NCBI GenBank assembly: GCA_023701385.1
Contig: JAMPXC010000005.1
Coordinates: forward strand, 42,747 to 106,746
Source of the DNA: Pseudobdellovibrio sp.
GTDB taxonomy: Bacteria; Bdellovibrionota; Bdellovibrionia; Bdellovibrionales; Bdellovibrionaceae
Direction: 5' to 3'
DNA: 64,000 nt
Made by a program: the position numbers and the translations under genes. Positions 1 through 64,000 of this stretch are shown here, one piece after another. The first letter of the stretch is position 1; each line of letters opens with the position of its first letter. Under the pieces are notes generated by a model. It was not told the origin of the DNA and ran no database searches. It worked only from the letters and a program-made list of their open reading frames with translations.

Positions 1-1120
1 CTTTATTATCTTCAAAATACTGAACTGCACTTAAAAATTCTTCCGTGTTGTTTACAGTTTTAACGAGCTTCATTTTTTTAAAAGCTATGGCTTCAGGGTT
101 ATTTTGATAGTACGGGCCAACGACCACAAAATTGCCGGCACATAAAGGTTCCATCACCGAATGCACACGCGAAACAAATGACCCACCGACAAAACTTAAT
201 TTTGAAAAACGGTAAAAATCAGCTAATACGCCAATACGATCAACAATCAAAATATCAAAATCAGTCGAAGGTTGATAATCAGCCAGTTTTACGATTTTTT
301 TACCCGGTAGCAGTTTTGTCAAATCGTTGAAAAGTGAAGCCGCATGTTTAATGTCGTGCGGAGCCCAGATCAGTGAAAACTTATTCTGCAAAAGTTGGCT
401 TGCGGCCTGTTTTAAAACCTCTTCATCTTTGGGCCATGTGGAGCCTAAAGTCATAAGTTTTTTATTCTGATCAAGCTGCACTAATGAGTTTTGATTAAGT
501 CTAAAAAACACTTGGTCAAAGCGGGTATCAGGAATGTAACGAACATCAGTGTTTGGTAAGATGTTTTTTAAAAAACTAACTTGTTCTTCTTCAACACAGC
601 TAAAAAAATCAAAGTTTTTACAAGCGAATTTCAGCCATAATGAACTTGAAAAAGTCATTTTAGGATTAGCTGCAATTGTCGCTAACTTGATATTTCTTTT
701 TTTAGCTTGAGTAATTAAGTTTGGCCAAAAATCCGTGCGTGAAAAAATCAAAATACTGGGTTTAATAAAATCTAAAAGTTTAGAATTTTGACTCGTGATA
801 TCCCAATTTAGCGGAAAAAATGCGGTGACTTCAGAAGTGATATTTTTAAATAGCGATGGGGCCGAAAGGGATGAGTAAGATACAAAAATCTGACTTTGTG
901 GGTACGCTTTTTTATAATCACGAATTAAGCCTTTAGCGTATTCAATTTCACCACTTGAAGCATGAATCCAGATTTTCTGCGCACTAGGATTGACGGGAGT
1001 TTTAAAAATATCTTGGTTAGCTCTTAACTTCATCCACGCTTTGGTTTTTGGACCTAAAAAGGGCGAACTTAATAAAAGAATAAAACGTAAAAAATGATAA
1101 AGAAGGTTATAAATAATCAT
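1..1120 (-). CDS. waaA: 3-deoxy-D-manno-octulosonic acid (Kdo) transferase, 3' end cut by the window
   Basis: Absent from the ORF track because it runs off the left edge. Reading the minus strand from the ATG at 1120 gives an open frame of about 373 codons. It begins with a hydrophobic anchor (MIIYNLLYHFLRFILLL). Family GT30 features follow: an IWIHASSGEIEYAKGL segment, FSRTDFWPNL, GSTWPKDEE in the nucleotide-sugar-binding half, and GGSFV with MEPLCAGNFVVVGP near the end. The enzyme adds Kdo from CMP-Kdo to lipid A on the inner membrane. Its ATG overlaps the TGA of the upstream heptosyltransferase gene (ATGA), so the two are probably translationally coupled in an LPS-core operon. The expected family length is about 420 residues, so only the last part is missing. 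Confidence 0.85.
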   Translation of the reverse strand, partial: MIIYNLLYHFLRFILLLSSPFLGPKTKAWMKLRANQDIFKTPVNPSAQKIWIHASSGEIEYAKGLIRDYKKAYPQSQIFVSYSSLSAPSLFKNITSEVTAFFPLNWDITSQNSKLLDFIKPSILIFSRTDFWPNLITQAKKRNIKLATIAANPKMTFSSSLWLKFACKNFDFFSCVEEEQVSFLKNILPNTDVRYIPDTRFDQVFFRLNQNSLVQLDQNKKLMTLGSTWPKDEEVLKQAASQLLQNKFSLIWAPHDIKHAASLFNDLTKLLPGKKIVKLADYQPSTDFDILIVDRIGVLADFYRFSKLSFVGGSFVSRVHSVMEPLCAGNFVVVGPYYQNNPEAIAFKKMKLVKTVNNTEEFLSAVQYFEDNK

Positions 1121-2103
1121 AACCACAGTCTTTCTAAATGCTCTTGTACCATCGTCGGTGTTAAATCCACCATACATTGCTGAAAGTTCGGATTCACACA
1201 AGGGCCTTGGCCATGTTTACTGCACGGTCGGCAGTAAAGATTTCTCTCCATAATGACAGTGCTTGTGCGTGAGGGAAAACCAAACGGTGCTGGCCCCATT
1301 AAAGCGATCGTTTTTTTACCTAACTGTTCAGAAAAATGCAGCATACCTGTATCATTTGTGACAACGGCTTGGGCGCGGTTAATAATCGCGGCGGATTCTA
1401 ATAAACTGGTTTTACCCGTTAGGTTTACGATATTTGGATATTGATTAAGTTCAGAAGTAAAAGTGTCAGTAGGTCCTGCTAAGACCACAATTTTTTTATC
1501 GCTATTACGTTCAACTAACTTTTTCCAGTGATCCATGGGCCAACGTTTTAGCGCGTAGGCCGCCGACGGTACAATCACCACATAACGAGACAGTTGATGT
1601 TCTGAAAGTAAACCAGAAATTTTATTTTCAGTGGCTGGATCAAAAAAGATCAACGGTGGTTTGGGCAGGCGAAATTTAATACCCATTTTTTCTAAAGGTT
1701 TTAATAAATCACGTTGGCCAGAAAAAGGTTTTTCAAAAAGATTAATTTTAAAACGAATCAGTAAAAAACGTTTTAAACGCGACATCGGTTTTACGATTTC
1801 TGATTTTGCTGAAACCAAGTGGCGAATAAAAAATGAACGTAAGTTATTATGGGCATCGTAGATAATATCGAAGTGCTCTTTACGCAGTTCTTTGGCTAAA
1901 TTAAAGATCTCGGAAAAGCCTTTTTTGCGGTCAATAGCCCATACTTTTTTTACTTGCGGATTGTTGTTTAATAAAAGCGTAAAATCTGAGCGCGTTAAAA
2001 AATGCACCTCAGCTTCAGGGTGATTTTCTTTAATAAGCGCAGGAATGCTTAAACTTTGAGTTAGGTCTCCTATGCTTGAGAATCGAATCACCAGAATCTT
2101 CAT
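1117..2103 (-). CDS. LPS heptosyltransferase (glycosyltransferase family 9)
   Basis: 328 aa, normal for ADP-heptose:LPS heptosyltransferases. The N-terminus MKILVIRFSSIGDLTQSL is the GT9 Rossmann start with the conserved SxIGD. Near residue 250 NRAQAVVTNDTGMLHFSEQLG holds the TNDTGxxH sugar-nucleotide motif, followed by a cysteine-rich tail (CRPCSKHGQGPC, QQCM) seen in WaaF/WaaC proteins. It adds heptose to the LPS inner core on the cytoplasmic face. It is directly upstream of, and overlaps by 4 bp, the Kdo transferase gene, which supports a core-oligosaccharide role. Whether it is heptosyltransferase I or II cannot be decided from sequence reading, so no symbol is given. Confidence 0.85.
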   Translation of the reverse strand: MKILVIRFSSIGDLTQSLSIPALIKENHPEAEVHFLTRSDFTLLLNNNPQVKKVWAIDRKKGFSEIFNLAKELRKEHFDIIYDAHNNLRSFFIRHLVSAKSEIVKPMSRLKRFLLIRFKINLFEKPFSGQRDLLKPLEKMGIKFRLPKPPLIFFDPATENKISGLLSEHQLSRYVVIVPSAAYALKRWPMDHWKKLVERNSDKKIVVLAGPTDTFTSELNQYPNIVNLTGKTSLLESAAIINRAQAVVTNDTGMLHFSEQLGKKTIALMGPAPFGFPSRTSTVIMERNLYCRPCSKHGQGPCVNPNFQQCMVDLTPTMVQEHLERLWL

Positions 2104-2173
2104 ATTGTTATGTAATTACAAAAAGGGCGTTATGTCTATGATTTTAGCTTTGAAATGACCGTGGTTTTAGGGC

Positions 2174-3496
2174 ATGACTGTTCAGATGATAAACAAACTG
2201 TTTTCACTAGTTCTATTGGTAGGCTTTGCCTGTCCGGCTTTCGCTGAAATTTCAAGCCAAGTTGAGGTCTCAAGCCTTAACTTTATCAGCGAAGATTATG
2301 CGACAAACCAAGATAAAAGTTTCGCGTTTATCGGCGCTCAAATAAAATCTGAAAATGCCGAAAGTGATCTGTTTAAAATTAACTTAGTTGGTAAATACAC
2401 GCCCAAAAATACGGTCTTAAGTTATTTCAATTTAAAAGAAATTTATTTTACCAATATTATCGATTCAACAGCATCACTACATATCGGCCGTAAACTTCAG
2501 ACGTGGTCTAAAGGTGATGAAAAGTGGAATTTAGGTTCTTACCAACCGCAATTTCGTTGGAATCCGCTAGATATTGAAAGCCAAGGGCTACTTGGAATTT
2601 TCTACGAGAAAAATTTAGGGCATTGGAATTTAAGTTTATTCGGGACTCCATTTTTTATTCCTGACCAGGGCCCAGCTTACGAAGTTAAAGACGGGCAGTT
2701 TGAATCATCAAACCCGTATTTCACACCGCCGCCACAGAATATTATTTTTCAAAACGTGGTGCTTCCGATTGACTACAACATTATTAAACCAGAAGTTTCT
2801 GATGTGGTTGAACAACCTGGTTTTGGAATTAAGTTTGATTATAAATTTGATGACCTTGAACTCAGCTTAGCGGGCACATATAAGCCGTCAAATCAGTTTG
2901 CTTTCGGCTATAAAGGTATCTTAGTGACTAATCGTGTGCGCGTGGATGTTCAACCTAAGACCTATTACGAAAAATTAACGAGCCTTGATCTGTCTAAGAA
3001 ATGGCAGAATAGCCATGTTGGGATATCAGTTATCTACAACGATCCGGAGACGCCCGAGTATACGGTAAACTACAACTCACCCGTATTTCAGGCGAACACG
3101 GCAATGACTCCGTATATTGGACTTGATTTCGAACCTATTGATTTTGAATTAGCCGGTCTTTTTATCGAGGGCGGCGATATCAAAGAAGAAGGCCCTGATG
3201 CAAATCCCGACCGTCAGCCATTAACGCAGAAATACCTCTATAATCGAGCTTATCAGGTGACCGTGAATTATCGAGCCGATGTGAGCGAGAATTTGAAAAT
3301 TATCTCTAGTATTCAGTGGCGCGAGGCTGAGAAAAATTTACTCAAAACCTTAAAATGGAAGAACATTTTTGATATAAAGGGACCTTGGAAAATGACACTG
3401 GATCTATTCTTAGTTGAAACCAGCGATGAAGCGACCACGGTATCAAGCTATAGAAACTTAGATCAAGTATGGGCGGGGGCGTCTTATGATTTCTAA
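2174..3496 (+). CDS. Probable outer-membrane beta-barrel protein, function unknown
   Basis: 440 aa. A signal peptide (MINKLFSLVLLVGFACPAFA) precedes alternating hydrophobic/polar strands rich in Tyr, Phe and Trp. The protein ends AGASYDF, with the C-terminal Phe typical of BAM-inserted barrels. I do not recognise the family. The track starts at Met1, but the ATG four codons later (2186) begins a cleaner signal peptide and neither has an ideal Shine-Dalgarno. It is the first gene of a five-gene overlapping operon, and its 3' end overlaps the lipoprotein gene by 11 bp. A paired role (barrel plus lipoprotein) is inference from this coupling. Confidence 0.7.
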   Translation: MTVQMINKLFSLVLLVGFACPAFAEISSQVEVSSLNFISEDYATNQDKSFAFIGAQIKSENAESDLFKINLVGKYTPKNTVLSYFNLKEIYFTNIIDSTASLHIGRKLQTWSKGDEKWNLGSYQPQFRWNPLDIESQGLLGIFYEKNLGHWNLSLFGTPFFIPDQGPAYEVKDGQFESSNPYFTPPPQNIIFQNVVLPIDYNIIKPEVSDVVEQPGFGIKFDYKFDDLELSLAGTYKPSNQFAFGYKGILVTNRVRVDVQPKTYYEKLTSLDLSKKWQNSHVGISVIYNDPETPEYTVNYNSPVFQANTAMTPYIGLDFEPIDFELAGLFIEGGDIKEEGPDANPDRQPLTQKYLYNRAYQVTVNYRADVSENLKIISSIQWREAEKNLLKTLKWKNIFDIKGPWKMTLDLFLVETSDEATTVSSYRNLDQVWAGASYDF

Positions 3497-5858
3497 AATG
3501 ATTAAAATTTTATTCACGTTAGGCTTGAGTATAGGTTTAACAGGTTGTGATAGTTTTCTTAAAGGTAAACCACAGCCGCCAAAAATTGTTGAGATTCAAG
3601 CTTCTGATCTTGAGTGTGTTAAAGACGTTCAAGCAGATTTCAAAAAACTTGTTGAATCGCAAGCCAGCGAAAAAGATATCGATGATTCGTTTGATTGTTT
3701 ATACAGAACACTTGATCAATTTAAAAATCGCGCTGAAGGCCGTACAAACCCTAATTCTTTCACAGGCAGCGAATTATTTATTATCTTTGATACTTTCTTT
3801 AAAGACGCTGAAATTTCACAAAATGCGACTGATAATTTGTTAGTTCTTAAAAAAGCTTTATTGGGCGGTGTAGAGAACGAAATCACAAAGCCAGAGTTAG
3901 ATCTTTTAAAAGACTATCTTAAAGTTTTACAGGTTGAAGTTAAAAACTTATCTCCGTATATCAAAGTTTTTACTTTCAAAAAAGAAAATGGTCCCTTTGA
4001 CCAAAAAACTTTAAACTTAGCTTTCTCACAATTACGCAGCTCTTTAAAAACCCTTTTAACGGCTTCAAAAATTCCGCGTGCTGAATATAACTTTGAAGAC
4101 GTAAAACAACTAACAACAAGCTTAAACATCGTTGAAAAGCAAGAAGATCAGGATTTATTAAACCTGGTTGAAAACGTCGTTAATTTATTAGCGGGTACAG
4201 AGCCGTTAACATCAGAAGCTGAGTATATCCAGTCGATTGATAATTTTGTCGATGTGTCTGCGCTTTATGCTGAAGCTCTTTATACAGGAATGAAATTTGA
4301 AATCTCTGAGAAAAACCAGTTAAACAGAGTTTTAAGTTTTACAAGCCGTTTAATCGATGCTTTTGAAAATTCATTACAGTACACAAAAACACAAAAGCTT
4401 CCGGTTAAATACTTAGATCCAATTATTAACGAAGTTTTAAAAGCGAGAATCATTCCGGTTGAAGTGAGTGAGCCGACCTTCCAACGCTTTTATAAAATGG
4501 CGGTTATTCGCATTTTTAACGATCAGAAAAATCTAGATCCGGTAAGTTTAGAAACACTTCGTCCGGTGAATTTCAGAAAAATTAAGCGCGAATTTCATAT
4601 CTACAAAGCTTACCAAGATATGATTAACAGCCTCGATTTTGGCCCTAAAACCTATTTAATGCCACCAACATTACAGGCTAAGATCAAAGCTTATAGTGCT
4701 ACACCGTCATTAACTAAAATGCTTCAAGTCAACAAACTTGATCAGGCTTTAGTTAAAGAAATTGCCTTAGGCTTTGAAGAGCTTCGCCAAGAAGCTTTAT
4801 CTAAACTTCCGATTTTATACCGTAATAAAAAATACATTTTAGCCTCGTCACAAAACACCGCTGAAGTGAATTGGGAAGACGTGAGCCGTTCTCATTACGT
4901 GAAAATGTTGTCACGTGAGCTGGTGTTAGGCTGGGGGCAAGTTGATCCAAACTTAAGCCTATACAGCACCAATAGCCGTATGCTTAAAGAAGACTTTGTA
5001 AAGTGGTATAACGACTTTAAAGAGTTTGCGATTGAGCTTAAATTATTCGACCCACGTGCCACAGATAATGGTGCCGATAACTTTATGCAAGCTGATCTAT
5101 TTACGTATGCAGGTAATGGCGATAATCAACTTCATTTCCTAGAAGTGATGCAGTTTACGAATATGTTATTAGGCGGCGGTGCTGAAATGACAGATGATAT
5201 TCAAAAAGTCATGATCGCAGCTGGGTGTTCAATTTCTGGCCAAATCGATATTTTCGGTAAACCATGGTTTGATGAAAAGTGCTTCTTAAAAAACATTCGC
5301 ACAAATTCAAAGCGCTTTTTCTCGCATATTTATCTTTTTGGTAACTACGTAAACTCATTAAACGAGCAAGAGTACCTTGGTTTCTACACAGAGCTAATGA
5401 GTGTAGCCCGTTTAAAGAACGACACTGTAGGGCGTGTTGAAACAGCTGACATTCGTGCGTTTTCATTATTATCAATGTTTATCGATTCGTTATTTACAAT
5501 TTATGATGTGAAAGCACCGTTTGGAGAAGTGGGCCCAGAAGAGATTCGTGCTTCTTATCCTCGTTTTAAAAACTTTGTTGCCGAGTACGTTAAAAAGCCA
5601 GATGTTGCTGAAAAATTAAAAGATTGGAGCAAGTGGTACAATGTTTGCCAACTGTCACACTCTAAAGAAGAATTTTTACAAGAGGCATTTATCTTTTTAG
5701 TTTACAACGGTCGCATTCCAGAGAAGTCAGATGTTAGTCTACTGTGCAATTTCGGCGACATCTTTAAGTTTGAAGGTAACGTGAATCGCCGTAGAATTCT
5801 TAGTACTTTTCAAATCTTAAAAGATGAAATAGCCTTAGGAAATGCCGGCAAAAATTAA
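3486..5858 (+). CDS. Large lipoprotein, function unknown
   Basis: 790 aa. The N-terminus MIKILFTLGLSIGLTGCDSF has a lipobox (LTGC), so the mature protein is a lipid-anchored protein of about 770 residues. The rest is charged and helix-rich with no family I recognise and no obvious repeats. Asp at +2 after the Cys would favour inner-membrane retention under the E. coli Lol rule, though the rule may not hold in this lineage. The start may be Met5 (3498), which gives a tighter signal peptide. It overlaps the barrel-like gene upstream (11 bp) and the MFS gene downstream (17 bp), so all are probably co-expressed. Confidence 0.75.
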   Translation: MISKMIKILFTLGLSIGLTGCDSFLKGKPQPPKIVEIQASDLECVKDVQADFKKLVESQASEKDIDDSFDCLYRTLDQFKNRAEGRTNPNSFTGSELFIIFDTFFKDAEISQNATDNLLVLKKALLGGVENEITKPELDLLKDYLKVLQVEVKNLSPYIKVFTFKKENGPFDQKTLNLAFSQLRSSLKTLLTASKIPRAEYNFEDVKQLTTSLNIVEKQEDQDLLNLVENVVNLLAGTEPLTSEAEYIQSIDNFVDVSALYAEALYTGMKFEISEKNQLNRVLSFTSRLIDAFENSLQYTKTQKLPVKYLDPIINEVLKARIIPVEVSEPTFQRFYKMAVIRIFNDQKNLDPVSLETLRPVNFRKIKREFHIYKAYQDMINSLDFGPKTYLMPPTLQAKIKAYSATPSLTKMLQVNKLDQALVKEIALGFEELRQEALSKLPILYRNKKYILASSQNTAEVNWEDVSRSHYVKMLSRELVLGWGQVDPNLSLYSTNSRMLKEDFVKWYNDFKEFAIELKLFDPRATDNGADNFMQADLFTYAGNGDNQLHFLEVMQFTNMLLGGGAEMTDDIQKVMIAAGCSISGQIDIFGKPWFDEKCFLKNIRTNSKRFFSHIYLFGNYVNSLNEQEYLGFYTELMSVARLKNDTVGRVETADIRAFSLLSMFIDSLFTIYDVKAPFGEVGPEEIRASYPRFKNFVAEYVKKPDVAEKLKDWSKWYNVCQLSHSKEEFLQEAFIFLVYNGRIPEKSDVSLLCNFGDIFKFEGNVNRRRILSTFQILKDEIALGNAGKN

Positions 5859-7002
5859 ACAGTCTCATTGGGCCCTCGTCTTCGCGTTTGCGAGTTTGTT
5901 CACGCTGGGCCTTGCCGATAATATTCGTGGTACGCTTTTTCCTGAAATCTTAAGTCAGTTTCAAGTTTCAAACACACTAGGGTCGTGGTTATTCGCGACC
6001 TCTTCGGCGTCAGCATTTGTCGCTGGTGTGATTTCACCAGCGTATTTACGCCGTTATACGATTTCGTCGCTATTAGCCGTTGGCGTTTTGTCTTTGGCTG
6101 TAGGTTTAGCCGTTATGGGTTTTTCTGGAAACTTTAACTGGATGATCGCTGGAAGCATGTTCTTAGGCACAGGCATCGGCTTTATGGGTGTTTCGCAAAA
6201 CCTTCTGGTTGCTGAAGGGGTTGAGGCTAAACTTCGTTCCCGCGCGCTTTCAGGGCTTCATGGCTTTTATGGTTTAGCGAGCTTTATTGCACCGTTATTG
6301 GCGGCTTCAACAACCAAAATTTTCGGCCACTGGAATTCGACATTCTACGTGGTTTCAGTTGTTAGCTTGGTTTGCTTGGCTTCGCAGCTTTTAATCGCGC
6401 CCAACCCCAAGTTTGTTGTGCATGTGCCGGTAAGCTTAGAAGATACTGCCGATAAAAAGAGAATTTCTAAGCGGGCACTTACTATGGTTTGTTCTTTCTT
6501 TGGCTTTTACGTGGTGGCTGAAATTTTAGTTTCCACACGTTTAGCTCTTTATATGCGTACTTACTTTCAGATGGATCTGGCCCAGTCTGCAGGTTATGTG
6601 ACGATGTTCTTTATGTTCTTACTTATTGGCCGTGTGCTGTTTGCATTTATTCATTTGCCGTTTTCATTAAAATCACAGCTGAATGGTTTTTTAATCGGGT
6701 CGTTAGTATTTATCTTTTTAGGTTTAAAGCTGCACCCGTTTTTCTTAGCGTTAAGCGGGTTAACAATGGCTCCGTATTATCCGCTATGTGTTTCATATAT
6801 TTCTGAAATTTCAAAAGATTTAAGTCGAACGTTTTTATCATATGCCATGAGTTTTCAAAGTTTAGCTGTTGTGGCCATGCACTTAGGCGTGGGTTACATG
6901 ACAGATGAATTCGGATTGGCCTTTGCCTTTGGAGTAGGGATTTTAGCCCTAGTTATTTCAATTTTATGTTTAAGTTTTCACCCAAAAAAATTAACAGTTT
7001 AA
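5842..7002 (+). CDS. Major facilitator superfamily transporter
   Basis: 386 aa made almost entirely of hydrophobic segments, about 11-12 predicted helices, with a charged central loop near residues 195-215 (EDTADKKRISKR) that would link the two six-helix halves. The first helices carry FASLFTLGLADNIRGTLFPEI, like the first helix of sugar/multidrug MFS proteins. The substrate is not readable. The gene overlaps both neighbours (17 bp upstream, 37 bp downstream) in an operon of envelope genes, suggesting a cell-surface or export-related substrate, but that is inference. Confidence 0.75.
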   Translation: MPAKIKQSHWALVFAFASLFTLGLADNIRGTLFPEILSQFQVSNTLGSWLFATSSASAFVAGVISPAYLRRYTISSLLAVGVLSLAVGLAVMGFSGNFNWMIAGSMFLGTGIGFMGVSQNLLVAEGVEAKLRSRALSGLHGFYGLASFIAPLLAASTTKIFGHWNSTFYVVSVVSLVCLASQLLIAPNPKFVVHVPVSLEDTADKKRISKRALTMVCSFFGFYVVAEILVSTRLALYMRTYFQMDLAQSAGYVTMFFMFLLIGRVLFAFIHLPFSLKSQLNGFLIGSLVFIFLGLKLHPFFLALSGLTMAPYYPLCVSYISEISKDLSRTFLSYAMSFQSLAVVAMHLGVGYMTDEFGLAFAFGVGILALVISILCLSFHPKKLTV

Positions 7003-7997
7003 TTTTAGCATTTGTCTTATGCTTTTTTGCGAGTATCTTTGCACAGGCGCAATTTTTATATTCACGTGGTGCTGTGATCAGTGGTTTTGTTGATGAGCAG
7101 TATTTATTAGCTTCAAGCGAAACAAACATGTGGGAGGTCGGCGAAATCTTACCGGTTATTTCACAAAACTCTAAAATCGGTGTTTTTGCTTTCGTTGAAT
7201 TACAAAACGTTAAAACAGTTAAGTACGGCCATTACGAACTTCGCTTAAAACTGGTTCGCCAATCACGAAAGTATCTTATTCAAAAAGGCGATATTATCAA
7301 AAAATTAGATATGTCGACTTACAACGAAGAGTTTATCGGAACTACTGATTTAATCGTTAAAAAAAGCGAATTAGATATTTCATCAAGATACCGTCCACTT
7401 TTCTACCAAGGTATCTCGATCGGTGAAACAGCGCAGACACTGTATAAACATGAATTTTTAGTGAACTATATAGGTAACTTGTACTATGGCGCTAACGAGT
7501 GGTTAACTGTCGGTACGTTTGCTCCAGGTAACTTAATTGATCGCCCGAATGCCAACTTTAAAGCGCGTTTTTGGAATTCAGATGCAACAACTTTAGCTGC
7601 CGGCTTAAGTTATGTTGATCTTCAAAAAGAAGAAGAGGCGACGTTAAACTTAAACTTTTGGTGGGATTCAATTTCATCAGACTCGTTAATTTCGCACACT
7701 TTCTTAAGCTTAGGTTTAGTGAAGTGGGACGGTGCCAAAGACGCAGCGGCGATCAAGGCCTTAGGTTCAAGCTCATTCCAGACGGGTTATGAAGTGATTC
7801 GTTCTGACTGGGACCGCGTTTTGATTGGTCCGAGTTATAACTTCGAAAGAAAAGCGCTGGGTGGTTATTTATCTTACGTTTGGATTTACGATCGCTTCCA
7901 TGCACAAGTGTCAGTGAATGCTACAGATATTACTAAATTTAAATTAGATCCAAGAGACGGTTACTACGGTTTCTTTGACTTCTACTGGAGATTCTAA
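6966..7997 (+). CDS. Secreted, probably outer-membrane barrel protein
   Basis: 343 aa. The signal peptide is long (MFKFSPKKINSLILAFVLCFFASIFAQAQ) with an AQA-Q cleavage site. The C-terminal half is rich in aromatic beta strands and ends GFFDFYWRF, again with a terminal Phe. The N-terminal 110 residues (GAVISGFVDEQYLL..., ...QKGDIIKKLD) read like a small soluble domain before the barrel. No family recognised. The 37-bp overlap with the MFS gene is large. A later start is possible, but the only good signal peptide starts here. Its stop TAA overlaps the next ATG (TAATG). Confidence 0.65.
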   Translation: MFKFSPKKINSLILAFVLCFFASIFAQAQFLYSRGAVISGFVDEQYLLASSETNMWEVGEILPVISQNSKIGVFAFVELQNVKTVKYGHYELRLKLVRQSRKYLIQKGDIIKKLDMSTYNEEFIGTTDLIVKKSELDISSRYRPLFYQGISIGETAQTLYKHEFLVNYIGNLYYGANEWLTVGTFAPGNLIDRPNANFKARFWNSDATTLAAGLSYVDLQKEEEATLNLNFWWDSISSDSLISHTFLSLGLVKWDGAKDAAAIKALGSSSFQTGYEVIRSDWDRVLIGPSYNFERKALGGYLSYVWIYDRFHAQVSVNATDITKFKLDPRDGYYGFFDFYWRF

Positions 7998-9163
7998 TGG
8001 CATCGCGCTTTTTTGTTTCATGCCAACCGCATTTAGAAAAAGACCTGCTTAATGAACTTGAAAGCTTTTGGCATCAGCTCATTGATTTAGATGGTTTGCC
8101 AACACGTTCACGTCCGGAAGTGGTCTATGAAGATATCGGTGGTATCGAGATCGAATGTGAAACACATTTAGGATTTCAGATTAATTTATTTTCTAAGTTA
8201 GCGAATCGTGTGCTGTGGCGTATTCACCATTTTGAAGCGCGCTATTTTGACCAGTTTGAAAAAGAACTTAAAAAACTAGATTTAAAAAAATACCTAGGCG
8301 AACAAAAGTTCAATTTAAATATCGAATCAGGTAAGTCACGTCTTTTTCACGAAAGTAACTTAGAAGAATCAGCTCATAAAATTTTAAAAAATGCCGTAAA
8401 AAAACAAGATGAAAATTTGCTTTCATTGTATATCCGTATTTTTAAAGATCATGTGACTTTAAGTTTAGATACTTCAGGAAAACATCTGCATAAACGTGGT
8501 TACCGCCAAGCTCAAGGCGAAGCGCCCATGCGTGAAACCTTAGCGGCAAAGATGTATAATTTTTTATTAAAAAATGCCCTTGAAGGTGAAGTTCTATATT
8601 CTCCGCAAAATGCAAACACGGTAATTCTAGATCCTTTTTGTGGCGCGGGAACTTTACTGTTTGAGGCGGCTAGTTTCTTTCAGCCGAATCTAGTTTCTAA
8701 GTTTGATTTTGAAAGATTTAATAATTTACCGGGGCTTTTAAAATCAGAAACTTGGAAGAAGAATTTTAAAATCGCAAACCCTTCAAAAACTCAATTTATG
8801 GGTATTGAGTTAGACTCAAAAACCTTCACCAAATTAGAGGGGAATTACGAGGCTTTTAAAACGCATTTTCCAGCGGTTGAAAATGGTTTTAAGTTTATTC
8901 AAGGTAACTCAAAAGCCGCTGATTTTAGCGCTTTAAAAGATCAAGCGGTGATCGTGATTGCAAACCCTCCGTACGGAGAACGTTTAAAGAACACCGATGC
9001 TGAAGATGTTCTAATGTCATTGGAGCGCATTCCAAACTTAAAGGGTCTTGTTGTGGTTCATCCGCCACAGTGGAAATTGAAATTTTCACAGTTAAAAATC
9101 AAACAAAGCGAGGCTTTTAACAATCAAGGGTTAGACCTAAAACTCACTTTATTTGCATTATAA
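7997..9163 (+). CDS. THUMP-domain class I RNA methyltransferase (RlmL N-domain/YpsC type)
   Basis: 388 aa, about the length of the YpsC subgroup. The N-terminus (ASRFFVSCQPHLEKDLLNEL) and following about 160 residues match a ferredoxin-like plus THUMP RNA-binding module. The SAM-binding motif is DPFCGAGTLLFEAA near residue 214, and the N6/N2-amine methyltransferase motif is IANPPYGERL near residue 325. By family it methylates a guanine N2 in 23S rRNA in the cytoplasm. It is odd at the end of an envelope-gene operon, joined by a TAATG overlap, and may simply share the transcript. Confidence 0.85.
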   Translation: MASRFFVSCQPHLEKDLLNELESFWHQLIDLDGLPTRSRPEVVYEDIGGIEIECETHLGFQINLFSKLANRVLWRIHHFEARYFDQFEKELKKLDLKKYLGEQKFNLNIESGKSRLFHESNLEESAHKILKNAVKKQDENLLSLYIRIFKDHVTLSLDTSGKHLHKRGYRQAQGEAPMRETLAAKMYNFLLKNALEGEVLYSPQNANTVILDPFCGAGTLLFEAASFFQPNLVSKFDFERFNNLPGLLKSETWKKNFKIANPSKTQFMGIELDSKTFTKLEGNYEAFKTHFPAVENGFKFIQGNSKAADFSALKDQAVIVIANPPYGERLKNTDAEDVLMSLERIPNLKGLVVVHPPQWKLKFSQLKIKQSEAFNNQGLDLKLTLFAL

Positions 9164-9199
9164 TCCAAAAATGCCCCTATTTTACATGCTGCATTTGTA

Positions 9200-9226
9200 A
9201 GAGCTGCTACTGGTAGTAAAAGCTCT
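9200..9226 (+). other. Short hairpin in the 168-bp gap before the chalcone-isomerase-like gene
   Basis: AGAGCT (9200-9205) can pair with AGCTCT (9221-9226), with a possible inner CTAC/GTAG stem. There is no T-run after it, so it is not a convincing terminator. The rest of the gap (9164-9331) shows only a strong Shine-Dalgarno (AAGGAG) before the ATG at 9332. Confidence 0.3.
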
Positions 9227-9331
9227 AGACTTTACACGAAAATTTGTGTTCTCTAGCCCACGCAATTAAAAACATAAACTCGATGCGAATAGAAGTAATT
9301 CGTAAACGCGTCTTTTACTCAAGGAGAAAAC

Positions 9332-9967
9332 ATGAAATCAATTATCGGTTCATTAGTATTAATGATCGGTTTAACAGCTAATGCAGGTCTTTTAACAGTT
9401 TCTGGCGGAGCCAAAAAAATCGAAGGCGTTACCTTAAACCAAACAGCTCAAGTAACTGGTTCTGATGTTAACATGACATTAGTTGGTGCTGGTTTACGCG
9501 CTAAAACAGTATTATTCGTTCCAGCTAAAGTTTACGTTGCAGAATTATTCACTAACGATGCAGCTAAATACTCTCGCGATAACAACGCTTTAAAATCTTT
9601 AGAAGCGTCTTCTGTTACTGCAATCCGTTTAACTTTCTTACGTGGTGTTGACGCTCCTACAGTAGCTTCTTCTTACCGTGAAGCTTTAGTAGCTAACAAC
9701 GTTAACTTAAAAGACCAAGCTATCTCTCAATTCTTAGCAAACGTTGAAAAAGGTGGCGATGCTTCTCAAGGTAAATCTTTTGTTATGCTTTTAGTATTAA
9801 CTAAAGAAGGTGGCACAAAATTATACTACGAAGATACAAAAGACCAAGTTTCTGTAGTTGATGGCCCACGCGCTTTACAACAACAAATCCTTTCTATCTG
9901 GTTAGGCGCTTCAGCTGATTCTGGTTTAGAAAAACTTAAAAAATCTTTATTACAACCAGTTTACTAA
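9332..9967 (+). CDS. Secreted chalcone-isomerase-like protein
   Basis: 211 aa. The signal peptide is MKSIIGSLVLMIGLTANA. The mature part contains the chalcone-isomerase-like signature: EGVTLNQTAQV, LVGAGLRAKTVLFVPAKVYVAELF and FLRGVDAPTVASSYREAL. Bacterial members of this fold are usually fatty-acid-binding-like periplasmic proteins with no flavonoid role, so enzymatic activity should not be assumed. Leu codons are almost all TTA or CTT and the Shine-Dalgarno AAGGAG is strong, which together suggest high expression. The lipoprotein gene follows 27 bp later. Confidence 0.75.
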   Translation: MKSIIGSLVLMIGLTANAGLLTVSGGAKKIEGVTLNQTAQVTGSDVNMTLVGAGLRAKTVLFVPAKVYVAELFTNDAAKYSRDNNALKSLEASSVTAIRLTFLRGVDAPTVASSYREALVANNVNLKDQAISQFLANVEKGGDASQGKSFVMLLVLTKEGGTKLYYEDTKDQVSVVDGPRALQQQILSIWLGASADSGLEKLKKSLLQPVY

Positions 9968-9994
9968 TCTCGAACGTCTAAAAGGGTGTATTAG

Positions 9995-10894
9995 ATGAAA
10001 CAATTATTATTAGTATTAACAATCGCAGTTGGTTTTTCTAGCTGCGGTAAATTAAAAACGGTATTAGATAAAGCTGAAACTATTCCGGATAAAATGGATA
10101 ACTTAAATACAGGTATGGGCGAAACGAACGCTTCAGTTCGTTTGCAAAAACTTGGTATTTTCGAAGGTATGGTTTTAGACCAAGATAACTACGAAATGTT
10201 AGCTCCGTTCCCAGCTGATTTAATGACGGGTGGTAAATTCTTAGGTGAAGCTTTAACAACTGAAGAAGCTTTAATGTGGGTTTTCAAATCGATTAAAAAA
10301 ATCAACACTTACGATATCAACTCTAATCCGTTATTAGATGCTCAAGATGCGAAAGTTCAAGCTAAGTTTGACCACGATAAGTTAGGTCTTTACATGGCTG
10401 TAACAATTGTATCTGGTTACTTACGTGACAGCGTTATCGATGATATCGTTCAGCGTATTTACACATCTGATCGTTTTACTGAGACAGGTTTACAAATCTT
10501 AGCTTTACGCGCAAAATTCTACAGCGACGTCATGTTAGGTGGTTCTCTTTATACAGAGAAATTCGCCACTTTAGGACACGTTAAAGAAGCGATCGATTAC
10601 AATTCTAAAATCGAACGTATCGCGCGTTTACCATACCCACAAGCTATCAAAGTAGATATCGTTGGTATGTTAACTCCTGAAATGAATGAAGCTATGTCTG
10701 TGCAATTTGATCCAGCTATCGTGAATGCGAACTGGTCAAAAATTAAAACATTAGGTGAAGCTGGTTTTGAAGTTAAGCCTTTATCAGGCAACAACACGGC
10801 TGACCAAGCTGAAGCAAAAAGACAAAGAGACGTATTTAATTCTTACATCTCTTTCTTAAACGGCAAAATCCAACAAGCTCAAAGCTTAAACTAG
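9995..10894 (+). CDS. Lipoprotein, function unknown
   Basis: 299 aa. The N-terminus MKQLLLVLTIAVGFSSCGKL has a lipobox (FSSC) and Gly at +2. The mature protein opens with a low-complexity helical stretch (KTVLDKAETIPDKMDNLNTGM) that could be a coiled coil, then a helical domain without a family I recognise. It uses the same strongly biased Leu TTA codon choice as the upstream gene and lies 27 bp after it. A perfect bidirectional terminator stands just after the stop, so the two genes form a transcription unit. Confidence 0.75.
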   Translation: MKQLLLVLTIAVGFSSCGKLKTVLDKAETIPDKMDNLNTGMGETNASVRLQKLGIFEGMVLDQDNYEMLAPFPADLMTGGKFLGEALTTEEALMWVFKSIKKINTYDINSNPLLDAQDAKVQAKFDHDKLGLYMAVTIVSGYLRDSVIDDIVQRIYTSDRFTETGLQILALRAKFYSDVMLGGSLYTEKFATLGHVKEAIDYNSKIERIARLPYPQAIKVDIVGMLTPEMNEAMSVQFDPAIVNANWSKIKTLGEAGFEVKPLSGNNTADQAEAKRQRDVFNSYISFLNGKIQQAQSLN

Positions 10895-10916
10895 TTTTAA
10901 ATTTTGAAGTTTAGTA

Positions 10917-10950
10917 AAAACCCACACTTTTCAATCGAGGTGTGGGTTTT
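10917..10950. terminator. Bidirectional intrinsic terminator
   Basis: Perfect 11-bp stem (AAAACCCACAC with GTGTGGGTTTT) and a 12-nt loop. Both strands run into T-rich tracts (ATTTTTTT on +, TTTTTACT on -). It ends the + lipoprotein unit and overlaps the stop codon of the converging - gene. Confidence 0.85.
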
Positions 10951-11395
10951 ATTTTTTTGCCGATATTCTCCTGCGCTTTTCTATTCCATCGGGCTTTAGT
11001 GGAAGCTCAAAACGGAGCCGAAGAGCTTCGCTATGAGCTGCAAATCCACAATCATAAAAATAAAAGTACCAACTTCCGTTACCTGGTGAATTGTTCTCAA
11101 CCTGATCAGCCTTCACTGTCTCTTGAAAGATTTGCTCCAATCCATCGAGCATTTCTCTTTCATCTTGTCGAACTGCCAATGCGGCTGCCAACTTTTTTGC
11201 GGCATCAAATCGGAGCCAATCCCACTCCGGATCTTCAAGAATTTTAATTAAGTCTTTCGCCCTCTCTTCAAGGCTTGCATTTTTGAGGAAGTCAGTTTGT
11301 CGTTTTTGACGTTGCAAATCTATTCTACTCATAACGTAAGTTAATATTCCTATAAGCAGAGTAAATAAAAAAATGATTAATAGTGAAATGTTCAT
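10949..11395 (-). CDS. Small single-pass membrane protein, function unknown
   Basis: 148 aa. One N-terminal transmembrane helix (ISLLIIFLFTLLIGILTYVM) is followed by a charged cytoplasmic-type domain (DLQRQKRQTDFLKNASLEERAKDLIK) that is probably helical. A Gly/Tyr/Phe-rich patch (GNGSWYFYFYD) precedes a basic tail (EKRRRISAKK). The Shine-Dalgarno GGGGAAGG supports the ATG at 11395. No family recognised. The stop codon lies inside the arm of the bidirectional terminator. Confidence 0.6.
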   Translation of the reverse strand: MNISLLIIFLFTLLIGILTYVMSRIDLQRQKRQTDFLKNASLEERAKDLIKILEDPEWDWLRFDAAKKLAAALAVRQDEREMLDGLEQIFQETVKADQVENNSPGNGSWYFYFYDCGFAAHSEALRLRFELPLKPDGIEKRRRISAKK

Positions 11396-11448
11396 GCCTT
11401 CCCCAAACTATCATAGGGATAAATGAAGGGTCTAGAAGGGGATAAAGT

Positions 11449-12606
11449 CTAAAACAAATACCCATCAAGCCAGATATTTTTACTTAATTTAGCTTTTAAC
11501 GGCGCAATACCGGCATCTATGGCATCAGGGGTTCTAATCTCGTAAAGCGCGTAAGGTGATTCGCTGTGAATCGTTCCAATCGGCGGGCGGTGCGTGTACA
11601 TCGACTGTTCGTAAGGATAAATTAAGAATTCGTTTTGCTTTGACTGGTTGTAAGTAAACTTCACCATCGATTGAAACACTTCAGGGTGTTCAAAGAACAA
11701 GAAATGTAAAAATTGAAAGTTAAGGGTCTGGTCTTTTTGGGTGCGTGAAAACGGACGTGTCAATTTTCTGCCGACACCGAAAAATGAAGCAAACTTTAAA
11801 AACTGGCGAAAGTTATCTGATTGCTGGTTATATTCTTGAGGAAAGTATTCTTGTAAGAGTGAAGAACTTAACGGGTAACAAACGCCGACGATATTATCTT
11901 TCGCATCGCGGGCTACTACGAAGTTTTTAAATGAGTAAATTAAAGAGTCTTGAATGTATTTTTCAAGGTCTTCGGTCATAGCTGTTGGAACTAAATCTAA
12001 AGTTTGCAGTTTTTCACTCAAATAGCGGATGAATTTTTTGTGATCCTGTTTTTCTAAAAAGCCAACTTTAATAAAAGGGTTAACTTTAAATAATAAAGGA
12101 TAAAACCCGTGAATCGAAACTAAGTTAAACTTACGGATTAATTCATACAGCGGTTTGTTCGATCTTTTTTGTTTGGTGCGAATGAAAGCGTTAATCGCCT
12201 GCATGCTTTCCATGTTGATCGATGTGATAAAGTGATCGACTTTTTCAGTGGCGATTAATTTTTGTAACTGCGGTAAAAAATGGCGTGACCAATTTAAAAC
12301 GGCCTTACGTTGGTGCGATACACGTAAATCACAGGCATAAGCTGTTTTTAAAACTTCTTTTTCAGTTTTCATATCCTGAAGTAAGAAGCTGGCTGTGCCT
12401 AGAATCTGGTTATTTTGAAAAGCATTGGTTTCTTCTAAAATATAATTGTGAAACTTCTGCTGAAGGCGTCTATATAACGAGAAAAAATCAATTTCACGTC
12501 TGATTTTAACATCTAAAAGCGCTTGAGTCGGGATTTCGTAAAAGAATTGCCCCAATTTTTCAGAGTCAGCCGGCGTAGATTCGCGAAGAACTATTTTTTC
12601 TTCCAC
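11449..12606 (-). CDS. GNAT-like N-acetyltransferase family protein
   Basis: 385 aa. It opens IVLRESTPADSEKLGQFF, the usual first strand and helix of a GNAT domain. AYACDLRVSHQRKAVLNWSRHFLPQL around residues 90-115 resembles the acetyl-CoA-binding V/LxVxxxxRxxGxG region, with the glycines poorly conserved. The C-terminal 200 residues look like a second divergent GNAT-like half. The acceptor substrate is unknown. The start overlaps the end of the cobalamin adenosyltransferase gene by 16 bp, so the two are likely co-transcribed. Confidence 0.55.
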   Translation of the reverse strand: MEEKIVLRESTPADSEKLGQFFYEIPTQALLDVKIRREIDFFSLYRRLQQKFHNYILEETNAFQNNQILGTASFLLQDMKTEKEVLKTAYACDLRVSHQRKAVLNWSRHFLPQLQKLIATEKVDHFITSINMESMQAINAFIRTKQKRSNKPLYELIRKFNLVSIHGFYPLLFKVNPFIKVGFLEKQDHKKFIRYLSEKLQTLDLVPTAMTEDLEKYIQDSLIYSFKNFVVARDAKDNIVGVCYPLSSSLLQEYFPQEYNQQSDNFRQFLKFASFFGVGRKLTRPFSRTQKDQTLNFQFLHFLFFEHPEVFQSMVKFTYNQSKQNEFLIYPYEQSMYTHRPPIGTIHSESPYALYEIRTPDAIDAGIAPLKAKLSKNIWLDGYLF

Positions 12607-13160
12607 AAGATTTCCTGCGTGTTGGTACGATGGTTAACAAAACGGGCTGCGGTAAAAAGAAAATCACTTAAACGGTTTAAATAAATTAAAACAGGTTCAT
12701 AGTGTGACTCTTGCATCGCGATTTCAGAGGACCTGCGCTCGCAACGACGGCAAAGTGTGCGCGCCACATGAAAGTGCGAGCTAAAAACATGACCTGTGGG
12801 CAGAATGAAATTTTTTAAAGGTTCAAGTTCTGCAGTCATCGCATCGATCATTTTTTCTAATTGTGGAGTCGCTTCAGAATCTAATTGCGGAAGTTTTTTG
12901 AAAACTTCGGCATCAGCTGTAGCAAGTAAGCTTCCGATCACGAACATATTGTTTTGAATATCAAAAAGTAAACGGCGTAATGAAGTGTTGCTTAGGTTCA
13001 ACTGTTCATTGTTTTCAAGCAGACTATAAATCAAACCAAGATAAGAGTTTAGTTCGTCAGCAGTGCCGTAAGCTTCAACACGAGGGTTGAATTTTTCGAC
13101 GCAACTGCCATCAACGAGCCTGGTTGTTCCTTTATCTCCGGTTTTCGTATATATTTTCAT
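12591..13160 (-). CDS. ATP:cob(I)alamin adenosyltransferase, PduO type
   Basis: 189 aa, full length for the family. The N-terminus KIYTKTGDKGTTRLVDG is the ATP-binding loop. VEAYGTADELNSYLG and FILPTGHVFSSHFHVARTLCRRCERR carry the conserved Arg/Asp/Glu residues, and YLNRLSDFLFTAARF closes the helical bundle. It transfers the adenosyl group of ATP to cob(I)alamin, making adenosylcobalamin in the cytoplasm. No B12-dependent enzyme is visible in the window, so its client lies elsewhere. Confidence 0.9.
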   Translation of the reverse strand: MKIYTKTGDKGTTRLVDGSCVEKFNPRVEAYGTADELNSYLGLIYSLLENNEQLNLSNTSLRRLLFDIQNNMFVIGSLLATADAEVFKKLPQLDSEATPQLEKMIDAMTAELEPLKNFILPTGHVFSSHFHVARTLCRRCERRSSEIAMQESHYEPVLIYLNRLSDFLFTAARFVNHRTNTQEILWKKK

Positions 13161-13216
13161 ATATTAATTAGCTAATGTCTTTTAGAGTTAGTCAAGTTTA
13201 GGGGTGTATAGAAATC

Positions 13217-14029
13217 ATGTCAGAGCCGGTTATTCCATTTTTTGTAACAATGCCACATTCAGGAGAGAAAGTTCCTGAAGAGTGTACGTGGTTACATAAT
13301 CTTGATGAGAAAATTTTAATGTGCGATGTGGACCGCTACATTGATGTGATTTACGAACCCTCTCTTAAAAAACTTCAAGTGCCTTACCATAAGACGGAAT
13401 GGCACAGATACGCAGTGGATTTAAACCGTATTCCACAAGATATTGATTGCGATTCAGTGATCGGCAGTGAAAACAAATCGGGCTCGAATAGCCGTGGTTA
13501 CCACTGGGTTGTCACAACTTTGAACTATCCTTTAATGCAAAGCCCCATCACCAAAGATCTGCATAATAAGTTAACTGACCTTATATATACACCTTTTCAC
13601 GATGGCGTGAAAAAGCTGTACGCTGATTTTAAGAAGAAGGGTTTTGAACACGTTTTTCATTTAGATGCGCACTCAATGCCTTCTTTAGGTACAAATCAAC
13701 ATAAAGACCCAGGTCAATATCGTGCTGATATTGTAATCAGTGATAACCTGGGAGTGAGCTGTGATAGCCGTTATAAGGATTTAGTGATTGAAGCTTACAA
13801 AAGCGTGGGCTTTTCAATCAGCTACAATTGGCCGTATATGGGTGGCCGTGTGACACAACAATATGGTCAACCTGAAGTGGGTCAGCAGGCTCTGCAAGTA
13901 GAGCTTAATCGTGCCTTATATATGGACGAAGTGACTAAAAAAATAAAACCAGATTATGTTGTTGTCCAAGAGCAAATACTCAAGGCACTTGAGATCGTAA
14001 AAAGAGAACTTCCCAATTTGAAAATCTAA
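13217..14029 (+). CDS. N-formylglutamate amidohydrolase family protein
   Basis: 270 aa. FFVTMPHSGEKVPEE at the N-terminus and HVFHLDAHSMPS near residue 155 are the zinc-site motifs of the family, and GRVTQQYGQPEVGQQALQVELNR near the C-terminus is also typical. Family members hydrolyse N-formyl-L-glutamate in histidine degradation, but no hut genes are near, so another N-formyl or N-acyl amino acid is possible. Divergent from the cobalamin gene, and only 18 bp before the ccsB gene. Confidence 0.8.
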   Translation: MSEPVIPFFVTMPHSGEKVPEECTWLHNLDEKILMCDVDRYIDVIYEPSLKKLQVPYHKTEWHRYAVDLNRIPQDIDCDSVIGSENKSGSNSRGYHWVVTTLNYPLMQSPITKDLHNKLTDLIYTPFHDGVKKLYADFKKKGFEHVFHLDAHSMPSLGTNQHKDPGQYRADIVISDNLGVSCDSRYKDLVIEAYKSVGFSISYNWPYMGGRVTQQYGQPEVGQQALQVELNRALYMDEVTKKIKPDYVVVQEQILKALEIVKRELPNLKI

Positions 14030-14047
14030 GAGTACGTTTTCTACGTT

Positions 14048-15454
14048 ATGCGATTTAAAAACCCTTTGGTGCAGAAGTTCTGGAAATTTTCTACATCATT
14101 TCAATTAGGTATCCCTGTTCTTGTGGCTCTCACGATTTTAATCATGTGGGGCACTATCGTAGAATCTCAATATGACGCTTTCGCTGCAGAAAAGTTAGTT
14201 TACCGTAGTTGGATGATGTATTTGACCATGGGCTTGTTGGTTTACAATCTGGCGATTGTGGTAGTCGATCGAATGCCTTGGAAGAGCCGGCATATTCCTT
14301 TCATCTTAGTTCATGCGGGAATTATTTTAATCGTCGTTGGCGGCTATGTGACGCAAAAATATGGGCTTGATGGCTCAATGATGCTTCCGATTAATGGTAA
14401 AAATAATTATGTGCAAGTAGCGCAAACCGATGTCGTTGTTTACGCTACATTTGATGGTGATCGTTACACTAAAGTTTTTGAAAACGAAGTGGATTTTTTC
14501 TTAAATCCACCGACTGAAGATAAACCGTTTAAGGTGAATTTAGGCGATGCTGAAATCACGGTTAAAAAATATCTTAAATACGCACGCGTAAGTAAAAAAC
14601 TAAAAAAATCAACAGATGCCAATGCAGGAGCATCAGTTAAGTTCCAATTGCAAAATGCGAACGTTCAACAGGTTGAAACTTTAACTCAAAATTCAAAAAC
14701 CAAAACAGCCGATGTGAATTTTGGCCCGTTAAAAGTAGTTCTTGGCCATGATGTTAAAGAAAAAGGCCGTAAAGACCGCTCAACGAATGAAATTTACTTC
14801 AATGCTAAAAATGAAACTGAAATCAATTACGAACTTTACCGTAAAGAAGAAATGAAATCGTTTAAATCAGGTAGCATCAAAATCGGAGATATAATTTCTA
14901 CGGGATGGATGGGGTTGGAACTTCGTTTGTTAGATTATCTTCCACAGGCCACTGAAGAGTGGGATGCTGTTGAAGTTGGTCGCCCAACGCCATTAACTAG
15001 CCCTGCCTTATTGATCCAGTTCGGTGATAAAACGCAGTGGACTTTATTAAATGATGTCATCAAGCTTTTTGGCGATAATGAAGCTTTTTTATTCAGTTTT
15101 CAGAACCGCCGCATGGATATCGGGTTTCCGGTTGTTTTGAAAAAATTTGAAATGACCCATTATGATGGAACACAAAAAGCCAAAACTTATTCTAGCGCGG
15201 TTGAAATTGTTCCACCCAACGGAAATGCTCCTGTCTCTGGTTTGATTGCGATGAATGAGCCGTTGAAGTACGCGGGCTACACATTCTATCAAGCTAGTTT
15301 TAATCAAGATGAAAAAACCGGTGAGCCTACGGCTTCAGTTTTATCGGTTAATCTTGATCCAGGTCGTTGGATTAAATATTTAGGTTCGTTAGTTTTATCA
15401 CTGGGCATTGTTTGGCTATTTGTCCAAACCCGCCGAAGAAAGACAGCACAATGA
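14048..15454 (+). CDS. ccsB: System II cytochrome c biogenesis protein CcsB/ResB
   Basis: 468 aa. Three N-terminal transmembrane helices (about residues 15-35, 55-75, 80-100) are followed by a large periplasmic domain and one C-terminal helix (WIKYLGSLVLSLGIVWLFV), which is the ResB topology. With CcsA it forms the haem export and ligation complex that attaches haem to CXXCH motifs in the periplasm. Its TGA overlaps the ATG of ccsA (ATGA at 15451). It lies directly upstream of the act operon, which encodes two c-type cytochromes that would need it. Confidence 0.85.
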   Translation: MRFKNPLVQKFWKFSTSFQLGIPVLVALTILIMWGTIVESQYDAFAAEKLVYRSWMMYLTMGLLVYNLAIVVVDRMPWKSRHIPFILVHAGIILIVVGGYVTQKYGLDGSMMLPINGKNNYVQVAQTDVVVYATFDGDRYTKVFENEVDFFLNPPTEDKPFKVNLGDAEITVKKYLKYARVSKKLKKSTDANAGASVKFQLQNANVQQVETLTQNSKTKTADVNFGPLKVVLGHDVKEKGRKDRSTNEIYFNAKNETEINYELYRKEEMKSFKSGSIKIGDIISTGWMGLELRLLDYLPQATEEWDAVEVGRPTPLTSPALLIQFGDKTQWTLLNDVIKLFGDNEAFLFSFQNRRMDIGFPVVLKKFEMTHYDGTQKAKTYSSAVEIVPPNGNAPVSGLIAMNEPLKYAGYTFYQASFNQDEKTGEPTASVLSVNLDPGRWIKYLGSLVLSLGIVWLFVQTRRRKTAQ

Positions 15455-17106
15455 TTCGTTTAATTTTTGCAATACTGGTAACATTACAAATTTCTTTATT
15501 TTCGCAAATCGCGAAAGCTGAACCCAAGTTAGGTGAGGCGATCAGATATATGCCGGTTCAAGACGGCGGACGTATCAAACCTTACGATACTTTTGCTAAA
15601 GAAGTATTAGAAGTTGTTTACGGAAAACAAAACTACAAAACGGAATCAGGTGAGTCAGCTCCGGCTTACTTGATCGTATTAACTTGGATGTTGTCGCCAG
15701 ATAGCTGGGTGAATCGTCCACTTTTTGAAGTGAATCATTTAGATGTGAAAAATAAATTAGGTTTACCTAAAGACCGGAAATATTTTTCAAATAGCGAGCT
15801 TTTTACAACGGATAAGTTTCAAAACTTAATGCAGGAATTAGCTGATAAACGCCAAAGCCAAGAGAAATTAACACCGTACTTTCAAGCGTTACAGCGTTTA
15901 CAAAACCAAATGATTTATTTTCGCGAATTAGCGGGTGGTCGTTTACTTAAAATTATGCCAAGCCCAGATTCTGAAACTTGGTTGTCGGTGGCTGAAATTC
16001 CTGAAGCACAACAAGGTTTATTCGTGAATATCAGTCAAAGTGTTGCGGCTTACTTAGGTGCGCTTGCTGAGCATAAAGACGTTGAAAGCGCCAAAGCCAC
16101 TTTAGATAAAGCAGTGATTGATTTTCAAAAAAGTGTAGAACAAGTAGCTCCACAAAAATATGCTGAAGCTCACAAAGTGGGAACGGAAGTTTTATACAAT
16201 GATTTACATCCGTTTCGTTGGACTTACGTTCTTTACATTCTAGCTTCGATCATTTTACTTTTTATCTGGATTAAAAACTTACAATCAGGCATGGGTCTTG
16301 TGTGGGCAATCACTTTAGCTGGGTTTTTCATTCACATTTTAGGCTTTGTCTTCAGAGTTTATTTAGCGGAACGTCCGCCAGTAACTAATATGTATGAAAC
16401 TGTCGTTTGGGTTTCATGGGGTGTGATGTTGTTCTCGATGATTTTAGAGAAGATCTATAAATACAGAATCTTTTTATTAGCAGGATTGCTTGTAGGTTTT
16501 GTGTGTATGGTTATTGCCGATACGGCACCGGCCGTGCTTGATCCAAGTATTCAGCCGTTAGAAGCGGTTTTACGCAGTAGTTACTGGTTAATCGTACACG
16601 TGATGACGATCACGATTTCTTACGCTGCTTTTGCCTTGGCTTTTGGCTTAGGAGACATTGGGCTTATTTATTATGCAATTGATAAAGACAAACATGCTGA
16701 AAAAATCAAGCAAATCACAACGGGTGTTTATCGTGCGATGCAAATTGGTGTGGCATTTTTGGCTCCGGGAATTATCTTAGGGGGAGTCTGGGCTGATGCC
16801 TCGTGGGGCCGTTTCTGGGGTTGGGACCCGAAAGAGACGTGGGCTTTGATTGCACTCTTGGGTTACATAATAATTCTTCACACGCGTTTAGTGAACTGGA
16901 TTCAAAACTTCGGAATGCTGGTTTCGGCGGTGTTAACGTTCAATTTAGTAATTATGGCGTGGTACGGAGTGAATTTCGTGCTTGGAGCGGGGCTTCATTC
17001 GTACGGTTTTGGTGCTGGTGGCGTTGAGTACGTTTCGATTTTTGTACTTTTACATTTCATTTTCGTTGGCTATGTTTTCAGCGTAAAGAAACTCGCAAAA
17101 GTTTAA
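15451..17106 (+). CDS. ccsA: System II cytochrome c biogenesis protein CcsA/ResC
   Basis: 551 aa from the ATG at 15451. The track start at 15412 is 13 codons too early, because this ATG overlaps the ccsB stop and opens a signal peptide (MIRLIFAILVTLQISLFSQIAKA). After about 220 periplasmic residues come roughly eight membrane helices. The haem-handling tryptophan motif is WGRFWGWDPKETW, and conserved His residues are seen at VHVMTIT and in GLHSYGFG. It acts with CcsB as cytochrome c synthetase. The long N-terminal periplasmic domain is larger than in minimal CcsA proteins. A strong terminator follows. Confidence 0.9.
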   Translation: MIRLIFAILVTLQISLFSQIAKAEPKLGEAIRYMPVQDGGRIKPYDTFAKEVLEVVYGKQNYKTESGESAPAYLIVLTWMLSPDSWVNRPLFEVNHLDVKNKLGLPKDRKYFSNSELFTTDKFQNLMQELADKRQSQEKLTPYFQALQRLQNQMIYFRELAGGRLLKIMPSPDSETWLSVAEIPEAQQGLFVNISQSVAAYLGALAEHKDVESAKATLDKAVIDFQKSVEQVAPQKYAEAHKVGTEVLYNDLHPFRWTYVLYILASIILLFIWIKNLQSGMGLVWAITLAGFFIHILGFVFRVYLAERPPVTNMYETVVWVSWGVMLFSMILEKIYKYRIFLLAGLLVGFVCMVIADTAPAVLDPSIQPLEAVLRSSYWLIVHVMTITISYAAFALAFGLGDIGLIYYAIDKDKHAEKIKQITTGVYRAMQIGVAFLAPGIILGGVWADASWGRFWGWDPKETWALIALLGYIIILHTRLVNWIQNFGMLVSAVLTFNLVIMAWYGVNFVLGAGLHSYGFGAGGVEYVSIFVLLHFIFVGYVFSVKKLAKV

Positions 17107-17128
17107 AAAAATTAAGTCCAACAAATTT

Positions 17129-17160
17129 TAAAAAGCGAAGTCGCGTGACTTCGCTTTTTA
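17129..17160 (+). terminator. Intrinsic terminator after ccsBA
   Basis: Perfect 14-bp stem (TAAAAAGCGAAGTC with GACTTCGCTTTTTA) with a 4-nt loop (GCGT) and a T-rich 3' arm. It separates ccsBA from the act operon, so the latter needs its own promoter. Confidence 0.9.
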
Positions 17161-17286
17161 ATTTTGGTGAAAATGAAAATCTCTCTCAAAAAAACGATGC
17201 CTTTTAGTCACACTGCTTATGCTTAATCGTGAAGCACGCAACACCTTGATTTCCCTCAGGGATTTTCAATTGCTATTCAAAATCTG

Positions 17287-17315
17287 GTGACAAATGCTCT
17301 GCATTGCATTTTAAT
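17287..17315 (+). promoter_or_regulatory. Probable sigma70-type promoter of the act operon
   Basis: -35 GTGACA (17287-17292), 17-bp spacer, -10 TTTAAT (17310-17315), predicting a start near 17322. A Shine-Dalgarno (AAAGAAAGG) lies about 9 nt before the ATG at 17341. The spacer contains AATGC-TCT-GCATT, a small palindrome that could bind a regulator. The upstream terminator makes a promoter here necessary. Confidence 0.5.
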
Positions 17316-17340
17316 TAACTTCAAAGAAAGGCAATTGTTT

Positions 17341-17925
17341 ATGCTTATGAAAATCCGCACCACTGTAAGTGCCACGGCTATGCTTGTGCTTACGGTATTT
17401 TTTCTTTCAAGTTGTTTGTTCCAAAATCCAGATGGCGGCGAGCGCACTGGAATCGGCTACAACAAAGGCTATGCGCCAGATCAACCCATCGCATTCAGCC
17501 ATGAACTTCACGTTGGTACACACAAGATCCAGTGTCAGTACTGCCACAACCAAGTTGAGCGTTCGAAATCTTCGAACATTCCATCTTTAGCAACTTGTAT
17601 GAACTGTCACCAACAGGTTGCAGGTAAACCAGGTGAAGAAGCTGTTGCTGGTCACAAGAACACAGACGAAATTAAAAAACTTCGTGATGCGTACAATGAC
17701 GGTAAATCAATTGAGTGGGTTCGCGTTCACATGTTGCCTGACCACGTTCAATTCAATCACCAAGCGCACGTTACAAAAGGCGTAAGCTGCCAAACTTGCC
17801 ACGGTGAAATCGAAAAAATGCCTAAAGTTACTCAGTATTCAGATTTGTCAATGGGCTGGTGTGTGAACTGTCACCGTCAACCAGAAAACAAAGCTTCTCT
17901 TAACTGTACAACGTGCCATCAATAG
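17341..17925 (+). CDS. actA: ActA: pentahaem cytochrome c subunit of alternative complex III
   Basis: 194 aa from the ATG at 17341. The track start (17287 GTG) falls on the promoter -35 and lacks a ribosome site. A lipobox (LSSC) ends the signal peptide, so the subunit is lipid-anchored in the periplasm. Five CXXCH haem sites are visible: CQYCH, CMNCH, CQTCH, CVNCH and CTTCH, the last three residues from the C-terminus. In the ACIII complex it passes electrons from quinol oxidation to a cytochrome or oxidase. First gene of actABCDEF. Confidence 0.95.
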   Translation: MLMKIRTTVSATAMLVLTVFFLSSCLFQNPDGGERTGIGYNKGYAPDQPIAFSHELHVGTHKIQCQYCHNQVERSKSSNIPSLATCMNCHQQVAGKPGEEAVAGHKNTDEIKKLRDAYNDGKSIEWVRVHMLPDHVQFNHQAHVTKGVSCQTCHGEIEKMPKVTQYSDLSMGWCVNCHRQPENKASLNCTTCHQ

Positions 17926-17934
17926 GAAACGACG

Positions 17935-20900
17935 ATGTCTGAAAATAAAATTACAAACGATAACGAAAATAGAAAAATCGAACGTGATAGCCGTTACTGG
18001 AGATCTTTCGAAGAGTTAAACAACACTCCGGAATTCCAAGCCGCATTACAAACAGAATTTATGTCATCACCTTTACGTGATGAAAATAAAGATGAAGGTA
18101 CAGAGAAAGACGGCGTTGCTCGTCGTGATTTCTTAAAATTGATGGGTGCTTCAATTGCCTTAACATCTGCAGCTGGTTGTATCCGCCGCCCGGTACAAAA
18201 AATTGTTCCGTACAACAAACAACCTGAAGAAGTAACAGTGGGTATGTCTAACTGGTACACCAGTTCATACTTTGATGGCCAAGAGGGTTTAGGTTTATTA
18301 GTTAAATCTCGCGAAGGTCGTCCGGTTCACATCCAAGGAAATCCAAAATTTCCTTTAAACGGCACAGGTGCTTCAGTTAAAGCTCAAGCTTCTTTACTTG
18401 GTTTATACGAACCAAACCGTTTACAAAAACCTTTCAGAAATTTATTTAACGAAAAACGCACCAACAAAGAAACTGTTGGTGTTTCTTGGGAAGAGTTAGA
18501 CAATAAAGTTGTTGAAGCTCTTAAAAAAGGTGGCGTAGCTATCCTTTCTGGAAATATTTCTTCTCCATCTACAAAAGCTGTAATTTCTGATTTCCGTTCA
18601 GGTTTTGGTGCTGACCACTACGTGTGGGAGCCTTTAGCTGATAACGTGGCGGATGCTCAAGCTTCTTCATACGGTGAAGCTTTAGTTCCAGGTTACAGAT
18701 TTGATAAAGCGCAAGTGATTGTTTCAATTGATGGTGACTTCTTAGGTACTTGGGGTCCAACAATGACAAACAACAAACGTTTTGCTGATGGTCGAAGACA
18801 ACTCGACAAAATGTCTAGACTTTACTCTTTCGATTCAACTTACTCATTAACGGGTGCTAACTCCGACGTTCGTTTCAAAATTAAACCATCACAGCAATTT
18901 GATGTTGTTATGGGTTTAATCGCTGAAATCGTTGGTAAAGTGAATGTTTCAGACGCTGTTAAAACGGCGGTGGCTCCATTCAACGGAGTCGCTGAAAAAC
19001 TTGGTATCTCTGCAGAAGCTTTCAAAAAAGTAGCTGATGATTTAGTTAAAAACCAAGGTGAATCTTTAGTTGTTGCTGGTGGTATCCAAACAAATACTAA
19101 AGACGGTCATGCTCTTCAAGTTGCTGTGAACTACTTAAACTCTATCTTAGGTAACGAAGGTAAAACTGTAGTTGCTCAAGCGGGTAATAAGAACATCACG
19201 GCTTCTCAAGACAGCATTAAAGCTTTAATCAAAAAAATGAATGATGGAGCCGTTAAAACTCTTATCATCTACAGATCGAATCCTTTCTACGCTTTAAGTG
19301 CTGATCATGGCTTTGCTGATGCTCTTAAAAAAGTAGAAACAGTTATCTATTCTGGCGAAAAGATGGATGAAACTGCCGTTAACGCTCACTTTGTTGTTTC
19401 AGACAACCATGCTTTAGAAACTTGGGGCGATTCTGAATTCGCCACTGGTTTATATGGTATTCACCAGCCACTTATCCGTACGATGTATGATACACGTTCG
19501 TTCCAATTATCGTTAATGACTTGGGCGTACATGGCGAAAGTTGGTCCTAAACGTATTCAAGAATTTGAAACTTACTACGACTACTTACGTAACTTATGGA
19601 AAACTGAGTTAATGGCTAAAGCCGGTGGCGGTAAAGATTTCGAATCTTTCTGGAATAACTTCTTACAAGAAGGTTTCGTTGGTGATGTTGCGGCTGGTTC
19701 AGCTCGTAATTTCAAAGGCGATGTTTCTGGACTTAAAAAATCTGCAAACGGCGATGCTAAATTTGAATTAGCATTATATCCAACTGTAAATATCGGTGAT
19801 GGTACTTTAGCTAACGTTGGTTGGTTACAAGAACTTCCAGATGCAGTTACTAAAATCGTTTGGGATAACTACGCTTGCGTTTCTGTTAAAACAGCTGCTG
19901 AAAACAAACTTCGCGAAGGCGATGTGATCGAGTTAACAGTTGGCGATAAAAAATTATCTTTACCAACGCACATTCAACCAGGTTTACATGATCAAGTTGT
20001 AGCTGTAGCCGTAGGTTACGGCCGCACACACGCTGGTGATGTAGCTAAAGGTATCGGTCAAAATGCATTCACATTAGCAACGGCTGGTGTATTTGCAGGT
20101 CAATCTGTTGAATTCAAAAAAACAGGTCAAAAAATTGAATTAGTGACAACTCAAGGTCACGATTCAATGGAAGGCCGTCAAATCGTTGTCACTGCAACGA
20201 ATAAAGATATCGAAAAAAATAAAGAAGCAAATATTCACAGACACCACACATGGAATATCTGGTCAGGTCACCAATACAACGGACACAAATGGGGTATGGC
20301 GATCGATCTAAACGTATGTACTGGTTGTTCTGCGTGTATGACGGCTTGCCAATCTGAAAACAACATTCCTGTTGTTGGTAAGAAATATGTTATGCAAGGT
20401 CGTGAGATGCACTGGATCCGTATCGATAGATACTACACAGGCACTCCTGAAAATCCAGAAACAGTATTCCAACCTGTCATGTGCCAACACTGTGACAATG
20501 CTCCGTGCGAAACGGTATGTCCGGTAGTAGCTGTGACTCACAGTTCTGAAGGTTTAAATGAACAAGTGTACAACCGTTGCGTTGGTACTCGTTACTGTTC
20601 AAATAACTGCCCTTATAAAGTTCGTCGCTTCAACTGGTTCAACTACGCGAAGTTAATCGAAAAACCAATGCACATGCACTTAAACCCAGAAGTGGGCGTA
20701 CGTTCTCGCGGTGTTATGGAAAAATGTACTTTCTGCGTTCAACGTATCAAAGAAGGTAAAAACAAAGCTAAACAAGAAGATCGTCCGGTAAAAGATGGCG
20801 ATATCAAAACAGCGTGTGAAGCGGCTTGTCCGACAACAGCTATCGTGTTTGGCGATTTAAACGATGAAAATTCTCGTGTTGCTAAAACTTTCAAAGCTGA

Positions 20901-21015
20901 GCCACGTGCTTACGCTTTATTAGAAGAGTGGTACGCGAAACCTTCAGTTCGTTATCAATCGAAAATTAAAAACAATGATCAGGTGACAGCACCGAAAGGA
21001 GCTGACCATGCTTAA
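17935..21015 (+). CDS. actB: ActB: Tat-exported molybdopterin-oxidoreductase-like / iron-sulfur subunit of ACIII
   Basis: 1026 aa. A cytoplasmic N-tail precedes a twin-arginine motif at residues 63-64 ([13 protein letters not shown]). The middle (about 80-780) is the molybdopterin-enzyme-like fold, which in ACIII has no cofactor. The C-terminal 230 residues hold four cysteine clusters: [38 protein letters not shown], and CTFC with CEAACP. This is consistent with three [4Fe-4S] and one [3Fe-4S] centres. It sits on the periplasmic face and links quinol oxidation in ActC to ActA haems. It overlaps actC by 8 bp. Confidence 0.95.
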
Positions 21016-22375
21016 GCGTAATCAGCTTGTTCTTGGTAACAAGACTTTAAAAGACGTTACAGATGATATCTGCGCTCCGATTGAAAGAGTTCCATCTAAA
21101 GAATGGATGGGCTTATTCTTGACTGCAAAAGGTTTATTTATTTTTTACATCCTGACAATCGCTATGGTTGTTTCGACTGGTATCGGTTTGTTAGGGGTGA
21201 ATCACCCGGTGGCTTGGGGTACGATGATTATCACTTTCGTATTCTGGGTAGGTATCGGTCACGCCGGAACACTTATCTCGGCCATCTTATTCTTATTCCG
21301 CCAAAAATGGAGAACTTCAGTAGCTCGTTCTGCTGAGGCGATGACAGTATTCGCGGTTGCGACTGCGGGTATCTTTCCATTAATTCATACTGGTCGTCCT
21401 TGGTTAGACTTCTGGTTATTCCCTTATCCGAATCAACGTGGTCCATTATGGGTGAACTTCCGTTCTCCATTATTATGGGACGTTTTCGCAGTTTCTACTT
21501 ATGCGACAGTTTCATCTGTATTCTGGATCGTGGGTATGATTCCGGATTTAGCAACTGTTCGTGACCGTGCGAAAAATGCGATTCGTAAAAAAGTCTACGG
21601 CGTATTATCAATGGGCTGGAGAGGGACTGCTAAACAATGGTCACACTTTGAAATGATTTACTTAGTGTTAGCTGGTCTTTCTACGCCGCTCGTATTATCG
21701 GTACATACAATCGTATCGTTCGACTTCGCGGTTTCAGGTCTTCCTGGTTGGCATACGACAATCTTCCCTCCGTACTTCGTTGCGGGTGCGATCTTCTCGG
21801 GTTTTGCGATGGTTATTACGTTAATGACGTTAGTACGTATCGGTTTCCCGCAGTTTAAAAACTACATCACGATCGATCATATGGAAGTTATGAATAAGAT
21901 CATCATGATGACTGGTTTAATGGTTGGTTACGCTTACGGAGCTGAGTTCTTAATTGCTTGGTACTCTGGAAATGATTACGAACGTTATGTTTTCATGAAC
22001 CGTGCGATGGGTCCTTACGCTTGGTCATACTGGATCATGATCTGCTGTAACGTTATTATCCCGCAATTATTCTGGTTTAAAAAATTCCGTCGTTCGATCC
22101 CAGTGATGTTCGTTGTTTCTATCTTCGTAAACATCGGTATGTGGTTTGAGCGTTTCGTAATTACAATTACGTCATTACACCGTGATTTCTTACCGTCGAA
22201 CTGGGGCCAATACGCTTGGTCGATGTACGATACGGCGATCTTAGTTGGATCGTTTGGTATGTTCTTCACGATTTTCTTATTATACTTACGTATTTTTCCT
22301 GCGATCTCGATTGCCGAAGTTAAACCGGTATTAAATGTGGGTAAAGAAGATGAACATCATGGGAAGGGACACTAA
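21008..22375 (+). CDS. actC: ActC: NrfD/PsrC-like quinol-oxidising membrane subunit of ACIII
   Basis: 455 aa with about ten transmembrane helices and short charged loops, as in PsrC/NrfD proteins. [24 protein letters not shown] and [36 protein letters not shown] hold the conserved His, Asp and Arg residues of the quinol site and proton path. It overlaps actB by 8 bp, implying translational coupling. The Act order and the NrfD-type helices leave little doubt about the assignment. Confidence 0.93.
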
Positions 22376-22377
22376 TC

Positions 22378-22908
22378 ATGGCTAAGAAAAGAGCTATCGG
22401 CGGTATCGCTGGAATTTTTCTTGATGAAGCTACAACAATCAAAGCTGCTACTCGTGTAAGAGAAGCAGGTTTTACAAAATTTGATGCTTTAACTCCATAT
22501 CCGGTTCACGGCATGGAAGAAGCTTGCGGTATTAAACGTTCACCAATCCCTTATGTGACTTTCGCAGCAGGTTGTGTGGGTTTATTAGCTGGTTTAGCAT
22601 TAACTTATTACACTTCTGCAGTAGACTGGGCGATCAACATCGGTGGTAAACCAATGTTTTCATTACCTGCATTCGTACCTATCATGTTCGAATTAACAGT
22701 ATTATTTGCAGCTTTAAGTTCAGTAGGTGCTTTCTTTTATCTATCTGGTATTCCAAGAGTTGATCCACCGATCATCGATAAAGACATCACTTGCCATAAG
22801 TTTGCGATTTTCATTCCTGAAAATGACGTAGGCTATAGTGCTGATCGCGCAGAAAAACTTTTAAAAGATTTAGGCGCTGTTGAAATCAAGAAAATGGCGG
22901 AGTACTAA
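22378..22908 (+). CDS. actD: ActD: membrane subunit of ACIII (DUF3341)
   Basis: 176 aa. The soluble N-terminal part ends with ALTPYPVHGMEEA, the family signature (PFPVHGxxxA elsewhere). Two transmembrane helices follow (VTFAAGCVGLLAGLALTYYT and FVPIMFELTVLFAALSSVGAFFYL), then a C-terminal alpha/beta stretch (EKLLKDLGAVEIKKMAEY) that reads like a ferredoxin-fold tail. It is a structural subunit with no cofactor. Two bases separate it from actC, and its stop precedes the actE ATG by one base. Confidence 0.9.
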   Translation: MAKKRAIGGIAGIFLDEATTIKAATRVREAGFTKFDALTPYPVHGMEEACGIKRSPIPYVTFAAGCVGLLAGLALTYYTSAVDWAINIGGKPMFSLPAFVPIMFELTVLFAALSSVGAFFYLSGIPRVDPPIIDKDITCHKFAIFIPENDVGYSADRAEKLLKDLGAVEIKKMAEY

Positions 22909-22909
22909 G

Positions 22910-23488
22910 ATGAATATTCAGTTGAGAAGTTTAACTAATCTTTCAATGACAGTGATTGCGGCTTCTTTAGCAGTATCGTTTTTCTCGAGCTGCAGAGGCG
23001 GAAACAATCAAACGAACATCGAGTTAATCCAAGATATGATGGAATCTCCAGCGTTAAAAGCCCAAGAGTACGACGAAGGTGCTCCAAACAATTCGGCTAT
23101 GCGCGTTCCACCAGAAGGCACACAGCCGCAAGGTTTTGTTCCTTATAAATACGCTGATGTAGTAGCTGCTGCAGCTAATCCAAATCCGTTGAGCGGCCAG
23201 TACACTGAAGAAGTTTTGAAAGCTGGAACTAAATACTACGCAATTCACTGTGCAATCTGCCACGGCGCTAACGGCCAAGGTGGAGAACAGCAATCTGTAG
23301 CTGAAACGATGGCATTAAAACCACCAACATTAACTTCTGATAAAGTTAAAGGTTGGACTGATGGTCAAATCTACCACGTGATCACTATGGGGCAGGGTGT
23401 GATGGGTCCGTATGCGGCTCACATTCCGCAAAAATACAGATGGCAAGTTGTTAACTACATCCGTCACTTACAAGGTAAAGGTAACTAG
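22910..23488 (+). CDS. actE: ActE: monohaem cytochrome c lipoprotein subunit of ACIII
   Basis: 192 aa from the ATG at 22910 (Met11 of the track ORF), chosen because GGAG lies 8 nt upstream and because it starts right after the actD stop. The signal peptide ends in a lipobox (FSSC). There is a single haem motif CAICH near residue 115 and a likely distal Met ligand in ITMGQGVMGPYAAHI. It is a lipid-anchored periplasmic cytochrome that accepts electrons alongside ActA. Confidence 0.93.
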   Translation: MNIQLRSLTNLSMTVIAASLAVSFFSSCRGGNNQTNIELIQDMMESPALKAQEYDEGAPNNSAMRVPPEGTQPQGFVPYKYADVVAAAANPNPLSGQYTEEVLKAGTKYYAIHCAICHGANGQGGEQQSVAETMALKPPTLTSDKVKGWTDGQIYHVITMGQGVMGPYAAHIPQKYRWQVVNYIRHLQGKGN

Positions 23489-23490
23489 TC

Positions 23491-24687
23491 ATGGATTCAT
23501 CGAATCATTCACATGAATTAAAATTAAACAAATTCGAAGCTCCACAACAGCTTAAAACGGCAATTTTTGCAGCGATGTTTATCGGATTTTTAGGGTTAGC
23601 TTATGGCTTATTTAAAGCTCCAGATCGTTTATGGACTTCTTATTTAGTCTCATTCTTCTTCTTTGCTTGTTTAGGTTTAGGCGGGATGTTTTTCATCTCT
23701 TTTAACCATGTAGCAGGAGCAGGCTGGAGTGTTTCTATTCGCCGTATCGCTGAAAGCTTCACAAGCTTTTTACCAGCTATGTTTATCGGAAGCGTGATCT
23801 TAATCCTTGGTTTTAAATACCTATACCCATGGGCAGATCCTTCGCAAGCTCATCGTCTGACGGGTGGTAAAGCGCTTTACTTGGCGCCTTGGTTTGTAAC
23901 TTTACGCTTAGTGATTTTCGGTATCGGTTGTTTAATTTTCAAAAAGATCATGGTTGGAAATTCAATCAAGCAAGATCAAAATGGTGACCATGCTCTAACT
24001 CATAAAAACGTAGGGTTTTCAGTTGGTTTCATCGCTTTCTTCGCGATCTTCTTTACATTATTTTCAATCGACTTATTAATGTCATTGTTACCAAGCTGGT
24101 ATTCGACGATTTATGGAATCTACGCTTTTGCGGGCATGATCCAGTCAACAATGGCGGTTTTAGCATTAATGATTATCTGGTTAAAAAACTCTAAATGGGT
24201 TTCTGGATACATTACTGTTGAACACCAACATGACGTAGGTAAATACATGAAAGGTTTCACGATCTTTTGGGCCTACATCGCGTTCTCTCAATTCATGTTA
24301 ATCTGGTACGCTAACATTCCAGAAGAAACTGAATTTTACTTAATGCGTTCTCACAGCGGATGGTTAGGCGTTTCGGTTGCGCTATTAGTTTTCCGTTTCG
24401 CGGTGCCATTCTTAGCGTTACTTCCAAGAGATGCTAAACGTAACGACATGAACTTAGCAGCAGTTTCAATCCTAGTTCTTGTTATGCAATACGTAGATCT
24501 TTACTGGTTAGTTTACCCGAACTTCTTTGATGGTATTCCTCAATTTGGTTTTCTAGAAATCAGCATTTTTGTTGGTTTTGCAGGTGTGTTCTTGAAGTTA
24601 ATGACTGGTTTCATGACTAAGAACAACCTAGTGGCAATTAAAGATCCTCGTATGCACGAGGCTTTAAACCACCACGTTACTTACTAA
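23491..24687 (+). CDS. actF: ActF: second NrfD-like membrane subunit of ACIII
   Basis: 398 aa with about ten hydrophobic helices. It resembles ActC in architecture but lacks an obvious quinol-site His/Asp cluster, as expected for ActF. It contains the segments NHVAGAGWSVSIRRIAESF and LPSWYSTIYGIYAFAGMIQS. Two bases separate it from actE. It closes the act operon. The cytochrome oxidase genes that often follow act genes in other phyla are absent here. Confidence 0.92.
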   Translation: MDSSNHSHELKLNKFEAPQQLKTAIFAAMFIGFLGLAYGLFKAPDRLWTSYLVSFFFFACLGLGGMFFISFNHVAGAGWSVSIRRIAESFTSFLPAMFIGSVILILGFKYLYPWADPSQAHRLTGGKALYLAPWFVTLRLVIFGIGCLIFKKIMVGNSIKQDQNGDHALTHKNVGFSVGFIAFFAIFFTLFSIDLLMSLLPSWYSTIYGIYAFAGMIQSTMAVLALMIIWLKNSKWVSGYITVEHQHDVGKYMKGFTIFWAYIAFSQFMLIWYANIPEETEFYLMRSHSGWLGVSVALLVFRFAVPFLALLPRDAKRNDMNLAAVSILVLVMQYVDLYWLVYPNFFDGIPQFGFLEISIFVGFAGVFLKLMTGFMTKNNLVAIKDPRMHEALNHHVTY

Positions 24688-25088
24688 AAGGTGCCAGGCC
24701 TTTTTAGCTACGGCTAAAATTGCTTATAGCTGGAAGTTTCGTAGGAGACTTCCAGTCAAAGGGACTGTGTCCTTTTTGAACCTTCGAAAGCCGACCATCC
24801 GGGTCGGCTTTTTTGTTTTTGGCTTCTGCCAAAAAAACCTACGCAGGCTACGGGGCTAACGCGCAAAAATAGCATCCTGCTATTTTTGTATTTTGAGGAA
24901 AATCGCCCCTAGTGCTAGTTATGGGCTGCATAACGAATTATTTCGTAGAGTTCGCTTGAATATGGCCTTAAACAGCGGCATACTTATTCCATGCTATTTA
25001 TTATCACGACCACCACATTTTAGTTCTCTAATCTAAATGTCTTTGAAGTCTAATTCTCTACAATTGAATAAAAAATACGGAACGAAAA
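24688..25088. other. 401-bp hairpin-rich intergenic region between actF and thrS
   Basis: No gene longer than a 24-codon shadow is visible. After the actF terminators come TTTTTGGC/GCCAAAAA (24816-24823 and 24828-24835) and a perfect 10-bp hairpin CAAAAATAGC/GCTATTTTTG (24864-24873 and 24879-24888). The last 150 bp before thrS must hold its promoter, but no clear -35/-10 pair stands out. I see no T-box and no run of Thr codons that would suggest attenuation. Confidence 0.5.
24730..24811 (+). terminator. Tandem hairpins ending the act operon
   Basis: Three stems in a row. CTGGAAGT/ACTTCCAG (24730-24737 and 24748-24755). Then AAAGGGAC with GTCCTTTT (24758-24777, with wobble pairs and a T-run). 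Then a strong terminator AAAGCCGACC/GGTCGGCTTT (24787-24796 and 24802-24811) followed by TTTGTTTTT. Confidence 0.8.
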
Positions 25089-27035
25089 ATGTCTAATGTA
25101 AATATTATTTTACCAGATAACTCAGTTAAATCTTTTGATCATGAACCAACGACTTTAGAAGTGGCGAACTCTATTGGTGCGCGCTTAGCTAAAGACACTT
25201 TAGGTGCGAAAATTAATGGTTCATCAGAAGTGATCGATTACCGTCTTCCTTTAAAAGACGGCACTAAACTTTCTATCGTAACTACTAAATCTCCAGAAGC
25301 TGTTGAAGTTGTTCGTCACTCGGCGGCTCACTTAATGGCGCAAGCTGTTCAAGAAATCTGGCCAGAAGTAAAAGTCACAATCGGTCCGGTTGTTGAAAAC
25401 GGATTCTATTACGATTTCGATTCTCCATTTAACTTCACTGAAGAGCATTTCGAAAAAATCGAAAAGAAAATGGAAGAGATTCAAAAGAAAGATCTTCCGT
25501 TAGTTCGTGAACAATGGCCGATCAACCGTGCGATTGAGACTTTTCAATCCATGGGTGAACGTTTTAAAGTTGAATTAATTCAAGACTTGGCCGCAAAAGG
25601 CGAAACGACTGTTGGTATTTATCACCAAGGTTCTTGGTTTGATTTATGCCGTGGCCCTCACGTGCAATCAACTGGTCAGATCAAAGCTTTTAAATTGATG
25701 TCGGTCGCGGGAGCGTATTGGAAGGGTGATCAAGCCAATCAAATGCTTCAACGTGTGTACGCGACAGCGTTCCAAGATAAAAAAGAACTAGAAGAGTACT
25801 TAAAAAATATCGAAGAAGCGAAAAAACGCGATCACCGTAAACTGGGTAAAGAACTTGGCATGTTCATGTTCCATCCATGGGCTCCGGGATCTCCATTTTT
25901 CACTGGCCGTGGAACTGTGGTGTACAATGAATTATTAAAATACATGCGCGATATGTATTTCAAATATGGTTACAACGAAGTAATCACGCCGCAAATTTTT
26001 GACGTGGAGTTATTTAAAACTTCGGGTCACTACGCGAACTATAAAGAAAATATGTATTTCACAAAAGTGGATGAACGTGACTTCAGTTCTAAACCAATGA
26101 ACTGTCCTTCACACTGTTTACTTTTCGGATCAACGAAGCATTCTTACCGTGATCTTCCATACCGTATGGCTGATTTCGGGCGTTTACACAGATACGAAGT
26201 ATCAGGTGCTTTATCTGGTTTAACTCGCGTTCGTACATTCTGTCAGGACGATGCTCACATCTTCTGTACAGTTGATCAGTTACAACAAGAGATCAAAGGC
26301 TTCGTTGAGTTATTAAATGAAGTTTACCAAAAATTAGGAATGAGCGAATACCACGTCTTCTTATCAACTCGTCCTGAAAAACGTATGGGTTCAGATGAAG
26401 TTTGGGATAAAGCTGAAGGCGCTCTTCAAAAAGCGTTAGAGATCTTAAATATTCCATTTACTGTAAATCCGGGTGATGGTGCGTTCTACGGACCAAAACT
26501 TGATATCATGTTCGTAGATGCACTTAAACGCCCTTGGCAGTTAGGCACTATCCAATGCGATTTCAATCTTCCGATGAGTTTTGATCTTAAATACACTGGC
26601 GAAGACAATGCTGAACATCATCCAGTAATGCTTCATCGTGCGGTATTAGGCTCTTTAGAGCGTTTTATCGGGGTTTACCTAGAGCACACGGCAGGTCATT
26701 TACCTGTATGGATGGCTCCAACTCAGGTAACAATCCTAAACGTTACTGACCGTGTAAATGAATTCTGCGAAAAAGTAGAAAAACATTTACGTTCGAACGG
26801 TATTCGTGTGGAATTTGATAGAAGAAGCGAAAAATTGAACTTCAAGATTCGTGAAGCTCAATTAATGAAATCACCATACATGATTATCGTGGGTGATAAA
26901 GAAGCTGAAGCGGGTACTGTGTCGATCCGTTTAAGCGATGGTACTTTACATAACAACATTTCGTGGGAAAAAGCTTGCGAAATGATTATAAAGAATAGAA
27001 ACAATAGAGAGTTAAAAGCTTCAGTAGAAGCTTAA
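25089..27035 (+). CDS. thrS: Threonyl-tRNA synthetase
   Basis: 648 aa, full length. The N-terminal TGS domain starts at NIILPDNSVKSF, and the editing domain carries HSAAHLMAQAV (HxxxH). The class II catalytic core has zinc ligands in MNCPSHC, CQDDAHIFC and HRAVLGSLERF, and an HGxTx-type anticodon-binding domain closes the protein. It charges tRNA-Thr with threonine and edits Ser-tRNA-Thr. infC follows in the common thrS-infC order, with the infC ribosome site 17 bp after the thrS stop. Confidence 0.97.
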   Translation: MSNVNIILPDNSVKSFDHEPTTLEVANSIGARLAKDTLGAKINGSSEVIDYRLPLKDGTKLSIVTTKSPEAVEVVRHSAAHLMAQAVQEIWPEVKVTIGPVVENGFYYDFDSPFNFTEEHFEKIEKKMEEIQKKDLPLVREQWPINRAIETFQSMGERFKVELIQDLAAKGETTVGIYHQGSWFDLCRGPHVQSTGQIKAFKLMSVAGAYWKGDQANQMLQRVYATAFQDKKELEEYLKNIEEAKKRDHRKLGKELGMFMFHPWAPGSPFFTGRGTVVYNELLKYMRDMYFKYGYNEVITPQIFDVELFKTSGHYANYKENMYFTKVDERDFSSKPMNCPSHCLLFGSTKHSYRDLPYRMADFGRLHRYEVSGALSGLTRVRTFCQDDAHIFCTVDQLQQEIKGFVELLNEVYQKLGMSEYHVFLSTRPEKRMGSDEVWDKAEGALQKALEILNIPFTVNPGDGAFYGPKLDIMFVDALKRPWQLGTIQCDFNLPMSFDLKYTGEDNAEHHPVMLHRAVLGSLERFIGVYLEHTAGHLPVWMAPTQVTILNVTDRVNEFCEKVEKHLRSNGIRVEFDRRSEKLNFKIREAQLMKSPYMIIVGDKEAEAGTVSIRLSDGTLHNNISWEKACEMIIKNRNNRELKASVEA

Positions 27036-27052
27036 AGCTCAGGCGTAACTTT

Positions 27053-27067
27053 AGGAGGCGTCCCATT
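27053..27067 (+). promoter_or_regulatory. Shine-Dalgarno and ATT initiation codon of infC
   Basis: AGGAGG (27053-27058) stands 6 nt before ATT (27065-27067), which is in frame with the IF3 body. There is no ATG, GTG or TTG in frame between here and the track ATG at 27236, which would delete the first part of the IF3 N-domain. Non-canonical AUU starts on infC are known to let IF3 limit its own translation. Confidence 0.85.
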
Positions 27068-27790
27068 AATCAGTTTAATAATAACCGTCCCGGTGGAGCA
27101 GGAAAACCCCCAGGTGCAAAACCAGGTGGATTTAATCGTTTTGACAGAGATAAAAAACGTGGAGACAAAGATGGTCTTCGTGTAAATCGTGACATTCGTG
27201 CCCCACAGATTCGTGTAATTGATGAAAACGGTGAAATGTTAGGAGTTATGACTGTGCCAGAAGGTCTTCGTATTTCTGAAGATCGCGGTTTAGATCTTAT
27301 CGAGATCGGACCCACAGCTCAGCCACCTACTTGTAAAATCATGGATTATGGTAAGTACAAGTACGAAAATAAAAAGAAAGCCGCTGCTTCTCGTAAAAAA
27401 CAAGTGATCGTTGTGATCAAAGAGATCCAGGTTCGTCCAAGAACAGATGTTCACGATTTCGAAACGAAAATGAAGCACGCTCGTCGTTTCTTACTTGAAG
27501 GCGATAAAGTTAAAGTGAACTTACGTTTCATGGGTCGTGAGATGTCTCACCAGGAAATGGGTTTAGAAGTTATCAACCGTGCGATTGAATTCGTAAAAGA
27601 TTTAGCCATCGTTGAAGCTGCGCCAAAAACTGAAGGTAAGAACATGTTTACTATGCTTGCCCCAGATCCGGTTAAGATCAAAGATTACTTAAAAGCTAAT
27701 CCTCCGAAAGGCCAGAAAGAAGTTCTTCCTGAATTATCGAAGGAAGATTTATCATCCACTTCTCACACAGAAGAGCATGACGAAGACTAG
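27065..27790 (+). CDS. infC: Translation initiation factor IF-3 (ATT start)
   Basis: 241 aa from the ATT at 27065; the track ORF (27236, 184 aa) is N-terminally truncated. Residues 1-40 form a Gly/Pro/Asn/Lys-rich extension (NQFNNNRPGGAGKPP). The N-domain then begins VNRDIRAPQIRVID, continuing with GLDLIEIGPTAQPPTCKIMDYGKYKYE. The C-domain has IKEIQVRPRTDVHDFETK and VNLRFMGREMSHQEMG. The C-terminus has an acidic tail after the domain (SHTEEHDED). It binds the 30S subunit and checks start-codon pairing. rpmI-rplT, normally next, lie 7.2 kb downstream. Confidence 0.95.
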   Translation: MNQFNNNRPGGAGKPPGAKPGGFNRFDRDKKRGDKDGLRVNRDIRAPQIRVIDENGEMLGVMTVPEGLRISEDRGLDLIEIGPTAQPPTCKIMDYGKYKYENKKKAAASRKKQVIVVIKEIQVRPRTDVHDFETKMKHARRFLLEGDKVKVNLRFMGREMSHQEMGLEVINRAIEFVKDLAIVEAAPKTEGKNMFTMLAPDPVKIKDYLKANPPKGQKEVLPELSKEDLSSTSHTEEHDED

Positions 27791-27833
27791 AATTAGGTAG
27801 GCCGTTACTTTTTGGAAAGCAATGTGTCATATG

Positions 27834-27861
27834 AAAGCCGTTTCTTAAAAGAAGCGGCTTT
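27834..27861 (+). terminator. Intrinsic terminator after infC
   Basis: AAAGCCGTTTC (27834-27844) pairs with GAAGCGGCTTT (27851-27861) with one G-T wobble, followed by TTTATTTTA. It ends thrS-infC and faces the converging secreted-protein operon, whose last stop is at 27868. Confidence 0.8.
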
Positions 27862-27867
27862 TTTATT

Positions 27868-28587
27868 TTAGTTAGGGCAGATCAGATTTTTTTCTTCATC
27901 TGTGATCTGAAGTTCCTTATCATCAAAGCGTTTAAACCTTTCAACCTTCGTCATCACTGATTTATACTCTTTTGTATCATTGCCATCGGTATTTTTGCGC
28001 CAGTAAGTTAAAGCTTTTTTATTATTCCAGCCGCAGAATTGCATAAGATTAATCGCGGCAGCATAGCCTGAAGCATGCCAGCCATTCCAACAATGACCGT
28101 ACATCGGACCCGGGATTTCGCCTTTGATATGTTTGTGCACTTGGGTAAGAAGAGCTTTTTCATTTCCAGATTTTAACGAAGCAAGATGGAGATATTCTAA
28201 CTTTTGTTCTTTACCGCAAGAGATGATTTTTTCTGATTCATCGTAATTATCTTTATAGAAATACATCGCCTCAGAAAAACCTTGTTTGCAAAGATTTTCT
28301 AAACCCCCTTGCGGAAGTGGGTTTTGGTTGTCACGTTTTGTATGCTTATTAAATTTGTTATTCGCGCCACCGCGGTAGTAAATACCATTTAAAACTACGC
28401 GAAAGTTTCTTGTTCCGTAAAGGTCATCGTTTCCATTACCTTTGTTATTGGTTTGCTTATTGTAAACGTCTTCCAGCGGGTAGAGCTTTTTATACTTTTC
28501 AACTTGAGACTTTAAAGAAAAAGCCGACTTTGTGTTGTTCGCCAAAGCCGGCCAAGAGATAAGAAATAGAAGTAGATATTTAGTCAT
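27868..28587 (-). CDS. Secreted dual-specificity-phosphatase-like protein with degenerate P-loop
   Basis: 239 aa. The signal peptide is MTKYLLLFLISWPALA. The middle follows the order of the tyrosine/dual-specificity phosphatase fold: GIYYRGGANN (compare LYRSGxP), GGLENLCKQGFSEAMYF, then GPMYGHCWNGWHASGYAAA near residues 157-175 where the HCxxGxxR(S/T)G loop should be, and finally a helical tail with WNNKKALTYW. In the loop the catalytic Arg position reads Ala, so activity is doubtful; it may bind a phospho-ligand instead. It lies 18 bp after the kinase-like gene and is the last gene of the - strand run. The family call rests on motif order only. Confidence 0.5.
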   Translation of the reverse strand: MTKYLLLFLISWPALANNTKSAFSLKSQVEKYKKLYPLEDVYNKQTNNKGNGNDDLYGTRNFRVVLNGIYYRGGANNKFNKHTKRDNQNPLPQGGLENLCKQGFSEAMYFYKDNYDESEKIISCGKEQKLEYLHLASLKSGNEKALLTQVHKHIKGEIPGPMYGHCWNGWHASGYAAAINLMQFCGWNNKKALTYWRKNTDGNDTKEYKSVMTKVERFKRFDDKELQITDEEKNLICPN

Positions 28588-28605
28588 TCCCTGATCGTAT
28601 CATGA

Positions 28606-29943
28606 TTATTGGTTTTCTTGCATTACTACGCGGCAGTCAGGTACTGCTTGTCCAGCAAATGCGCTATCAAGGTCCAGATCTAAAGTTAATTGACCAGCTT
28701 GGCATGTTTTAATTAATGCCGCTGTCGCGTAACCAACGTTAGCTTTGAAAGTAGCGATATCAGTCGAATTCATTGCTGTTTCACGTTTGAAGTAACCAAC
28801 ACCAGCGTCAGTGTTGATAATTTTGTTAAGTTTTAATAATTTTGCGAAAGTCTCAGGGTTAAAGTGTTTTAAACCTTCGATTAACTTAGCATTTTTAAGA
28901 TGGTTTTCTTTAGAAACACCGCAATCATTATCTTTCATCATCATTTTTTTAAGCTCAACAACTTCAGTAGCTGTCGTATCGTCTTTATCTAACTTTTTGA
29001 TTTCAAGTTTACCGTTTTTGCCAACTATTTTACCGTATCTTTCCATTGTGTAATGTAAGTTACCTAAACGATCTTGTTGGCTTAACATTGTATCCATTAA
29101 AATCATATCAGCTACGTTTTGCATTTTTAAAATTTCCTGAGCTTGGGCTGCAGACCACTTAAGACCTAAGCTAGATAGTTTTTGATCGCTGGTCAAACGT
29201 AAGTAAGTCGTATTTTTAGCTTTGAAGTTAGCTGTACGAGTCGGTTGGTCAGAGCCACCGTTAAACATCTCAGTGTATTTTTCTTCTTTAGATGGATTCA
29301 TTTGTAAAGCGCCGAAGCTGTAGTTGTAATCATCAGTGAAGATGTTAGTAGCTTTGGCGTGAGCTTGCTTTTTAGTTAAGATTGATAAAAGACCAGCCCA
29401 AGTTTGTGCGATAAGTTCTTGTTTGTTGCTGATACCAGCATAAGTTTTATCGCCGATTGATTTATGTAAGTTAGCATCAACTGTACGTAATACAACTGGA
29501 GGAACTTGGTTGATATTACCTAAAAAGCGAGACACATGGTAATAAGCTAAAAGCGACGGTGTATAAGAACAGCTCGTGCTTGATTTATACTTAGCTAATT
29601 TTTTGAAATCTTTTTGTGTCGCTGTTTCTTTGCGTTCACAGTTCATAGCTTGAACTTGTTGAGCCGTCATACCTTCTGGTACTTGGAAAAATTCCAAAGC
29701 TGGGTTTGTAGAGGCTGTTTTACCGCAAACAGCAGCTGTTGTTCCGATATTTAATCCGCAAAGATCGCGCTCGCGTTCAAGATCTTTTTTAGAGTAATCG
29801 GCACCTTCAAGACGGTTAGGAATATAACAAAGTTCACCTCTGTCTAACTGAATTAATTCAGCGCCACGGCCCGGTAAATTCGGAGTTAAGGTCGCTTGAG
29901 CTAACATCGGAGCTAAAAGTAACGCAACAACTGTCTTTTTCAT
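28606..29943 (-). CDS. Secreted protein with FAM20-like kinase motifs
   Basis: 445 aa. The signal peptide is MKKTVVALLLAPMLAQA. Three segments line up with secretory-pathway FAM20 kinases. LLAYYHVSRFLGNINQVPPVV (131-151) resembles the AFHLDRILGF-x-VPP region. VADMILMDTMLSQQDRLGN (277-295) resembles the catalytic loop DMAIFDFLIGNMDRHH. KDNDCG (337-342) resembles the metal-binding DNGRGFG. The helix-C Glu found in active FAM20 members reads Leu here, so it may be a pseudokinase. Cys residues (for example 39, 62, 73, 102, 125, 341, 414, 437) suit an oxidising periplasm. A phosphatase-like gene follows 18 bp downstream. The similarity is from memory of the family, not from a search. Confidence 0.45.
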   Translation of the reverse strand: MKKTVVALLLAPMLAQATLTPNLPGRGAELIQLDRGELCYIPNRLEGADYSKKDLERERDLCGLNIGTTAAVCGKTASTNPALEFFQVPEGMTAQQVQAMNCERKETATQKDFKKLAKYKSSTSCSYTPSLLAYYHVSRFLGNINQVPPVVLRTVDANLHKSIGDKTYAGISNKQELIAQTWAGLLSILTKKQAHAKATNIFTDDYNYSFGALQMNPSKEEKYTEMFNGGSDQPTRTANFKAKNTTYLRLTSDQKLSSLGLKWSAAQAQEILKMQNVADMILMDTMLSQQDRLGNLHYTMERYGKIVGKNGKLEIKKLDKDDTTATEVVELKKMMMKDNDCGVSKENHLKNAKLIEGLKHFNPETFAKLLKLNKIINTDAGVGYFKRETAMNSTDIATFKANVGYATAALIKTCQAGQLTLDLDLDSAFAGQAVPDCRVVMQENQ

Positions 29944-29991
29944 AAATTCCTCTTTCTTTTTATAAAGTTTCTTAAAACATCAAATCTAAAT

Positions 29992-31416
29992 TTAGTGGCC
30001 GTCGTTTGTGATCAGCTCAGTCGCTGATGCACGTAAGTAGTTGAACTTACCCGGATGGTTAATATTCGTCACAAAGCCATTATAAAGACCAACAACACTG
30101 TGAAGAATACCCTGATCAAACGGTTGGTGTTGCACTAACGTCGCAGATTTAGGGTCAGAGAATTTCACGCCCATCACATCAACAACTAAGTTAATCGGTA
30201 ATTTTAATTCTACGTGGCGAGCATCGTTTTCACCGGTTGCTAAACGGTTATTGTTTTTTAAGACAACCGTTGGATCTTTTAGGCCACGGGCCGAATACAT
30301 ATTTCCTAAGTAAACACCTTGGTTACGGTCTACAGTCGTTTGGAATCCGGAAGTCGATTCAAAAGCACTGCGGTGGTACGCTGTAGCGCCTTCGATTTGT
30401 AAGAATAATGGATTACCGTTAACACCTTCAGCCAAGACTGCGAAGATCGCTTTAGCGCGCGCTGCTAAAGAAGGATCTTTAGCAGAGATTTCTTGAGTGA
30501 TTTTTTCTAAACGAGCTAAAGACTCAGCTTTTTGGCCTTCAGCGTTTTTAGCTTTTAACGGAGCAAATAGCATATCAACTTGGGCTTGCGATAAAGACAC
30601 ATCAAGCTTTTGTACGTTATGGTTGCCGTTTAAGTTTTTATATTTCGGGCTTTGAATCATATCATCAAGAGCTGATTTGATTTCTAACTTATAGGATTTG
30701 CCGTGCGGAGCAAACATTTTAAAAGTAGTTCCAAAGCGTGATTGCATTTGTGCTAAAGTTAAAACTTTACTTTCGCCGTTAACATTTAGATCAAAAACGC
30801 CATCATGTTTTTTAGTGATAGTTATTTTTGAACCGTTAGCTAACGAACCTGCTACTGGAACATCAACAGTCATTTTTTCAAAATTCACTTCACGTAAGTA
30901 AGTTCTGATGCGCGGTTGGTGTTTAGCAGCACCCGTCGCATCAATAAGTGGTTTTGTGTAGTAAGTAAATGTTGAATCAGTTGCACCCTCTGGAGGTGGA
31001 GCATCACGCACAGTTAATTTATCATTTGCGTTTGTTAAGCCTTTAACTTGCAGTTCATACATACGTTGGTGAACTTGGCGAGTAAAGCCTTCTGATTTAG
31101 GGTCTAAGTCTTTTAAAACAGCTGATAGTGTTTCAGGTGATAAATTTAATTTAACTAAGTTATAAACATACTCATTAGAACGAAGAACTGATAATTTAGT
31201 TTTCCATTCGCTGCGCCATACCGTCGCTAATTTTCCTGAAAGGGTAGCGCGTAAGTTGTTTAATAAAGTCACGAAGCGGTCTTTAACTTGAATTTTATCA
31301 ACCGTTCTAGCCTGAGGTGCTTGTTTGCCAGAGAATAAATCTACGCAGGCATTCGCGGCTAGCGAGTGGCTTGAGTATAATTGAACTGCTAATAATAAAC
31401 CTAATAAGTTTTTCAT
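29992..31416 (-). CDS. Secreted protein, family unknown
   Basis: 474 aa. The signal peptide is MKNLLGLLLAVQLYSSHSLA; the mature end NACVDLFSGK carries the CxxLF motif shared with two neighbours. After a helical region (30-150) comes a beta-rich stretch with RIRTYLREVNF and SYKLEIKSAL, a spacing faintly reminiscent of RxRxY...LExK in VTC/CYTH polyphosphate polymerases, but too weak to name. The C-terminal third contains IEGATAYHRSAFES and HVELKLPINLVVDVMG. It starts 4 bp after the stop of the preceding gene, so the two are co-transcribed. Confidence 0.55.
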   Translation of the reverse strand: MKNLLGLLLAVQLYSSHSLAANACVDLFSGKQAPQARTVDKIQVKDRFVTLLNNLRATLSGKLATVWRSEWKTKLSVLRSNEYVYNLVKLNLSPETLSAVLKDLDPKSEGFTRQVHQRMYELQVKGLTNANDKLTVRDAPPPEGATDSTFTYYTKPLIDATGAAKHQPRIRTYLREVNFEKMTVDVPVAGSLANGSKITITKKHDGVFDLNVNGESKVLTLAQMQSRFGTTFKMFAPHGKSYKLEIKSALDDMIQSPKYKNLNGNHNVQKLDVSLSQAQVDMLFAPLKAKNAEGQKAESLARLEKITQEISAKDPSLAARAKAIFAVLAEGVNGNPLFLQIEGATAYHRSAFESTSGFQTTVDRNQGVYLGNMYSARGLKDPTVVLKNNNRLATGENDARHVELKLPINLVVDVMGVKFSDPKSATLVQHQPFDQGILHSVVGLYNGFVTNINHPGKFNYLRASATELITNDGH

Positions 31417-31420
31417 ATGC

Positions 31421-32710
31421 TTATTTCACACCTTGTGCTTGTTGTGGCACGGTTGGCATTCTGCCTTGTTCTTTAATAAATTTAATTAATTCAGGATATT
31501 TAGCTGCTGAAATTTCCATAACCATGTACTGGATACCCGGGCCTGCCGTTGACACCTTTTCTTGAGCGAACACGATATAAGTGTGAACAGAGTTATTGTA
31601 AGGGTCAGCTTTTTCAAAGATCCAAGTTTGGTGGTCTCGTGAAAAAGAGCTTGTGTGATCTACCGTGATTTCTGACATATTCGGGCCGTAGTACGGAGCT
31701 TTGCTGTCAGCAAAAGACTGAATTTGTTTATTTATCTCAGCAATTTCCAGTTTTAACTGCATAGCTTGCGCTGGAACATCAAAGCCATTGATTTTACTTT
31801 GCATATACGAACCAGTTTCACGCTGAGCCATCATAACAACAACCTGTTCACCAGCTGGCGTTGGATTGTCGGTTTTAAGCATATTAATAGGAGTATTTGA
31901 AATACCGGTTGCAAGGATGATAAAGCCCATACCGATCGCCGCTTTCATTGGTTCTTTAAATAAAACTTTAAAGAAAACATCGCGAGCTCTGCGGAACTCA
32001 AACACCGTGCGGATTTTTAACATTGAGTTGGTTTGTAATAACTTACGTAATTCATCTTTTTTGAAGTATTCAAAAAACTTAGATAATTTATCGATTTTAT
32101 TTAACAAAGGGCCATCAATAATAAGGGGGATTCTGATTTTAGCGTTGATGCCTTCACCTAAAATATCGCCTAGCTCATGTTCAGCTTTTTTAATCTTAAC
32201 TTCGCCAGCTTTTAAAAAACCTTCAGCGACTTTTTTAGAGCCTGTGCCTGTTGGCGTACGTAAAGTGATTTTATCCACCATAAATTGGCTACGTTCGCTA
32301 GACATAGATTTATAAGTCACTTCGAAATAGTAACCATCTTTAACTGGAATACCGATAGAAAGCTCGCCTTTAGTTAAAACGTTTTTCTCTTCTAGAACAT
32401 ATGAAGAGTTTTGTAATAACATACGCATCATTTCGATAGAAGCTTCATCAGTTTTTTGAGAAAAACCTAATTCTTCGATAACTAATTTTTCTGGGGCTTC
32501 AGTGTTTGTATGTTTCTTTAATTCAACGCGGTTTGAATTAGACTGAACTTTTTCGATAATAACGGGAATCTTACGCGCCGGAGCCGGTAATAAACCTGCA
32601 ATCACTGGTTTTTCTTCGCCACCGAACATAAGTTGGCAGCTAGGGCCAGCATAAGAAAGTGATGAGCCGATGTACGATAATAAAAATATAATTGCGGTAA
32701 AGATTCTCAT
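31421..32710 (-). CDS. Secreted protein with internal hydrophobic segment, family unknown
   Basis: 429 aa from the ATG at 32710. The track start (32728) is a TTG without a ribosome site, and Met7 opens a normal signal peptide (MRIFTAIIFLLSYIGSSLSYA). The mature end is GPSCQLMFGG, again Cxx(L/M)F. A single internal hydrophobic helix (MKAAIGMGFIILATGISN, about residue 260) may anchor it in the membrane. The C-terminal domain has EITVDHTSSFSRDHQTWIFE and ends Gln/Pro-rich. A good promoter lies just upstream, so this gene probably heads the 32710-27868 operon. No function can be assigned. Confidence 0.6.
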   Translation of the reverse strand: MRIFTAIIFLLSYIGSSLSYAGPSCQLMFGGEEKPVIAGLLPAPARKIPVIIEKVQSNSNRVELKKHTNTEAPEKLVIEELGFSQKTDEASIEMMRMLLQNSSYVLEEKNVLTKGELSIGIPVKDGYYFEVTYKSMSSERSQFMVDKITLRTPTGTGSKKVAEGFLKAGEVKIKKAEHELGDILGEGINAKIRIPLIIDGPLLNKIDKLSKFFEYFKKDELRKLLQTNSMLKIRTVFEFRRARDVFFKVLFKEPMKAAIGMGFIILATGISNTPINMLKTDNPTPAGEQVVVMMAQRETGSYMQSKINGFDVPAQAMQLKLEIAEINKQIQSFADSKAPYYGPNMSEITVDHTSSFSRDHQTWIFEKADPYNNSVHTYIVFAQEKVSTAGPGIQYMVMEISAAKYPELIKFIKEQGRMPTVPQQAQGVK

Positions 32711-32741
32711 ACCAGTTGGTATAATCAAGAAATGTACCGCT

Positions 32742-32771
32742 ATTATAGGTTATATTGTTTTTAAGTGTCTC
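32742..32771 (-). promoter_or_regulatory. Probable promoter of the secreted-protein operon
   Basis: On the minus strand: -35 GAGACA (32771-32766), 18-bp spacer, perfect -10 TATAAT (32747-32742). Transcription would start near 32735, about 25 nt before the ATG at 32710. Confidence 0.5.
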
Positions 32772-32822
32772 AGTTTGATAAGGAGTGCGCGAAAAGGCAC
32801 AGATTGATATGACACTGTCTAA

Positions 32823-33701
32823 TTATTTTTCACCTTCGTAACGGTAGCGTTCTAAGAACCATTCCACACGGTTACGTAGTTTTTCAGGGAATTCGACAAG
32901 TGTAGTGTCAGTGATTTCGCCTCTGATAATTTGGGCCGCGTAATCATCACAAACTTCGCCCAGTTTTTTATTAAGCTTTTTCAAGAAGTCGATTTGTTCG
33001 TTATCACCTTCGTTTTTATCCGCATTTAAACGAACTTCACCGCTGATTTTAAGCTCACTTTGGATCTGCATAAAGCGTAAGATATCACGCATGTTTTTAC
33101 GAACATCATGAAGCTCATCAACTTCCATAACCTGTTTAGACATGATTAGGCGGGTGTCTGTGATAATGGCTTCAAAGTACTTTTTAACTGATTTTCTCGA
33201 GGCAGGTTTGATGTCTTTTAAAAGACCTTCAAAATCAACCTCAACGAATTTCTTTAAGAGCTTTTTAGCGGCTTTTTGCGCCTGTACGCCTTCGCCAATA
33301 TTAACCATGTCTTTTAGATGGCCGAAATCACGAACGAATTTAGCATACTTTTCAGGGCTGATGTGCTTTTTACTCGATGTTTGGAATACAGAGCGTAAGA
33401 ATGAAGTGTCTTGGCGAAATTTATTGATCATCACTTTTTGCTCAGGCGTGATATCCGCAAGACCTGATTCACGGATCGTCATAAGAACAGTTTTAAGCTC
33501 AGCAAGATCTGCACTGCTTATTAGGTTAGTATGAGCTGTTTCTAAGTAGCGCTCAGATTCTTTTTTGCCGTTAATCTGGATTACGAACTCTTGAACATCG
33601 TACTCTTTAGAAAATAAGTTTTTGCACGACAGAGCTTCGGCCTGTGCGTACAGAGAAGAAAGAGCTAGCGATAGAATAATAATTAATCTGGATGCATTCA
33701 T
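32823..33701 (-). CDS. Secreted helical protein, family unknown
   Basis: 292 aa from the ATG at 33701. The track start at 33761 adds 20 residues ahead of a clean signal peptide (MNASRLIIILSLALSSLYAQAEA). The mature end is LSCKNLFSKEYDV, the third CxxLF in a row. The rest is charged and strongly helical (KAAKKLLKKFVEVDF, DELHDVRKNMRDILRFMQIQ). A single Cys near the N-terminus and one near the C-terminus (GEVCDDYA) could pair. It has its own unit between the terminator at 33793-33814 and the promoter at 32742-32771. Confidence 0.6.
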   Translation of the reverse strand: MNASRLIIILSLALSSLYAQAEALSCKNLFSKEYDVQEFVIQINGKKESERYLETAHTNLISSADLAELKTVLMTIRESGLADITPEQKVMINKFRQDTSFLRSVFQTSSKKHISPEKYAKFVRDFGHLKDMVNIGEGVQAQKAAKKLLKKFVEVDFEGLLKDIKPASRKSVKKYFEAIITDTRLIMSKQVMEVDELHDVRKNMRDILRFMQIQSELKISGEVRLNADKNEGDNEQIDFLKKLNKKLGEVCDDYAAQIIRGEITDTTLVEFPEKLRNRVEWFLERYRYEGEK

Positions 33702-33783
33702 ACGCCACAGAATATACTGTTTTTGAAACTTCAATTTCAACTGTAATGATTCTGACAGCAAGCTGTCGAACTTTTGATTGTTT

Positions 33784-33814
33784 TAAAAAAATAAGGCCGC
33801 TCGAGAGCAGCCTT
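33784..33814 (-). terminator. Terminator after the six-cysteine gene (minus strand)
   Basis: Minus strand AAGGCTGCT (33814-33806), loop CTCG, AGCGGCCTT (33801-33793) with one mismatch, then ATTTTTTT. It stops transcripts from 34204 before the gene at 33701. Confidence 0.7.
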
Positions 33815-33850
33815 GGTAACTATTTTTGTCGCTTTTTAAAATTTATTGAA

Positions 33851-34204
33851 TCAAGTATCTAAATCCCAAGCTTGGCATTTAATTGAGGCCATCGTCACAT
33901 CACAAGATGAGCTGATTGAACCTTCTCTCCAACAACGAGTCAGAATGTTGTTTCGAGTGCTTGATGTAGTTTGCATGTAGATTGAATTGTTGCCGTAGAA
34001 TACTAAGTAGCTTCTGTCGTTTACGCAGTTGATTGTCGCCATTTTTTCTAAAGCGTTATCTTGAGCTGTTTGGCACATGTGAAAAGTTGTTGTTTGGGTG
34101 TTCAATGCTTTGAAAAAACTAGGGCTGATTTCTTTCCAGTCGCAAGCAAAGGTAGTTACTTGTAAGAAAATGATAATAAGTGCGATCACACCAGCTCTGA
34201 ACAT
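33851..34204 (-). CDS. Small secreted six-cysteine protein
   Basis: 117 aa. The signal peptide is MFRAGVIALIIIFLQVTTFA. The mature part of about 97 residues holds six Cys (ACDW, HMCQT, INCVN, RCWRE, SSCDV, IKCQA), enough for three disulfides in the periplasm or outside the cell. AAGGAG stands 6 nt before the ATG. No family recognised. It lies between two terminator structures and is transcribed alone. Confidence 0.6.
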   Translation of the reverse strand: MFRAGVIALIIIFLQVTTFACDWKEISPSFFKALNTQTTTFHMCQTAQDNALEKMATINCVNDRSYLVFYGNNSIYMQTTSSTRNNILTRCWREGSISSSCDVTMASIKCQAWDLDT

Positions 34205-34344
34205 AAAAGTCTCCTTAAGAGAAACATAGTAAGTTTTTTAAACGGCTGTGGTGATAACCTAAGTGCCCTTCTTTGTTGAGGGATATTATTTTAATGAAGA
34301 ATTTGCATGTGGCGGGGAAGTCACAAAAGTGGCCCTAAAACGAA

Positions 34345-34410
34345 AAAACCCCCTGGTATAAGCCAGAGGGTTTTACCAATTTAATCTAAAATTAGATTAA
34401 ATTGGTAAAA
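34345..34410 (-). terminator. Two overlapping hairpins after the Ala/Lys-rich gene
   Basis: A perfect 18-bp stem TTTTACCAATTTAATCTA/TAGATTAAATTGGTAAAA (34371-34388 and 34393-34410) begins one base after the stop codon. A second stem AAAACCCCCTGG/CCAGAGGGTTTT (34345-34356 and 34363-34374, one mismatch) is followed on the minus strand by TTTTTT. The two share TTTT at 34371-34374, so they cannot both form fully. The second is a classic terminator. Confidence 0.7.
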
Positions 34411-34686
34411 CTAGTGTTTTACTTCTTCTTTTTTCTCTTCAGTTTTTGCAGCTTCAGCGGCAGCAGCAGCTTTTTTCTTAGCTTTTTTAACTGGAGTCGT
34501 TACTTTTGTTTCAGCTGTTTTAGCAGCTTCTTTAACTTCAGTTGTAGCAGAAGTAGCAGCTGTAGTTGCAGCAGCTTTAACTTCTTTAGTAGCAGCAGCA
34601 GCAGCGTGAGCAGCTGGAGCAGCGGGTTGGTTAGCGAACGCAGAAACTGCGAATAAAGCTACGATGATTGAAGAAGCGATTTTCAT
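34411..34686 (-). CDS. Secreted Ala/Lys/Glu-rich low-complexity protein
   Basis: 91 aa from the ATG at 34686 (Met25 of the track ORF), which has AAAGGA upstream and opens a signal peptide (MKIASSIIVALFAVSAFA). The mature protein is almost only Ala, Lys, Thr, Glu and Val (for example KKAKKKAAAAAEAAKTEEKK), resembling histone-H1-like tails, but the signal peptide places it in the periplasm. It is probably a disordered or helical rod. Its mirror-frame ORF (34402-34656 +) is a shadow of the GCA/GCT repeats. Confidence 0.6.
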   Translation of the reverse strand: MKIASSIIVALFAVSAFANQPAAPAAHAAAAATKEVKAAATTAATSATTEVKEAAKTAETKVTTPVKKAKKKAAAAAEAAKTEEKKEEVKH

Positions 34687-34827
34687 AGGTATTCCTTTTG
34701 TAGAAGTGTCTTGATCATTCATGGACACTATTGTTGTTGTTTTTGGGATTGCTCCCACCTTATAAGTCTATGGGGAGGTGTTTAAATCGATATTAAAGAT
34801 GTGTTAAAAGTTTTTAATCCAGCATAA

Positions 34828-35011
34828 GGGCTAGAGAGGTGCCTAAGAAGTGGGCGGCGGCCAACCCTTTAGATAAGGTCAGCCGGAGGCTGATCAAAAC
34901 AAAGAGCTTGCCAGAGGGCAGCAGTTATCATAATTTAACACCTCAAATTAAGGCTAACAGTTGAGCTATCAAGAAAATCGACTTTTTCGGTTTCGCCCTG
35001 TTGGAGGAAGG
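34828..35011 (+). promoter_or_regulatory. GC-rich structured leader upstream of rpmI-rplT
   Basis: Positions 34828-34924 are clearly richer in G and C than the surroundings and fold locally: GGTCAGCC/GGCTGATC (34877-34884 and 34888-34895) and TGCC/GGCA (34909-34912 and 34917-34920). A Shine-Dalgarno GGAGGAAGG ends the leader. In other bacteria L20 represses infC-rpmI-rplT by binding a leader that mimics 23S rRNA. As infC is detached here, a dedicated leader would make sense. That it is an L20 site is inference. Confidence 0.35.
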
Positions 35012-35018
35012 TTAGACT

Positions 35019-35213
35019 GTGTCTAAAATGAAAACACACTCTGGAGCAAAAAAACGCATGCGCGTTCTTGCTTCTGGAAAAGTTAAGCGCAAACAAACAA
35101 AAATGCGCCATCTAAACTCACACATGAGTTCTAAAGTTAAACGTCATTTGGGCCAAACGGTATTGGTTGCTGATGCTAACATGCTTCAAGTGAAGCGCCA
35201 ATTTGGTTTCTAA
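35019..35213 (+). CDS. rpmI: 50S ribosomal protein L35
   Basis: 64 aa, the usual length, starting at GTG with GGAGGAAGG 7 nt upstream. SKMKTHSGAKKRMRVLASGKVKRKQ is the L35 N-terminus (KTxxGAKKRF), and the whole protein is very basic. It starts its own unit with rplT 13 bp downstream, instead of following infC directly. Confidence 0.95.
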   Translation: MSKMKTHSGAKKRMRVLASGKVKRKQTKMRHLNSHMSSKVKRHLGQTVLVADANMLQVKRQFGF

Positions 35214-35226
35214 GTAGGAGTAGCTC

Positions 35227-35574
35227 ATGGCACGTGTAAAATCGGGGATGACTAATCGTCGTCGTCACAAAAAAGTTTTAAAAAGAACAAAAGGTTACTA
35301 CTCAGCAGGTTCGCGCTCGTACACTCACGCGGTTGAAAAAAATGACCGTGGTATGGCGTTCGCTTACAAACACCGTAAGATGAAAAAACGTAACTTCCGT
35401 ATGCTTTGGACACAAAGAATCAATGCGGCAGCTCGTTTAAACGGTACAACTTACTCTCGCTTAATCGGTGGATTAATCAAAGCGGGAATCACTTTAGACC
35501 GTAAAGTTTTATCTGATATCGCTATCACTGATGCAGCAGCATTTACTGCTCTTTGTCAGAACGCGATCAAATAG
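35227..35574 (+). CDS. rplT: 50S ribosomal protein L20
   Basis: 115 aa. MARVKSGMTNRRRHKKVLKRTKGYY is the extended basic L20 N-terminus (normally RVKRGVxARxRHKKILK). The globular C-domain follows with LWTQRINAAARLNGTTYSRLIGGL. It binds 23S rRNA early in 50S assembly and is a known autoregulator of its operon. A strong terminator lies after it. Confidence 0.96.
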   Translation: MARVKSGMTNRRRHKKVLKRTKGYYSAGSRSYTHAVEKNDRGMAFAYKHRKMKKRNFRMLWTQRINAAARLNGTTYSRLIGGLIKAGITLDRKVLSDIAITDAAAFTALCQNAIK

Positions 35575-35606
35575 TTTTTTCGCTCTAAAAAGCTAAAAAA
35601 ATATAC

Positions 35607-35638
35607 AAAGGCGAGAGAATATCTCGCCTTTTTTTTTA
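35607..35638 (+). terminator. Intrinsic terminator after rplT
   Basis: AAAGGCGAGA (35607-35616) pairs perfectly with TCTCGCCTTT (35622-35631), followed by seven more T. Confidence 0.9.
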
Positions 35639-35658
35639 CTTAGGACTACTCTCTCAAA

Positions 35659-36744
35659 ATGTCTGCAAACTACACCGATAAACTCTCGGCAAAACATGCG
35701 AATAAATTTTCGGATTTTGAGCAACGCAAGAAAGCTCATATTGATCTATCGTTAGATTCAAGAACGCAGGCGCAGACAGCTTCGCACTTTGAAAAAATCA
35801 AACTTATTCACGAAGCGCTTCCAGAAATTAATTTATCTGATGTTTCTTTAGAAACAAAACTTTTAGGTTACCAATTTTCTTCTCCGCACTTTGTAAGTTC
35901 AATGACGGCCGGTCATCAGAATAGCAAGGTGATTAATCTTCGTTTGGCAAAAGCAGCTGCCGAAAAAAATTGGTTAATGGCCGTCGGTTCACAACGTCGT
36001 GAACTGACTGACTCACAAGCTTCGTTTGAGTGGAAGGCGATTAAATCGCAATCTCCAAAAACGCAGTTTGTTTCAAATATTGGTCTTGAAGAATTAATCC
36101 AACAGCCAACGATTGAAATTTTAAAATTAACTGAATCAGTTGAAGCTTTAGGAATTTACATTCACTTAAATCCATTACAAGAAGCTTTTCAAAATAAAGA
36201 TCAAGCGAATTTTAAAAACGGACTAGCTGCGATTAAAAAACTTTGTAAAGCTTCACCGGTTCCAGTTCTTGTTAAAGAAGTTGGATACGGTATTTCAAAA
36301 ACAACAGCACAAAAATTATTATTAGCTGGCGTTGAAGTGATCGACGTGGCTGGTAAAGGTGGAACTCATTGGGGCTTATTAGAAGGCCTACGTGATCAAA
36401 CGGATGCGGGTCTTTTAGCTGACGCAAGTACAGCATTTAAAGACTGGGGCTTTAGTGCTGTTGAAAGTTTAATTCAATGTAAAGCATTAACGAAGAAAAA
36501 CCATTTCTGGGCGTCAGGTGGAATCCGCACAGGCGTTGATTCGTTAAAGTGTTTAGCGCTTGGTGCAAGAGCAGTTGGCGTGGCTCAGCCTCTAATGAAA
36601 TCGGCTATTGAATCGGATCAACATGTTGTCGATGTGATGACTCGTTTTGATTACGAATTAAAAGTGGCTCTTTTTGGTGTGGGTGTTTCTAATCTAAAAG
36701 AGTTAGCGAAAAAAAAGGTATTTTATGTTAACGGAACTATTTAA
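35659..36744 (+). CDS. fni: Type 2 isopentenyl-diphosphate delta-isomerase (FMN)
   Basis: 361 aa. FEQRKKAHIDLSLD near residue 21 is the family N-terminal signature (RKxDHIxL). The TIM barrel shows VSSMTAGHQNS (FMN-binding), VDVAGKGGTHWGLLE (phosphate loop) and WASGGIRTGVDSLKCLALGARAVGVA. It interconverts isopentenyl and dimethylallyl diphosphate in the cytoplasm using FMN and NADPH. First gene of the mevalonate operon, overlapping mvaA by 20 bp. The ribosome site is weak, only CTCTCTCAAA before the ATG. Confidence 0.93.
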   Translation: MSANYTDKLSAKHANKFSDFEQRKKAHIDLSLDSRTQAQTASHFEKIKLIHEALPEINLSDVSLETKLLGYQFSSPHFVSSMTAGHQNSKVINLRLAKAAAEKNWLMAVGSQRRELTDSQASFEWKAIKSQSPKTQFVSNIGLEELIQQPTIEILKLTESVEALGIYIHLNPLQEAFQNKDQANFKNGLAAIKKLCKASPVPVLVKEVGYGISKTTAQKLLLAGVEVIDVAGKGGTHWGLLEGLRDQTDAGLLADASTAFKDWGFSAVESLIQCKALTKKNHFWASGGIRTGVDSLKCLALGARAVGVAQPLMKSAIESDQHVVDVMTRFDYELKVALFGVGVSNLKELAKKKVFYVNGTI

Positions 36745-38005
36745 AGGTTTTTCTAAACTAAACTACAATGAGCGTTTGCAGGCTTTAAAAAAAGCCGGTG
36801 TATTAAATGCTGATGAAATCACTTACTTAGCTAATGGTGGTCTACAAACGATCGATCTTGGCGAAAAATTTATTGAAAACGTTTTAGGTTATTTTCAAAT
36901 CCCAATGGGTGTTGCCACTAACTTTAATGTTGATGGTAAAGACTATGTGATTCCAATGGCGGTTGAAGAAACATCAATCGTAGCAGCTGCCAGTAAAACG
37001 GCTAAATGGGTGCGCGAGCACGGTGATATTACCACTGAAGTGATTGGCGCTGATATCATCGGTCAGATCCAGTTTGCTAAAGTTAAATCTCCTGAAGAAT
37101 TTAAAAAACAAATTTTACAGCAAAAATCTTATTTAATTGAACTGGCAAACCGCGAAGTGGCTTTTGGTTTAGTAAACCGTGGTGGCGGTGTTAAAGATTT
37201 AACTGTTCGTATTATTGACCGTGAAGATGGTTATTATATGGGTGTTGTGCACATTATGATGGATCCTTGTGATGCCATGGGTGCCAATATCATCAATCAA
37301 GTGTGTGAATTTTTAAAACATCCGCTTGAGCAATTTACTTCTGAAAAAGTAACGATGTGTATCTTATCTAACTTAGTGGATACTAAGTTAACTAAAGCCA
37401 CTGTGAGAATGAAAAACGTAGACCCTGAATTAGCTCTTAAAATTGAAGAGGCGTCTCGCTTTGCTGAGCTTGATCCTTACCGTGCAGCCACAAATAACAA
37501 AGGCGTATTAAACGGTATTGACCCGATCTTAATCGCAACAGGTAACGACTGGCGCGCAGTTGAAGCAGGAATCCACGCGTTTGCTGCCCGTGATGGCCGT
37601 TATAAATCTATCACGAAATGGCGTGCCGCAGGTACTGAGCTTGTTGGTGAATTCGTTGCTCCGTTAGTAGTGGGTACTGTGGGTGGTGTTACAGCTCTTC
37701 ATCCAACAGCTAAACTTGGTCTTAAAATTTTAGGTGTGAATTCAGCCTCTGAATTATCACGCATTATTGCTTCTGTTGGACTTGTTCAAAACTTAGGAGC
37801 GTTACGCGCCTTAACTACAGTGGGCATCATCGAAGGCCATATGAAACTGCATATTAAGAATTTATCTTTAGGTGCAGGTGCGACCGAGAAAGAAATGCCT
37901 TTTGTTGTTAAAAAGTTAGAAGAAATTTTAGCTTTAAGAAAAAGAATTTCTTTAGCTAATGCTGTTGAAGTTTTAAATGACCTTAGAAAAAAATCTGAAA
38001 TTTAA
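36725..38005 (+). CDS. mvaA: Hydroxymethylglutaryl-CoA reductase, class II
   Basis: 426 aa, the length of bacterial class II HMG-CoA reductases. ENVLGYFQIPMGVATNF holds the substrate-binding Glu, MDPCDAMGANIINQVCE is the cofactor-binding region, and the C-terminal catalytic His is in GIIEGHMKLH. It converts HMG-CoA to mevalonate (in reverse in degraders such as Pseudomonas mevalonii). Its place among mevalonate kinases supports the biosynthetic direction. It overlaps fni by 20 bp and the next gene by 29 bp. Confidence 0.94.
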   Translation: MLTELFKGFSKLNYNERLQALKKAGVLNADEITYLANGGLQTIDLGEKFIENVLGYFQIPMGVATNFNVDGKDYVIPMAVEETSIVAAASKTAKWVREHGDITTEVIGADIIGQIQFAKVKSPEEFKKQILQQKSYLIELANREVAFGLVNRGGGVKDLTVRIIDREDGYYMGVVHIMMDPCDAMGANIINQVCEFLKHPLEQFTSEKVTMCILSNLVDTKLTKATVRMKNVDPELALKIEEASRFAELDPYRAATNNKGVLNGIDPILIATGNDWRAVEAGIHAFAARDGRYKSITKWRAAGTELVGEFVAPLVVGTVGGVTALHPTAKLGLKILGVNSASELSRIIASVGLVQNLGALRALTTVGIIEGHMKLHIKNLSLGAGATEKEMPFVVKKLEEILALRKRISLANAVEVLNDLRKKSEI

Positions 38006-38864
38006 GCCAGAGAGTTTTACTGTTCCAGGTAAAACATTTTTAGTGGGCGAGTACGCTGTGTTATCGGGCGGCGCTTGCCTAGGTCTTGGAACGAACCCTA
38101 GTTTTTCAATCGAATTAAATTTTGCGCGCCAGACTTTTCATCCTGATAGTCCTGCTGGTTTGTATCTTCGTAAAAATAATTTACCGAACTTTTCGCATGA
38201 ATTTAACAATCCTTATGGGGTTGGTGGTTTTGGCGCAAGCACGGCTGAATTTATTTTTAGTTATTTTTCAAACCCACAGGCTTCTAAAAAAATAGAGGAT
38301 ATTTTTTCTACCTATCTTGGTCTTTACAGTGAACGTAAAGAGCAAAAACCAAGTGGCGCTGATTTAGTGACTCAGCTTATCGGTGGCATTAGCCATATCG
38401 ACTTATCAAATGGGATTCCTAAAGTTGAACGCTTGTCTTGGGATTTTAAAGATCTAGAATTTTTAATTTATTCAACTGGTCTTAAAGTTAAAACGCATGA
38501 ACACTTAAGCCACCTTGATCGCCAAATCTGTGATGGTTTAGTTAAACCTTGTGAAGAAGTGATTGCCGCTTTTAAAACTAATGACAGCGGTACTTTTAAA
38601 AGTGCATTGGCAGGTTGGAGCAAAAAACTTGAGCAATTGGGTTTAACAGCTTCTGAGGTCTTAGATCTTAAAACACGCTTAGAAAGTCATATTCCCGGTA
38701 TCCTGGTTAAACCGTGTGGGGCTTTGGGTGCAGATGTGATCGTGATTTTAGTCGCTAAAGAGCAAAAACAGAGCGTTTTAAGCCAGATTGAAGCTCTTAA
38801 CTTAAAGGGGCTTACTTTCCAGGCGGATTCATCGCATTTGGCAAATGGCCCTTTGTCAATCTAG
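37977..38864 (+). CDS. mvaK2: GHMP kinase, probable phosphomevalonate kinase
   Basis: 295 aa. FTVPGKTFLVGEYAVLSGGA near residue 17 is GHMP motif 1 in the phosphomevalonate-kinase form, GVGGFGASTAEF near residue 82 is the glycine-rich ATP loop, and LVKPCGALGADVIVILV is motif 3. Two other GHMP enzymes in the operon are better matched to mevalonate kinase and the decarboxylase, which leaves this one as phosphomevalonate kinase by elimination. It overlaps mvaA by 29 bp, a tight coupling. Confidence 0.7.
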   Translation: MTLEKNLKFKPESFTVPGKTFLVGEYAVLSGGACLGLGTNPSFSIELNFARQTFHPDSPAGLYLRKNNLPNFSHEFNNPYGVGGFGASTAEFIFSYFSNPQASKKIEDIFSTYLGLYSERKEQKPSGADLVTQLIGGISHIDLSNGIPKVERLSWDFKDLEFLIYSTGLKVKTHEHLSHLDRQICDGLVKPCEEVIAAFKTNDSGTFKSALAGWSKKLEQLGLTASEVLDLKTRLESHIPGILVKPCGALGADVIVILVAKEQKQSVLSQIEALNLKGLTFQADSSHLANGPLSI

Positions 38865-38887
38865 CTAGCTTTTGTTAGAGTTTGCGA

Positions 38888-39883
38888 ATGTCTAACACTC
38901 AGATTTCGTCGAATATTTGGTTCGAAGCCAGTGCACCTTCTAATATTGCGCTGATCAAGTATATGGGTAAAACCGATACGGTAAATAATCGCCCAACAAA
39001 TTCGTCGTTATCATGGACTTTAAATAACTTAAGAACTTTCGTACGTATCAAACAAAACGCTGATCTTAAAGAAGACCAGTGGAACCCGTTTGTGCGTAAT
39101 GATTTACGCCCGATCGATTTATCGGAAAAAGGCAAAAAAAAGTTTTTAGATTTTTTTGCAAAACTTAAAGCTGAATTTAAACTGACTGGCTTTTTTGAAA
39201 TCGAATCAGCCAATAACTTTCCATCAGATTGTGGTCTTGCAAGTTCAGCAAGTAGTTTTGCAGCGTTGACCTTAGTGGCTCACCAATTCGCTGGTGCTCG
39301 TTACTTACCAAAAGAATTAGCCAAGCTTTCACAAAAAGGTTCTGGTTCTTCTTGCCGTTCGTTTTTTACGCCTTGGGCGCTATGGCATGAGGCAGGCGCT
39401 GAAGAAATGGCTTTACCCTTAAAAGATTTAAAACACATGGTGATCTTATGTGATGAAACTAAAAAAGCTGTTTCATCAAGCCAAGCCCATGTTCAGGTAT
39501 TAACTTCTGATTTATTTAAAGGTCGCCCAGAGCGCGCCGCAGATCGTTTGCAAAAACTAGTGACGGCTTTACGTAAACCAGAAGGCCAATGGAAAAATAT
39601 TTTCGAAATCTGCTGGAATGAATTCTGGGATATGCACACGCTGTTTCACACATCAGTGCCGGCTTTTATGTATTTAAACGGCGATGGCTTTTCAGCGTTA
39701 TCACAAATTCTAGAGATGTGGCATCAGGACGGAGATGGCCCGATTGTAACGATGGATGCAGGAAGCAATATTCATTTGTTGTTTAGAAATAACCAACCAG
39801 ATGCTTACGCCAAATATCAAGAGCATTTTAATAACCAATTTAACCTATGGACTGATAGCGGATACCAAATCCGTAAAGACTAA
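38888..39883 (+). CDS. mvaD: Diphosphomevalonate decarboxylase
   Basis: 331 aa from the ATG at 38888; the track start (38882) is an upstream TTG. ASAPSNIALIKYMGKTD is the family N-terminus (APxNIALIKYWGK), and NNFPSDCGLASSASSFAAL holds the ATP loop and the SAxSxxA pattern. MDAGSNIHLLF near the C-terminus is the conserved DAGxN. It decarboxylates mevalonate diphosphate to isopentenyl diphosphate with ATP. Two bases before the mevalonate kinase gene. Confidence 0.93.
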   Translation: MSNTQISSNIWFEASAPSNIALIKYMGKTDTVNNRPTNSSLSWTLNNLRTFVRIKQNADLKEDQWNPFVRNDLRPIDLSEKGKKKFLDFFAKLKAEFKLTGFFEIESANNFPSDCGLASSASSFAALTLVAHQFAGARYLPKELAKLSQKGSGSSCRSFFTPWALWHEAGAEEMALPLKDLKHMVILCDETKKAVSSSQAHVQVLTSDLFKGRPERAADRLQKLVTALRKPEGQWKNIFEICWNEFWDMHTLFHTSVPAFMYLNGDGFSALSQILEMWHQDGDGPIVTMDAGSNIHLLFRNNQPDAYAKYQEHFNNQFNLWTDSGYQIRKD

Positions 39884-39885
39884 CT

Positions 39886-40791
39886 ATGAATAATTCTGAG
39901 ACGACTTTAAAATCAGATTGGACAGTTCAGGTTCCGGGTAAGTGGATCTTAGCCGGTGAACACGCTGTTCTTCGCGGATCACAGGCAATTGTGTTTCCGT
40001 TAAAGTCTCGTTTTTTAAGTCTTTCGTATTTTAATACCGCATCAGAATTTAAAATTCATATCGCCGGGATCTGTGCTTCTGATCTAGAGATGATTATCTG
40101 GTCAGTGGTTGAACGTGCGATGAGTGAGTTAGGAATTAAACGCTCTGACCTTAAGGGTGACCTTAAGATTTATTCGCATATTCAGTTTGGTGCTGGTATG
40201 GGGGCTTCGGCAACTCTTGCAGTGGGTTTAACTTTATTCTTTCAACACTTAGGTGTTTTAAAAACTGATCCGTTCTTATTTGCTAAAAAACTAGAAGATT
40301 TATTTCACGGCGAAAGCAGTGGGGTGGATGTGGCTGTTGCGCTTCATCAAAAACCGATGATCTTTGAAAAAAACAAAGAGAATATCTTTTTTGATTTAGC
40401 AAAACTTCCGCTTTTATATTTATCGTACACAGGCCAACGTGGTGTTACGAAAGACTGTGTAAATAAAGTCAAAAACTTGATCTCTGAAAAGCCTGAACAG
40501 GGGCAAGCGATCGATGAACGTATGAAAAAAGTGGTGCAAGATTTTATCAAAGCCCGCTTTGAATGGACACAAACCGAGTGGATTGAACATTTAAATATGG
40601 CGCAGAGCTGTTTTGAAAGCTGGGATTTGGTTCCTTCAGCGGTGCAAAGCCATATGCAGCAACTTAAAAAGGCCGGTGCTTTAGCTTGTAAATTAACCGG
40701 CTCTGGCAGTGGTGGTTATGTTTTAAGTTTATGGAATGAAAAACCAACTTCACCTGAATTAACTTCTGAACTTATTCCTGTATTTTTATAA
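39886..40791 (+). CDS. mvaK1: Mevalonate kinase
   Basis: 301 aa. VPGKWILAGEHAVLRGSQAIVFPL is the mevalonate-kinase motif 1 (PGKxxLxGEHxVxxGxPAIA). FGAGMGASATLAVGL is the ATP loop, HGESSGVDVAVAL carries the catalytic Asp region, and KLTGSGSGGYVLSL is motif 3. It phosphorylates mevalonate to 5-phosphomevalonate. The gene order puts the first kinase step last among the three GHMP genes. Confidence 0.88.
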   Translation: MNNSETTLKSDWTVQVPGKWILAGEHAVLRGSQAIVFPLKSRFLSLSYFNTASEFKIHIAGICASDLEMIIWSVVERAMSELGIKRSDLKGDLKIYSHIQFGAGMGASATLAVGLTLFFQHLGVLKTDPFLFAKKLEDLFHGESSGVDVAVALHQKPMIFEKNKENIFFDLAKLPLLYLSYTGQRGVTKDCVNKVKNLISEKPEQGQAIDERMKKVVQDFIKARFEWTQTEWIEHLNMAQSCFESWDLVPSAVQSHMQQLKKAGALACKLTGSGSGGYVLSLWNEKPTSPELTSELIPVFL

Positions 40792-40803
40792 TTGGATTAC
40801 ACC

Positions 40804-41499
40804 ATGAGAAAATTAGTTATTATCCCAACCTACAACGAAATCGAAAACATGAAAGCGCTTTTGCCAGTGCTTATGAAATTAAAACAGCCATTTGATGTTT
40901 TAGTTGTCGATGACAGTTCGCCAGATGGCACAGCTAAATTTGTCGAAGAGTATGCTAAAACTGAACCGCGCGTTCATGTTTTAGTACGTGGCGCAAAACA
41001 AGGTTTAGGTAAAGCTTACTTAGCTGGTTTTGATTGGGGCTTAAAAAAGGGCTACGACGTTTTAACTGAAATGGATGCGGATTTTTCACATGCACCATCT
41101 CACTTAGATGAAATTCTAGCGCTGATTGATCAACACGATGTGGTGATTGGTTCACGTTACGTTCCAGGTGGCGGCACAGTAAACTGGGGCTTAATGCGCA
41201 AGATTATCTCGCGCGGTGGAAGTTTATACTCTCGTATTATCTTAGGTTACCCCTTACGTGATTGGACGGGCGGATTTAACTGCTGGAGAAAAGAAGTTTT
41301 AGAAAAAATTAACTTATCTGGTATTCGTTCAAATGGTTATTCATTTCAAATTGAATTAAAATATAAAGCTTTAAAAAATGGTTACAAAATTCACGAAGCG
41401 CCGATCATTTTTGAAGATCGCCGTGTTGGACAAAGCAAAATGTCTTTAAAAATTGTTTTAGAGGCGTTCTATAAAGTTTGGCTGATTAAGAGCTACTAG
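40804..41499 (+). CDS. Polyprenyl-phosphate mannosyltransferase-like GT2 (DPM1 type)
   Basis: 231 aa from the ATG at 40804; the track start 40792 is a TTG overlapping nothing useful. VIIPTYNEIENM, FDVLVVDDSSPDGTA, EMDADFSHAP (DAD metal site), IGSRYVPGG and GFNCWRKEVL are the DPM1/Ppm1 signatures. No C-terminal membrane helices are present, as in soluble DPM1. It would move a sugar (mannose or similar) from a nucleotide to a polyprenyl phosphate. It follows the mevalonate genes 12 bp downstream, so lipid carrier supply and use may be co-regulated. Its 3' end overlaps the converging SDR gene. Confidence 0.8.
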   Translation: MRKLVIIPTYNEIENMKALLPVLMKLKQPFDVLVVDDSSPDGTAKFVEEYAKTEPRVHVLVRGAKQGLGKAYLAGFDWGLKKGYDVLTEMDADFSHAPSHLDEILALIDQHDVVIGSRYVPGGGTVNWGLMRKIISRGGSLYSRIILGYPLRDWTGGFNCWRKEVLEKINLSGIRSNGYSFQIELKYKALKNGYKIHEAPIIFEDRRVGQSKMSLKIVLEAFYKVWLIKSY

Positions 41500-42502
41500 A
41501 TTTCTTAAATTGCGTCGGACTCAAACGACGCGACAGATAACGCACAATATTTCTAAAGGCGCGTACGATCCAAATTGTATCGTGCTTGCGGGTAATTTTT
41601 TGACCCCAGTGTTTTGAGCCCGGAAGTAACCAGTAAAAAAACGGCAAGAAAATTCGGCGTGGAAACCAGCGTTTAAAATAATAGAAAAACTCAGCATCAA
41701 AACTAGCTGGCACCCAAAGCGGTGGTCGCTCAGTACGAATCACATTGTAGGTCAGTTCTGCAATAGATTGCGGTGTTGAAAGACTGCGGTTTTTAAGGCT
41801 CGCCACAAACGGAATCATATCGTTGTACATATCTTGATAGGGGCGCTCATGCGCGTTTTCTGTTGCTTTGTGCTCTTGTGAAAACTTAATACGTGAATGT
41901 TGTTGCGAGTGAATAAAGCCTGGTTGAACAAGTGATACGTCAATACCAAACGGGCGCAGTTCGTACCATAAAGCTTCCATAGCGCCTTCAAGGGCGTATT
42001 TAGAAGCCGAGTACGAAGACATCGTTGGAAAAGCTAAAAGCCCGCTGACTGAGGAAATATTGATGATTTTACCTTTGCCGTTTTTACGCATTTTAGGAAG
42101 TAACATGCGAATAAGGCTTACCGGTCCAAGATAGTTTTTTTGAATATGCAAAAGATCGTCTTGGTCTTTAGTTTCTTCAAGCGATGAGCGGTAGCAGATA
42201 TCAGAGGTATTAATGTAAATATCAACGCGGCCCCAACGTTCAAAGATTTTAGCAACTGCGGTTTTGCGGCTTTCTTCGTCGACTACATCTAAGGGCATAA
42301 CCCAAACGTGGTCGCTTTCAGTAATATGGGGCGTGATATTTGTCAGTTCGCGGGCGGTGACCACGAGGCGATATTCAGAGTGTTCGGATAATAATTTAGC
42401 TGTGGCAACGCCCACTTCTGAGCTGCCCCCGGTTAGCAAGATTACAGGTTTATAATCTTGCGTTGGTGTCGCAAACTTATACCAGTAAATGTATTTATAC
42501 AT
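41486..42502 (-). CDS. Short-chain dehydrogenase/reductase
   Basis: 338 aa from the ATG at 42502 (Met33 of the track ORF); the longer start would overlap the methyltransferase gene by 68 bp. VILLTGGSSEVGVATAKLL is the NAD(P) Rossmann loop, INISSVSGLLAFPTMSSYSASKYALEGAMEAL has the catalytic Ser and YxxxK, and VSLVQPGFI follows. The C-terminal 80 residues carry a hydrophobic/basic stretch (YYFKRWFPRRIFLPFFYWLL) that may dock on the membrane, as in retinol-dehydrogenase-like SDRs. Substrate unknown. Its 3' end converges on and overlaps the mannosyltransferase gene by 14 bp. Confidence 0.8.
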   Translation of the reverse strand: MYKYIYWYKFATPTQDYKPVILLTGGSSEVGVATAKLLSEHSEYRLVVTARELTNITPHITESDHVWVMPLDVVDEESRKTAVAKIFERWGRVDIYINTSDICYRSSLEETKDQDDLLHIQKNYLGPVSLIRMLLPKMRKNGKGKIINISSVSGLLAFPTMSSYSASKYALEGAMEALWYELRPFGIDVSLVQPGFIHSQQHSRIKFSQEHKATENAHERPYQDMYNDMIPFVASLKNRSLSTPQSIAELTYNVIRTERPPLWVPASFDAEFFYYFKRWFPRRIFLPFFYWLLPGSKHWGQKITRKHDTIWIVRAFRNIVRYLSRRLSPTQFKKSSSS

Positions 42503-42530
42503 ACCAGGTATAAGTTTACTCCTATGAGTT

Positions 42531-43292
42531 TTATTGTCGATGTTTTTTAATTTCCCAAAAAGAAATGGCCGCTGAAACGCTTGCGTTAAGCGATTCAATG
42601 CTGTGGGTCGGGATATTGATAAATTTCATTTTTTTCATCTGTTCTGATTCGAGACGAAGCCCTGGGCCTTCTTCGCCTAGCCAAATACGTAAATCTTTGG
42701 GCCATTTTTGAGAGGCAATATCAGCACCTTCAAGTTCTAAAGCGAAGTTTTCTCCGGTGATCGGAAGTTCGTTTGTCTTAAGACCTGCCGTATAAAAATC
42801 AGCTTTTAAAACAGCTCCAGCAGAGGCTTTGACCGCGTGCGGAAGAAAAGGGTGGCAGGCTTCCTGAGTCAAAATTATTTTGTTGATTCCAAACCCCACA
42901 GCCGAACGAGCTAAGGCACCTAGGTTACGTGGATCGCCCACGGGAAGTACAACTTCAATGCCTTCTGGTTTTTCTTTTAAATCAATCGTTGGAAAGTCAT
43001 CGGCTTCAAGCACGAATAACGGGTAGTGTGTACCTAATACGTCTAATTCGTTAAATAGCTCTTGCGATAGAGTGATCGTGTTAAACGGAAATTTCGCTGT
43101 GTATTTATCTGAGCAAACCACTAAGTGAACTTTAAAATTTTTATTTTTTGTTTTAGTGAATTCTTTAATAAGTTTATCACCCATTAAGAAAAATAATTTA
43201 TGCTCTTTAATGCCTTTAGCAGAAAGTAATAAACGCAGTTTTTTAAACAGCGGATTATCTTTAGAAGTAATTGTTTGCTCGTTGTGTCTCAT
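42531..43292 (-). CDS. SpoU/TrmH-family RNA 2'-O-methyltransferase
   Basis: 253 aa. The N-terminal domain (SKDNPLFKKLRLLLSAKGIKEHKLFFLMGD) is an L30e-like substrate-binding domain. The SPOUT core shows the three motifs VGDPRNLGALARSAVGFG, IWLGEEGPGL and NIPTHSIESLNASVSAAI, forming the trefoil-knot SAM site. Likely a 23S rRNA or tRNA ribose methylase; the target is unreadable. It lies 9 bp after rsmG in the same direction, so the two rRNA methylases are likely co-transcribed. Confidence 0.88.
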   Translation of the reverse strand: MRHNEQTITSKDNPLFKKLRLLLSAKGIKEHKLFFLMGDKLIKEFTKTKNKNFKVHLVVCSDKYTAKFPFNTITLSQELFNELDVLGTHYPLFVLEADDFPTIDLKEKPEGIEVVLPVGDPRNLGALARSAVGFGINKIILTQEACHPFLPHAVKASAGAVLKADFYTAGLKTNELPITGENFALELEGADIASQKWPKDLRIWLGEEGPGLRLESEQMKKMKFINIPTHSIESLNASVSAAISFWEIKKHRQ

Positions 43293-43301
43293 TAGGCCAC
43301 C

Positions 43302-44117
43302 TTAGAACGAATCGTTAAGAAGAATATCATTATCTTCTTCTTCAGGAAGTGGCGCGTTTTTGATTTTTTTGAAAATCACTAAGCGTCTGTGGTTTTCTGT
43401 TTTTGGTAAGTCGTAAGTGATATCCGCTTTTAAGACGAAGTACTCAGAAAATTTTTTTAAAGCTTTTTCGATCTCTGGATCAACGCCAGGACCTTTCATG
43501 AAATACACTTCGCCGCCTTCTTGCAGGCAGCTCATGGTGTTTCTTAGCGTGTTAGAGATATCTTCGACAGCGCGAGTGATCACGCCATTGACCGGATACA
43601 CGAAGTGTTCGTTGATATTACGGCCAATAATATCCAAGTTTTCTAATTTTAAATCTTCGCGCACTTCTTTTAAAAATTCGACGCGCTTTTGTACGCCTTC
43701 ACCTAAAAGAATTTTTTCTTTCGGAAATCTAATCTTAAGTGGGATACCTGGAAAGCCAGGTCCTGTGCCTACATCGATTAATGGAAATTTTAATTCCGTA
43801 AGTTCAGTTAAGATTAGGCAATCGATGAAATGTTTAATCGCTACGTCTCTTAAGTTTAATAGACGGGTAAAGTTGCGGTTTTCCTGATTTTTCATCAGCA
43901 GTTCGTAGAAACGCGCTAATTTCATACGCTCTTCATGGGAACATTTGAAGTCGTGATTGCGAAAGATATCGTATAGGCGGTCGTTGGCTTCTTGGGCAGA
44001 GAAGATCTGGTCTGGCTTTTTATGCTTACCTTTAAGATCTTCGTGCGAAGTCTTGGCCATTTTTGATGCATTACGAGCCTTGTAAGGGCTGTAGTTTTCC
44101 TTATTTTTGTGCGCCAC
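43302..44117 (-). CDS. rsmG: 16S rRNA (guanine-527-N7) methyltransferase
   Basis: 271 aa from a GTG at 44117, chosen over the track start (44210) because AAAGGA lies 6 nt upstream and the longer ORF would overlap pheS. Residues 1-40 are a basic, disordered extension (AHKNKENYSPYKARNASK). LMKNQENRNFTRL and FPLIDVGTGPGFPGIPLKI (SAM loop), then VNGVITRAVEDI, are RsmG motifs. It methylates G527 in the 530 loop of 16S rRNA. The C-terminus has an acidic tail (PEEEDNDILLNDSF). Confidence 0.88.
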   Translation of the reverse strand: MAHKNKENYSPYKARNASKMAKTSHEDLKGKHKKPDQIFSAQEANDRLYDIFRNHDFKCSHEERMKLARFYELLMKNQENRNFTRLLNLRDVAIKHFIDCLILTELTELKFPLIDVGTGPGFPGIPLKIRFPKEKILLGEGVQKRVEFLKEVREDLKLENLDIIGRNINEHFVYPVNGVITRAVEDISNTLRNTMSCLQEGGEVYFMKGPGVDPEIEKALKKFSEYFVLKADITYDLPKTENHRRLVIFKKIKNAPLPEEEDNDILLNDSF

Positions 44118-44195
44118 GATATTTCCTTTAAGGCATTGTTCATAGCACAGGGCTAAATGCTTGAAAAGACTTAAATTATTTAGAATAATAGCGGC

Positions 44196-45224
44196 ATGGT
44201 AAATCAGCATTTAATCGATATTAAGCAAAAGGCCCTAAAAGATTTTCACGCAGCTAAAAACTCACAAGAGCTGTATCAGTTTAAAGTTCAGTATTTGGGT
44301 AAAACCGGCGCTTTAACTGAGGCCATGAAAATGATGGCGACTCTTCCAAAGGAAGAAAAGCCTCTATTTGGTAAACAAGTTAACGAAGTTAAAGCTGAAT
44401 TAGAAACGGCCTATACGGGTGTTGAAGCGACTCTGCAAAGAGCTGAAATCGACGCTAAAATGTTGAATGAAAAGTTAGATTTAACTTTATCAGTTAACGC
44501 TCACGAGATGGGGCACGAACATCCGATTTACAAAGTCACAAACGAGATTTTCTCGATCATGGCACGTCTTGGGTATTCATTACGTACGGGTCCGTTGATC
44601 GAAAAAGATTACTACAACTTTGAAGCCTTAAATATCCCGCCAGATCATCCGGCGCGTGATATGCAAGATACTTTCTTCGTTGATGAGACACACGTTTTAC
44701 GTACGCACACATCTCCGATTCAAATTCACTCTTTAGAAAATGAAAAACCACCTTTACGCGTGATCGGCACAGGTCCGGTATTCCGTGTAGATAGCGATAT
44801 TTCTCACTTGCCGAACTTTCACCAGATTGAAGGTATGTGTGTAGATAAAAAAATCTCGATGGCTGATTTAAAAGGAACGATCTCATTTTTCGTGCGTGAG
44901 TTCTTTGGTCCCGGTTTAAAAACTCGTTTCCGGCCAAGCTTTTTCCCCTTCACTGAACCTTCGGCTGAAGTTGATTGCTCGTGCCCGATTTGCAAAAGCA
45001 AAGGGTGTTCACTGTGCAAACAAACGGGTTGGATTGAAATCGGTGGTTGCGGCTTAATTAATCCGAAAGTTTTTGAAAGTGCAAAAGTGCCTTATCCTGA
45101 GTGGCAAGGTTTTGCGTTCGGTTTCGGTGTTGAACGTATGGCGATCATTAAATACGGCGTTGATGATATTCGTCACTTCCCGAAAAATGATGTTCGTTTT
45201 TTAAAACAATTTTCTCAGAACTAG
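44196..45224 (+). CDS. pheS: Phenylalanyl-tRNA synthetase alpha subunit
   Basis: 342 aa, full length. The N-terminal coiled-coil tRNA-binding region (residues 1-90) is followed by the class II core: [39 protein letters not shown] (motif 2), [10 protein letters not shown] and [22 protein letters not shown] (motif 3). It pairs with PheT in an alpha2beta2 enzyme. A small hairpin sits in the 37-bp gap before phe[18 protein letters not shown] contributes four Cys in the catalytic domain, possibly a metal-binding knuckle. Confidence 0.96.
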
Positions 45225-45235
45225 GGTTTAAGCGT

Positions 45236-45250
45236 CGTGCTGAAAGCACG
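45236..45250 (+). other. Hairpin between pheS and pheT
   Basis: CGTGCT-GAA-AGCACG, a perfect 6-bp stem with a 3-nt loop, ends one base before the pheT ribosome site (AAAGG). No T-run, so not a terminator; a translation or stability element is possible. Confidence 0.35.
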
Positions 45251-45261
45251 CAAAGGTATTT

Positions 45262-47706
45262 ATGAAAATTTCTTTACAATGGCTAAATGATTTCGTTGAT
45301 GTCACTGAGTTCTACACAAACACGCAAACGCTTGCGGATTTATTAACGCGTGCGGGTCTTGAAGTTGAAGATATTCAAAATAAAGCGAAAGACTTAAATA
45401 ACGTAGTTATTGGTCACATCACAGTTAAAGACAAACATCCTAACGCGGATAAATTATCTTTATGCCAAGTTGATATCGGCGGCGGTAAGATTGAACAAAT
45501 CGTTTGTGGCGCACAAAATCACAAACAAGGTGATAAAGTGATCGTGGCTCTTCCGGGAGCTGTGCTTCCTGGAAACTTCGCGATTAAAAAAGCAAAAGTT
45601 CGTGATGTTGAATCAAACGGTATGCTTTGCTCGTACAAAGAACTTGGTCTTGCGACTGAGTCAGATGGTATTGTGATTTTACCAGCTGATGCGCCAGTGG
45701 GTGAGTCGTTCGCAAAATACGGCGGCCATGACGATATTATTTTTGAATTAAAAGTAACTCCGAACCGTGCAGATTGTTTATCACACTATGGTTTAGCTCG
45801 TGAAATTGGTTGTTTGTTAAATAAACCAGTTAAGAATCCTGAAGTGCAAAAGAAGTTTTCTTCTGAAAGCACAAAAGCTAAAATTAAACTGACAGTTGAA
45901 AATTCTGAACTATGCCCACGTTACTGTGGCCGTTATATCACAGGCGTTAAAATCGGTGATAGTCCTGCTTGGTTAAAACGTCGTTTAGAATCAATCGGTA
46001 TGAATTCAATCAACAATGTCGTCGATGTAACAAACTACGTGATGCTTGAAATGGGCCAACCCCTACATGCGTTTGATGCCAACCTTATCGGTAAACAAAC
46101 TGTAAACGTTCGTATCGCGCAAGTGGGTGAAAAATTTAAAACTCTTAAAGAGCAAGACGTAACGTTAAAAGGTGACGAATTATTAATTACTGATAGCAAT
46201 GGCCCTGTGGCTTTAGCTGGTGTGATCGGTGGATTACATTCAGGTGTTAGCGAGAGCACGACAAATATTTTCTTAGAGTCGGCTAACTTTAAAGCGATGT
46301 CTGTGCGTAAATCATCTCGCCAACACGGGATTGAAACAGATTCGGCGTACCGTTTTTCTCGCGGCGTAGATCCATCACAAACTTTTGAAATTATGGACCG
46401 TGCGGTAAACTTGATTTTACAAGTTGCTGGTGGTGAAGCGTTTGGTGATCATTACGACATCTATCCAAAACCAGTGACTAAATCTGCGATTAAGATCACG
46501 GTGCAAACGATTTCTGATCGTTTAGGTTACCAAGCAGATGCTAAGTTGTTTGAACAATACATGACAGGTCTTCACTGCAAAGTGGATAGAATTGCTGATG
46601 GGCAGTACCATATTACGCCGCCGTTATTCCGTTTTGATTTAGAGCACGATATGGATTTAGTTGAAGAGTACGCTCGCTTAAAAGGTTATGAGCATATCAC
46701 AGAAACTTTACCTACCTTTGCGGCAGAACCTGCTAAGCACGACGAGAAATACACAAGCGCACAAAAACTATCAACATTCTTACGTGGTGAAGGTTACGAT
46801 CAGGCGTTTAACTACGCGTTCTTATCAGAAAATGAAGAAAATAAATTTTTAACAAACGCTGATATTTTTAATAAACTGGGTCTTACAATGGATGCACAAG
46901 CGATCAAACTTCGTAATCCATTAAGTGAAGATCTAAATGTTATGCGCAGATCAATGATTTACCCGATCTGGAAAAATGTTCGCGAGAACTTCCATGCGGG
47001 AAATCACGCAGGCTCGCTATTTGAAATCGGTTCAACTTTTTCTAAAGTGACTGACTCTGTTCGCCCTGAAGTGGCTTACAAAGAAACTCGTAAATTAGTT
47101 TTAGCGGTTTGGGGTGAAGGTTTTGGTCTTTATTCTAAAAACTATCCATTAGTTTACAAAATTAAATCAACGTTAGAGAGCTTATTTCAAAGCTTACAAA
47201 TTTCAGCTTACACAGTGGCACCAAACGGTGATGCCCCTTCGTACCTTCATAAAGGTCAATGGGCTTCAATCGTCGTTGAAGGTAAAGCTGTAGGTTATAT
47301 CGGAACAGTTCATCCAGTTTTATTGGCTGATGAAAAAATTCGCGTGCCGGTAGCTGTGGCTGAGATTAACTTAGATTTATTATTAGCAGGTCAACCACGT
47401 CCGACGAAATTCAAATCGGTATCAGCTTTCCAACCAGTCGATCGCGATTTCGCATTTGTAATGGAAGCGGAAAAGCAAGTGGGTGATTTAACGAAAGAAG
47501 TTAAAAAAGCCGTGGGCGCAAATCTTCAGTCAATGACAGTATTTGATGTTTACACGGGTGATAAACTTCCAGCGGGACAGAAATCGGTCGCTTTACGTGT
47601 GCGTTTACACAGTCAAGATCAAGCTTTAACTGAGGCTGCGATCACTGAAATTTCGCAAAAAGTAGTCACAGCGGCGCAGAAATCTGTTGGAGCTAACTTA
47701 AGATAG
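45262..47706 (+). CDS. pheT: Phenylalanyl-tRNA synthetase beta subunit
   Basis: 814 aa, normal length. The N-terminal tRNA-binding OB domain is visible (VVIGHITVKDKHPNADKLSLCQVDIG), then the B3/B4 editing domain with NVVDVTNYVMLEMGQPLHAFD, the B5 region ending in FRFDLEHDMDLVEEYARLKGY, and the C-terminal ferredoxin-like anticodon domain (FQPVDRDFAFVM, VFDVYTGDKLPAGQKSVALRV). It edits mischarged Tyr-tRNA-Phe and binds the tRNA. ihfA follows 53 bp downstream, a common bacterial order. Confidence 0.96.
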   Translation: MKISLQWLNDFVDVTEFYTNTQTLADLLTRAGLEVEDIQNKAKDLNNVVIGHITVKDKHPNADKLSLCQVDIGGGKIEQIVCGAQNHKQGDKVIVALPGAVLPGNFAIKKAKVRDVESNGMLCSYKELGLATESDGIVILPADAPVGESFAKYGGHDDIIFELKVTPNRADCLSHYGLAREIGCLLNKPVKNPEVQKKFSSESTKAKIKLTVENSELCPRYCGRYITGVKIGDSPAWLKRRLESIGMNSINNVVDVTNYVMLEMGQPLHAFDANLIGKQTVNVRIAQVGEKFKTLKEQDVTLKGDELLITDSNGPVALAGVIGGLHSGVSESTTNIFLESANFKAMSVRKSSRQHGIETDSAYRFSRGVDPSQTFEIMDRAVNLILQVAGGEAFGDHYDIYPKPVTKSAIKITVQTISDRLGYQADAKLFEQYMTGLHCKVDRIADGQYHITPPLFRFDLEHDMDLVEEYARLKGYEHITETLPTFAAEPAKHDEKYTSAQKLSTFLRGEGYDQAFNYAFLSENEENKFLTNADIFNKLGLTMDAQAIKLRNPLSEDLNVMRRSMIYPIWKNVRENFHAGNHAGSLFEIGSTFSKVTDSVRPEVAYKETRKLVLAVWGEGFGLYSKNYPLVYKIKSTLESLFQSLQISAYTVAPNGDAPSYLHKGQWASIVVEGKAVGYIGTVHPVLLADEKIRVPVAVAEINLDLLLAGQPRPTKFKSVSAFQPVDRDFAFVMEAEKQVGDLTKEVKKAVGANLQSMTVFDVYTGDKLPAGQKSVALRVRLHSQDQALTEAAITEISQKVVTAAQKSVGANLR

Positions 47707-47759
47707 GGATACGCTATATTAGATAGGTCTGCGAAGGCAGAACACAAAGGATTGTAACC

Positions 47760-48113
47760 ATGGCAGGACAAAACATCGGAAATTCAACAGTCACAAAAGC
47801 TGATATCGTTGAAAAAGTTTATGAGAAAATTGGTTTTTCTAAAAAAGAAGCCAGCGAACTTGTAGAGCTTGTGTTTAATTCGTTGAAAGAAACTTTACAC
47901 AATGGTGAAAAAGTTAAAATTTCAGGATTTGGTAACTTCGTAGTTCGCGGTAAAAGTGAACGTAACGGTCGTAATCCGCAAACGGGTGAGCAAATCAAAA
48001 TTTCAGCTCGCCGTGTTTTAACTTTCAGACCGAGCCAAGTTCTTAAAGCCATGCTAAATGGTGAAGAGTACGAACATCTCATCGGCAAAGAAGACGAGGA
48101 TGATGATGAATAG
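47760..48113 (+). CDS. ihfA: Integration host factor alpha-type DNA-binding protein
   Basis: 117 aa. The HU/IHF fold is clear: TKADIVEKVYEKIGFSKKEASELVELVF (helical body), KISGFGNFVVRGKSERNGRNPQTGEQIKI (beta arm with the intercalating Pro), and RRVLTFRPSQVLKAML. Extra features are an 11-residue N-terminal lead and an acidic tail (IGKEDEDDDE). It bends DNA as a dimer and assists transcription and recombination. Placement after pheT is typical of ihfA. A Shine-Dalgarno AAAGGA lies upstream. Confidence 0.9.
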   Translation: MAGQNIGNSTVTKADIVEKVYEKIGFSKKEASELVELVFNSLKETLHNGEKVKISGFGNFVVRGKSERNGRNPQTGEQIKISARRVLTFRPSQVLKAMLNGEEYEHLIGKEDEDDDE

Positions 48114-48675
48114 TAATAATCCGGACACTCCGAAAGAAAATGCTCACTTTGAAATTTTTCAAACTGAGTTTGAACTTCAATTAGAAGATAACTTTTTAAC
48201 TGAAGAAGCCCTTGAAAAAGAAGCTTCTGAACCCGTACGTAATCTTAAGGCTGAAGCAGAAGCTTTTCCTTCGGTTTTAGTTGATGATCAGCTTATGCAA
48301 GAAATCGCCTCGATTCCAGACCGTTTTGGTTTTAAAATCGGTGATGTGGCTGACCTCTTAGGAATCAAACAATATGTTCTTCGTTACTGGGAACAAGAGT
48401 TTGAATTATTAAAACCTAAAAAAGCTTCCAACAACCAACGCTTTTACACGAAAAAAGACGTCGAAAATGCGTTTTTAATCCGTAAGCTTTTATACCGCGA
48501 TAAGTTCTCGATTGAGGGGGCTCGCCAGGCTTTAAAAGACGTTAAATTCGTGGTTAAGAAAGAAAAAGACAAAGAAAAGGATTTTTCTTCTGTGATCCAA
48601 AAGATGGATTTTGTACAGGATCAGATCAAGAATTTCGTCTCTGAAATCAGAAAAACGAAGAGTTTTTTCAATTAG
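48106..48675 (+). CDS. MerR-family transcriptional regulator
   Basis: 189 aa from the third of three tandem ATGs (48106), which has GAGG 6 nt upstream and overlaps the ihfA stop. After an acidic N-tail of 60 residues, FGFKIGDVADLLGIKQYVLRYWEQEFELLKPKKASNNQRFY is the winged HTH, and KKDVENAFLIRKLLYRDKFSIEGARQALKDV completes the MerR DNA-binding domain. The C-terminus is a short coiled coil with no effector domain. This type of MerR gene is often found after ihfA. Its target is unknown. Confidence 0.85.
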   Translation: MNSNNPDTPKENAHFEIFQTEFELQLEDNFLTEEALEKEASEPVRNLKAEAEAFPSVLVDDQLMQEIASIPDRFGFKIGDVADLLGIKQYVLRYWEQEFELLKPKKASNNQRFYTKKDVENAFLIRKLLYRDKFSIEGARQALKDVKFVVKKEKDKEKDFSSVIQKMDFVQDQIKNFVSEIRKTKSFFN

Positions 48676-48713
48676 CTTGTCCTTTTAGGGTAGAGGGCTT
48701 ATCACAGTCCTCT

Positions 48714-50105
48714 ATGCAAAATGACCAAAAATCTCAGTCTCCTGTAGCTCCTGTAACAGCTACTTCAACTAAACTATTTTCTGATTTAGAGCTTATTGAG
48801 CCACTTCAACGTGCGCTACGTGATTTAAACTACGAAAAACCAACTCCTATCCAAGAGCTTTCAATCCCAATTTTATTAGCGGGTAAAGACCTTTTGGGCT
48901 GTGCTCAAACGGGCACAGGAAAAACGGCAGCTTTTGCTTTACCGTTATTACAAAACCTAGCGAAATCTAAAGTTCGCCCACGTCATCGCCAAGCCACAGT
49001 ACTTGTGTTAGCACCTACACGCGAATTAGCGCTGCAAATTCACCAAAGCTTTGAAGACTACGGTCGTTATTTAGATATCAAAACTGCGGTGATCTTTGGT
49101 GGTGTCGGCCAAGGTCCTCAGGTCAAGGCCATTTATAATGGCGTTGATGTGTTAGTCGCAACTCCAGGTCGTTTATTTGACCTGTTAGAGCAAAAACATG
49201 TGTATTTAGATAAAGTGCAAGCTTTCGTATTAGATGAAGCTGATCGTATGATGGATATGGGTTTTATTAACGACATCCAAAAAATTCTTAAGATCTTACC
49301 TAAGCAGCGCCATAATTTATTTTTCTCAGCAACAATGCCACCTGATATCGCAAAGCTAGCGAACAACATTTTAGTAAACCCAGAAAGAGTTGAAATCACT
49401 CCAGCTGCAACAACGGCTGAGAAAATCGAACAGTGGTTGATGTATGTTGATAAACCTCAAAAACGAGATCTTTTAAAATTCTTATTAGACGATAAAGCTT
49501 TTAAGCGTGTGATCGTATTTACTCGCACTAAGCATGGCGCAAACCGTGTGGCTGAAGTGTTACTAAAAAGTAAAATTACTTCAGCAGCTATTCACGGTAA
49601 CAAATCTCAATCGGCCCGCCAACGTGCACTCGAAGACTTTCGTTCTGGTCATTGCCGCGTACTTATTGCGACTGATATCGCAGCCCGTGGTATTGATGTT
49701 GATGATATTACTCATGTGATTAATTTTGAAATTCCGAACATTCCTGAAAACTACGTTCACCGTATCGGTCGTACAGCGCGTGCAGGCCGTGAAGGTATCG
49801 CCATTTCATTCTGTGATGCTGAAGAAAAATCATTTATCCGTGATATCGAAAAAGCCACGGGTAAGGCGATTCCTGTTGTCACTCAGCAGCCTTACCATTC
49901 AAAAGCTGTAGAGCTTGCAGCTCTAATGTCTCCGGGTAAAGCGAAAGCCAAACTTGAAGCTGCTGAACGTGGCGGCGGTGGTGGCGGCGGACGTAGAAAC
50001 CGTAATCGCCGTGGCCCTCGTAGAAACGGTGGCAGCGGTGGTGGGGGATCTCGCCACAAATCGGGTGGCGGCCAGGGGAAGCCTTCCTCAAAACCAAGCC
50101 GATAG
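48714..50105 (+). CDS. DEAD-box ATP-dependent RNA helicase, RhlE type
   Basis: 463 aa. The Q motif (NYEKPTPIQELSIP), Walker A AQTGTGKT, PTRELALQ, VATPGR, DEAD box (LDEADRMMDMGF), FFSAT, TDIAARGIDVDD and HRIGRTARAGREG are all present, so it should be active. The C-terminal 45 residues are Gly/Arg-rich (GGGGGGRRNRNRRGPRR), an RNA-binding tail of the RhlE type. It remodels RNA, likely in ribosome assembly or mRNA decay. The start at 48714 has a weak ribosome site. Confidence 0.93.
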   Translation: MQNDQKSQSPVAPVTATSTKLFSDLELIEPLQRALRDLNYEKPTPIQELSIPILLAGKDLLGCAQTGTGKTAAFALPLLQNLAKSKVRPRHRQATVLVLAPTRELALQIHQSFEDYGRYLDIKTAVIFGGVGQGPQVKAIYNGVDVLVATPGRLFDLLEQKHVYLDKVQAFVLDEADRMMDMGFINDIQKILKILPKQRHNLFFSATMPPDIAKLANNILVNPERVEITPAATTAEKIEQWLMYVDKPQKRDLLKFLLDDKAFKRVIVFTRTKHGANRVAEVLLKSKITSAAIHGNKSQSARQRALEDFRSGHCRVLIATDIAARGIDVDDITHVINFEIPNIPENYVHRIGRTARAGREGIAISFCDAEEKSFIRDIEKATGKAIPVVTQQPYHSKAVELAALMSPGKAKAKLEAAERGGGGGGGRRNRNRRGPRRNGGSGGGGSRHKSGGGQGKPSSKPSR

Positions 50106-50195
50106 TAAGTTTCATGATAGACAATTTAAGATTTCCGCGATGAGTAGAGTAAAAATACTAGTCTTCGCTGAAATTTGTCGATAGGCTTTTCTTAT

Positions 50196-51218
50196 ATGAA
50201 AACACTTATCGCCTTTTTCGCATTCGTCACATTAGTTACTCAAACGACATTTGCACGTAACTGGGACCGCATCGAGATACCCGGTGCCGTCTGCGGCGAT
50301 GGGTTGCCATACTCGATCTTTGTTAATAAAAAAGCCGGCACAAAAAACCTTCTTGTTGAATTTATGGGCGGCGGCGCCTGCTGGGATTTCGGAACTTGTT
50401 TCGGAGTAGATCTTGGCGGCATCAAATTCAGAACTTGGATGCACCCACTGCCTGAAGTTCCGTTTTACAGTTACATGACAAGCGATATGATGTTCTGGAA
50501 CGATCATCCATTTAAAGACGATTCGGCTGTTTATCTTCCGTACTGCACAGGGGATGTGTTTGCGGCTGATCATGTGGCTGATTACTCTGGGTTTCAAACT
50601 TATCATCAAGGTTACCGTAACGTTATTGCTACTTTTCAATACCTAGCCCACAAAAATATTTTAAATTTCGGCAAAGTTGAACGTTTAACAGCGTTCGGAG
50701 CTTCGGCTGGAGCCATCGGTGCTTTGGTTCACTTAAAAAATATCGAGCCGTATTTTCCAAGAGCTAAAAAGATTGCGATTATCGACAGTGCGGGTCTTCA
50801 TTTTGGTCCGACGTTTTGGAATAAGTTTACGCCACGTTTAGTGGGCGACTTCACGCAAGCTTTTGCGAGTGCAGGCCTTACACTTAATCCTAATGATGGT
50901 TTTGTCGCGCAATACATGGGGCCGGTGTTTAGAAACCTAAGACAATGGAATATCGGCATCATGCAGGCGACACGCGATCAGGTGATGTCGACAGTTTTTG
51001 GTGAGATTACTCCTGAAGATCACAGACGTTTAGTTTTATCAGATCGTGGTATCGTTGCGGTTGCGAAGAATTATCCGAATACTAGCGTTTGGATCTCTGA
51101 TTCAGATATGCACACGTTTATGTTGTTACGTTCGACGTCGCATAAAGAAGATATGGAAAATGAATCAGCGATTAACTTCGTAAACGATGTTGTCGAAAGA
51201 TCTTCTGTCTTAAAATAA
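50196..51218 (+). CDS. Secreted pectin-acetylesterase-family hydrolase
   Basis: 340 aa from the ATG at 50196; the track start (50175) is a TTG ahead of the signal peptide MKTLIAFFAFVTLVTQTTFA. LLVEFMGGGACWD forms the oxyanion region (GGGACW is diagnostic), LPYCTGDVFAAD follows, and the nucleophile Ser is in LTAFGASAGAIGALVH. A later Asp (SDSDMHTFM) and His complete a likely triad. By family it removes acetyl or similar esters from polysaccharides or lipids; in this host the target is unknown. Exported to the periplasm or outside. Confidence 0.8.
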   Translation: MKTLIAFFAFVTLVTQTTFARNWDRIEIPGAVCGDGLPYSIFVNKKAGTKNLLVEFMGGGACWDFGTCFGVDLGGIKFRTWMHPLPEVPFYSYMTSDMMFWNDHPFKDDSAVYLPYCTGDVFAADHVADYSGFQTYHQGYRNVIATFQYLAHKNILNFGKVERLTAFGASAGAIGALVHLKNIEPYFPRAKKIAIIDSAGLHFGPTFWNKFTPRLVGDFTQAFASAGLTLNPNDGFVAQYMGPVFRNLRQWNIGIMQATRDQVMSTVFGEITPEDHRRLVLSDRGIVAVAKNYPNTSVWISDSDMHTFMLLRSTSHKEDMENESAINFVNDVVERSSVLK

Positions 51219-51219
51219 T

Positions 51220-52236
51220 TTAGATTTCAATATGGCGACACAGCCATTGCTCAAGCTCAGTCAAGCCTGGGCTTAAATCGGCGAATTTTTCGCGAGCTTT
51301 TGTCATCACTTGCTGAATCGTTTCTCCACGATAGGCCTGGCCACGTAAGTTTGCTGTTAGGTCTTCAATCAGTTGTGGGTACAGACAATCTGTAAAGATC
51401 TTTAAATCGGTGATTAAGCCATCTGTAACCTGAAATTGAAAATCAAAGAAACCTAATGAAAGATACTCATCCATCTTGTGGCTGAATACTAAGGTATTGC
51501 CGTAAAGCCAATCCCAGTTACTTAATGAATCGTACTGCTCTTTAAGCTCGGGAATTAGTTTTAAACTTTCCATGCTTAACGAGATGACTTCAGCTTTAGT
51601 GCCGTAGAATTTTTCAAACGATTCAACCATCGCTGTAACGATGATATCGTGTTTAATGTTTTCATTCACTTCAGTTAAGTTCGCTACACGGGCACGCACT
51701 GACTCTTTGCCCTTAGCTTGAAGCTTTTTAGGGCTTGGAGTTAGGTAATTACCAAGGCGGGTTAAGTCGGTATTGATAAGTAATGTTCCGTGATGAAAAG
51801 CGCGGTCTCTTTTTTCGCGGTAGGCACTGCCACTGAATTTACGAGGGCCATCGTGAAAAGGAATAAGTAAATCATTGCGGCCTGAAGCTTCGCCAGTGAT
51901 CTCGAAATTTTTTAAGGCGTTAAAGATAATAGAAATATTGTTTTCGCGTTTATAAGCTTCTTTCGGAGAAAGAAAAGTAAAGTTGGTGTTACCTAAGTCA
52001 TGAAATACGGCACCACCGCCAGTCGTGCGGCGAGCTAACGTGACATTGTCGTTTTTCATCTGTGTTAAGTTACACTCAGACCAAGGATTTTGATTTCTTC
52101 CGATCACCACAGTGTCTTGATTACGCCATAAAAAAAGAATCTGTTGCGAGGGATCTAAATTATGAAAGATCCACTCTTCAGTGGCTAAATTAAGATGTGG
52201 GTTAAAACTATCAGAAAGAAAAACTTTTAATTTCAT
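51220..52236 (-). CDS. lplA: Lipoate-protein ligase A
   Basis: 338 aa from the ATG at 52236; the track adds 24 upstream residues inside the preceding gene. NPHLNLATEEWIF, IGRNQNPWSECN and LARRTTGGGAVFHDLGNTNF (lipoyl-AMP loop) are family motifs, with catalytic Lys in PRKFSGSAYR. The C-terminal accessory domain is present. It attaches lipoate to E2 and GcvH proteins using ATP. The ATG overlaps the stop of the caspase-like gene (ATGA), so the two are translationally coupled, an unexpected pairing. Confidence 0.9.
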   Translation of the reverse strand: MKLKVFLSDSFNPHLNLATEEWIFHNLDPSQQILFLWRNQDTVVIGRNQNPWSECNLTQMKNDNVTLARRTTGGGAVFHDLGNTNFTFLSPKEAYKRENNISIIFNALKNFEITGEASGRNDLLIPFHDGPRKFSGSAYREKRDRAFHHGTLLINTDLTRLGNYLTPSPKKLQAKGKESVRARVANLTEVNENIKHDIIVTAMVESFEKFYGTKAEVISLSMESLKLIPELKEQYDSLSNWDWLYGNTLVFSHKMDEYLSLGFFDFQFQVTDGLITDLKIFTDCLYPQLIEDLTANLRGQAYRGETIQQVMTKAREKFADLSPGLTELEQWLCRHIEI

Positions 52237-53525
52237 AGTCCGCCAACGTTTACCAAATAAGTTTCTTTGCCTAACACGCTTTCCATTTTGTTGAGGATTG
52301 TCATCCATTGGAAGTTGCGGTTATCAGAACCTATTAGGTAATTCAAAAACTCTTTTAAAACAAGGGGCGACGTGTGGAAGTATGACGATAAACCGTTTGT
52401 AATCACATCGATGTTTGTTTTTGTTTTATACGCGTTAAAATGGTCAAGGTAATACGAATAACTTGAGCAGGAATCGAAGTAGTAGATTTGTTTTTTATCC
52501 GGAAAATTAAATTTACCGGCTTTTCTTTCAAGCTCTGGAATATTTAAGTTACCACCAAGGCCCGAGTGGCCTTCGTAGATAATCGCGTCAGCGGTAGCTA
52601 TGGCTTGTTTAAAGAAATCGGCAAAAACTTTTGAAGTTGAGCCCATTTCTGTATCAACTAACAAACTTCTGATTTCGATCTGGATTGTTTTGCCGTTTGA
52701 TAACGTCACAGCTTTTTTATACAGATTTAAAGGGTATGGTGAGCTCTTTTTAAGTCTTTCAACCGAGAAACCTTTTTCTAAAAGATATTCGTGGGCGATT
52801 TCGTAGTTTAAACGGCCATCGTCTTCAGGATCTTTCTTGTCTTCTGAAAAACCGTGAATCATATAAATCGAAAATAAATCACCATTGCCGTTATCGCTAC
52901 GTAGAAGTGGAAGTTCGGCTGAACGTTGAATATTACGGGTTTTAGATTTTTTAACTTTTACTTGAACTTCTTGAGCGTAAGGTTCTTGTGATAAACGTTC
53001 ACAACCTTCGCGGTAAGGATCATAGAAATACCAATAATCACCGAAAGTATCGTAATGTGAATCCGTACATTTTTTGCGGTAGATTTTAAAGGGATTCGTC
53101 GGAAGTGGAACAATGAACGAACCTTGGCTTAAAACTTTTTCAGCCGCTTTTTTATGAAGAATCATCTGGCCCGAATTTTTGTAGTGAATGCGAACCATAG
53201 ATTGTTGGTTCTTTTCAAAAACTTCTTCAGATAAGATTAAGATCTCGGATTGGCTTTTAGGGCCACCGATGCCGTGAATATCTTCTGAATTAATACCCAT
53301 GCCTTCAATCACCGTCGGTGAGCTAAAAATTCCGAACATATGTTGGGCTTGAAAGCTGGCAGCATCAAGAGAACTGCTGAAGGTGTCATCCATCGGAACT
53401 TCGACAAGAGCTTCATAGTCGTAATCAACTTCTAAAGCATGTGGCGACAGAATTTGGGCCGAAACCTGAACTGTACCAGCTAAGATAAAAGCAAAAGTAA
53501 AAGCAAGCCAGCTAAGAATTTTCAT
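52233..53525 (-). CDS. Secreted protein with clan CD (caspase-like) His/Cys pattern
   Basis: 430 aa. The signal peptide is MKILSWLAFTFAFILAGTVQVSA. Residues 25-205 are a beta-rich region without a family I recognise. From 216 the order fits a caspase-hemoglobinase fold: strand and His (LFSIYMIHGFSED), helix (LNYEIAHEYLLEKGF), strand ending in DAIIYEGHSGLGG with His320, and strand ending in QIYYFDSCSSYSY with Cys353. These match the hydrophobic-block-HG and hydrophobic-block-C signature of clan CD proteases. It may also be inactive. It starts directly after the lipoprotein stop and overlaps lplA. Confidence 0.5.
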   Translation of the reverse strand: MKILSWLAFTFAFILAGTVQVSAQILSPHALEVDYDYEALVEVPMDDTFSSSLDAASFQAQHMFGIFSSPTVIEGMGINSEDIHGIGGPKSQSEILILSEEVFEKNQQSMVRIHYKNSGQMILHKKAAEKVLSQGSFIVPLPTNPFKIYRKKCTDSHYDTFGDYWYFYDPYREGCERLSQEPYAQEVQVKVKKSKTRNIQRSAELPLLRSDNGNGDLFSIYMIHGFSEDKKDPEDDGRLNYEIAHEYLLEKGFSVERLKKSSPYPLNLYKKAVTLSNGKTIQIEIRSLLVDTEMGSTSKVFADFFKQAIATADAIIYEGHSGLGGNLNIPELERKAGKFNFPDKKQIYYFDSCSSYSYYLDHFNAYKTKTNIDVITNGLSSYFHTSPLVLKEFLNYLIGSDNRNFQWMTILNKMESVLGKETYLVNVGGL

Positions 53526-54338
53526 CTATTTAGAGTCCTTTTTTTCTTCAGCGACGTTATTGCCACCTTTAGATTCTAAAGCAAGTTCACCATCACCGTA
53601 GATTTCATTAGCGACTGTTAAATTAATTGCAGGTGCTGATAACACAAGTCCTGAGTCGTTCGTTGCAACAGTGGAAATTTTGTTTTTACCCACTAGAACT
53701 AGTGTCTTTGATTTTAAAGTTATACTTCCGATTTTATTTAAAGATGTAATCGAGGCGTCTTTAAGCATAATATCGCTGGCAGAAACTTCTAGAATTGCTG
53801 AGTCAGTCAATTTTAATTCACCGCAAATAAAAACGCGTGAGGCCTCGGCTTTTTTCATAATGACAGTTGGGCTAGCTATCGCTGAAGTTTCAGTTAGGCC
53901 TGCGATTTCAGATTCGGCTAATTCGCAACCTAAATTAATGTAGGTTCTTTTGTCTTCAAGTGTTTTGATCTCGGTTTTAAGTTTATCAATTTCTTCAGTT
54001 TTTAAAGAGTTAAGAACCAATACGTTTTTTGCCGTCACCGTCACTGAACCGCTTTGGCTAAGACCGGCTTGTTGCGAAACTGTAATGCGTGAATCAAGTT
54101 TGTCAGAGTCAGTCACGGCTACACCGTTTAAAGTGATGGTGCCCGGTTGACCACCGGCAGTCAACATACCCAGAGTGTCTGCTATAAGTCGGTCATTATC
54201 TAGACGTGTTTGTTCGATCTGTCTGTTGATATCAGCTATTGTTTTATCAACATCATTGTGAATCTGAGATTTAGTACATCCGGTCGAAAGAATAACGGCC
54301 ATCGTAAGAAATGAAGATAATAGAGTGGCTTTTTTCAT
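53526..54338 (-). CDS. Lipoprotein with coiled coil and beta-helix-like region
   Basis: 270 aa. The N-terminus MKKATLLSSFLTMAVILSTGCTKS has a lipobox (STGC). Residues 25-55 form a coiled coil (DVDKTIADINRQIEQTRLD), a second lies near 110-135 (LKTEEIDKLKTEIKTLEDK), and the C-terminal half has short repeating strands (ILEVSASDIMLKDASITSL, SITLKSKTLVLVG) like a bactofilin-type beta helix. A Pro-poor acidic/basic tail closes it. No family recognised. Its stop TAG abuts the next ATG, so it leads an operon with the caspase-like gene and lplA. Confidence 0.6.
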   Translation of the reverse strand: MKKATLLSSFLTMAVILSTGCTKSQIHNDVDKTIADINRQIEQTRLDNDRLIADTLGMLTAGGQPGTITLNGVAVTDSDKLDSRITVSQQAGLSQSGSVTVTAKNVLVLNSLKTEEIDKLKTEIKTLEDKRTYINLGCELAESEIAGLTETSAIASPTVIMKKAEASRVFICGELKLTDSAILEVSASDIMLKDASITSLNKIGSITLKSKTLVLVGKNKISTVATNDSGLVLSAPAINLTVANEIYGDGELALESKGGNNVAEEKKDSK

Positions 54339-54471
54339 AGATTTTGACTCCTGTAATTGGGTGTTTATACCAAATATAAGAGCGAAAATTCTAAATTTAT
54401 GAAGGGTTGGGTGAAAGCTATAGGATCGTTAAAAGTTTAGACACTTTAAGCTTGGGGTGTTACCCTCAGCT

Positions 54472-54813
54472 CTATTTATTTTGGCTTTCAAGGCGGGCAA
54501 TACGGGCTTCAAGATCTTTGATTTTATCTAGTAGGGCTTGTTGGTACTTAATTTCAGCCTGGTCAAGGGCGTGGGTACTTTCTAAAGCAGTATCGGCTTG
54601 GTTGGCGGCCTCGGCTAATTTGGCCATCTGGCTTTCGCGGATTTTATTTAACTGCTGCACTTGCGCTTGCAGGCCGTGAAGCCCTTTTTTCATATTTTCA
54701 ATTTTGGGTGGAAATTCGCCCGTGATGAAACAATAACTAGCCACAAACATCAGCACGGCGAATAAAATAGTGCTGATCAGTTTTTTTAGTATTTCAAGAA
54801 AGAAGTTTTTCAT
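54472..54813 (-). CDS. Membrane-anchored coiled-coil protein
   Basis: 113 aa. One transmembrane helix (LISTILFAVLMFVASYCFITG) is followed by a heptad-rich coiled coil from about residue 45 to the end (LHGLQAQVQQLNKIRESQM, LLDKIKDLEARIARLESQ). No family recognised. Its first 26 codons lie in the left 144-bp repeat, and an extra truncated copy of those codons survives in the right repeat (56214-56135). Before the insertion it was divergent from the GT9 gene with 14 bp between the start codons. Confidence 0.65.
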   Translation of the reverse strand: MKNFFLEILKKLISTILFAVLMFVASYCFITGEFPPKIENMKKGLHGLQAQVQQLNKIRESQMAKLAEAANQADTALESTHALDQAEIKYQQALLDKIKDLEARIARLESQNK

Positions 54814-54877
54814 GTCATTATTTAGTCATGTCTTTTACGCGAAAGCTAGACCAGAAATTTAGAGCCTGGAATCACCG
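54734..54877. repeat. 144-bp direct repeat, left copy
   Basis: Identical base for base to 56135-56278 (offset 1401). It spans the first codons of the coiled-coil gene (-), the 14-bp divergent spacer, and the first 17 codons of the GT9 gene (+). Bases before 54734 and after 54877 differ from those at the other copy. Confidence 0.95.
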
Positions 54878-54911
54878 TTCTGAAAAATATGTTTCGCTGT
54901 ATATAATCTAA
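54828..54911 (+). pseudogene. Truncated 5' copy of the GT9 gene
   Basis: The left repeat carries MSFTRKLDQKFRAWNHR, identical to the start of the GT9 gene at 56229. It then runs into insert sequence and stops after 27 codons. It is a by-product of the duplication, not a functional gene, though it keeps the original ribosome site. Confidence 0.85.
54880..54907 (+). promoter_or_regulatory. Probable promoter of the inserted cassette
   Basis: -35 CTGAAA (54880-54885), 16-bp spacer, perfect -10 TATAAT (54902-54907), placed at the very left end of the insert. It predicts a start near 54914 and a leader of about 65 nt. Confidence 0.4.
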
Positions 54912-54954
54912 CAATTACAGGTATTTAAGCTGTTTCGAATTGTGTCGACAACTA

Positions 54955-54975
54955 TATATTGTATGGTACAATATA
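54955..54975 (+). promoter_or_regulatory. Palindrome before the nucleotidyltransferase start, possible operator
   Basis: TATATTGTA-TGG-TACAATATA, perfect 9-bp arms with a 3-nt spacer, ending three bases before the ATG at 54979. It fits a dimeric HTH repressor site, and the second cassette gene encodes an HTH-like tail. No Shine-Dalgarno is visible between it and the ATG. Confidence 0.45.
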
Positions 54976-54978
54976 GTC

Positions 54979-55509
54979 ATGAAAGACATAATCGTAGAAT
55001 TTGATAAGTTTTTAATTCAAAATAATTTAAAGTTCGAAGCCGTCATCATTGGCGGTGCAGCTCTAAATATTTTAGATATTACGAACCGTAAAACGAAAGA
55101 CGTAGATTGTCTTGACCCTGAGTTGCCGTCAGAAATCAAAAAAGCTTCAGAAGAATTTGCAAAAAAACGACTTGATCTAGGTTTAGATATAGATTGGTTA
55201 AATAATGGCCCACAAACATTAAAAACTGATCTTCCCAAAGGGTGGAGAATAAGAACTCAGTTGTTGTATCGTGGAAATGCCATAAACTTAGATGTTTTAG
55301 GGCGATCAGATTTGTTAAAATCAAAACTATTTGCTTATTGCGACCGCACAGCGCCCGACTTTGAAGATCTAAAAAGTTTAAAACCAACTGTTCAAGAACT
55401 TAACGAATCTATTGATTGGGTAAAAGATAGAGACGCTCATATAAAATGGCCCGATCACGTTGAGAAAGCATTTACAGTTTTAAAAAAGGCGTTAGGTTAT
55501 GAATCATAA
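54979..55509 (+). CDS. Nucleotidyltransferase-fold protein (AbiEii/DUF6036-like), likely toxin-antitoxin or defence component
   Basis: 176 aa from the ATG at 54979; the track start (54940) is a TTG upstream of the palindrome. AVIIGGAALNILDI (Gly25-Gly26) and RKTKDVDCLDP (Asp41, Asp43) are the GG-x-DxD active site of pol-beta-type nucleotidyltransferases, with a third acid at Asp105 (INLDVLG). LLKSKLFAYCDRTAPDFEDLKSL matches the KLxAxxxRxxxDxxDL pattern of AbiEii-like proteins. Such enzymes add nucleotides to tRNA or proteins. It overlaps the partner gene by 11 bp, as toxin-antitoxin pairs often do. Which member is toxin is not readable. Confidence 0.7.
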   Translation: MKDIIVEFDKFLIQNNLKFEAVIIGGAALNILDITNRKTKDVDCLDPELPSEIKKASEEFAKKRLDLGLDIDWLNNGPQTLKTDLPKGWRIRTQLLYRGNAINLDVLGRSDLLKSKLFAYCDRTAPDFEDLKSLKPTVQELNESIDWVKDRDAHIKWPDHVEKAFTVLKKALGYES

Positions 55510-56137
55510 TCTAACTCTTGATCAAAAACTGCAATATATAGGCGTTCAATTAGCTCTTCTTAAAAAAAATCCAAAGAGTGAGTGGGTAGATTTAGAAAAC
55601 ACCATACACGAAGCATCTTTAGAAATCGCAAAAGATAGTCGTCTGTTTTCGTTGCTGGCCAGCTGGATATCAGTGCACGGTGACTATGTTATTATAGAAA
55701 AACTAATGAAGCTTCAAAAAAATAATAATTCACCGTGGTTAGTCGCTTTAGCTATTAGTGCATATAACTTAGGGTTTCATCAGTGGGGCCGATTAATAAA
55801 AAAACAAAAATCAGAATTTGCATTAGTTGATTTAGAGTTGGCAAAAAGTTCTATTGCATTAAAAGGCGAAGAAGCAGCTTTTAAAAAGTATGGTTTTTTT
55901 ATACCTAAAGGTACAATTAGAATCAGAGCAAAAGACGTTCGAACCATAGAACAGCTCATTAAAGATAACCCGCAATATAAAAACCGTCTGATGTACGGCG
56001 CCTCGTGGCGATCAGACATAATAACAGCGATTCAATTAGGGATAAAAACACCGTATCAAATAGCCAAAACTCTGGGTTGCTCGTACGAGCCAGCCTTGCG
56101 CATTTTTAAAGAATATCAGCTTGTTATGGGTGAGTAA
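55499..56137 (+). CDS. Partner protein with C-terminal HTH, possible antitoxin/regulator
   Basis: 212 aa. The first 160 residues are helical with no family I recognise (LDQKLQYIGVQLALLKKNP, SLLASWISVHGDYVIIEKL). Residues about 180-210 (AIQLGIKTPYQIAKTLGCSYEPALRIFKEY) read as a helix-turn-helix of the type used by DNA-binding antitoxins. The start overlaps the nucleotidyltransferase by 11 bp. Its stop TAA (56135-56137) is the first three bases of the right repeat, so the insert ends exactly at the last sense codon and borrows the stop from host sequence. Confidence 0.6.
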   Translation: MNHNLTLDQKLQYIGVQLALLKKNPKSEWVDLENTIHEASLEIAKDSRLFSLLASWISVHGDYVIIEKLMKLQKNNNSPWLVALAISAYNLGFHQWGRLIKKQKSEFALVDLELAKSSIALKGEEAAFKKYGFFIPKGTIRIRAKDVRTIEQLIKDNPQYKNRLMYGASWRSDIITAIQLGIKTPYQIAKTLGCSYEPALRIFKEYQLVMGE

Positions 56138-56214
56138 CTAGCCACAAACATCAGCACGGCGAATAAAATAGTGCTGATCAGTTTTTTTAGTATTTCAAGA
56201 AAGAAGTTTTTCAT
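56116..56214 (-). pseudogene. Truncated 5' copy of the coiled-coil membrane protein gene
   Basis: The right repeat carries MKNFFLEILKKLISTILFAV on the minus strand, identical to the start of the gene at 54813. It then reads antisense into the cassette and stops after 32 codons. A remnant of the duplication. Confidence 0.8.
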
Positions 56215-56278
56215 GTCATTATTTAGTCATGTCTTTTACGCGAAAGCTAGACCAGAAATTTAGAGCCTGGAATCACCG
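56135..56278. repeat. 144-bp direct repeat, right copy
   Basis: Identical to 54734-54877. It contains the stop codon of the cassette's second gene, the remnant of the coiled-coil gene, and the true start of the GT9 gene (56229). Confidence 0.95.
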
Positions 56279-57344
56279 CCGCATTGATGCCTTTAGAAGA
56301 TGGCGTTTGCAGCTATTTTTGTCTTTGTTTAATCAAGCTAACGAAGGACCTGAAACATCGCCAGAAAAACGTGTTTTACTTTTGCGTCTTGATGGTAAGT
56401 TAGGCGACACGATTACAGCCACTGGTTTTATCAATGCTCTTCATGAAAGTGGCTATAAAGTTGATATCGTGGCTCGTAAGGCAAATACCTTTGTCTATGC
56501 CTATATTAAAACGCCGCACAGGTTGTATTCGTTAAAAAAAGGCGTTCTTTCTCTTTTTGTCTTGTTATTTAAATTACGTGCGCATTCTTACGAAGCCATC
56601 GTTTGTTCAACACATATTACTGATCCGGCCAGTCTTTGGCTTTCACGTTTTGTGGATGCAAAAACGAAGATTGTTTTTAAAAACGAACAGATCGAATTTT
56701 TTGACGTACATATTGAAAAAGATTTTTTTGAAAAGCATGTGACTGACCGTTATCAGCAATGTTTAAAAACCATTACTGGCAGTACGTCACCAACTGTTGA
56801 AAAGTATGAGCTAAATATTCCAGAAGCGGCCTTGTCGGCAGCTAAGAAATTTATCGGTGATCATAAAAAAGTGATTATCTTAAATTCATTTGCCGGAGCA
56901 AGATTGCGTAATTTTTCTTTTGCAACGACAAAGGCTATTATCGAAGCTTTAACTCACGATGCAGTTGTTATTAGTTTTGGAAATGACGGGGATTTGCATA
57001 TCTTGCGTGAATGGAAAAAACACTTTCATAACGCAAATTGGATAGTTCCCCACCGCGGGGATTTTGCGTTTAACGCAGCTCTTGTGACTTTGGCAAATGC
57101 GGTCATTACGCCTGATACATCGATTGTGCATTTGGCTTCTGCAGTAGGGGCTCCGTTAGTGGCGGTTTACCGTGAAGACGATGGTGCCGAGAAAAATTCA
57201 AAAATCTGGGCGCCGTTAGACTGTAAGTCTTCAGACAATAAAAAAGGGCATAAAATTATTTATGCCCCGCTGCCAGATATCAATAATGTTGATATCCATC
57301 AAATTGTTAAAGCCACGAAAGAACTATTGGCACTTCTTCCATGA
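56229..57344 (+). CDS. Glycosyltransferase family 9 (heptosyltransferase-like)
   Basis: 371 aa. After a basic N-tail (TRKLDQKFRAWNHRRIDAF), VLLLRLDGKLGDTITATGFINAL is the GT9 start with the xxGD motif. NAVITPDTSIVHLASAVGAPLVAVY near residue 300 holds the TPDTSxxH sugar-nucleotide motif. It probably adds heptose or a related sugar to LPS on the cytoplasmic face. Its first 17 codons lie in the right repeat. Original ribosome and promoter sequences upstream are now those of the cassette beyond 94 bp, so expression may have changed. Its 3' end overlaps the converging DUF4360 gene by 21 bp. Confidence 0.8.
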   Translation: MSFTRKLDQKFRAWNHRRIDAFRRWRLQLFLSLFNQANEGPETSPEKRVLLLRLDGKLGDTITATGFINALHESGYKVDIVARKANTFVYAYIKTPHRLYSLKKGVLSLFVLLFKLRAHSYEAIVCSTHITDPASLWLSRFVDAKTKIVFKNEQIEFFDVHIEKDFFEKHVTDRYQQCLKTITGSTSPTVEKYELNIPEAALSAAKKFIGDHKKVIILNSFAGARLRNFSFATTKAIIEALTHDAVVISFGNDGDLHILREWKKHFHNANWIVPHRGDFAFNAALVTLANAVITPDTSIVHLASAVGAPLVAVYREDDGAEKNSKIWAPLDCKSSDNKKGHKIIYAPLPDINNVDIHQIVKATKELLALLP

Positions 57345-57941
57345 CATAACGAACGTTGAATGCACTCCTGTATCAACAGAGTCTAAGTTGATTTGGGCGA
57401 TTGAACGATCTTTTGTATTCGGAAAATAAGCGACTTGTAATTCAGATAATAACTCGATTGTTTGTACACGTTGACCACATGGTGAGAAAACAATACGACC
57501 TGGTTTTTGTTTTACAGAAACCGCATAGTCATCAGCAACAGGCCCTTTTAATTGAGCTTCACGAGCTGATACGATTGCTTGGCCAGGGATGATTTGTGTA
57601 AAGCGGTGCATACCGTAAGCTGAAACGGGAAGAGCCGCAAAGCCACGATAGTCGGTTTGTGCTAAACCGTATTGGTATCCGTAAGGGACATCAACATCGA
57701 TGAAAACGCGGCAGTTTCTTTTTAGAGTTGTCGCTGTTGGGTTTTCTGAACCGTTACCGATTTCAACTTTAAGGTTATCAAATAAGACAGATAATGTTTT
57801 ACCATCCGAAGTCGTTGTGGCCCATGCTGTTGAATCGTTGCAGCCGGTTCCGGCCATTCTGACCCCACGGATAGTTACGCTTTGAGCCTGTGCTAAAGCT
57901 GTAAAACCGAATAAACCTGCTAATAGAATGATCATTTTCAT
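57324..57941 (-). CDS. Secreted DUF4360-type protein
   Basis: 205 aa. The signal peptide is MKMIILLAGLFGFTALAQA. GTGCNDSTAWATTTSDGKTLSVLFDNLKVEIG and RNCRVFIDVDVPYGYQYGLAQTDYRGFAAL follow the DUF4360 pattern (GTGC, NC, P-x-G-x-x, YRG). Four Cys in the mature part suggest two disulfides. Function unknown; family members are secreted. Good Shine-Dalgarno (GGGGGAAA) before the ATG. Convergent with the GT9 gene. Confidence 0.7.
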   Translation of the reverse strand: MKMIILLAGLFGFTALAQAQSVTIRGVRMAGTGCNDSTAWATTTSDGKTLSVLFDNLKVEIGNGSENPTATTLKRNCRVFIDVDVPYGYQYGLAQTDYRGFAALPVSAYGMHRFTQIIPGQAIVSAREAQLKGPVADDYAVSVKQKPGRIVFSPCGQRVQTIELLSELQVAYFPNTKDRSIAQINLDSVDTGVHSTFVMSWKKCQ

Positions 57942-58032
57942 TAAATTTCCCCCTGCTGGTGTTTTTAGTCTAAATTTCAGTCATAGCGTTGGTGTCGCGA
58001 TGGCCTCAAAAATAGGTTCCTAACATAGTCTT

Positions 58033-58061
58033 AGCAATCAAAAAGCCAAAAGTTGATTGCT
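58033..58061 (+). promoter_or_regulatory. Inverted repeat upstream of manC
   Basis: AGCAATCAA (58033-58041) and TTGATTGCT (58053-58061), perfect 9-bp arms with an 11-nt spacer, 30 bp before the manC start. No T-run, so it could be an operator or leader hairpin. No clear promoter elements could be fixed around it. Confidence 0.3.
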
Positions 58062-58091
58062 CTCAAAGCGAGGGTCTTTTAGATTGTAGGC

Positions 58092-59483
58092 ATGAATTTA
58101 CTTCCTGTAATTATGAGTGGTGGAGCCGGTACTCGCCTATGGCCAGTATCAAGATCAAAATTTCCAAAACAGTTCTGCGAACTACTAGATAAGCCGTTGC
58201 ATACAATGACGTTAAATCGCTTAAAAAAATACGGCCCTAATTTAATTGTAACTAATAAAAAATTTCAGGATTTAACTGAAGCCGATATTCGCAAAAACAG
58301 TTTTAATGTTGAAAAAGTTCTTTATGAACCAGCTCCTAGAAATACTGCTGCAGCAATTGGATTGGTCTGTAAGTATCTTGAGTTTCAGAATAAGTTAGAT
58401 CAAGTTGTTGGGGTATTTTCATCAGACAATCTCATTTTAGATGAAAAATCATTTCATGAGGCTTTGGAGGTCGCGGCAAAGACAGCAGCTTCAACAGGTG
58501 CTGTGGTTGTTCTTGGAATTAAGCCAGATCGTCCTGAAACTGGCTTTGGTTATATCCAGGTGCAAAACCGTGCGATTGGCACACAAAAAGCCACAGAAGT
58601 TTTAAAGTTTCATGAAAAGCCATCAGTAAATAAAGCGAATGAGTTTTTAAATGCGGGAACTTATTTCTGGAATGCAGGGATTTTTATTTTCCGCGTGAAG
58701 AATATGATCGGGCACTTTAAAAAATTAGAACCAGAAATCTGGAATCATTTAGAGAGCTTGAAGCCAGACCTTTCAAACTTAAATGAAGTTTATAAAGATA
58801 TTAAAAACATCTCGATTGATTATGCGATCTTAGAAAAATTAACGTCACCGGAATTAATGTGTGTGACCTGTGATATCGGCTGGTCAGACCTAGGGTCTTG
58901 GGATTCGTTAATGGATATTCGTGAAGGAGTTCAGCATAAGGGTCAACAAAACGTTCAAGTTTCTAGTAAGAATAATTCTGTTTTTCCAATTGAGCAGAAG
59001 ACTTATAGCTTTGTTGGAGTCGATGATCTGATGGTTGTTGATACCGTAGATGCGCTTTTGGTTTGTAAGAAGAATGAATCGCAAAAAGTTAAAGACGTAG
59101 TTGATCGTTTAAAAGTGATTAATCCAGAATTAACTGAAGAGCATGTGTTTGAAAATAGACCTTGGGGTAAATTTGAAATCTTACGTGACCAAGATTACTA
59201 CAAATCAAAAGTGATTCGTGTAGATGCTGGTCAGAAAATTTCTTACCAATCTCATGCTAAGCGTGCCGAACACTGGATCATCGTTAAAGGTGAAGCTGTC
59301 GTTATTTTAAACGACAAAGAAGTGCCGTTAAAAACCGGTGAGCATATTTTTATCCCACAAGGGGCTAAGCATAGAATTATCAATAATTCGAACGCTGTCG
59401 TAGAATTTATCGAAGTTCAGGTGGGTTCATATTTTGGCGAAGATGATATCGTTAGATACTCGGATGATTACGGTCGAAACTAA
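58092..59483 (+). CDS. manC: Mannose-1-phosphate guanylyltransferase / mannose-6-phosphate isomerase
   Basis: 463 aa, the usual length of the bifunctional enzyme. The N-terminal nucleotidyltransferase has PVIMSGGAGTRLWPVSRSKFPKQF (GxGxRLWPxSRxxxPKQF) and FHEKP. The C-terminal cupin isomerase has ENRPWGKFEIL, GQKISYQSHAKRAEHWIIVKG and GEHIFIPQGAKHRI. It makes GDP-mannose for surface polysaccharide, LPS or lipid-linked mannose; the mannosyltransferase-like gene at 40804 is a possible user. pstC follows 14 bp downstream, so they may share a transcript. Confidence 0.94.
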   Translation: MNLLPVIMSGGAGTRLWPVSRSKFPKQFCELLDKPLHTMTLNRLKKYGPNLIVTNKKFQDLTEADIRKNSFNVEKVLYEPAPRNTAAAIGLVCKYLEFQNKLDQVVGVFSSDNLILDEKSFHEALEVAAKTAASTGAVVVLGIKPDRPETGFGYIQVQNRAIGTQKATEVLKFHEKPSVNKANEFLNAGTYFWNAGIFIFRVKNMIGHFKKLEPEIWNHLESLKPDLSNLNEVYKDIKNISIDYAILEKLTSPELMCVTCDIGWSDLGSWDSLMDIREGVQHKGQQNVQVSSKNNSVFPIEQKTYSFVGVDDLMVVDTVDALLVCKKNESQKVKDVVDRLKVINPELTEEHVFENRPWGKFEILRDQDYYKSKVIRVDAGQKISYQSHAKRAEHWIIVKGEAVVILNDKEVPLKTGEHIFIPQGAKHRIINNSNAVVEFIEVQVGSYFGEDDIVRYSDDYGRN

Positions 59484-59497
59484 GAGACCAGATAAAT

Positions 59498-60391
59498 ATG
59501 AAGTATAAACTAAAAAGACAGCTTACTGAAAAATTAATTGAGTTATTGTTATTCTTAGCTGCAGCTAGTTCAGTGTTAATTACGTTTTTTATCGTTTATA
59601 CATTAGTGACCGAGGCCTTTCCATTTTTCAAAGAAGTGGGCTTAAGAGATTTCTTATTCGAAACAGAATGGACACCCCTTTTTGAAAATGCCAAGTACGG
59701 GATCGCTGCTCTGGTTTCAGGTACATTGTTAACTACAACAATTGCCCTTTGTGTGGCGTTGCCGTTTGGTGTAATCACGGCCGTATTCTTAAGTGAATAC
59801 GCTTCAGCGCGTGTGCGCGAATTTACTAAACCTTTGCTTGAGCTTCTAGCGGCGGTACCTACGGTGGTTTACGGCTATTTTGCCATGCTACTGGTGACTC
59901 CGTTTTTACAAAAAATATTTCCGGATCTTTCAGGATTTAATGCTTTAAGTGCCGGTCTTGTGATGGGAATCATGATTGTTCCGTACGTGAGTTCATTGTC
60001 AGAAGATGCTATGCGTGCGGTGCCACTGAGTTTACGTGAGGGAAGTCTTGCTTTAGGGGCTTCTAAATTTCAAACATCGTTTCGAGTGGTTATTCCGAGT
60101 GCTTTTTCAGGTATTGCCTCAGCGTTTGTTCTTGCGATCTCACGCGCTGTCGGTGAAACCATGGTCGTGGCTATTGCTGCGGGTTTAGAACCTAAATTTG
60201 GATTTAATCCTTTTGGGCCGACTGAAACGTTAACAGCTTATATCGTGCAAGTTAGTCAGGGTGATCTTCCGCAGGGAAGCGTTGGATATCGTACAATTTA
60301 TGTCTGTGGGATTGTGTTATTGTTGTTTACACTGACATTTAATATTATCGGGCAGACAATTCGTCACCGCATGGAAAAAAAGGTGAAGTAA
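59498..60391 (+). CDS. pstC: Phosphate ABC transporter permease PstC
   Basis: 297 aa with six membrane helices. The periplasmic and cytoplasmic loops have LLELLAAVPTVVYGYFAMLLV and the EAA loop AMRAVPLSLREGSLALGASKFQTSFRVVIPSAFSGI, followed by AISRAVGETMVVAIAAG, all diagnostic for PstC. It forms the inner-membrane channel with PstA. One base separates it from pstA. No pstS or phoU in the window; the binding protein must be elsewhere. Confidence 0.93.
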   Translation: MKYKLKRQLTEKLIELLLFLAAASSVLITFFIVYTLVTEAFPFFKEVGLRDFLFETEWTPLFENAKYGIAALVSGTLLTTTIALCVALPFGVITAVFLSEYASARVREFTKPLLELLAAVPTVVYGYFAMLLVTPFLQKIFPDLSGFNALSAGLVMGIMIVPYVSSLSEDAMRAVPLSLREGSLALGASKFQTSFRVVIPSAFSGIASAFVLAISRAVGETMVVAIAAGLEPKFGFNPFGPTETLTAYIVQVSQGDLPQGSVGYRTIYVCGIVLLLFTLTFNIIGQTIRHRMEKKVK

Positions 60392-60392
60392 A

Positions 60393-61316
60393 ATGGCTGA
60401 TAAAACTAACGCGAGAGTGCTGCAGCAAATTCGTTTTTTAAAAGCCCAAGATGTGGTTTTTTTCTTTGTAGGGCTGATTGTTCTGTGTGGAGCTTTTTTA
60501 ATTTTAATCACATTGATTTTAGATATGGCGCAAACTGGGATTCCGCGGTTAAACCAAGAATTCTTTTTTAATTTTCCATCGCGTTTTGCAGCCCGCGCGG
60601 GTATTTATGCTGCGTGGGTAGGAAGCCTTTGTGTGGTTTTGGTAACGGCACTTTTGGCGATTCCGTTAGGGGTTGCAACAGGGGTGTACCTTGAAGAATA
60701 TGCTTCAAAGGGATGGATCTCACGTATTATCGAATTAAATATTTTAAACTTAGCCGGTGTTCCGTCGATCATTTACGGGATTATGGCCTTATCGCTTTTT
60801 GTTTATCAGTTTGGCCTTAAGCAAAGTATTTTAACCGCCGGTATGACCTTAGGGCTTTTGATTTTGCCCATTATTATCGTAACTACCCGTGAAGCGATTC
60901 GCACGATTCCAAACCATATCCGTGAAGCGAGTTACGCTCTTGGTGCTACGAAATGGCAAACGGTGAGTAATCATATTTTACCGTATAGCTTCGGCGGTAT
61001 TATGACAGGTGTGGTGATTGCGTTATCACGTGCCATTGGTGAAACGGCACCGCTTTTAGCTGTGGGGGCTGTCGCGTTTATTGCGTTTTTACCAACACCT
61101 CCGGTGATGACCGAGGCTCCGTTTGTGAGCTTTCAGTGGTTAATGGATTCTTACACGGTGTTACCGATTCAGATGTTTAACTGGATCTCTCGCCCGCAAG
61201 AAGAATTTCATGTGAACGCCGCTGCAGCGGGTATCGTATTGCTGACGATGACTCTTGTTTTAAACACTCTTGCAATTCTAATCCGTTACCGTTTCAGAAA
61301 GAAATACAAATGGTGA
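60393..61316 (+). CDS. pstA: Phosphate ABC transporter permease PstA
   Basis: 307 aa. [38 protein letters not shown] is the PstA signature, the EAA loop reads [36 protein letters not shown], and [17 protein letters not shown] follows. Six helices. It pairs with PstC and is driven by PstB. It overlaps pstB by 7 bp, so the subunits are translationally coupled. Confidence 0.93.
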
Positions 61317-62086
61317 AAAATATTAAAGCCGAAGTAAAAAATTTGACTTTTAGTTATGACAAAGCTGCGCCACGTCCGGTTTTAAACTCGGTGAGTCTTC
61401 CGGTTTTTGAAAACAGTGTAACCGCGCTTATCGGCCCTTCAGGTTGTGGTAAATCAACATTACTTCGTTGTTTTAACCGTATGCATGATCTTTACGGCGC
61501 CGTTAAATACGAAGGTAAAATTATTCTTCAACCTTCAGGTTTTGATATTTTATCAAACGAAGTTGACCCATTAGAAGTGCGTATGAAAGTGGGAATGGTT
61601 TTCCAAAAGCCAAATCCATTTCCTAAATCAATCTATGAAAATGTAGCTTACGGTTTAAGAATTCGTGGTATTAAGAAAAAATCTTACATCGATGATAAAG
61701 TCGAAGATTCGTTAAAAAAAGCCGGTCTTTGGCGCGAAGTGAATGATCGTTTAAAAGCTTCAGCCTCGGCATTATCGGGCGGTCAGCAGCAACGTCTTTG
61801 TATTGCCCGTGCTTTGGCTACAGAGCCAGAATTACTTTTATTAGATGAACCAACTTCAGCGCTTGATCCGATTTCTACGGCGCATATCGAAGAGCTTGTG
61901 GGAGAACTTAAGAAGGCAGTTACGATTTTAATGGTGACTCATAACTTACACCAGGCGGGTCGTGCGTCTGATTTCACAGCGTTTATGTACTTGGGTGATT
62001 TGATCGAGTTTGGTGAAAGTTCTCAAGTTTTCACGAATCCGAAGGAAGAGAAAACTGAGAACTACATCACAGGTCGTTTTGGGTAG
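61310..62086 (+). CDS. pstB: Phosphate ABC transporter ATP-binding protein PstB
   Basis: 258 aa. Walker [31 protein letters not shown] (the PstB-specific NPFPKS Q-loop region), ABC signature [16 protein letters not shown], Walker [13 protein letters not shown] and the switch His in MVTHNLHQA are all present, so it should be active. It powers phosphate import through PstCA. A short stem GTTTGTC/GACAAAAC overlaps its stop and may act as a weak end signal before the converging wecB gene. Confidence 0.95.
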
Positions 62087-62107
62087 TTTGTCTTCGACAA
62101 AACTTGG

Positions 62108-63232
62108 CTAAATCAACGAAGCAATTCTATCGCAGGCACTGCCATCACCGAATGGGTTTTTTGCTTTGGCCATAGTTTGATAGATTTGTTCGTTATCTAA
62201 AAGTTCATTCACACTTGAAATAAAAGAATGTTTTTCAAGTGGCACAAGTTTCGAAGTTCCAGCAGCAATAGCTTCAGGGCGCTCGGTGTTTTCACGGGCG
62301 ATTAAAACTGGTTTTCCTAATGATGGAGCTTCTTCTTGAATGCCGCCCGAGTCAGTAATAATAAAATGTGAGCGCGTCATCAGATATACAAACGGAATAT
62401 AATCAATAGGATCTGTTAAGTGAATGTTGGTCGGGCATTGAGCGAAGATCTCAGCTGCCGTTTGTCTAACTACGGGGTTTAAATGCAGTGGCGCTACAAA
62501 CTGAATATCTTTTCTTTCGGCTAAAGATAAAATGCCATTCATCACAACTTTAATATTTTTCTCGAAAGATTCGCGGCGGTGAAGTGTTACAAGAATTAAT
62601 TTTTTGTTTGGATCAATAAAGCTAAACTTAGACTCAAAGTGTTTCGTTAAGTCTGTTGAGTTTTGAATTTGGTTTTTTACTTCAAATAAAGCGTCAATGC
62701 CGGTGTTTCCAGTTACAAAAATTTTAGCGGGATCAATGCCTTCGCGTAAAAGATTTTGCTTGGCTTCTTCAGTCGGAGCTAAGTGTACGTTAGCAATTAA
62801 TGATAAAGTTTTGCGGTTAAATTCTTCAGGAAACGGTGAATAGATGTCGTTCGAGCGAAGACCAGCTTCTAAGTGAATTACTTCGATTTTATTATAGAAC
62901 GCAACAATCCCGCCCATGCAGCTGCTTGTTGTATCACCCTGAACAATGATTTGATCAATGGGGTGGGTCTGTTTTTGGTTGTCGATGATTTGTTGTAGAC
63001 CGGTCATCAGTAAAGTTGAAAGCGATGTTAAAGACTGTCCGGGACGCATTAAATCTAAATCAAAATCAGGAACAATATTAAAAAACTGAAGTAATGGTCT
63101 AAGCATTTCACGGTGTTGGCCAGTCGAGCAGACAAGCACACGGTGTTTAGCGCTTTTCTTAAGTTTTAAGATAAGCGGGGCAACTTTAATGGCTTCAGGG
63201 CGTGTTCCAAAGACAAACAATAGCGTTTTCAT
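62108..63232 (-). CDS. wecB: UDP-N-acetylglucosamine 2-epimerase (non-hydrolysing)
   Basis: 374 aa from the ATG at 63232; the track start (63241) is a TTG. VFGTRPEAIKVAPLILKL is the N-terminal signature. VQGDTTSSCMGG, HLEAGLRSNDIYSPFPEEFNRK and ITDSGGIQEEAPSLGKPVLIARENTERPEA are the substrate and allosteric loops. It makes UDP-ManNAc from UDP-GlcNAc for enterobacterial-common-antigen-like or O-antigen polymers. Next to an O-antigen-ligase-like gene on the same strand. Confidence 0.93.
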   Translation of the reverse strand: MKTLLFVFGTRPEAIKVAPLILKLKKSAKHRVLVCSTGQHREMLRPLLQFFNIVPDFDLDLMRPGQSLTSLSTLLMTGLQQIIDNQKQTHPIDQIIVQGDTTSSCMGGIVAFYNKIEVIHLEAGLRSNDIYSPFPEEFNRKTLSLIANVHLAPTEEAKQNLLREGIDPAKIFVTGNTGIDALFEVKNQIQNSTDLTKHFESKFSFIDPNKKLILVTLHRRESFEKNIKVVMNGILSLAERKDIQFVAPLHLNPVVRQTAAEIFAQCPTNIHLTDPIDYIPFVYLMTRSHFIITDSGGIQEEAPSLGKPVLIARENTERPEAIAAGTSKLVPLEKHSFISSVNELLDNEQIYQTMAKAKNPFGDGSACDRIASLI

Positions 63233-63364
63233 AGCGGGCAATTTAGCGGAAAAAACTGCCAGTTACAAAAAATAAAGTCGGTGTGGGGAAATCTTAACTT
63301 CGTGCCGGGGTAGATTGGGAGATTTTTACTCTATTTTGCCCCAAAACGATTTTAAGTATTATAA

Positions 63365-64000
63365 TTAGGACTCTGTGATTTTGATTCGGTCCTGCCACAT
63401 TACCATGACAATAGCCCAAACTAATAAAATGATTGAGCGAATTTTAGTATATTCAAAGCCAACATCGGTAAGGTTTGCTAGGATAAATTCTGTTTGTGCC
63501 ATTAAGCAAGCGATTGCAAGCGTATAGTGATTGCACATCTTTGTTTTCCGATATTTTAAAACTAATTGTAAGTTCGTTACAAAAAACCAGAAATAGAAAA
63601 GTAAAAAGGGGATGAAGCCCGTGATACCAGTGGTCGCTAGCACATTTAATAACTGATTGTGAGCGTGTGAGTTAATTTTTTCGGTTGTATAGCCATACTT
63701 TGTCCAGACTTCTCGAGGTGTGTGTGAAAGGCTGTTTGAATAGCCAATCCCAAAGATCGGGCTGTCTTGAATCATTTTTAAATGAACACTGAATAAGTCC
63801 CAGCGTTCGTAGTCGGCCGTCTTAGTTTGCATCGAGTGGTGAACGCGATCTCGAAAGCTATCTGAAAAAGAATATAGACTTGAAATTAGCAGTAAACCTG
63901 CAAAAGAGCTTACCACCAAAAAGCGGCGGTTGTGGAACAACAAAAAGATCATTGTTGTTAGAGTTAAGCTTAACCAAATGCCGCGAGTAAAAGTTAAAAA
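63365..64000 (-). CDS. O-antigen ligase/polymerase (Wzy_C type), 5' end cut by the window
   Basis: The track ORF starts at an internal Met (63952), but the frame stays open to the window edge (FLTFTRGIWLSLTLTT), so the gene begins outside. About 211 codons are visible with four to five helices. SRGIWLS-like TRGIWLSL, PIFGIGYSNSLSHTP and KINSHAHNQLLNVLATTGITGFIPFLLFYFW are the Wzy_C signature, including the catalytic-loop His in SHAHN. It joins or polymerises O-antigen on undecaprenyl carriers at the periplasmic face. 132 bp upstream of wecB on the same strand. Confidence 0.85.
   Translation of the reverse strand, partial: FLTFTRGIWLSLTLTTMIFLLFHNRRFLVVSSFAGLLLISSLYSFSDSFRDRVHHSMQTKTADYERWDLFSVHLKMIQDSPIFGIGYSNSLSHTPREVWTKYGYTTEKINSHAHNQLLNVLATTGITGFIPFLLFYFWFFVTNLQLVLKYRKTKMCNHYTLAIACLMAQTEFILANLTDVGFEYTKIRSIILLVWAIVMVMWQDRIKITES

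Follow-up and report, generated by a model that had tools for sequence, protein, structure and literature searches.

The minus-strand gene at positions 28606..29943 of a 64,000-nt stretch of Pseudobdellovibrio sp. DNA (the window) encodes KIN, a 445-aa protein with an export-type N terminus and a putative atypical FAM20/PI3K-like kinase fold that lacks the helix-C Glu. The exported kinase-like proteins to which KIN belongs form a family that is new and has no name; it is best described as a divergent variant of the atypical FAM20/PI3K-like kinases. The family is conserved and paired with exported phosphatase-type proteins, which suggests a phosphate-handling module outside the cytoplasm; we consider it likely that KIN works in such a module with the exported phosphatase-fold protein encoded next to it, PTPL, as a (pseudo)kinase–phosphatase pair. 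This partnership, absent from the original prediction, is the most informative context of the gene. A search of open-licence papers found no description of the family or of its phosphatase pairing.

The minus strand of 28606..29943 forms an uninterrupted 445-aa reading frame, and the plus strand there has many stops. The N terminus (MKKTVVALLLAPMLAQA, then TLTP) resembles a Sec signal peptide on inspection; judged by eye, the predicted peptide covers residues ~1–18 (29890..29943, minus strand), with cleavage near AQA. The N-terminal region has a cysteine-rich stretch of its own containing C39, E58, C62 and K75. The frame, the signal-peptide-like N terminus and the motifs quoted in the original prediction are all present, the motifs being YHVSRFLGNINQVPPVV at residues 135–151, DMILMDTMLSQQDRLGN at 279–295 and KDNDCG at 337–342. 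Profile alignment with hhalign and conservation delimit an N-lobe segment at residues 116–139 (29525..29598, minus strand) with K118 and K120 as candidates for the β3 lysine, C125, and a helix-C region, SLLAYYHVSR, in which L131 sits at the kinase Glu position. The catalytic-loop equivalent spans residues 279–295 (29059..29109, minus strand; D284 ... D291-R292-x-G-N295), and conservation and cysteine co-variation mark residues 337–343 (28915..28935, minus strand; K-D338-N339-D340-C341-G-V) as the putative metal-binding, DFG-equivalent motif.

KIN relatives occur in 44 of 141 searched genomes of the order, the other 97 giving no match, and six more KIN-bearing genomes, from outside the order, came from searching the phylum by profile. 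A pattern scan with the single protein retrieved one relative from the GTDB collection, that of Bdellovibrio sp. qaytius, the closest named relative; IMG/VR scans found no KIN relatives. The assembly that contains the window carries a second copy on another contig, 38% identical. The family alignment comprises 66 distinct members from Bdellovibrionales and their phylum, to which the deep searches were confined. D284, D291, R292, D338, D340 and D422 are invariant (66/66), N295 and N339 are each kept in 65/66, and P148 and R153 each in 63/64. K120 is found in all 64 members having the residue, K75, C39 and C62 are invariant where present, and E58 is conserved in 62/63. Because the residues of the catalytic motifs are invariant or nearly so in 66 distinct relatives, the motifs are not a product of chance. 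The original prediction had staked its kinase assignment on conservation of the D-R and D-N-D residues, and both are kept in all relatives.

Searches of the single protein against Pfam, NCBIfam, PDB sequences and PADLOC, and of a 54-member alignment against Pfam and PDB sequences, gave chance matches only. Of the 54 members, none had Fam20C (PF06702) among its Pfam matches, whatever the E-value reported. The PF06702 profile was also run on 241 genomes of the phylum, several of them with KIN, and hit no KIN gene. With no score above the curated Pfam cut-off, KIN is not counted as FAM20 proper. At another locus in the phylum (L067), a weak match to Fam20C pointed to a different bacterial family, which we used as a comparator. 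This family is widespread and matches PI3_PI4_kinase (PF00454; E 1.5e-8) and, weakly, Fam20C (E 4e-4) and FAM20B in the PDB. The seed gene (L067:1084–3102, minus strand) and its relatives L088–L107 encode diverse PI3K/FAM20-like bacterial kinases, several on very long proteins.

Profile–profile alignment of KIN with the comparator yielded two collinear segments: residues 116–155, covering K120, helix C and VPP (score 32.1), and residues 275–319, from D284–D291 onward (score 26.3). No column shuffle of 150 reached either score (shuffle maximum 24.8 for the top score), and the reversed profile scored 12.9. Since hhalign itself assigns one segment a probability of about 20% and the other 5%, the case for a kinase rests on the shuffles, the collinearity and the register of the motifs; hhalign in global mode was uninformative. 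As to register, K120 aligns as a β3 Lys before helix C with the K of the comparator's x-x-K-P strand. A catalytic-type D-R with a conserved Asp seven residues before it is present in 66/66 members, and this D284-to-D291 spacing is the same in FAM20B ('FDFLIGNADRHH', PDB 5xom) and in the comparator ('FFDYLVANGDRHG'). A metal-type Asp equivalent to that of DFG is available as D338 or D340, both 66/66. Helix C starts without the metal-binding Glu, and the catalytic-loop Asn lies at D+4, not D+5.

Could the FAM20 motifs have arisen by convergence in a secreted, Asp-rich protein unrelated to kinases, whether an enzyme or a binding protein? The missing library match and the modest hhalign probabilities fit such an origin, as does the uninformative AlphaFold model of KIN and its orthologue at locus L032, in which too few sequences (two only) were supplied for a usable fold (pLDDT 35.5). 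We nevertheless regard convergence as highly improbable: two collinear profile matches fall at the functional motifs with 0/150 shuffles reaching either, the D-to-D spacing is that of FAM20B, the cysteine co-variation described below fits a kinase fold, and the genomic company of KIN consists of phosphatases and a kinase-clan domain. Together, these features make a strong sequence-based case that KIN very probably has a kinase-type fold. The FAM20-like motifs named in the original prediction thus hold in order and spacing and gain collinear similarity to a FAM20/PI3K-like bacterial profile, whereas membership of the FAM20 family itself finds no support.

KIN shares with FAM20A/B/C the secretory route, a β3 Lys, helix C followed by VPP in the same order and spacing, a catalytic D-R seven residues after a conserved Asp and a D-N metal motif. 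In FAM20C, the catalytic Asp of D-R is D458 and the metal-binding Asp, the DFG equivalent, is D478. Beyond lacking a PF06702 match, KIN differs from FAM20 in having hydrophobic or small residues in place of the Glu, D-N-D-C-G after the catalytic loop, the cysteine-rich N-terminal region, a bacterial origin and phosphatase partners. Most of the L067-type kinases, which match KIN best by profile in both N-lobe and catalytic loop, have retained the Glu along with D-R-H-x-x-N and either D-H-G or D-N-G; in contrast, KIN has neither the Glu nor the His, and its Asn is shifted by one. HipA kinases (PF07804) belong to the same broad atypical-kinase group and are common in these genomes, but are cytoplasmic toxins. 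The HipA fold, which the original prediction named for comparison, found no support as a relative of KIN in profile scores of 17.3 and 15.1, which are within noise. CotH (PF08757), described in the literature as FAM20-like, is bacterial and exported like KIN, but no profile similarity was detected (score 14.4, with a CotH alignment of at most 8 sequences). Neither HipA nor CotH is thus retained as home family, although these negatives are weak because the CotH and comparator profiles also fail to match each other.

The Leu that the original prediction read at the helix-C Glu position proves to be part of a family-wide loss. Position 131 is mostly Ile and otherwise Ala, Ser, Leu, Val, Pro, Asn or Met, with no Glu among the residues listed for the 66-member alignment. 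Loss of the FAM20 metal-binding Glu, as in the animal pseudokinase FAM20A, therefore also occurs in a large bacterial family. In FAM20A the metal-binding Glu of FAM20C is replaced by Gln; the protein needs no metal to bind ATP, and it allosterically activates FAM20C (PMC7948968; PMC5413348). Because KIN has lost the Glu yet kept its other centres, both outcomes are possible: it may be catalytic like FAM20C or regulatory like FAM20A.

Two cysteines of KIN co-vary. Among 63 full-length members, 39 have both C125 and C341, 23 have neither and 1 is discordant; on the tree each cysteine changes 5 times, and the two are present or absent together in 62/63. C125 lies six residues before the lost helix-C Glu and C341 directly after D-N-D. 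The co-variation fits a kinase fold because the start of helix C and the DFG equivalent are neighbours there, and we predict a C125–C341 disulfide joining the two. Speculatively, this bond may hold helix C in place of the Glu, or the vacated site may have been taken over by an acidic residue from elsewhere, for which the nearly invariant E58 is a candidate.

The next gene downstream, PTPL (27868..28587, minus strand), starts 18 bp after the KIN stop codon and encodes an exported 239-aa protein with the fold of protein-tyrosine/dual-specificity phosphatases. The fold assignment comes from hhalign (probability 97.5, P 6.8e-12, score 80.6 vs a shuffle maximum of 22.8), and many members of the PTP-like family also give weak direct matches to Pfam PTP families; an AlphaFold model of PTPL and two relatives was discarded (pLDDT 46.5). 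PTPL aligns over the whole domain with PTP/DSP phosphatases (PF03162, PF13350, PF22784; TpbA), with which it has the motifs NFRxVxxGxxYRGG and HCxxGxHxSG in common. Its P-loop, HCWNGWHASG, keeps Cys166 but is missing the CX5R arginine. This departure from PTP/DSP enzymes characterizes the core family, whose P-loop reads HCWNGWH[A/S]SG with Ala or Ser for Arg; only a distant member, L183, retains the Arg (HCTGGEHRSG).

Distribution and gene order tie the two families together. Of the 33 genomes of the order with a PTP-like gene, 32 also carry KIN, and all 14 genera with a PTP-like gene have KIN, vs 17/66 genera overall (hypergeometric 9e-12, with phylogeny corrected to genus level only). PTP-like genes adjoin KIN in 20/62 loci, downstream, divergent or upstream, and adjacency in three arrangements argues that the pairing survived rearrangement. 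One genome, G004, has KIN and no PTP-like gene, and no remnant of one was found beside KIN. An IMG/VR scan for PTP-like relatives returned a single arginine-less fragment (L193:20–217) at a contig edge beside phage-like genes, which may mark the border of a prophage or come from mis-binned DNA.

Elsewhere the neighbour is a different phosphatase fold. A calcineurin-like phosphoesterase adjoins KIN in 14/62 loci, mostly in clades without the C125–C341 pair, and its GD, GNHD and GHxH motifs are intact in nearly all members. A DUF2252-like gene (PF10009) lies within a few genes of KIN in nine loci, and at L149:6205–8673 (minus strand) KIN and a DUF2252 domain are naturally fused in one 823-aa protein, an informative link for predicting interaction. 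DUF2252 is listed among the kinase-clan Pfam families, with swapped lobes (PMC9758233). At 23/62 loci, some cut by contig ends, no such partner is directly adjacent. Lipobox-like N termini are found in 13/22 PTP-like proteins and 9/15 phosphoesterases vs 77/634 other genes. We set aside a simple N-terminal hydrophobicity test as evidence for export; it is too lenient, passing 58/62 KIN proteins but also 399/634 other genes.

How far either member of the pair is catalytic bears on a competing explanation, in which pseudokinase and pseudophosphatase both lack catalysis and serve in binding, as a scaffold or as allosteric activators of another enzyme; KIN might, for example, activate the DUF2252-like kinase, in clades that carry it, as FAM20A activates FAM20C. 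The Glu is absent from all KIN members and the Arg replaced in nearly all PTP-like members, FAM20A offers a precedent for an allosteric activator with Gln at the metal Glu (PMC7948968; PMC5413348), and in several genomes a DUF2252-like kinase is fused or adjacent to KIN. However, a dead kinase would not usually keep K120, D291, N295, D338 and D340 at full or almost full invariance, as this family does, and the alternative phosphoesterase partner keeps its motifs in nearly all members. On balance, a doubly inactive pair strikes us as plausible but somewhat unlikely.

Under the preferred phosphate-handling module, the site of action would be the periplasm, the outer membrane or, once KIN is released, the prey. 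A centre composed of K120 and D291/D338/D340 would bind metal and nucleotide; in nucleotide binding we have moderate confidence. KIN would then either transfer phosphate or bind nucleotide to regulate its partner; the latter option is proposed because the helix-C Glu is missing as in FAM20A. The phosphatase-fold partner, the PTP-like protein at the window locus and the calcineurin-like phosphoesterase in other clades, would reverse or read the mark: the phosphoesterase by hydrolysis, whereas the arginine-less PTP-like protein would more likely bind a phosphorylated group than remove it. Direct functional coupling between KIN and partner is likewise moderately supported. A narrower version, serving phospho-signalling or phosphate handling, in which a Glu-less kinase fold, held by the disulfide in most clades, cooperates with an arginine-less PTP fold outside the cytoplasm and a metallophosphoesterase replaces the latter elsewhere, is possible but unlikely; if true, it would imply chemistry outside the classical kinase and PTP mechanisms, or would give FAM20A/FAM20C regulation a bacterial counterpart.

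ATP is not known to occur in the periplasm, which speaks against the module. Textbooks place no ATP outside the bacterial cytoplasm, and phosphorylation there is a little-known subject for that reason. An active KIN could instead be exported to a place that does contain ATP, namely the cytoplasm of the prey while predation is under way, and be controlled by the phosphatase partners. The original prediction had raised export into prey, and the conserved catalytic residues, the export signals, the closest named relative in Bdellovibrio sp. qaytius and the family's occurrence in the Bdellovibrio phylum, on which the deep searches were made, are compatible with it. We consider this improbable, since nothing in our analysis links the KIN gene to prey, 97/141 genomes of the order have no KIN match, and the high share of lipobox-like partners suggests anchoring in the predator envelope. 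Either way, with KIN and two unrelated phosphatase folds in hand, envelope or prey phosphorylation of proteins or polymers by predatory bacteria becomes directly testable.

Another genomic context invites an envelope role. In Bdellovibrio genomes, the locus of KIN (and PTPL) abuts a DUF4956–HlyD–outer-membrane protein–VTC cluster (L053:1875–6247, with equivalents in 12 more loci) resembling CotH–VTC–DUF4956 clusters. CotH provides the model: this secreted kinase keeps company with VTC (polyphosphate polymerase) and DUF4956 genes. In the same phylum it lies beside both in 4/8 loci and has only VTC nearby at a fifth locus, and Pel operons include CotH, a polyphosphate polymerase and DUF4956 as accessory genes (PMC7112168). 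KIN could thus be the local CotH counterpart, modifying or regulating an exported polymer or polyphosphate, and in one Bdellovibrio genome a KIN of a different subclade runs in the same direction as the cluster. Yet at most Bdellovibrio loci KIN is convergent on the cluster rather than co-directional, and the association is seen in one genus only and is absent at the window locus; we consider this role rather doubtful.

In the window, KIN belongs to a same-strand run, P312–P435–P474–KIN–PTPL. P312 (32823..33761, minus strand), the upstream gene of the run and conserved in L032, is a possible operon start judging by gene spacing. P435 (31421..32728, minus strand) is an exported protein of unknown function whose relatives adjoin or lie near KIN in 7 loci including the window. 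P474 (29992..31416, minus strand), exported and likewise of unknown function, lies between P435 and KIN and has KIN as its neighbour at no locus other than this one and that of the closest relative. All three proteins (29992–33761) are exported, and in each the signal peptide is closely followed by a C-x-x-L/M-F motif. Rfam detected no RNA family in the 64,000-nt window. By eye, positions 17935–24687 hold an alternative complex III-like respiratory gene cluster, and 35659–40791 an apparent mevalonate-pathway cluster with genes for a type 2 isopentenyl-diphosphate isomerase, HMG-CoA reductase, mevalonate-type kinases and a decarboxylase.
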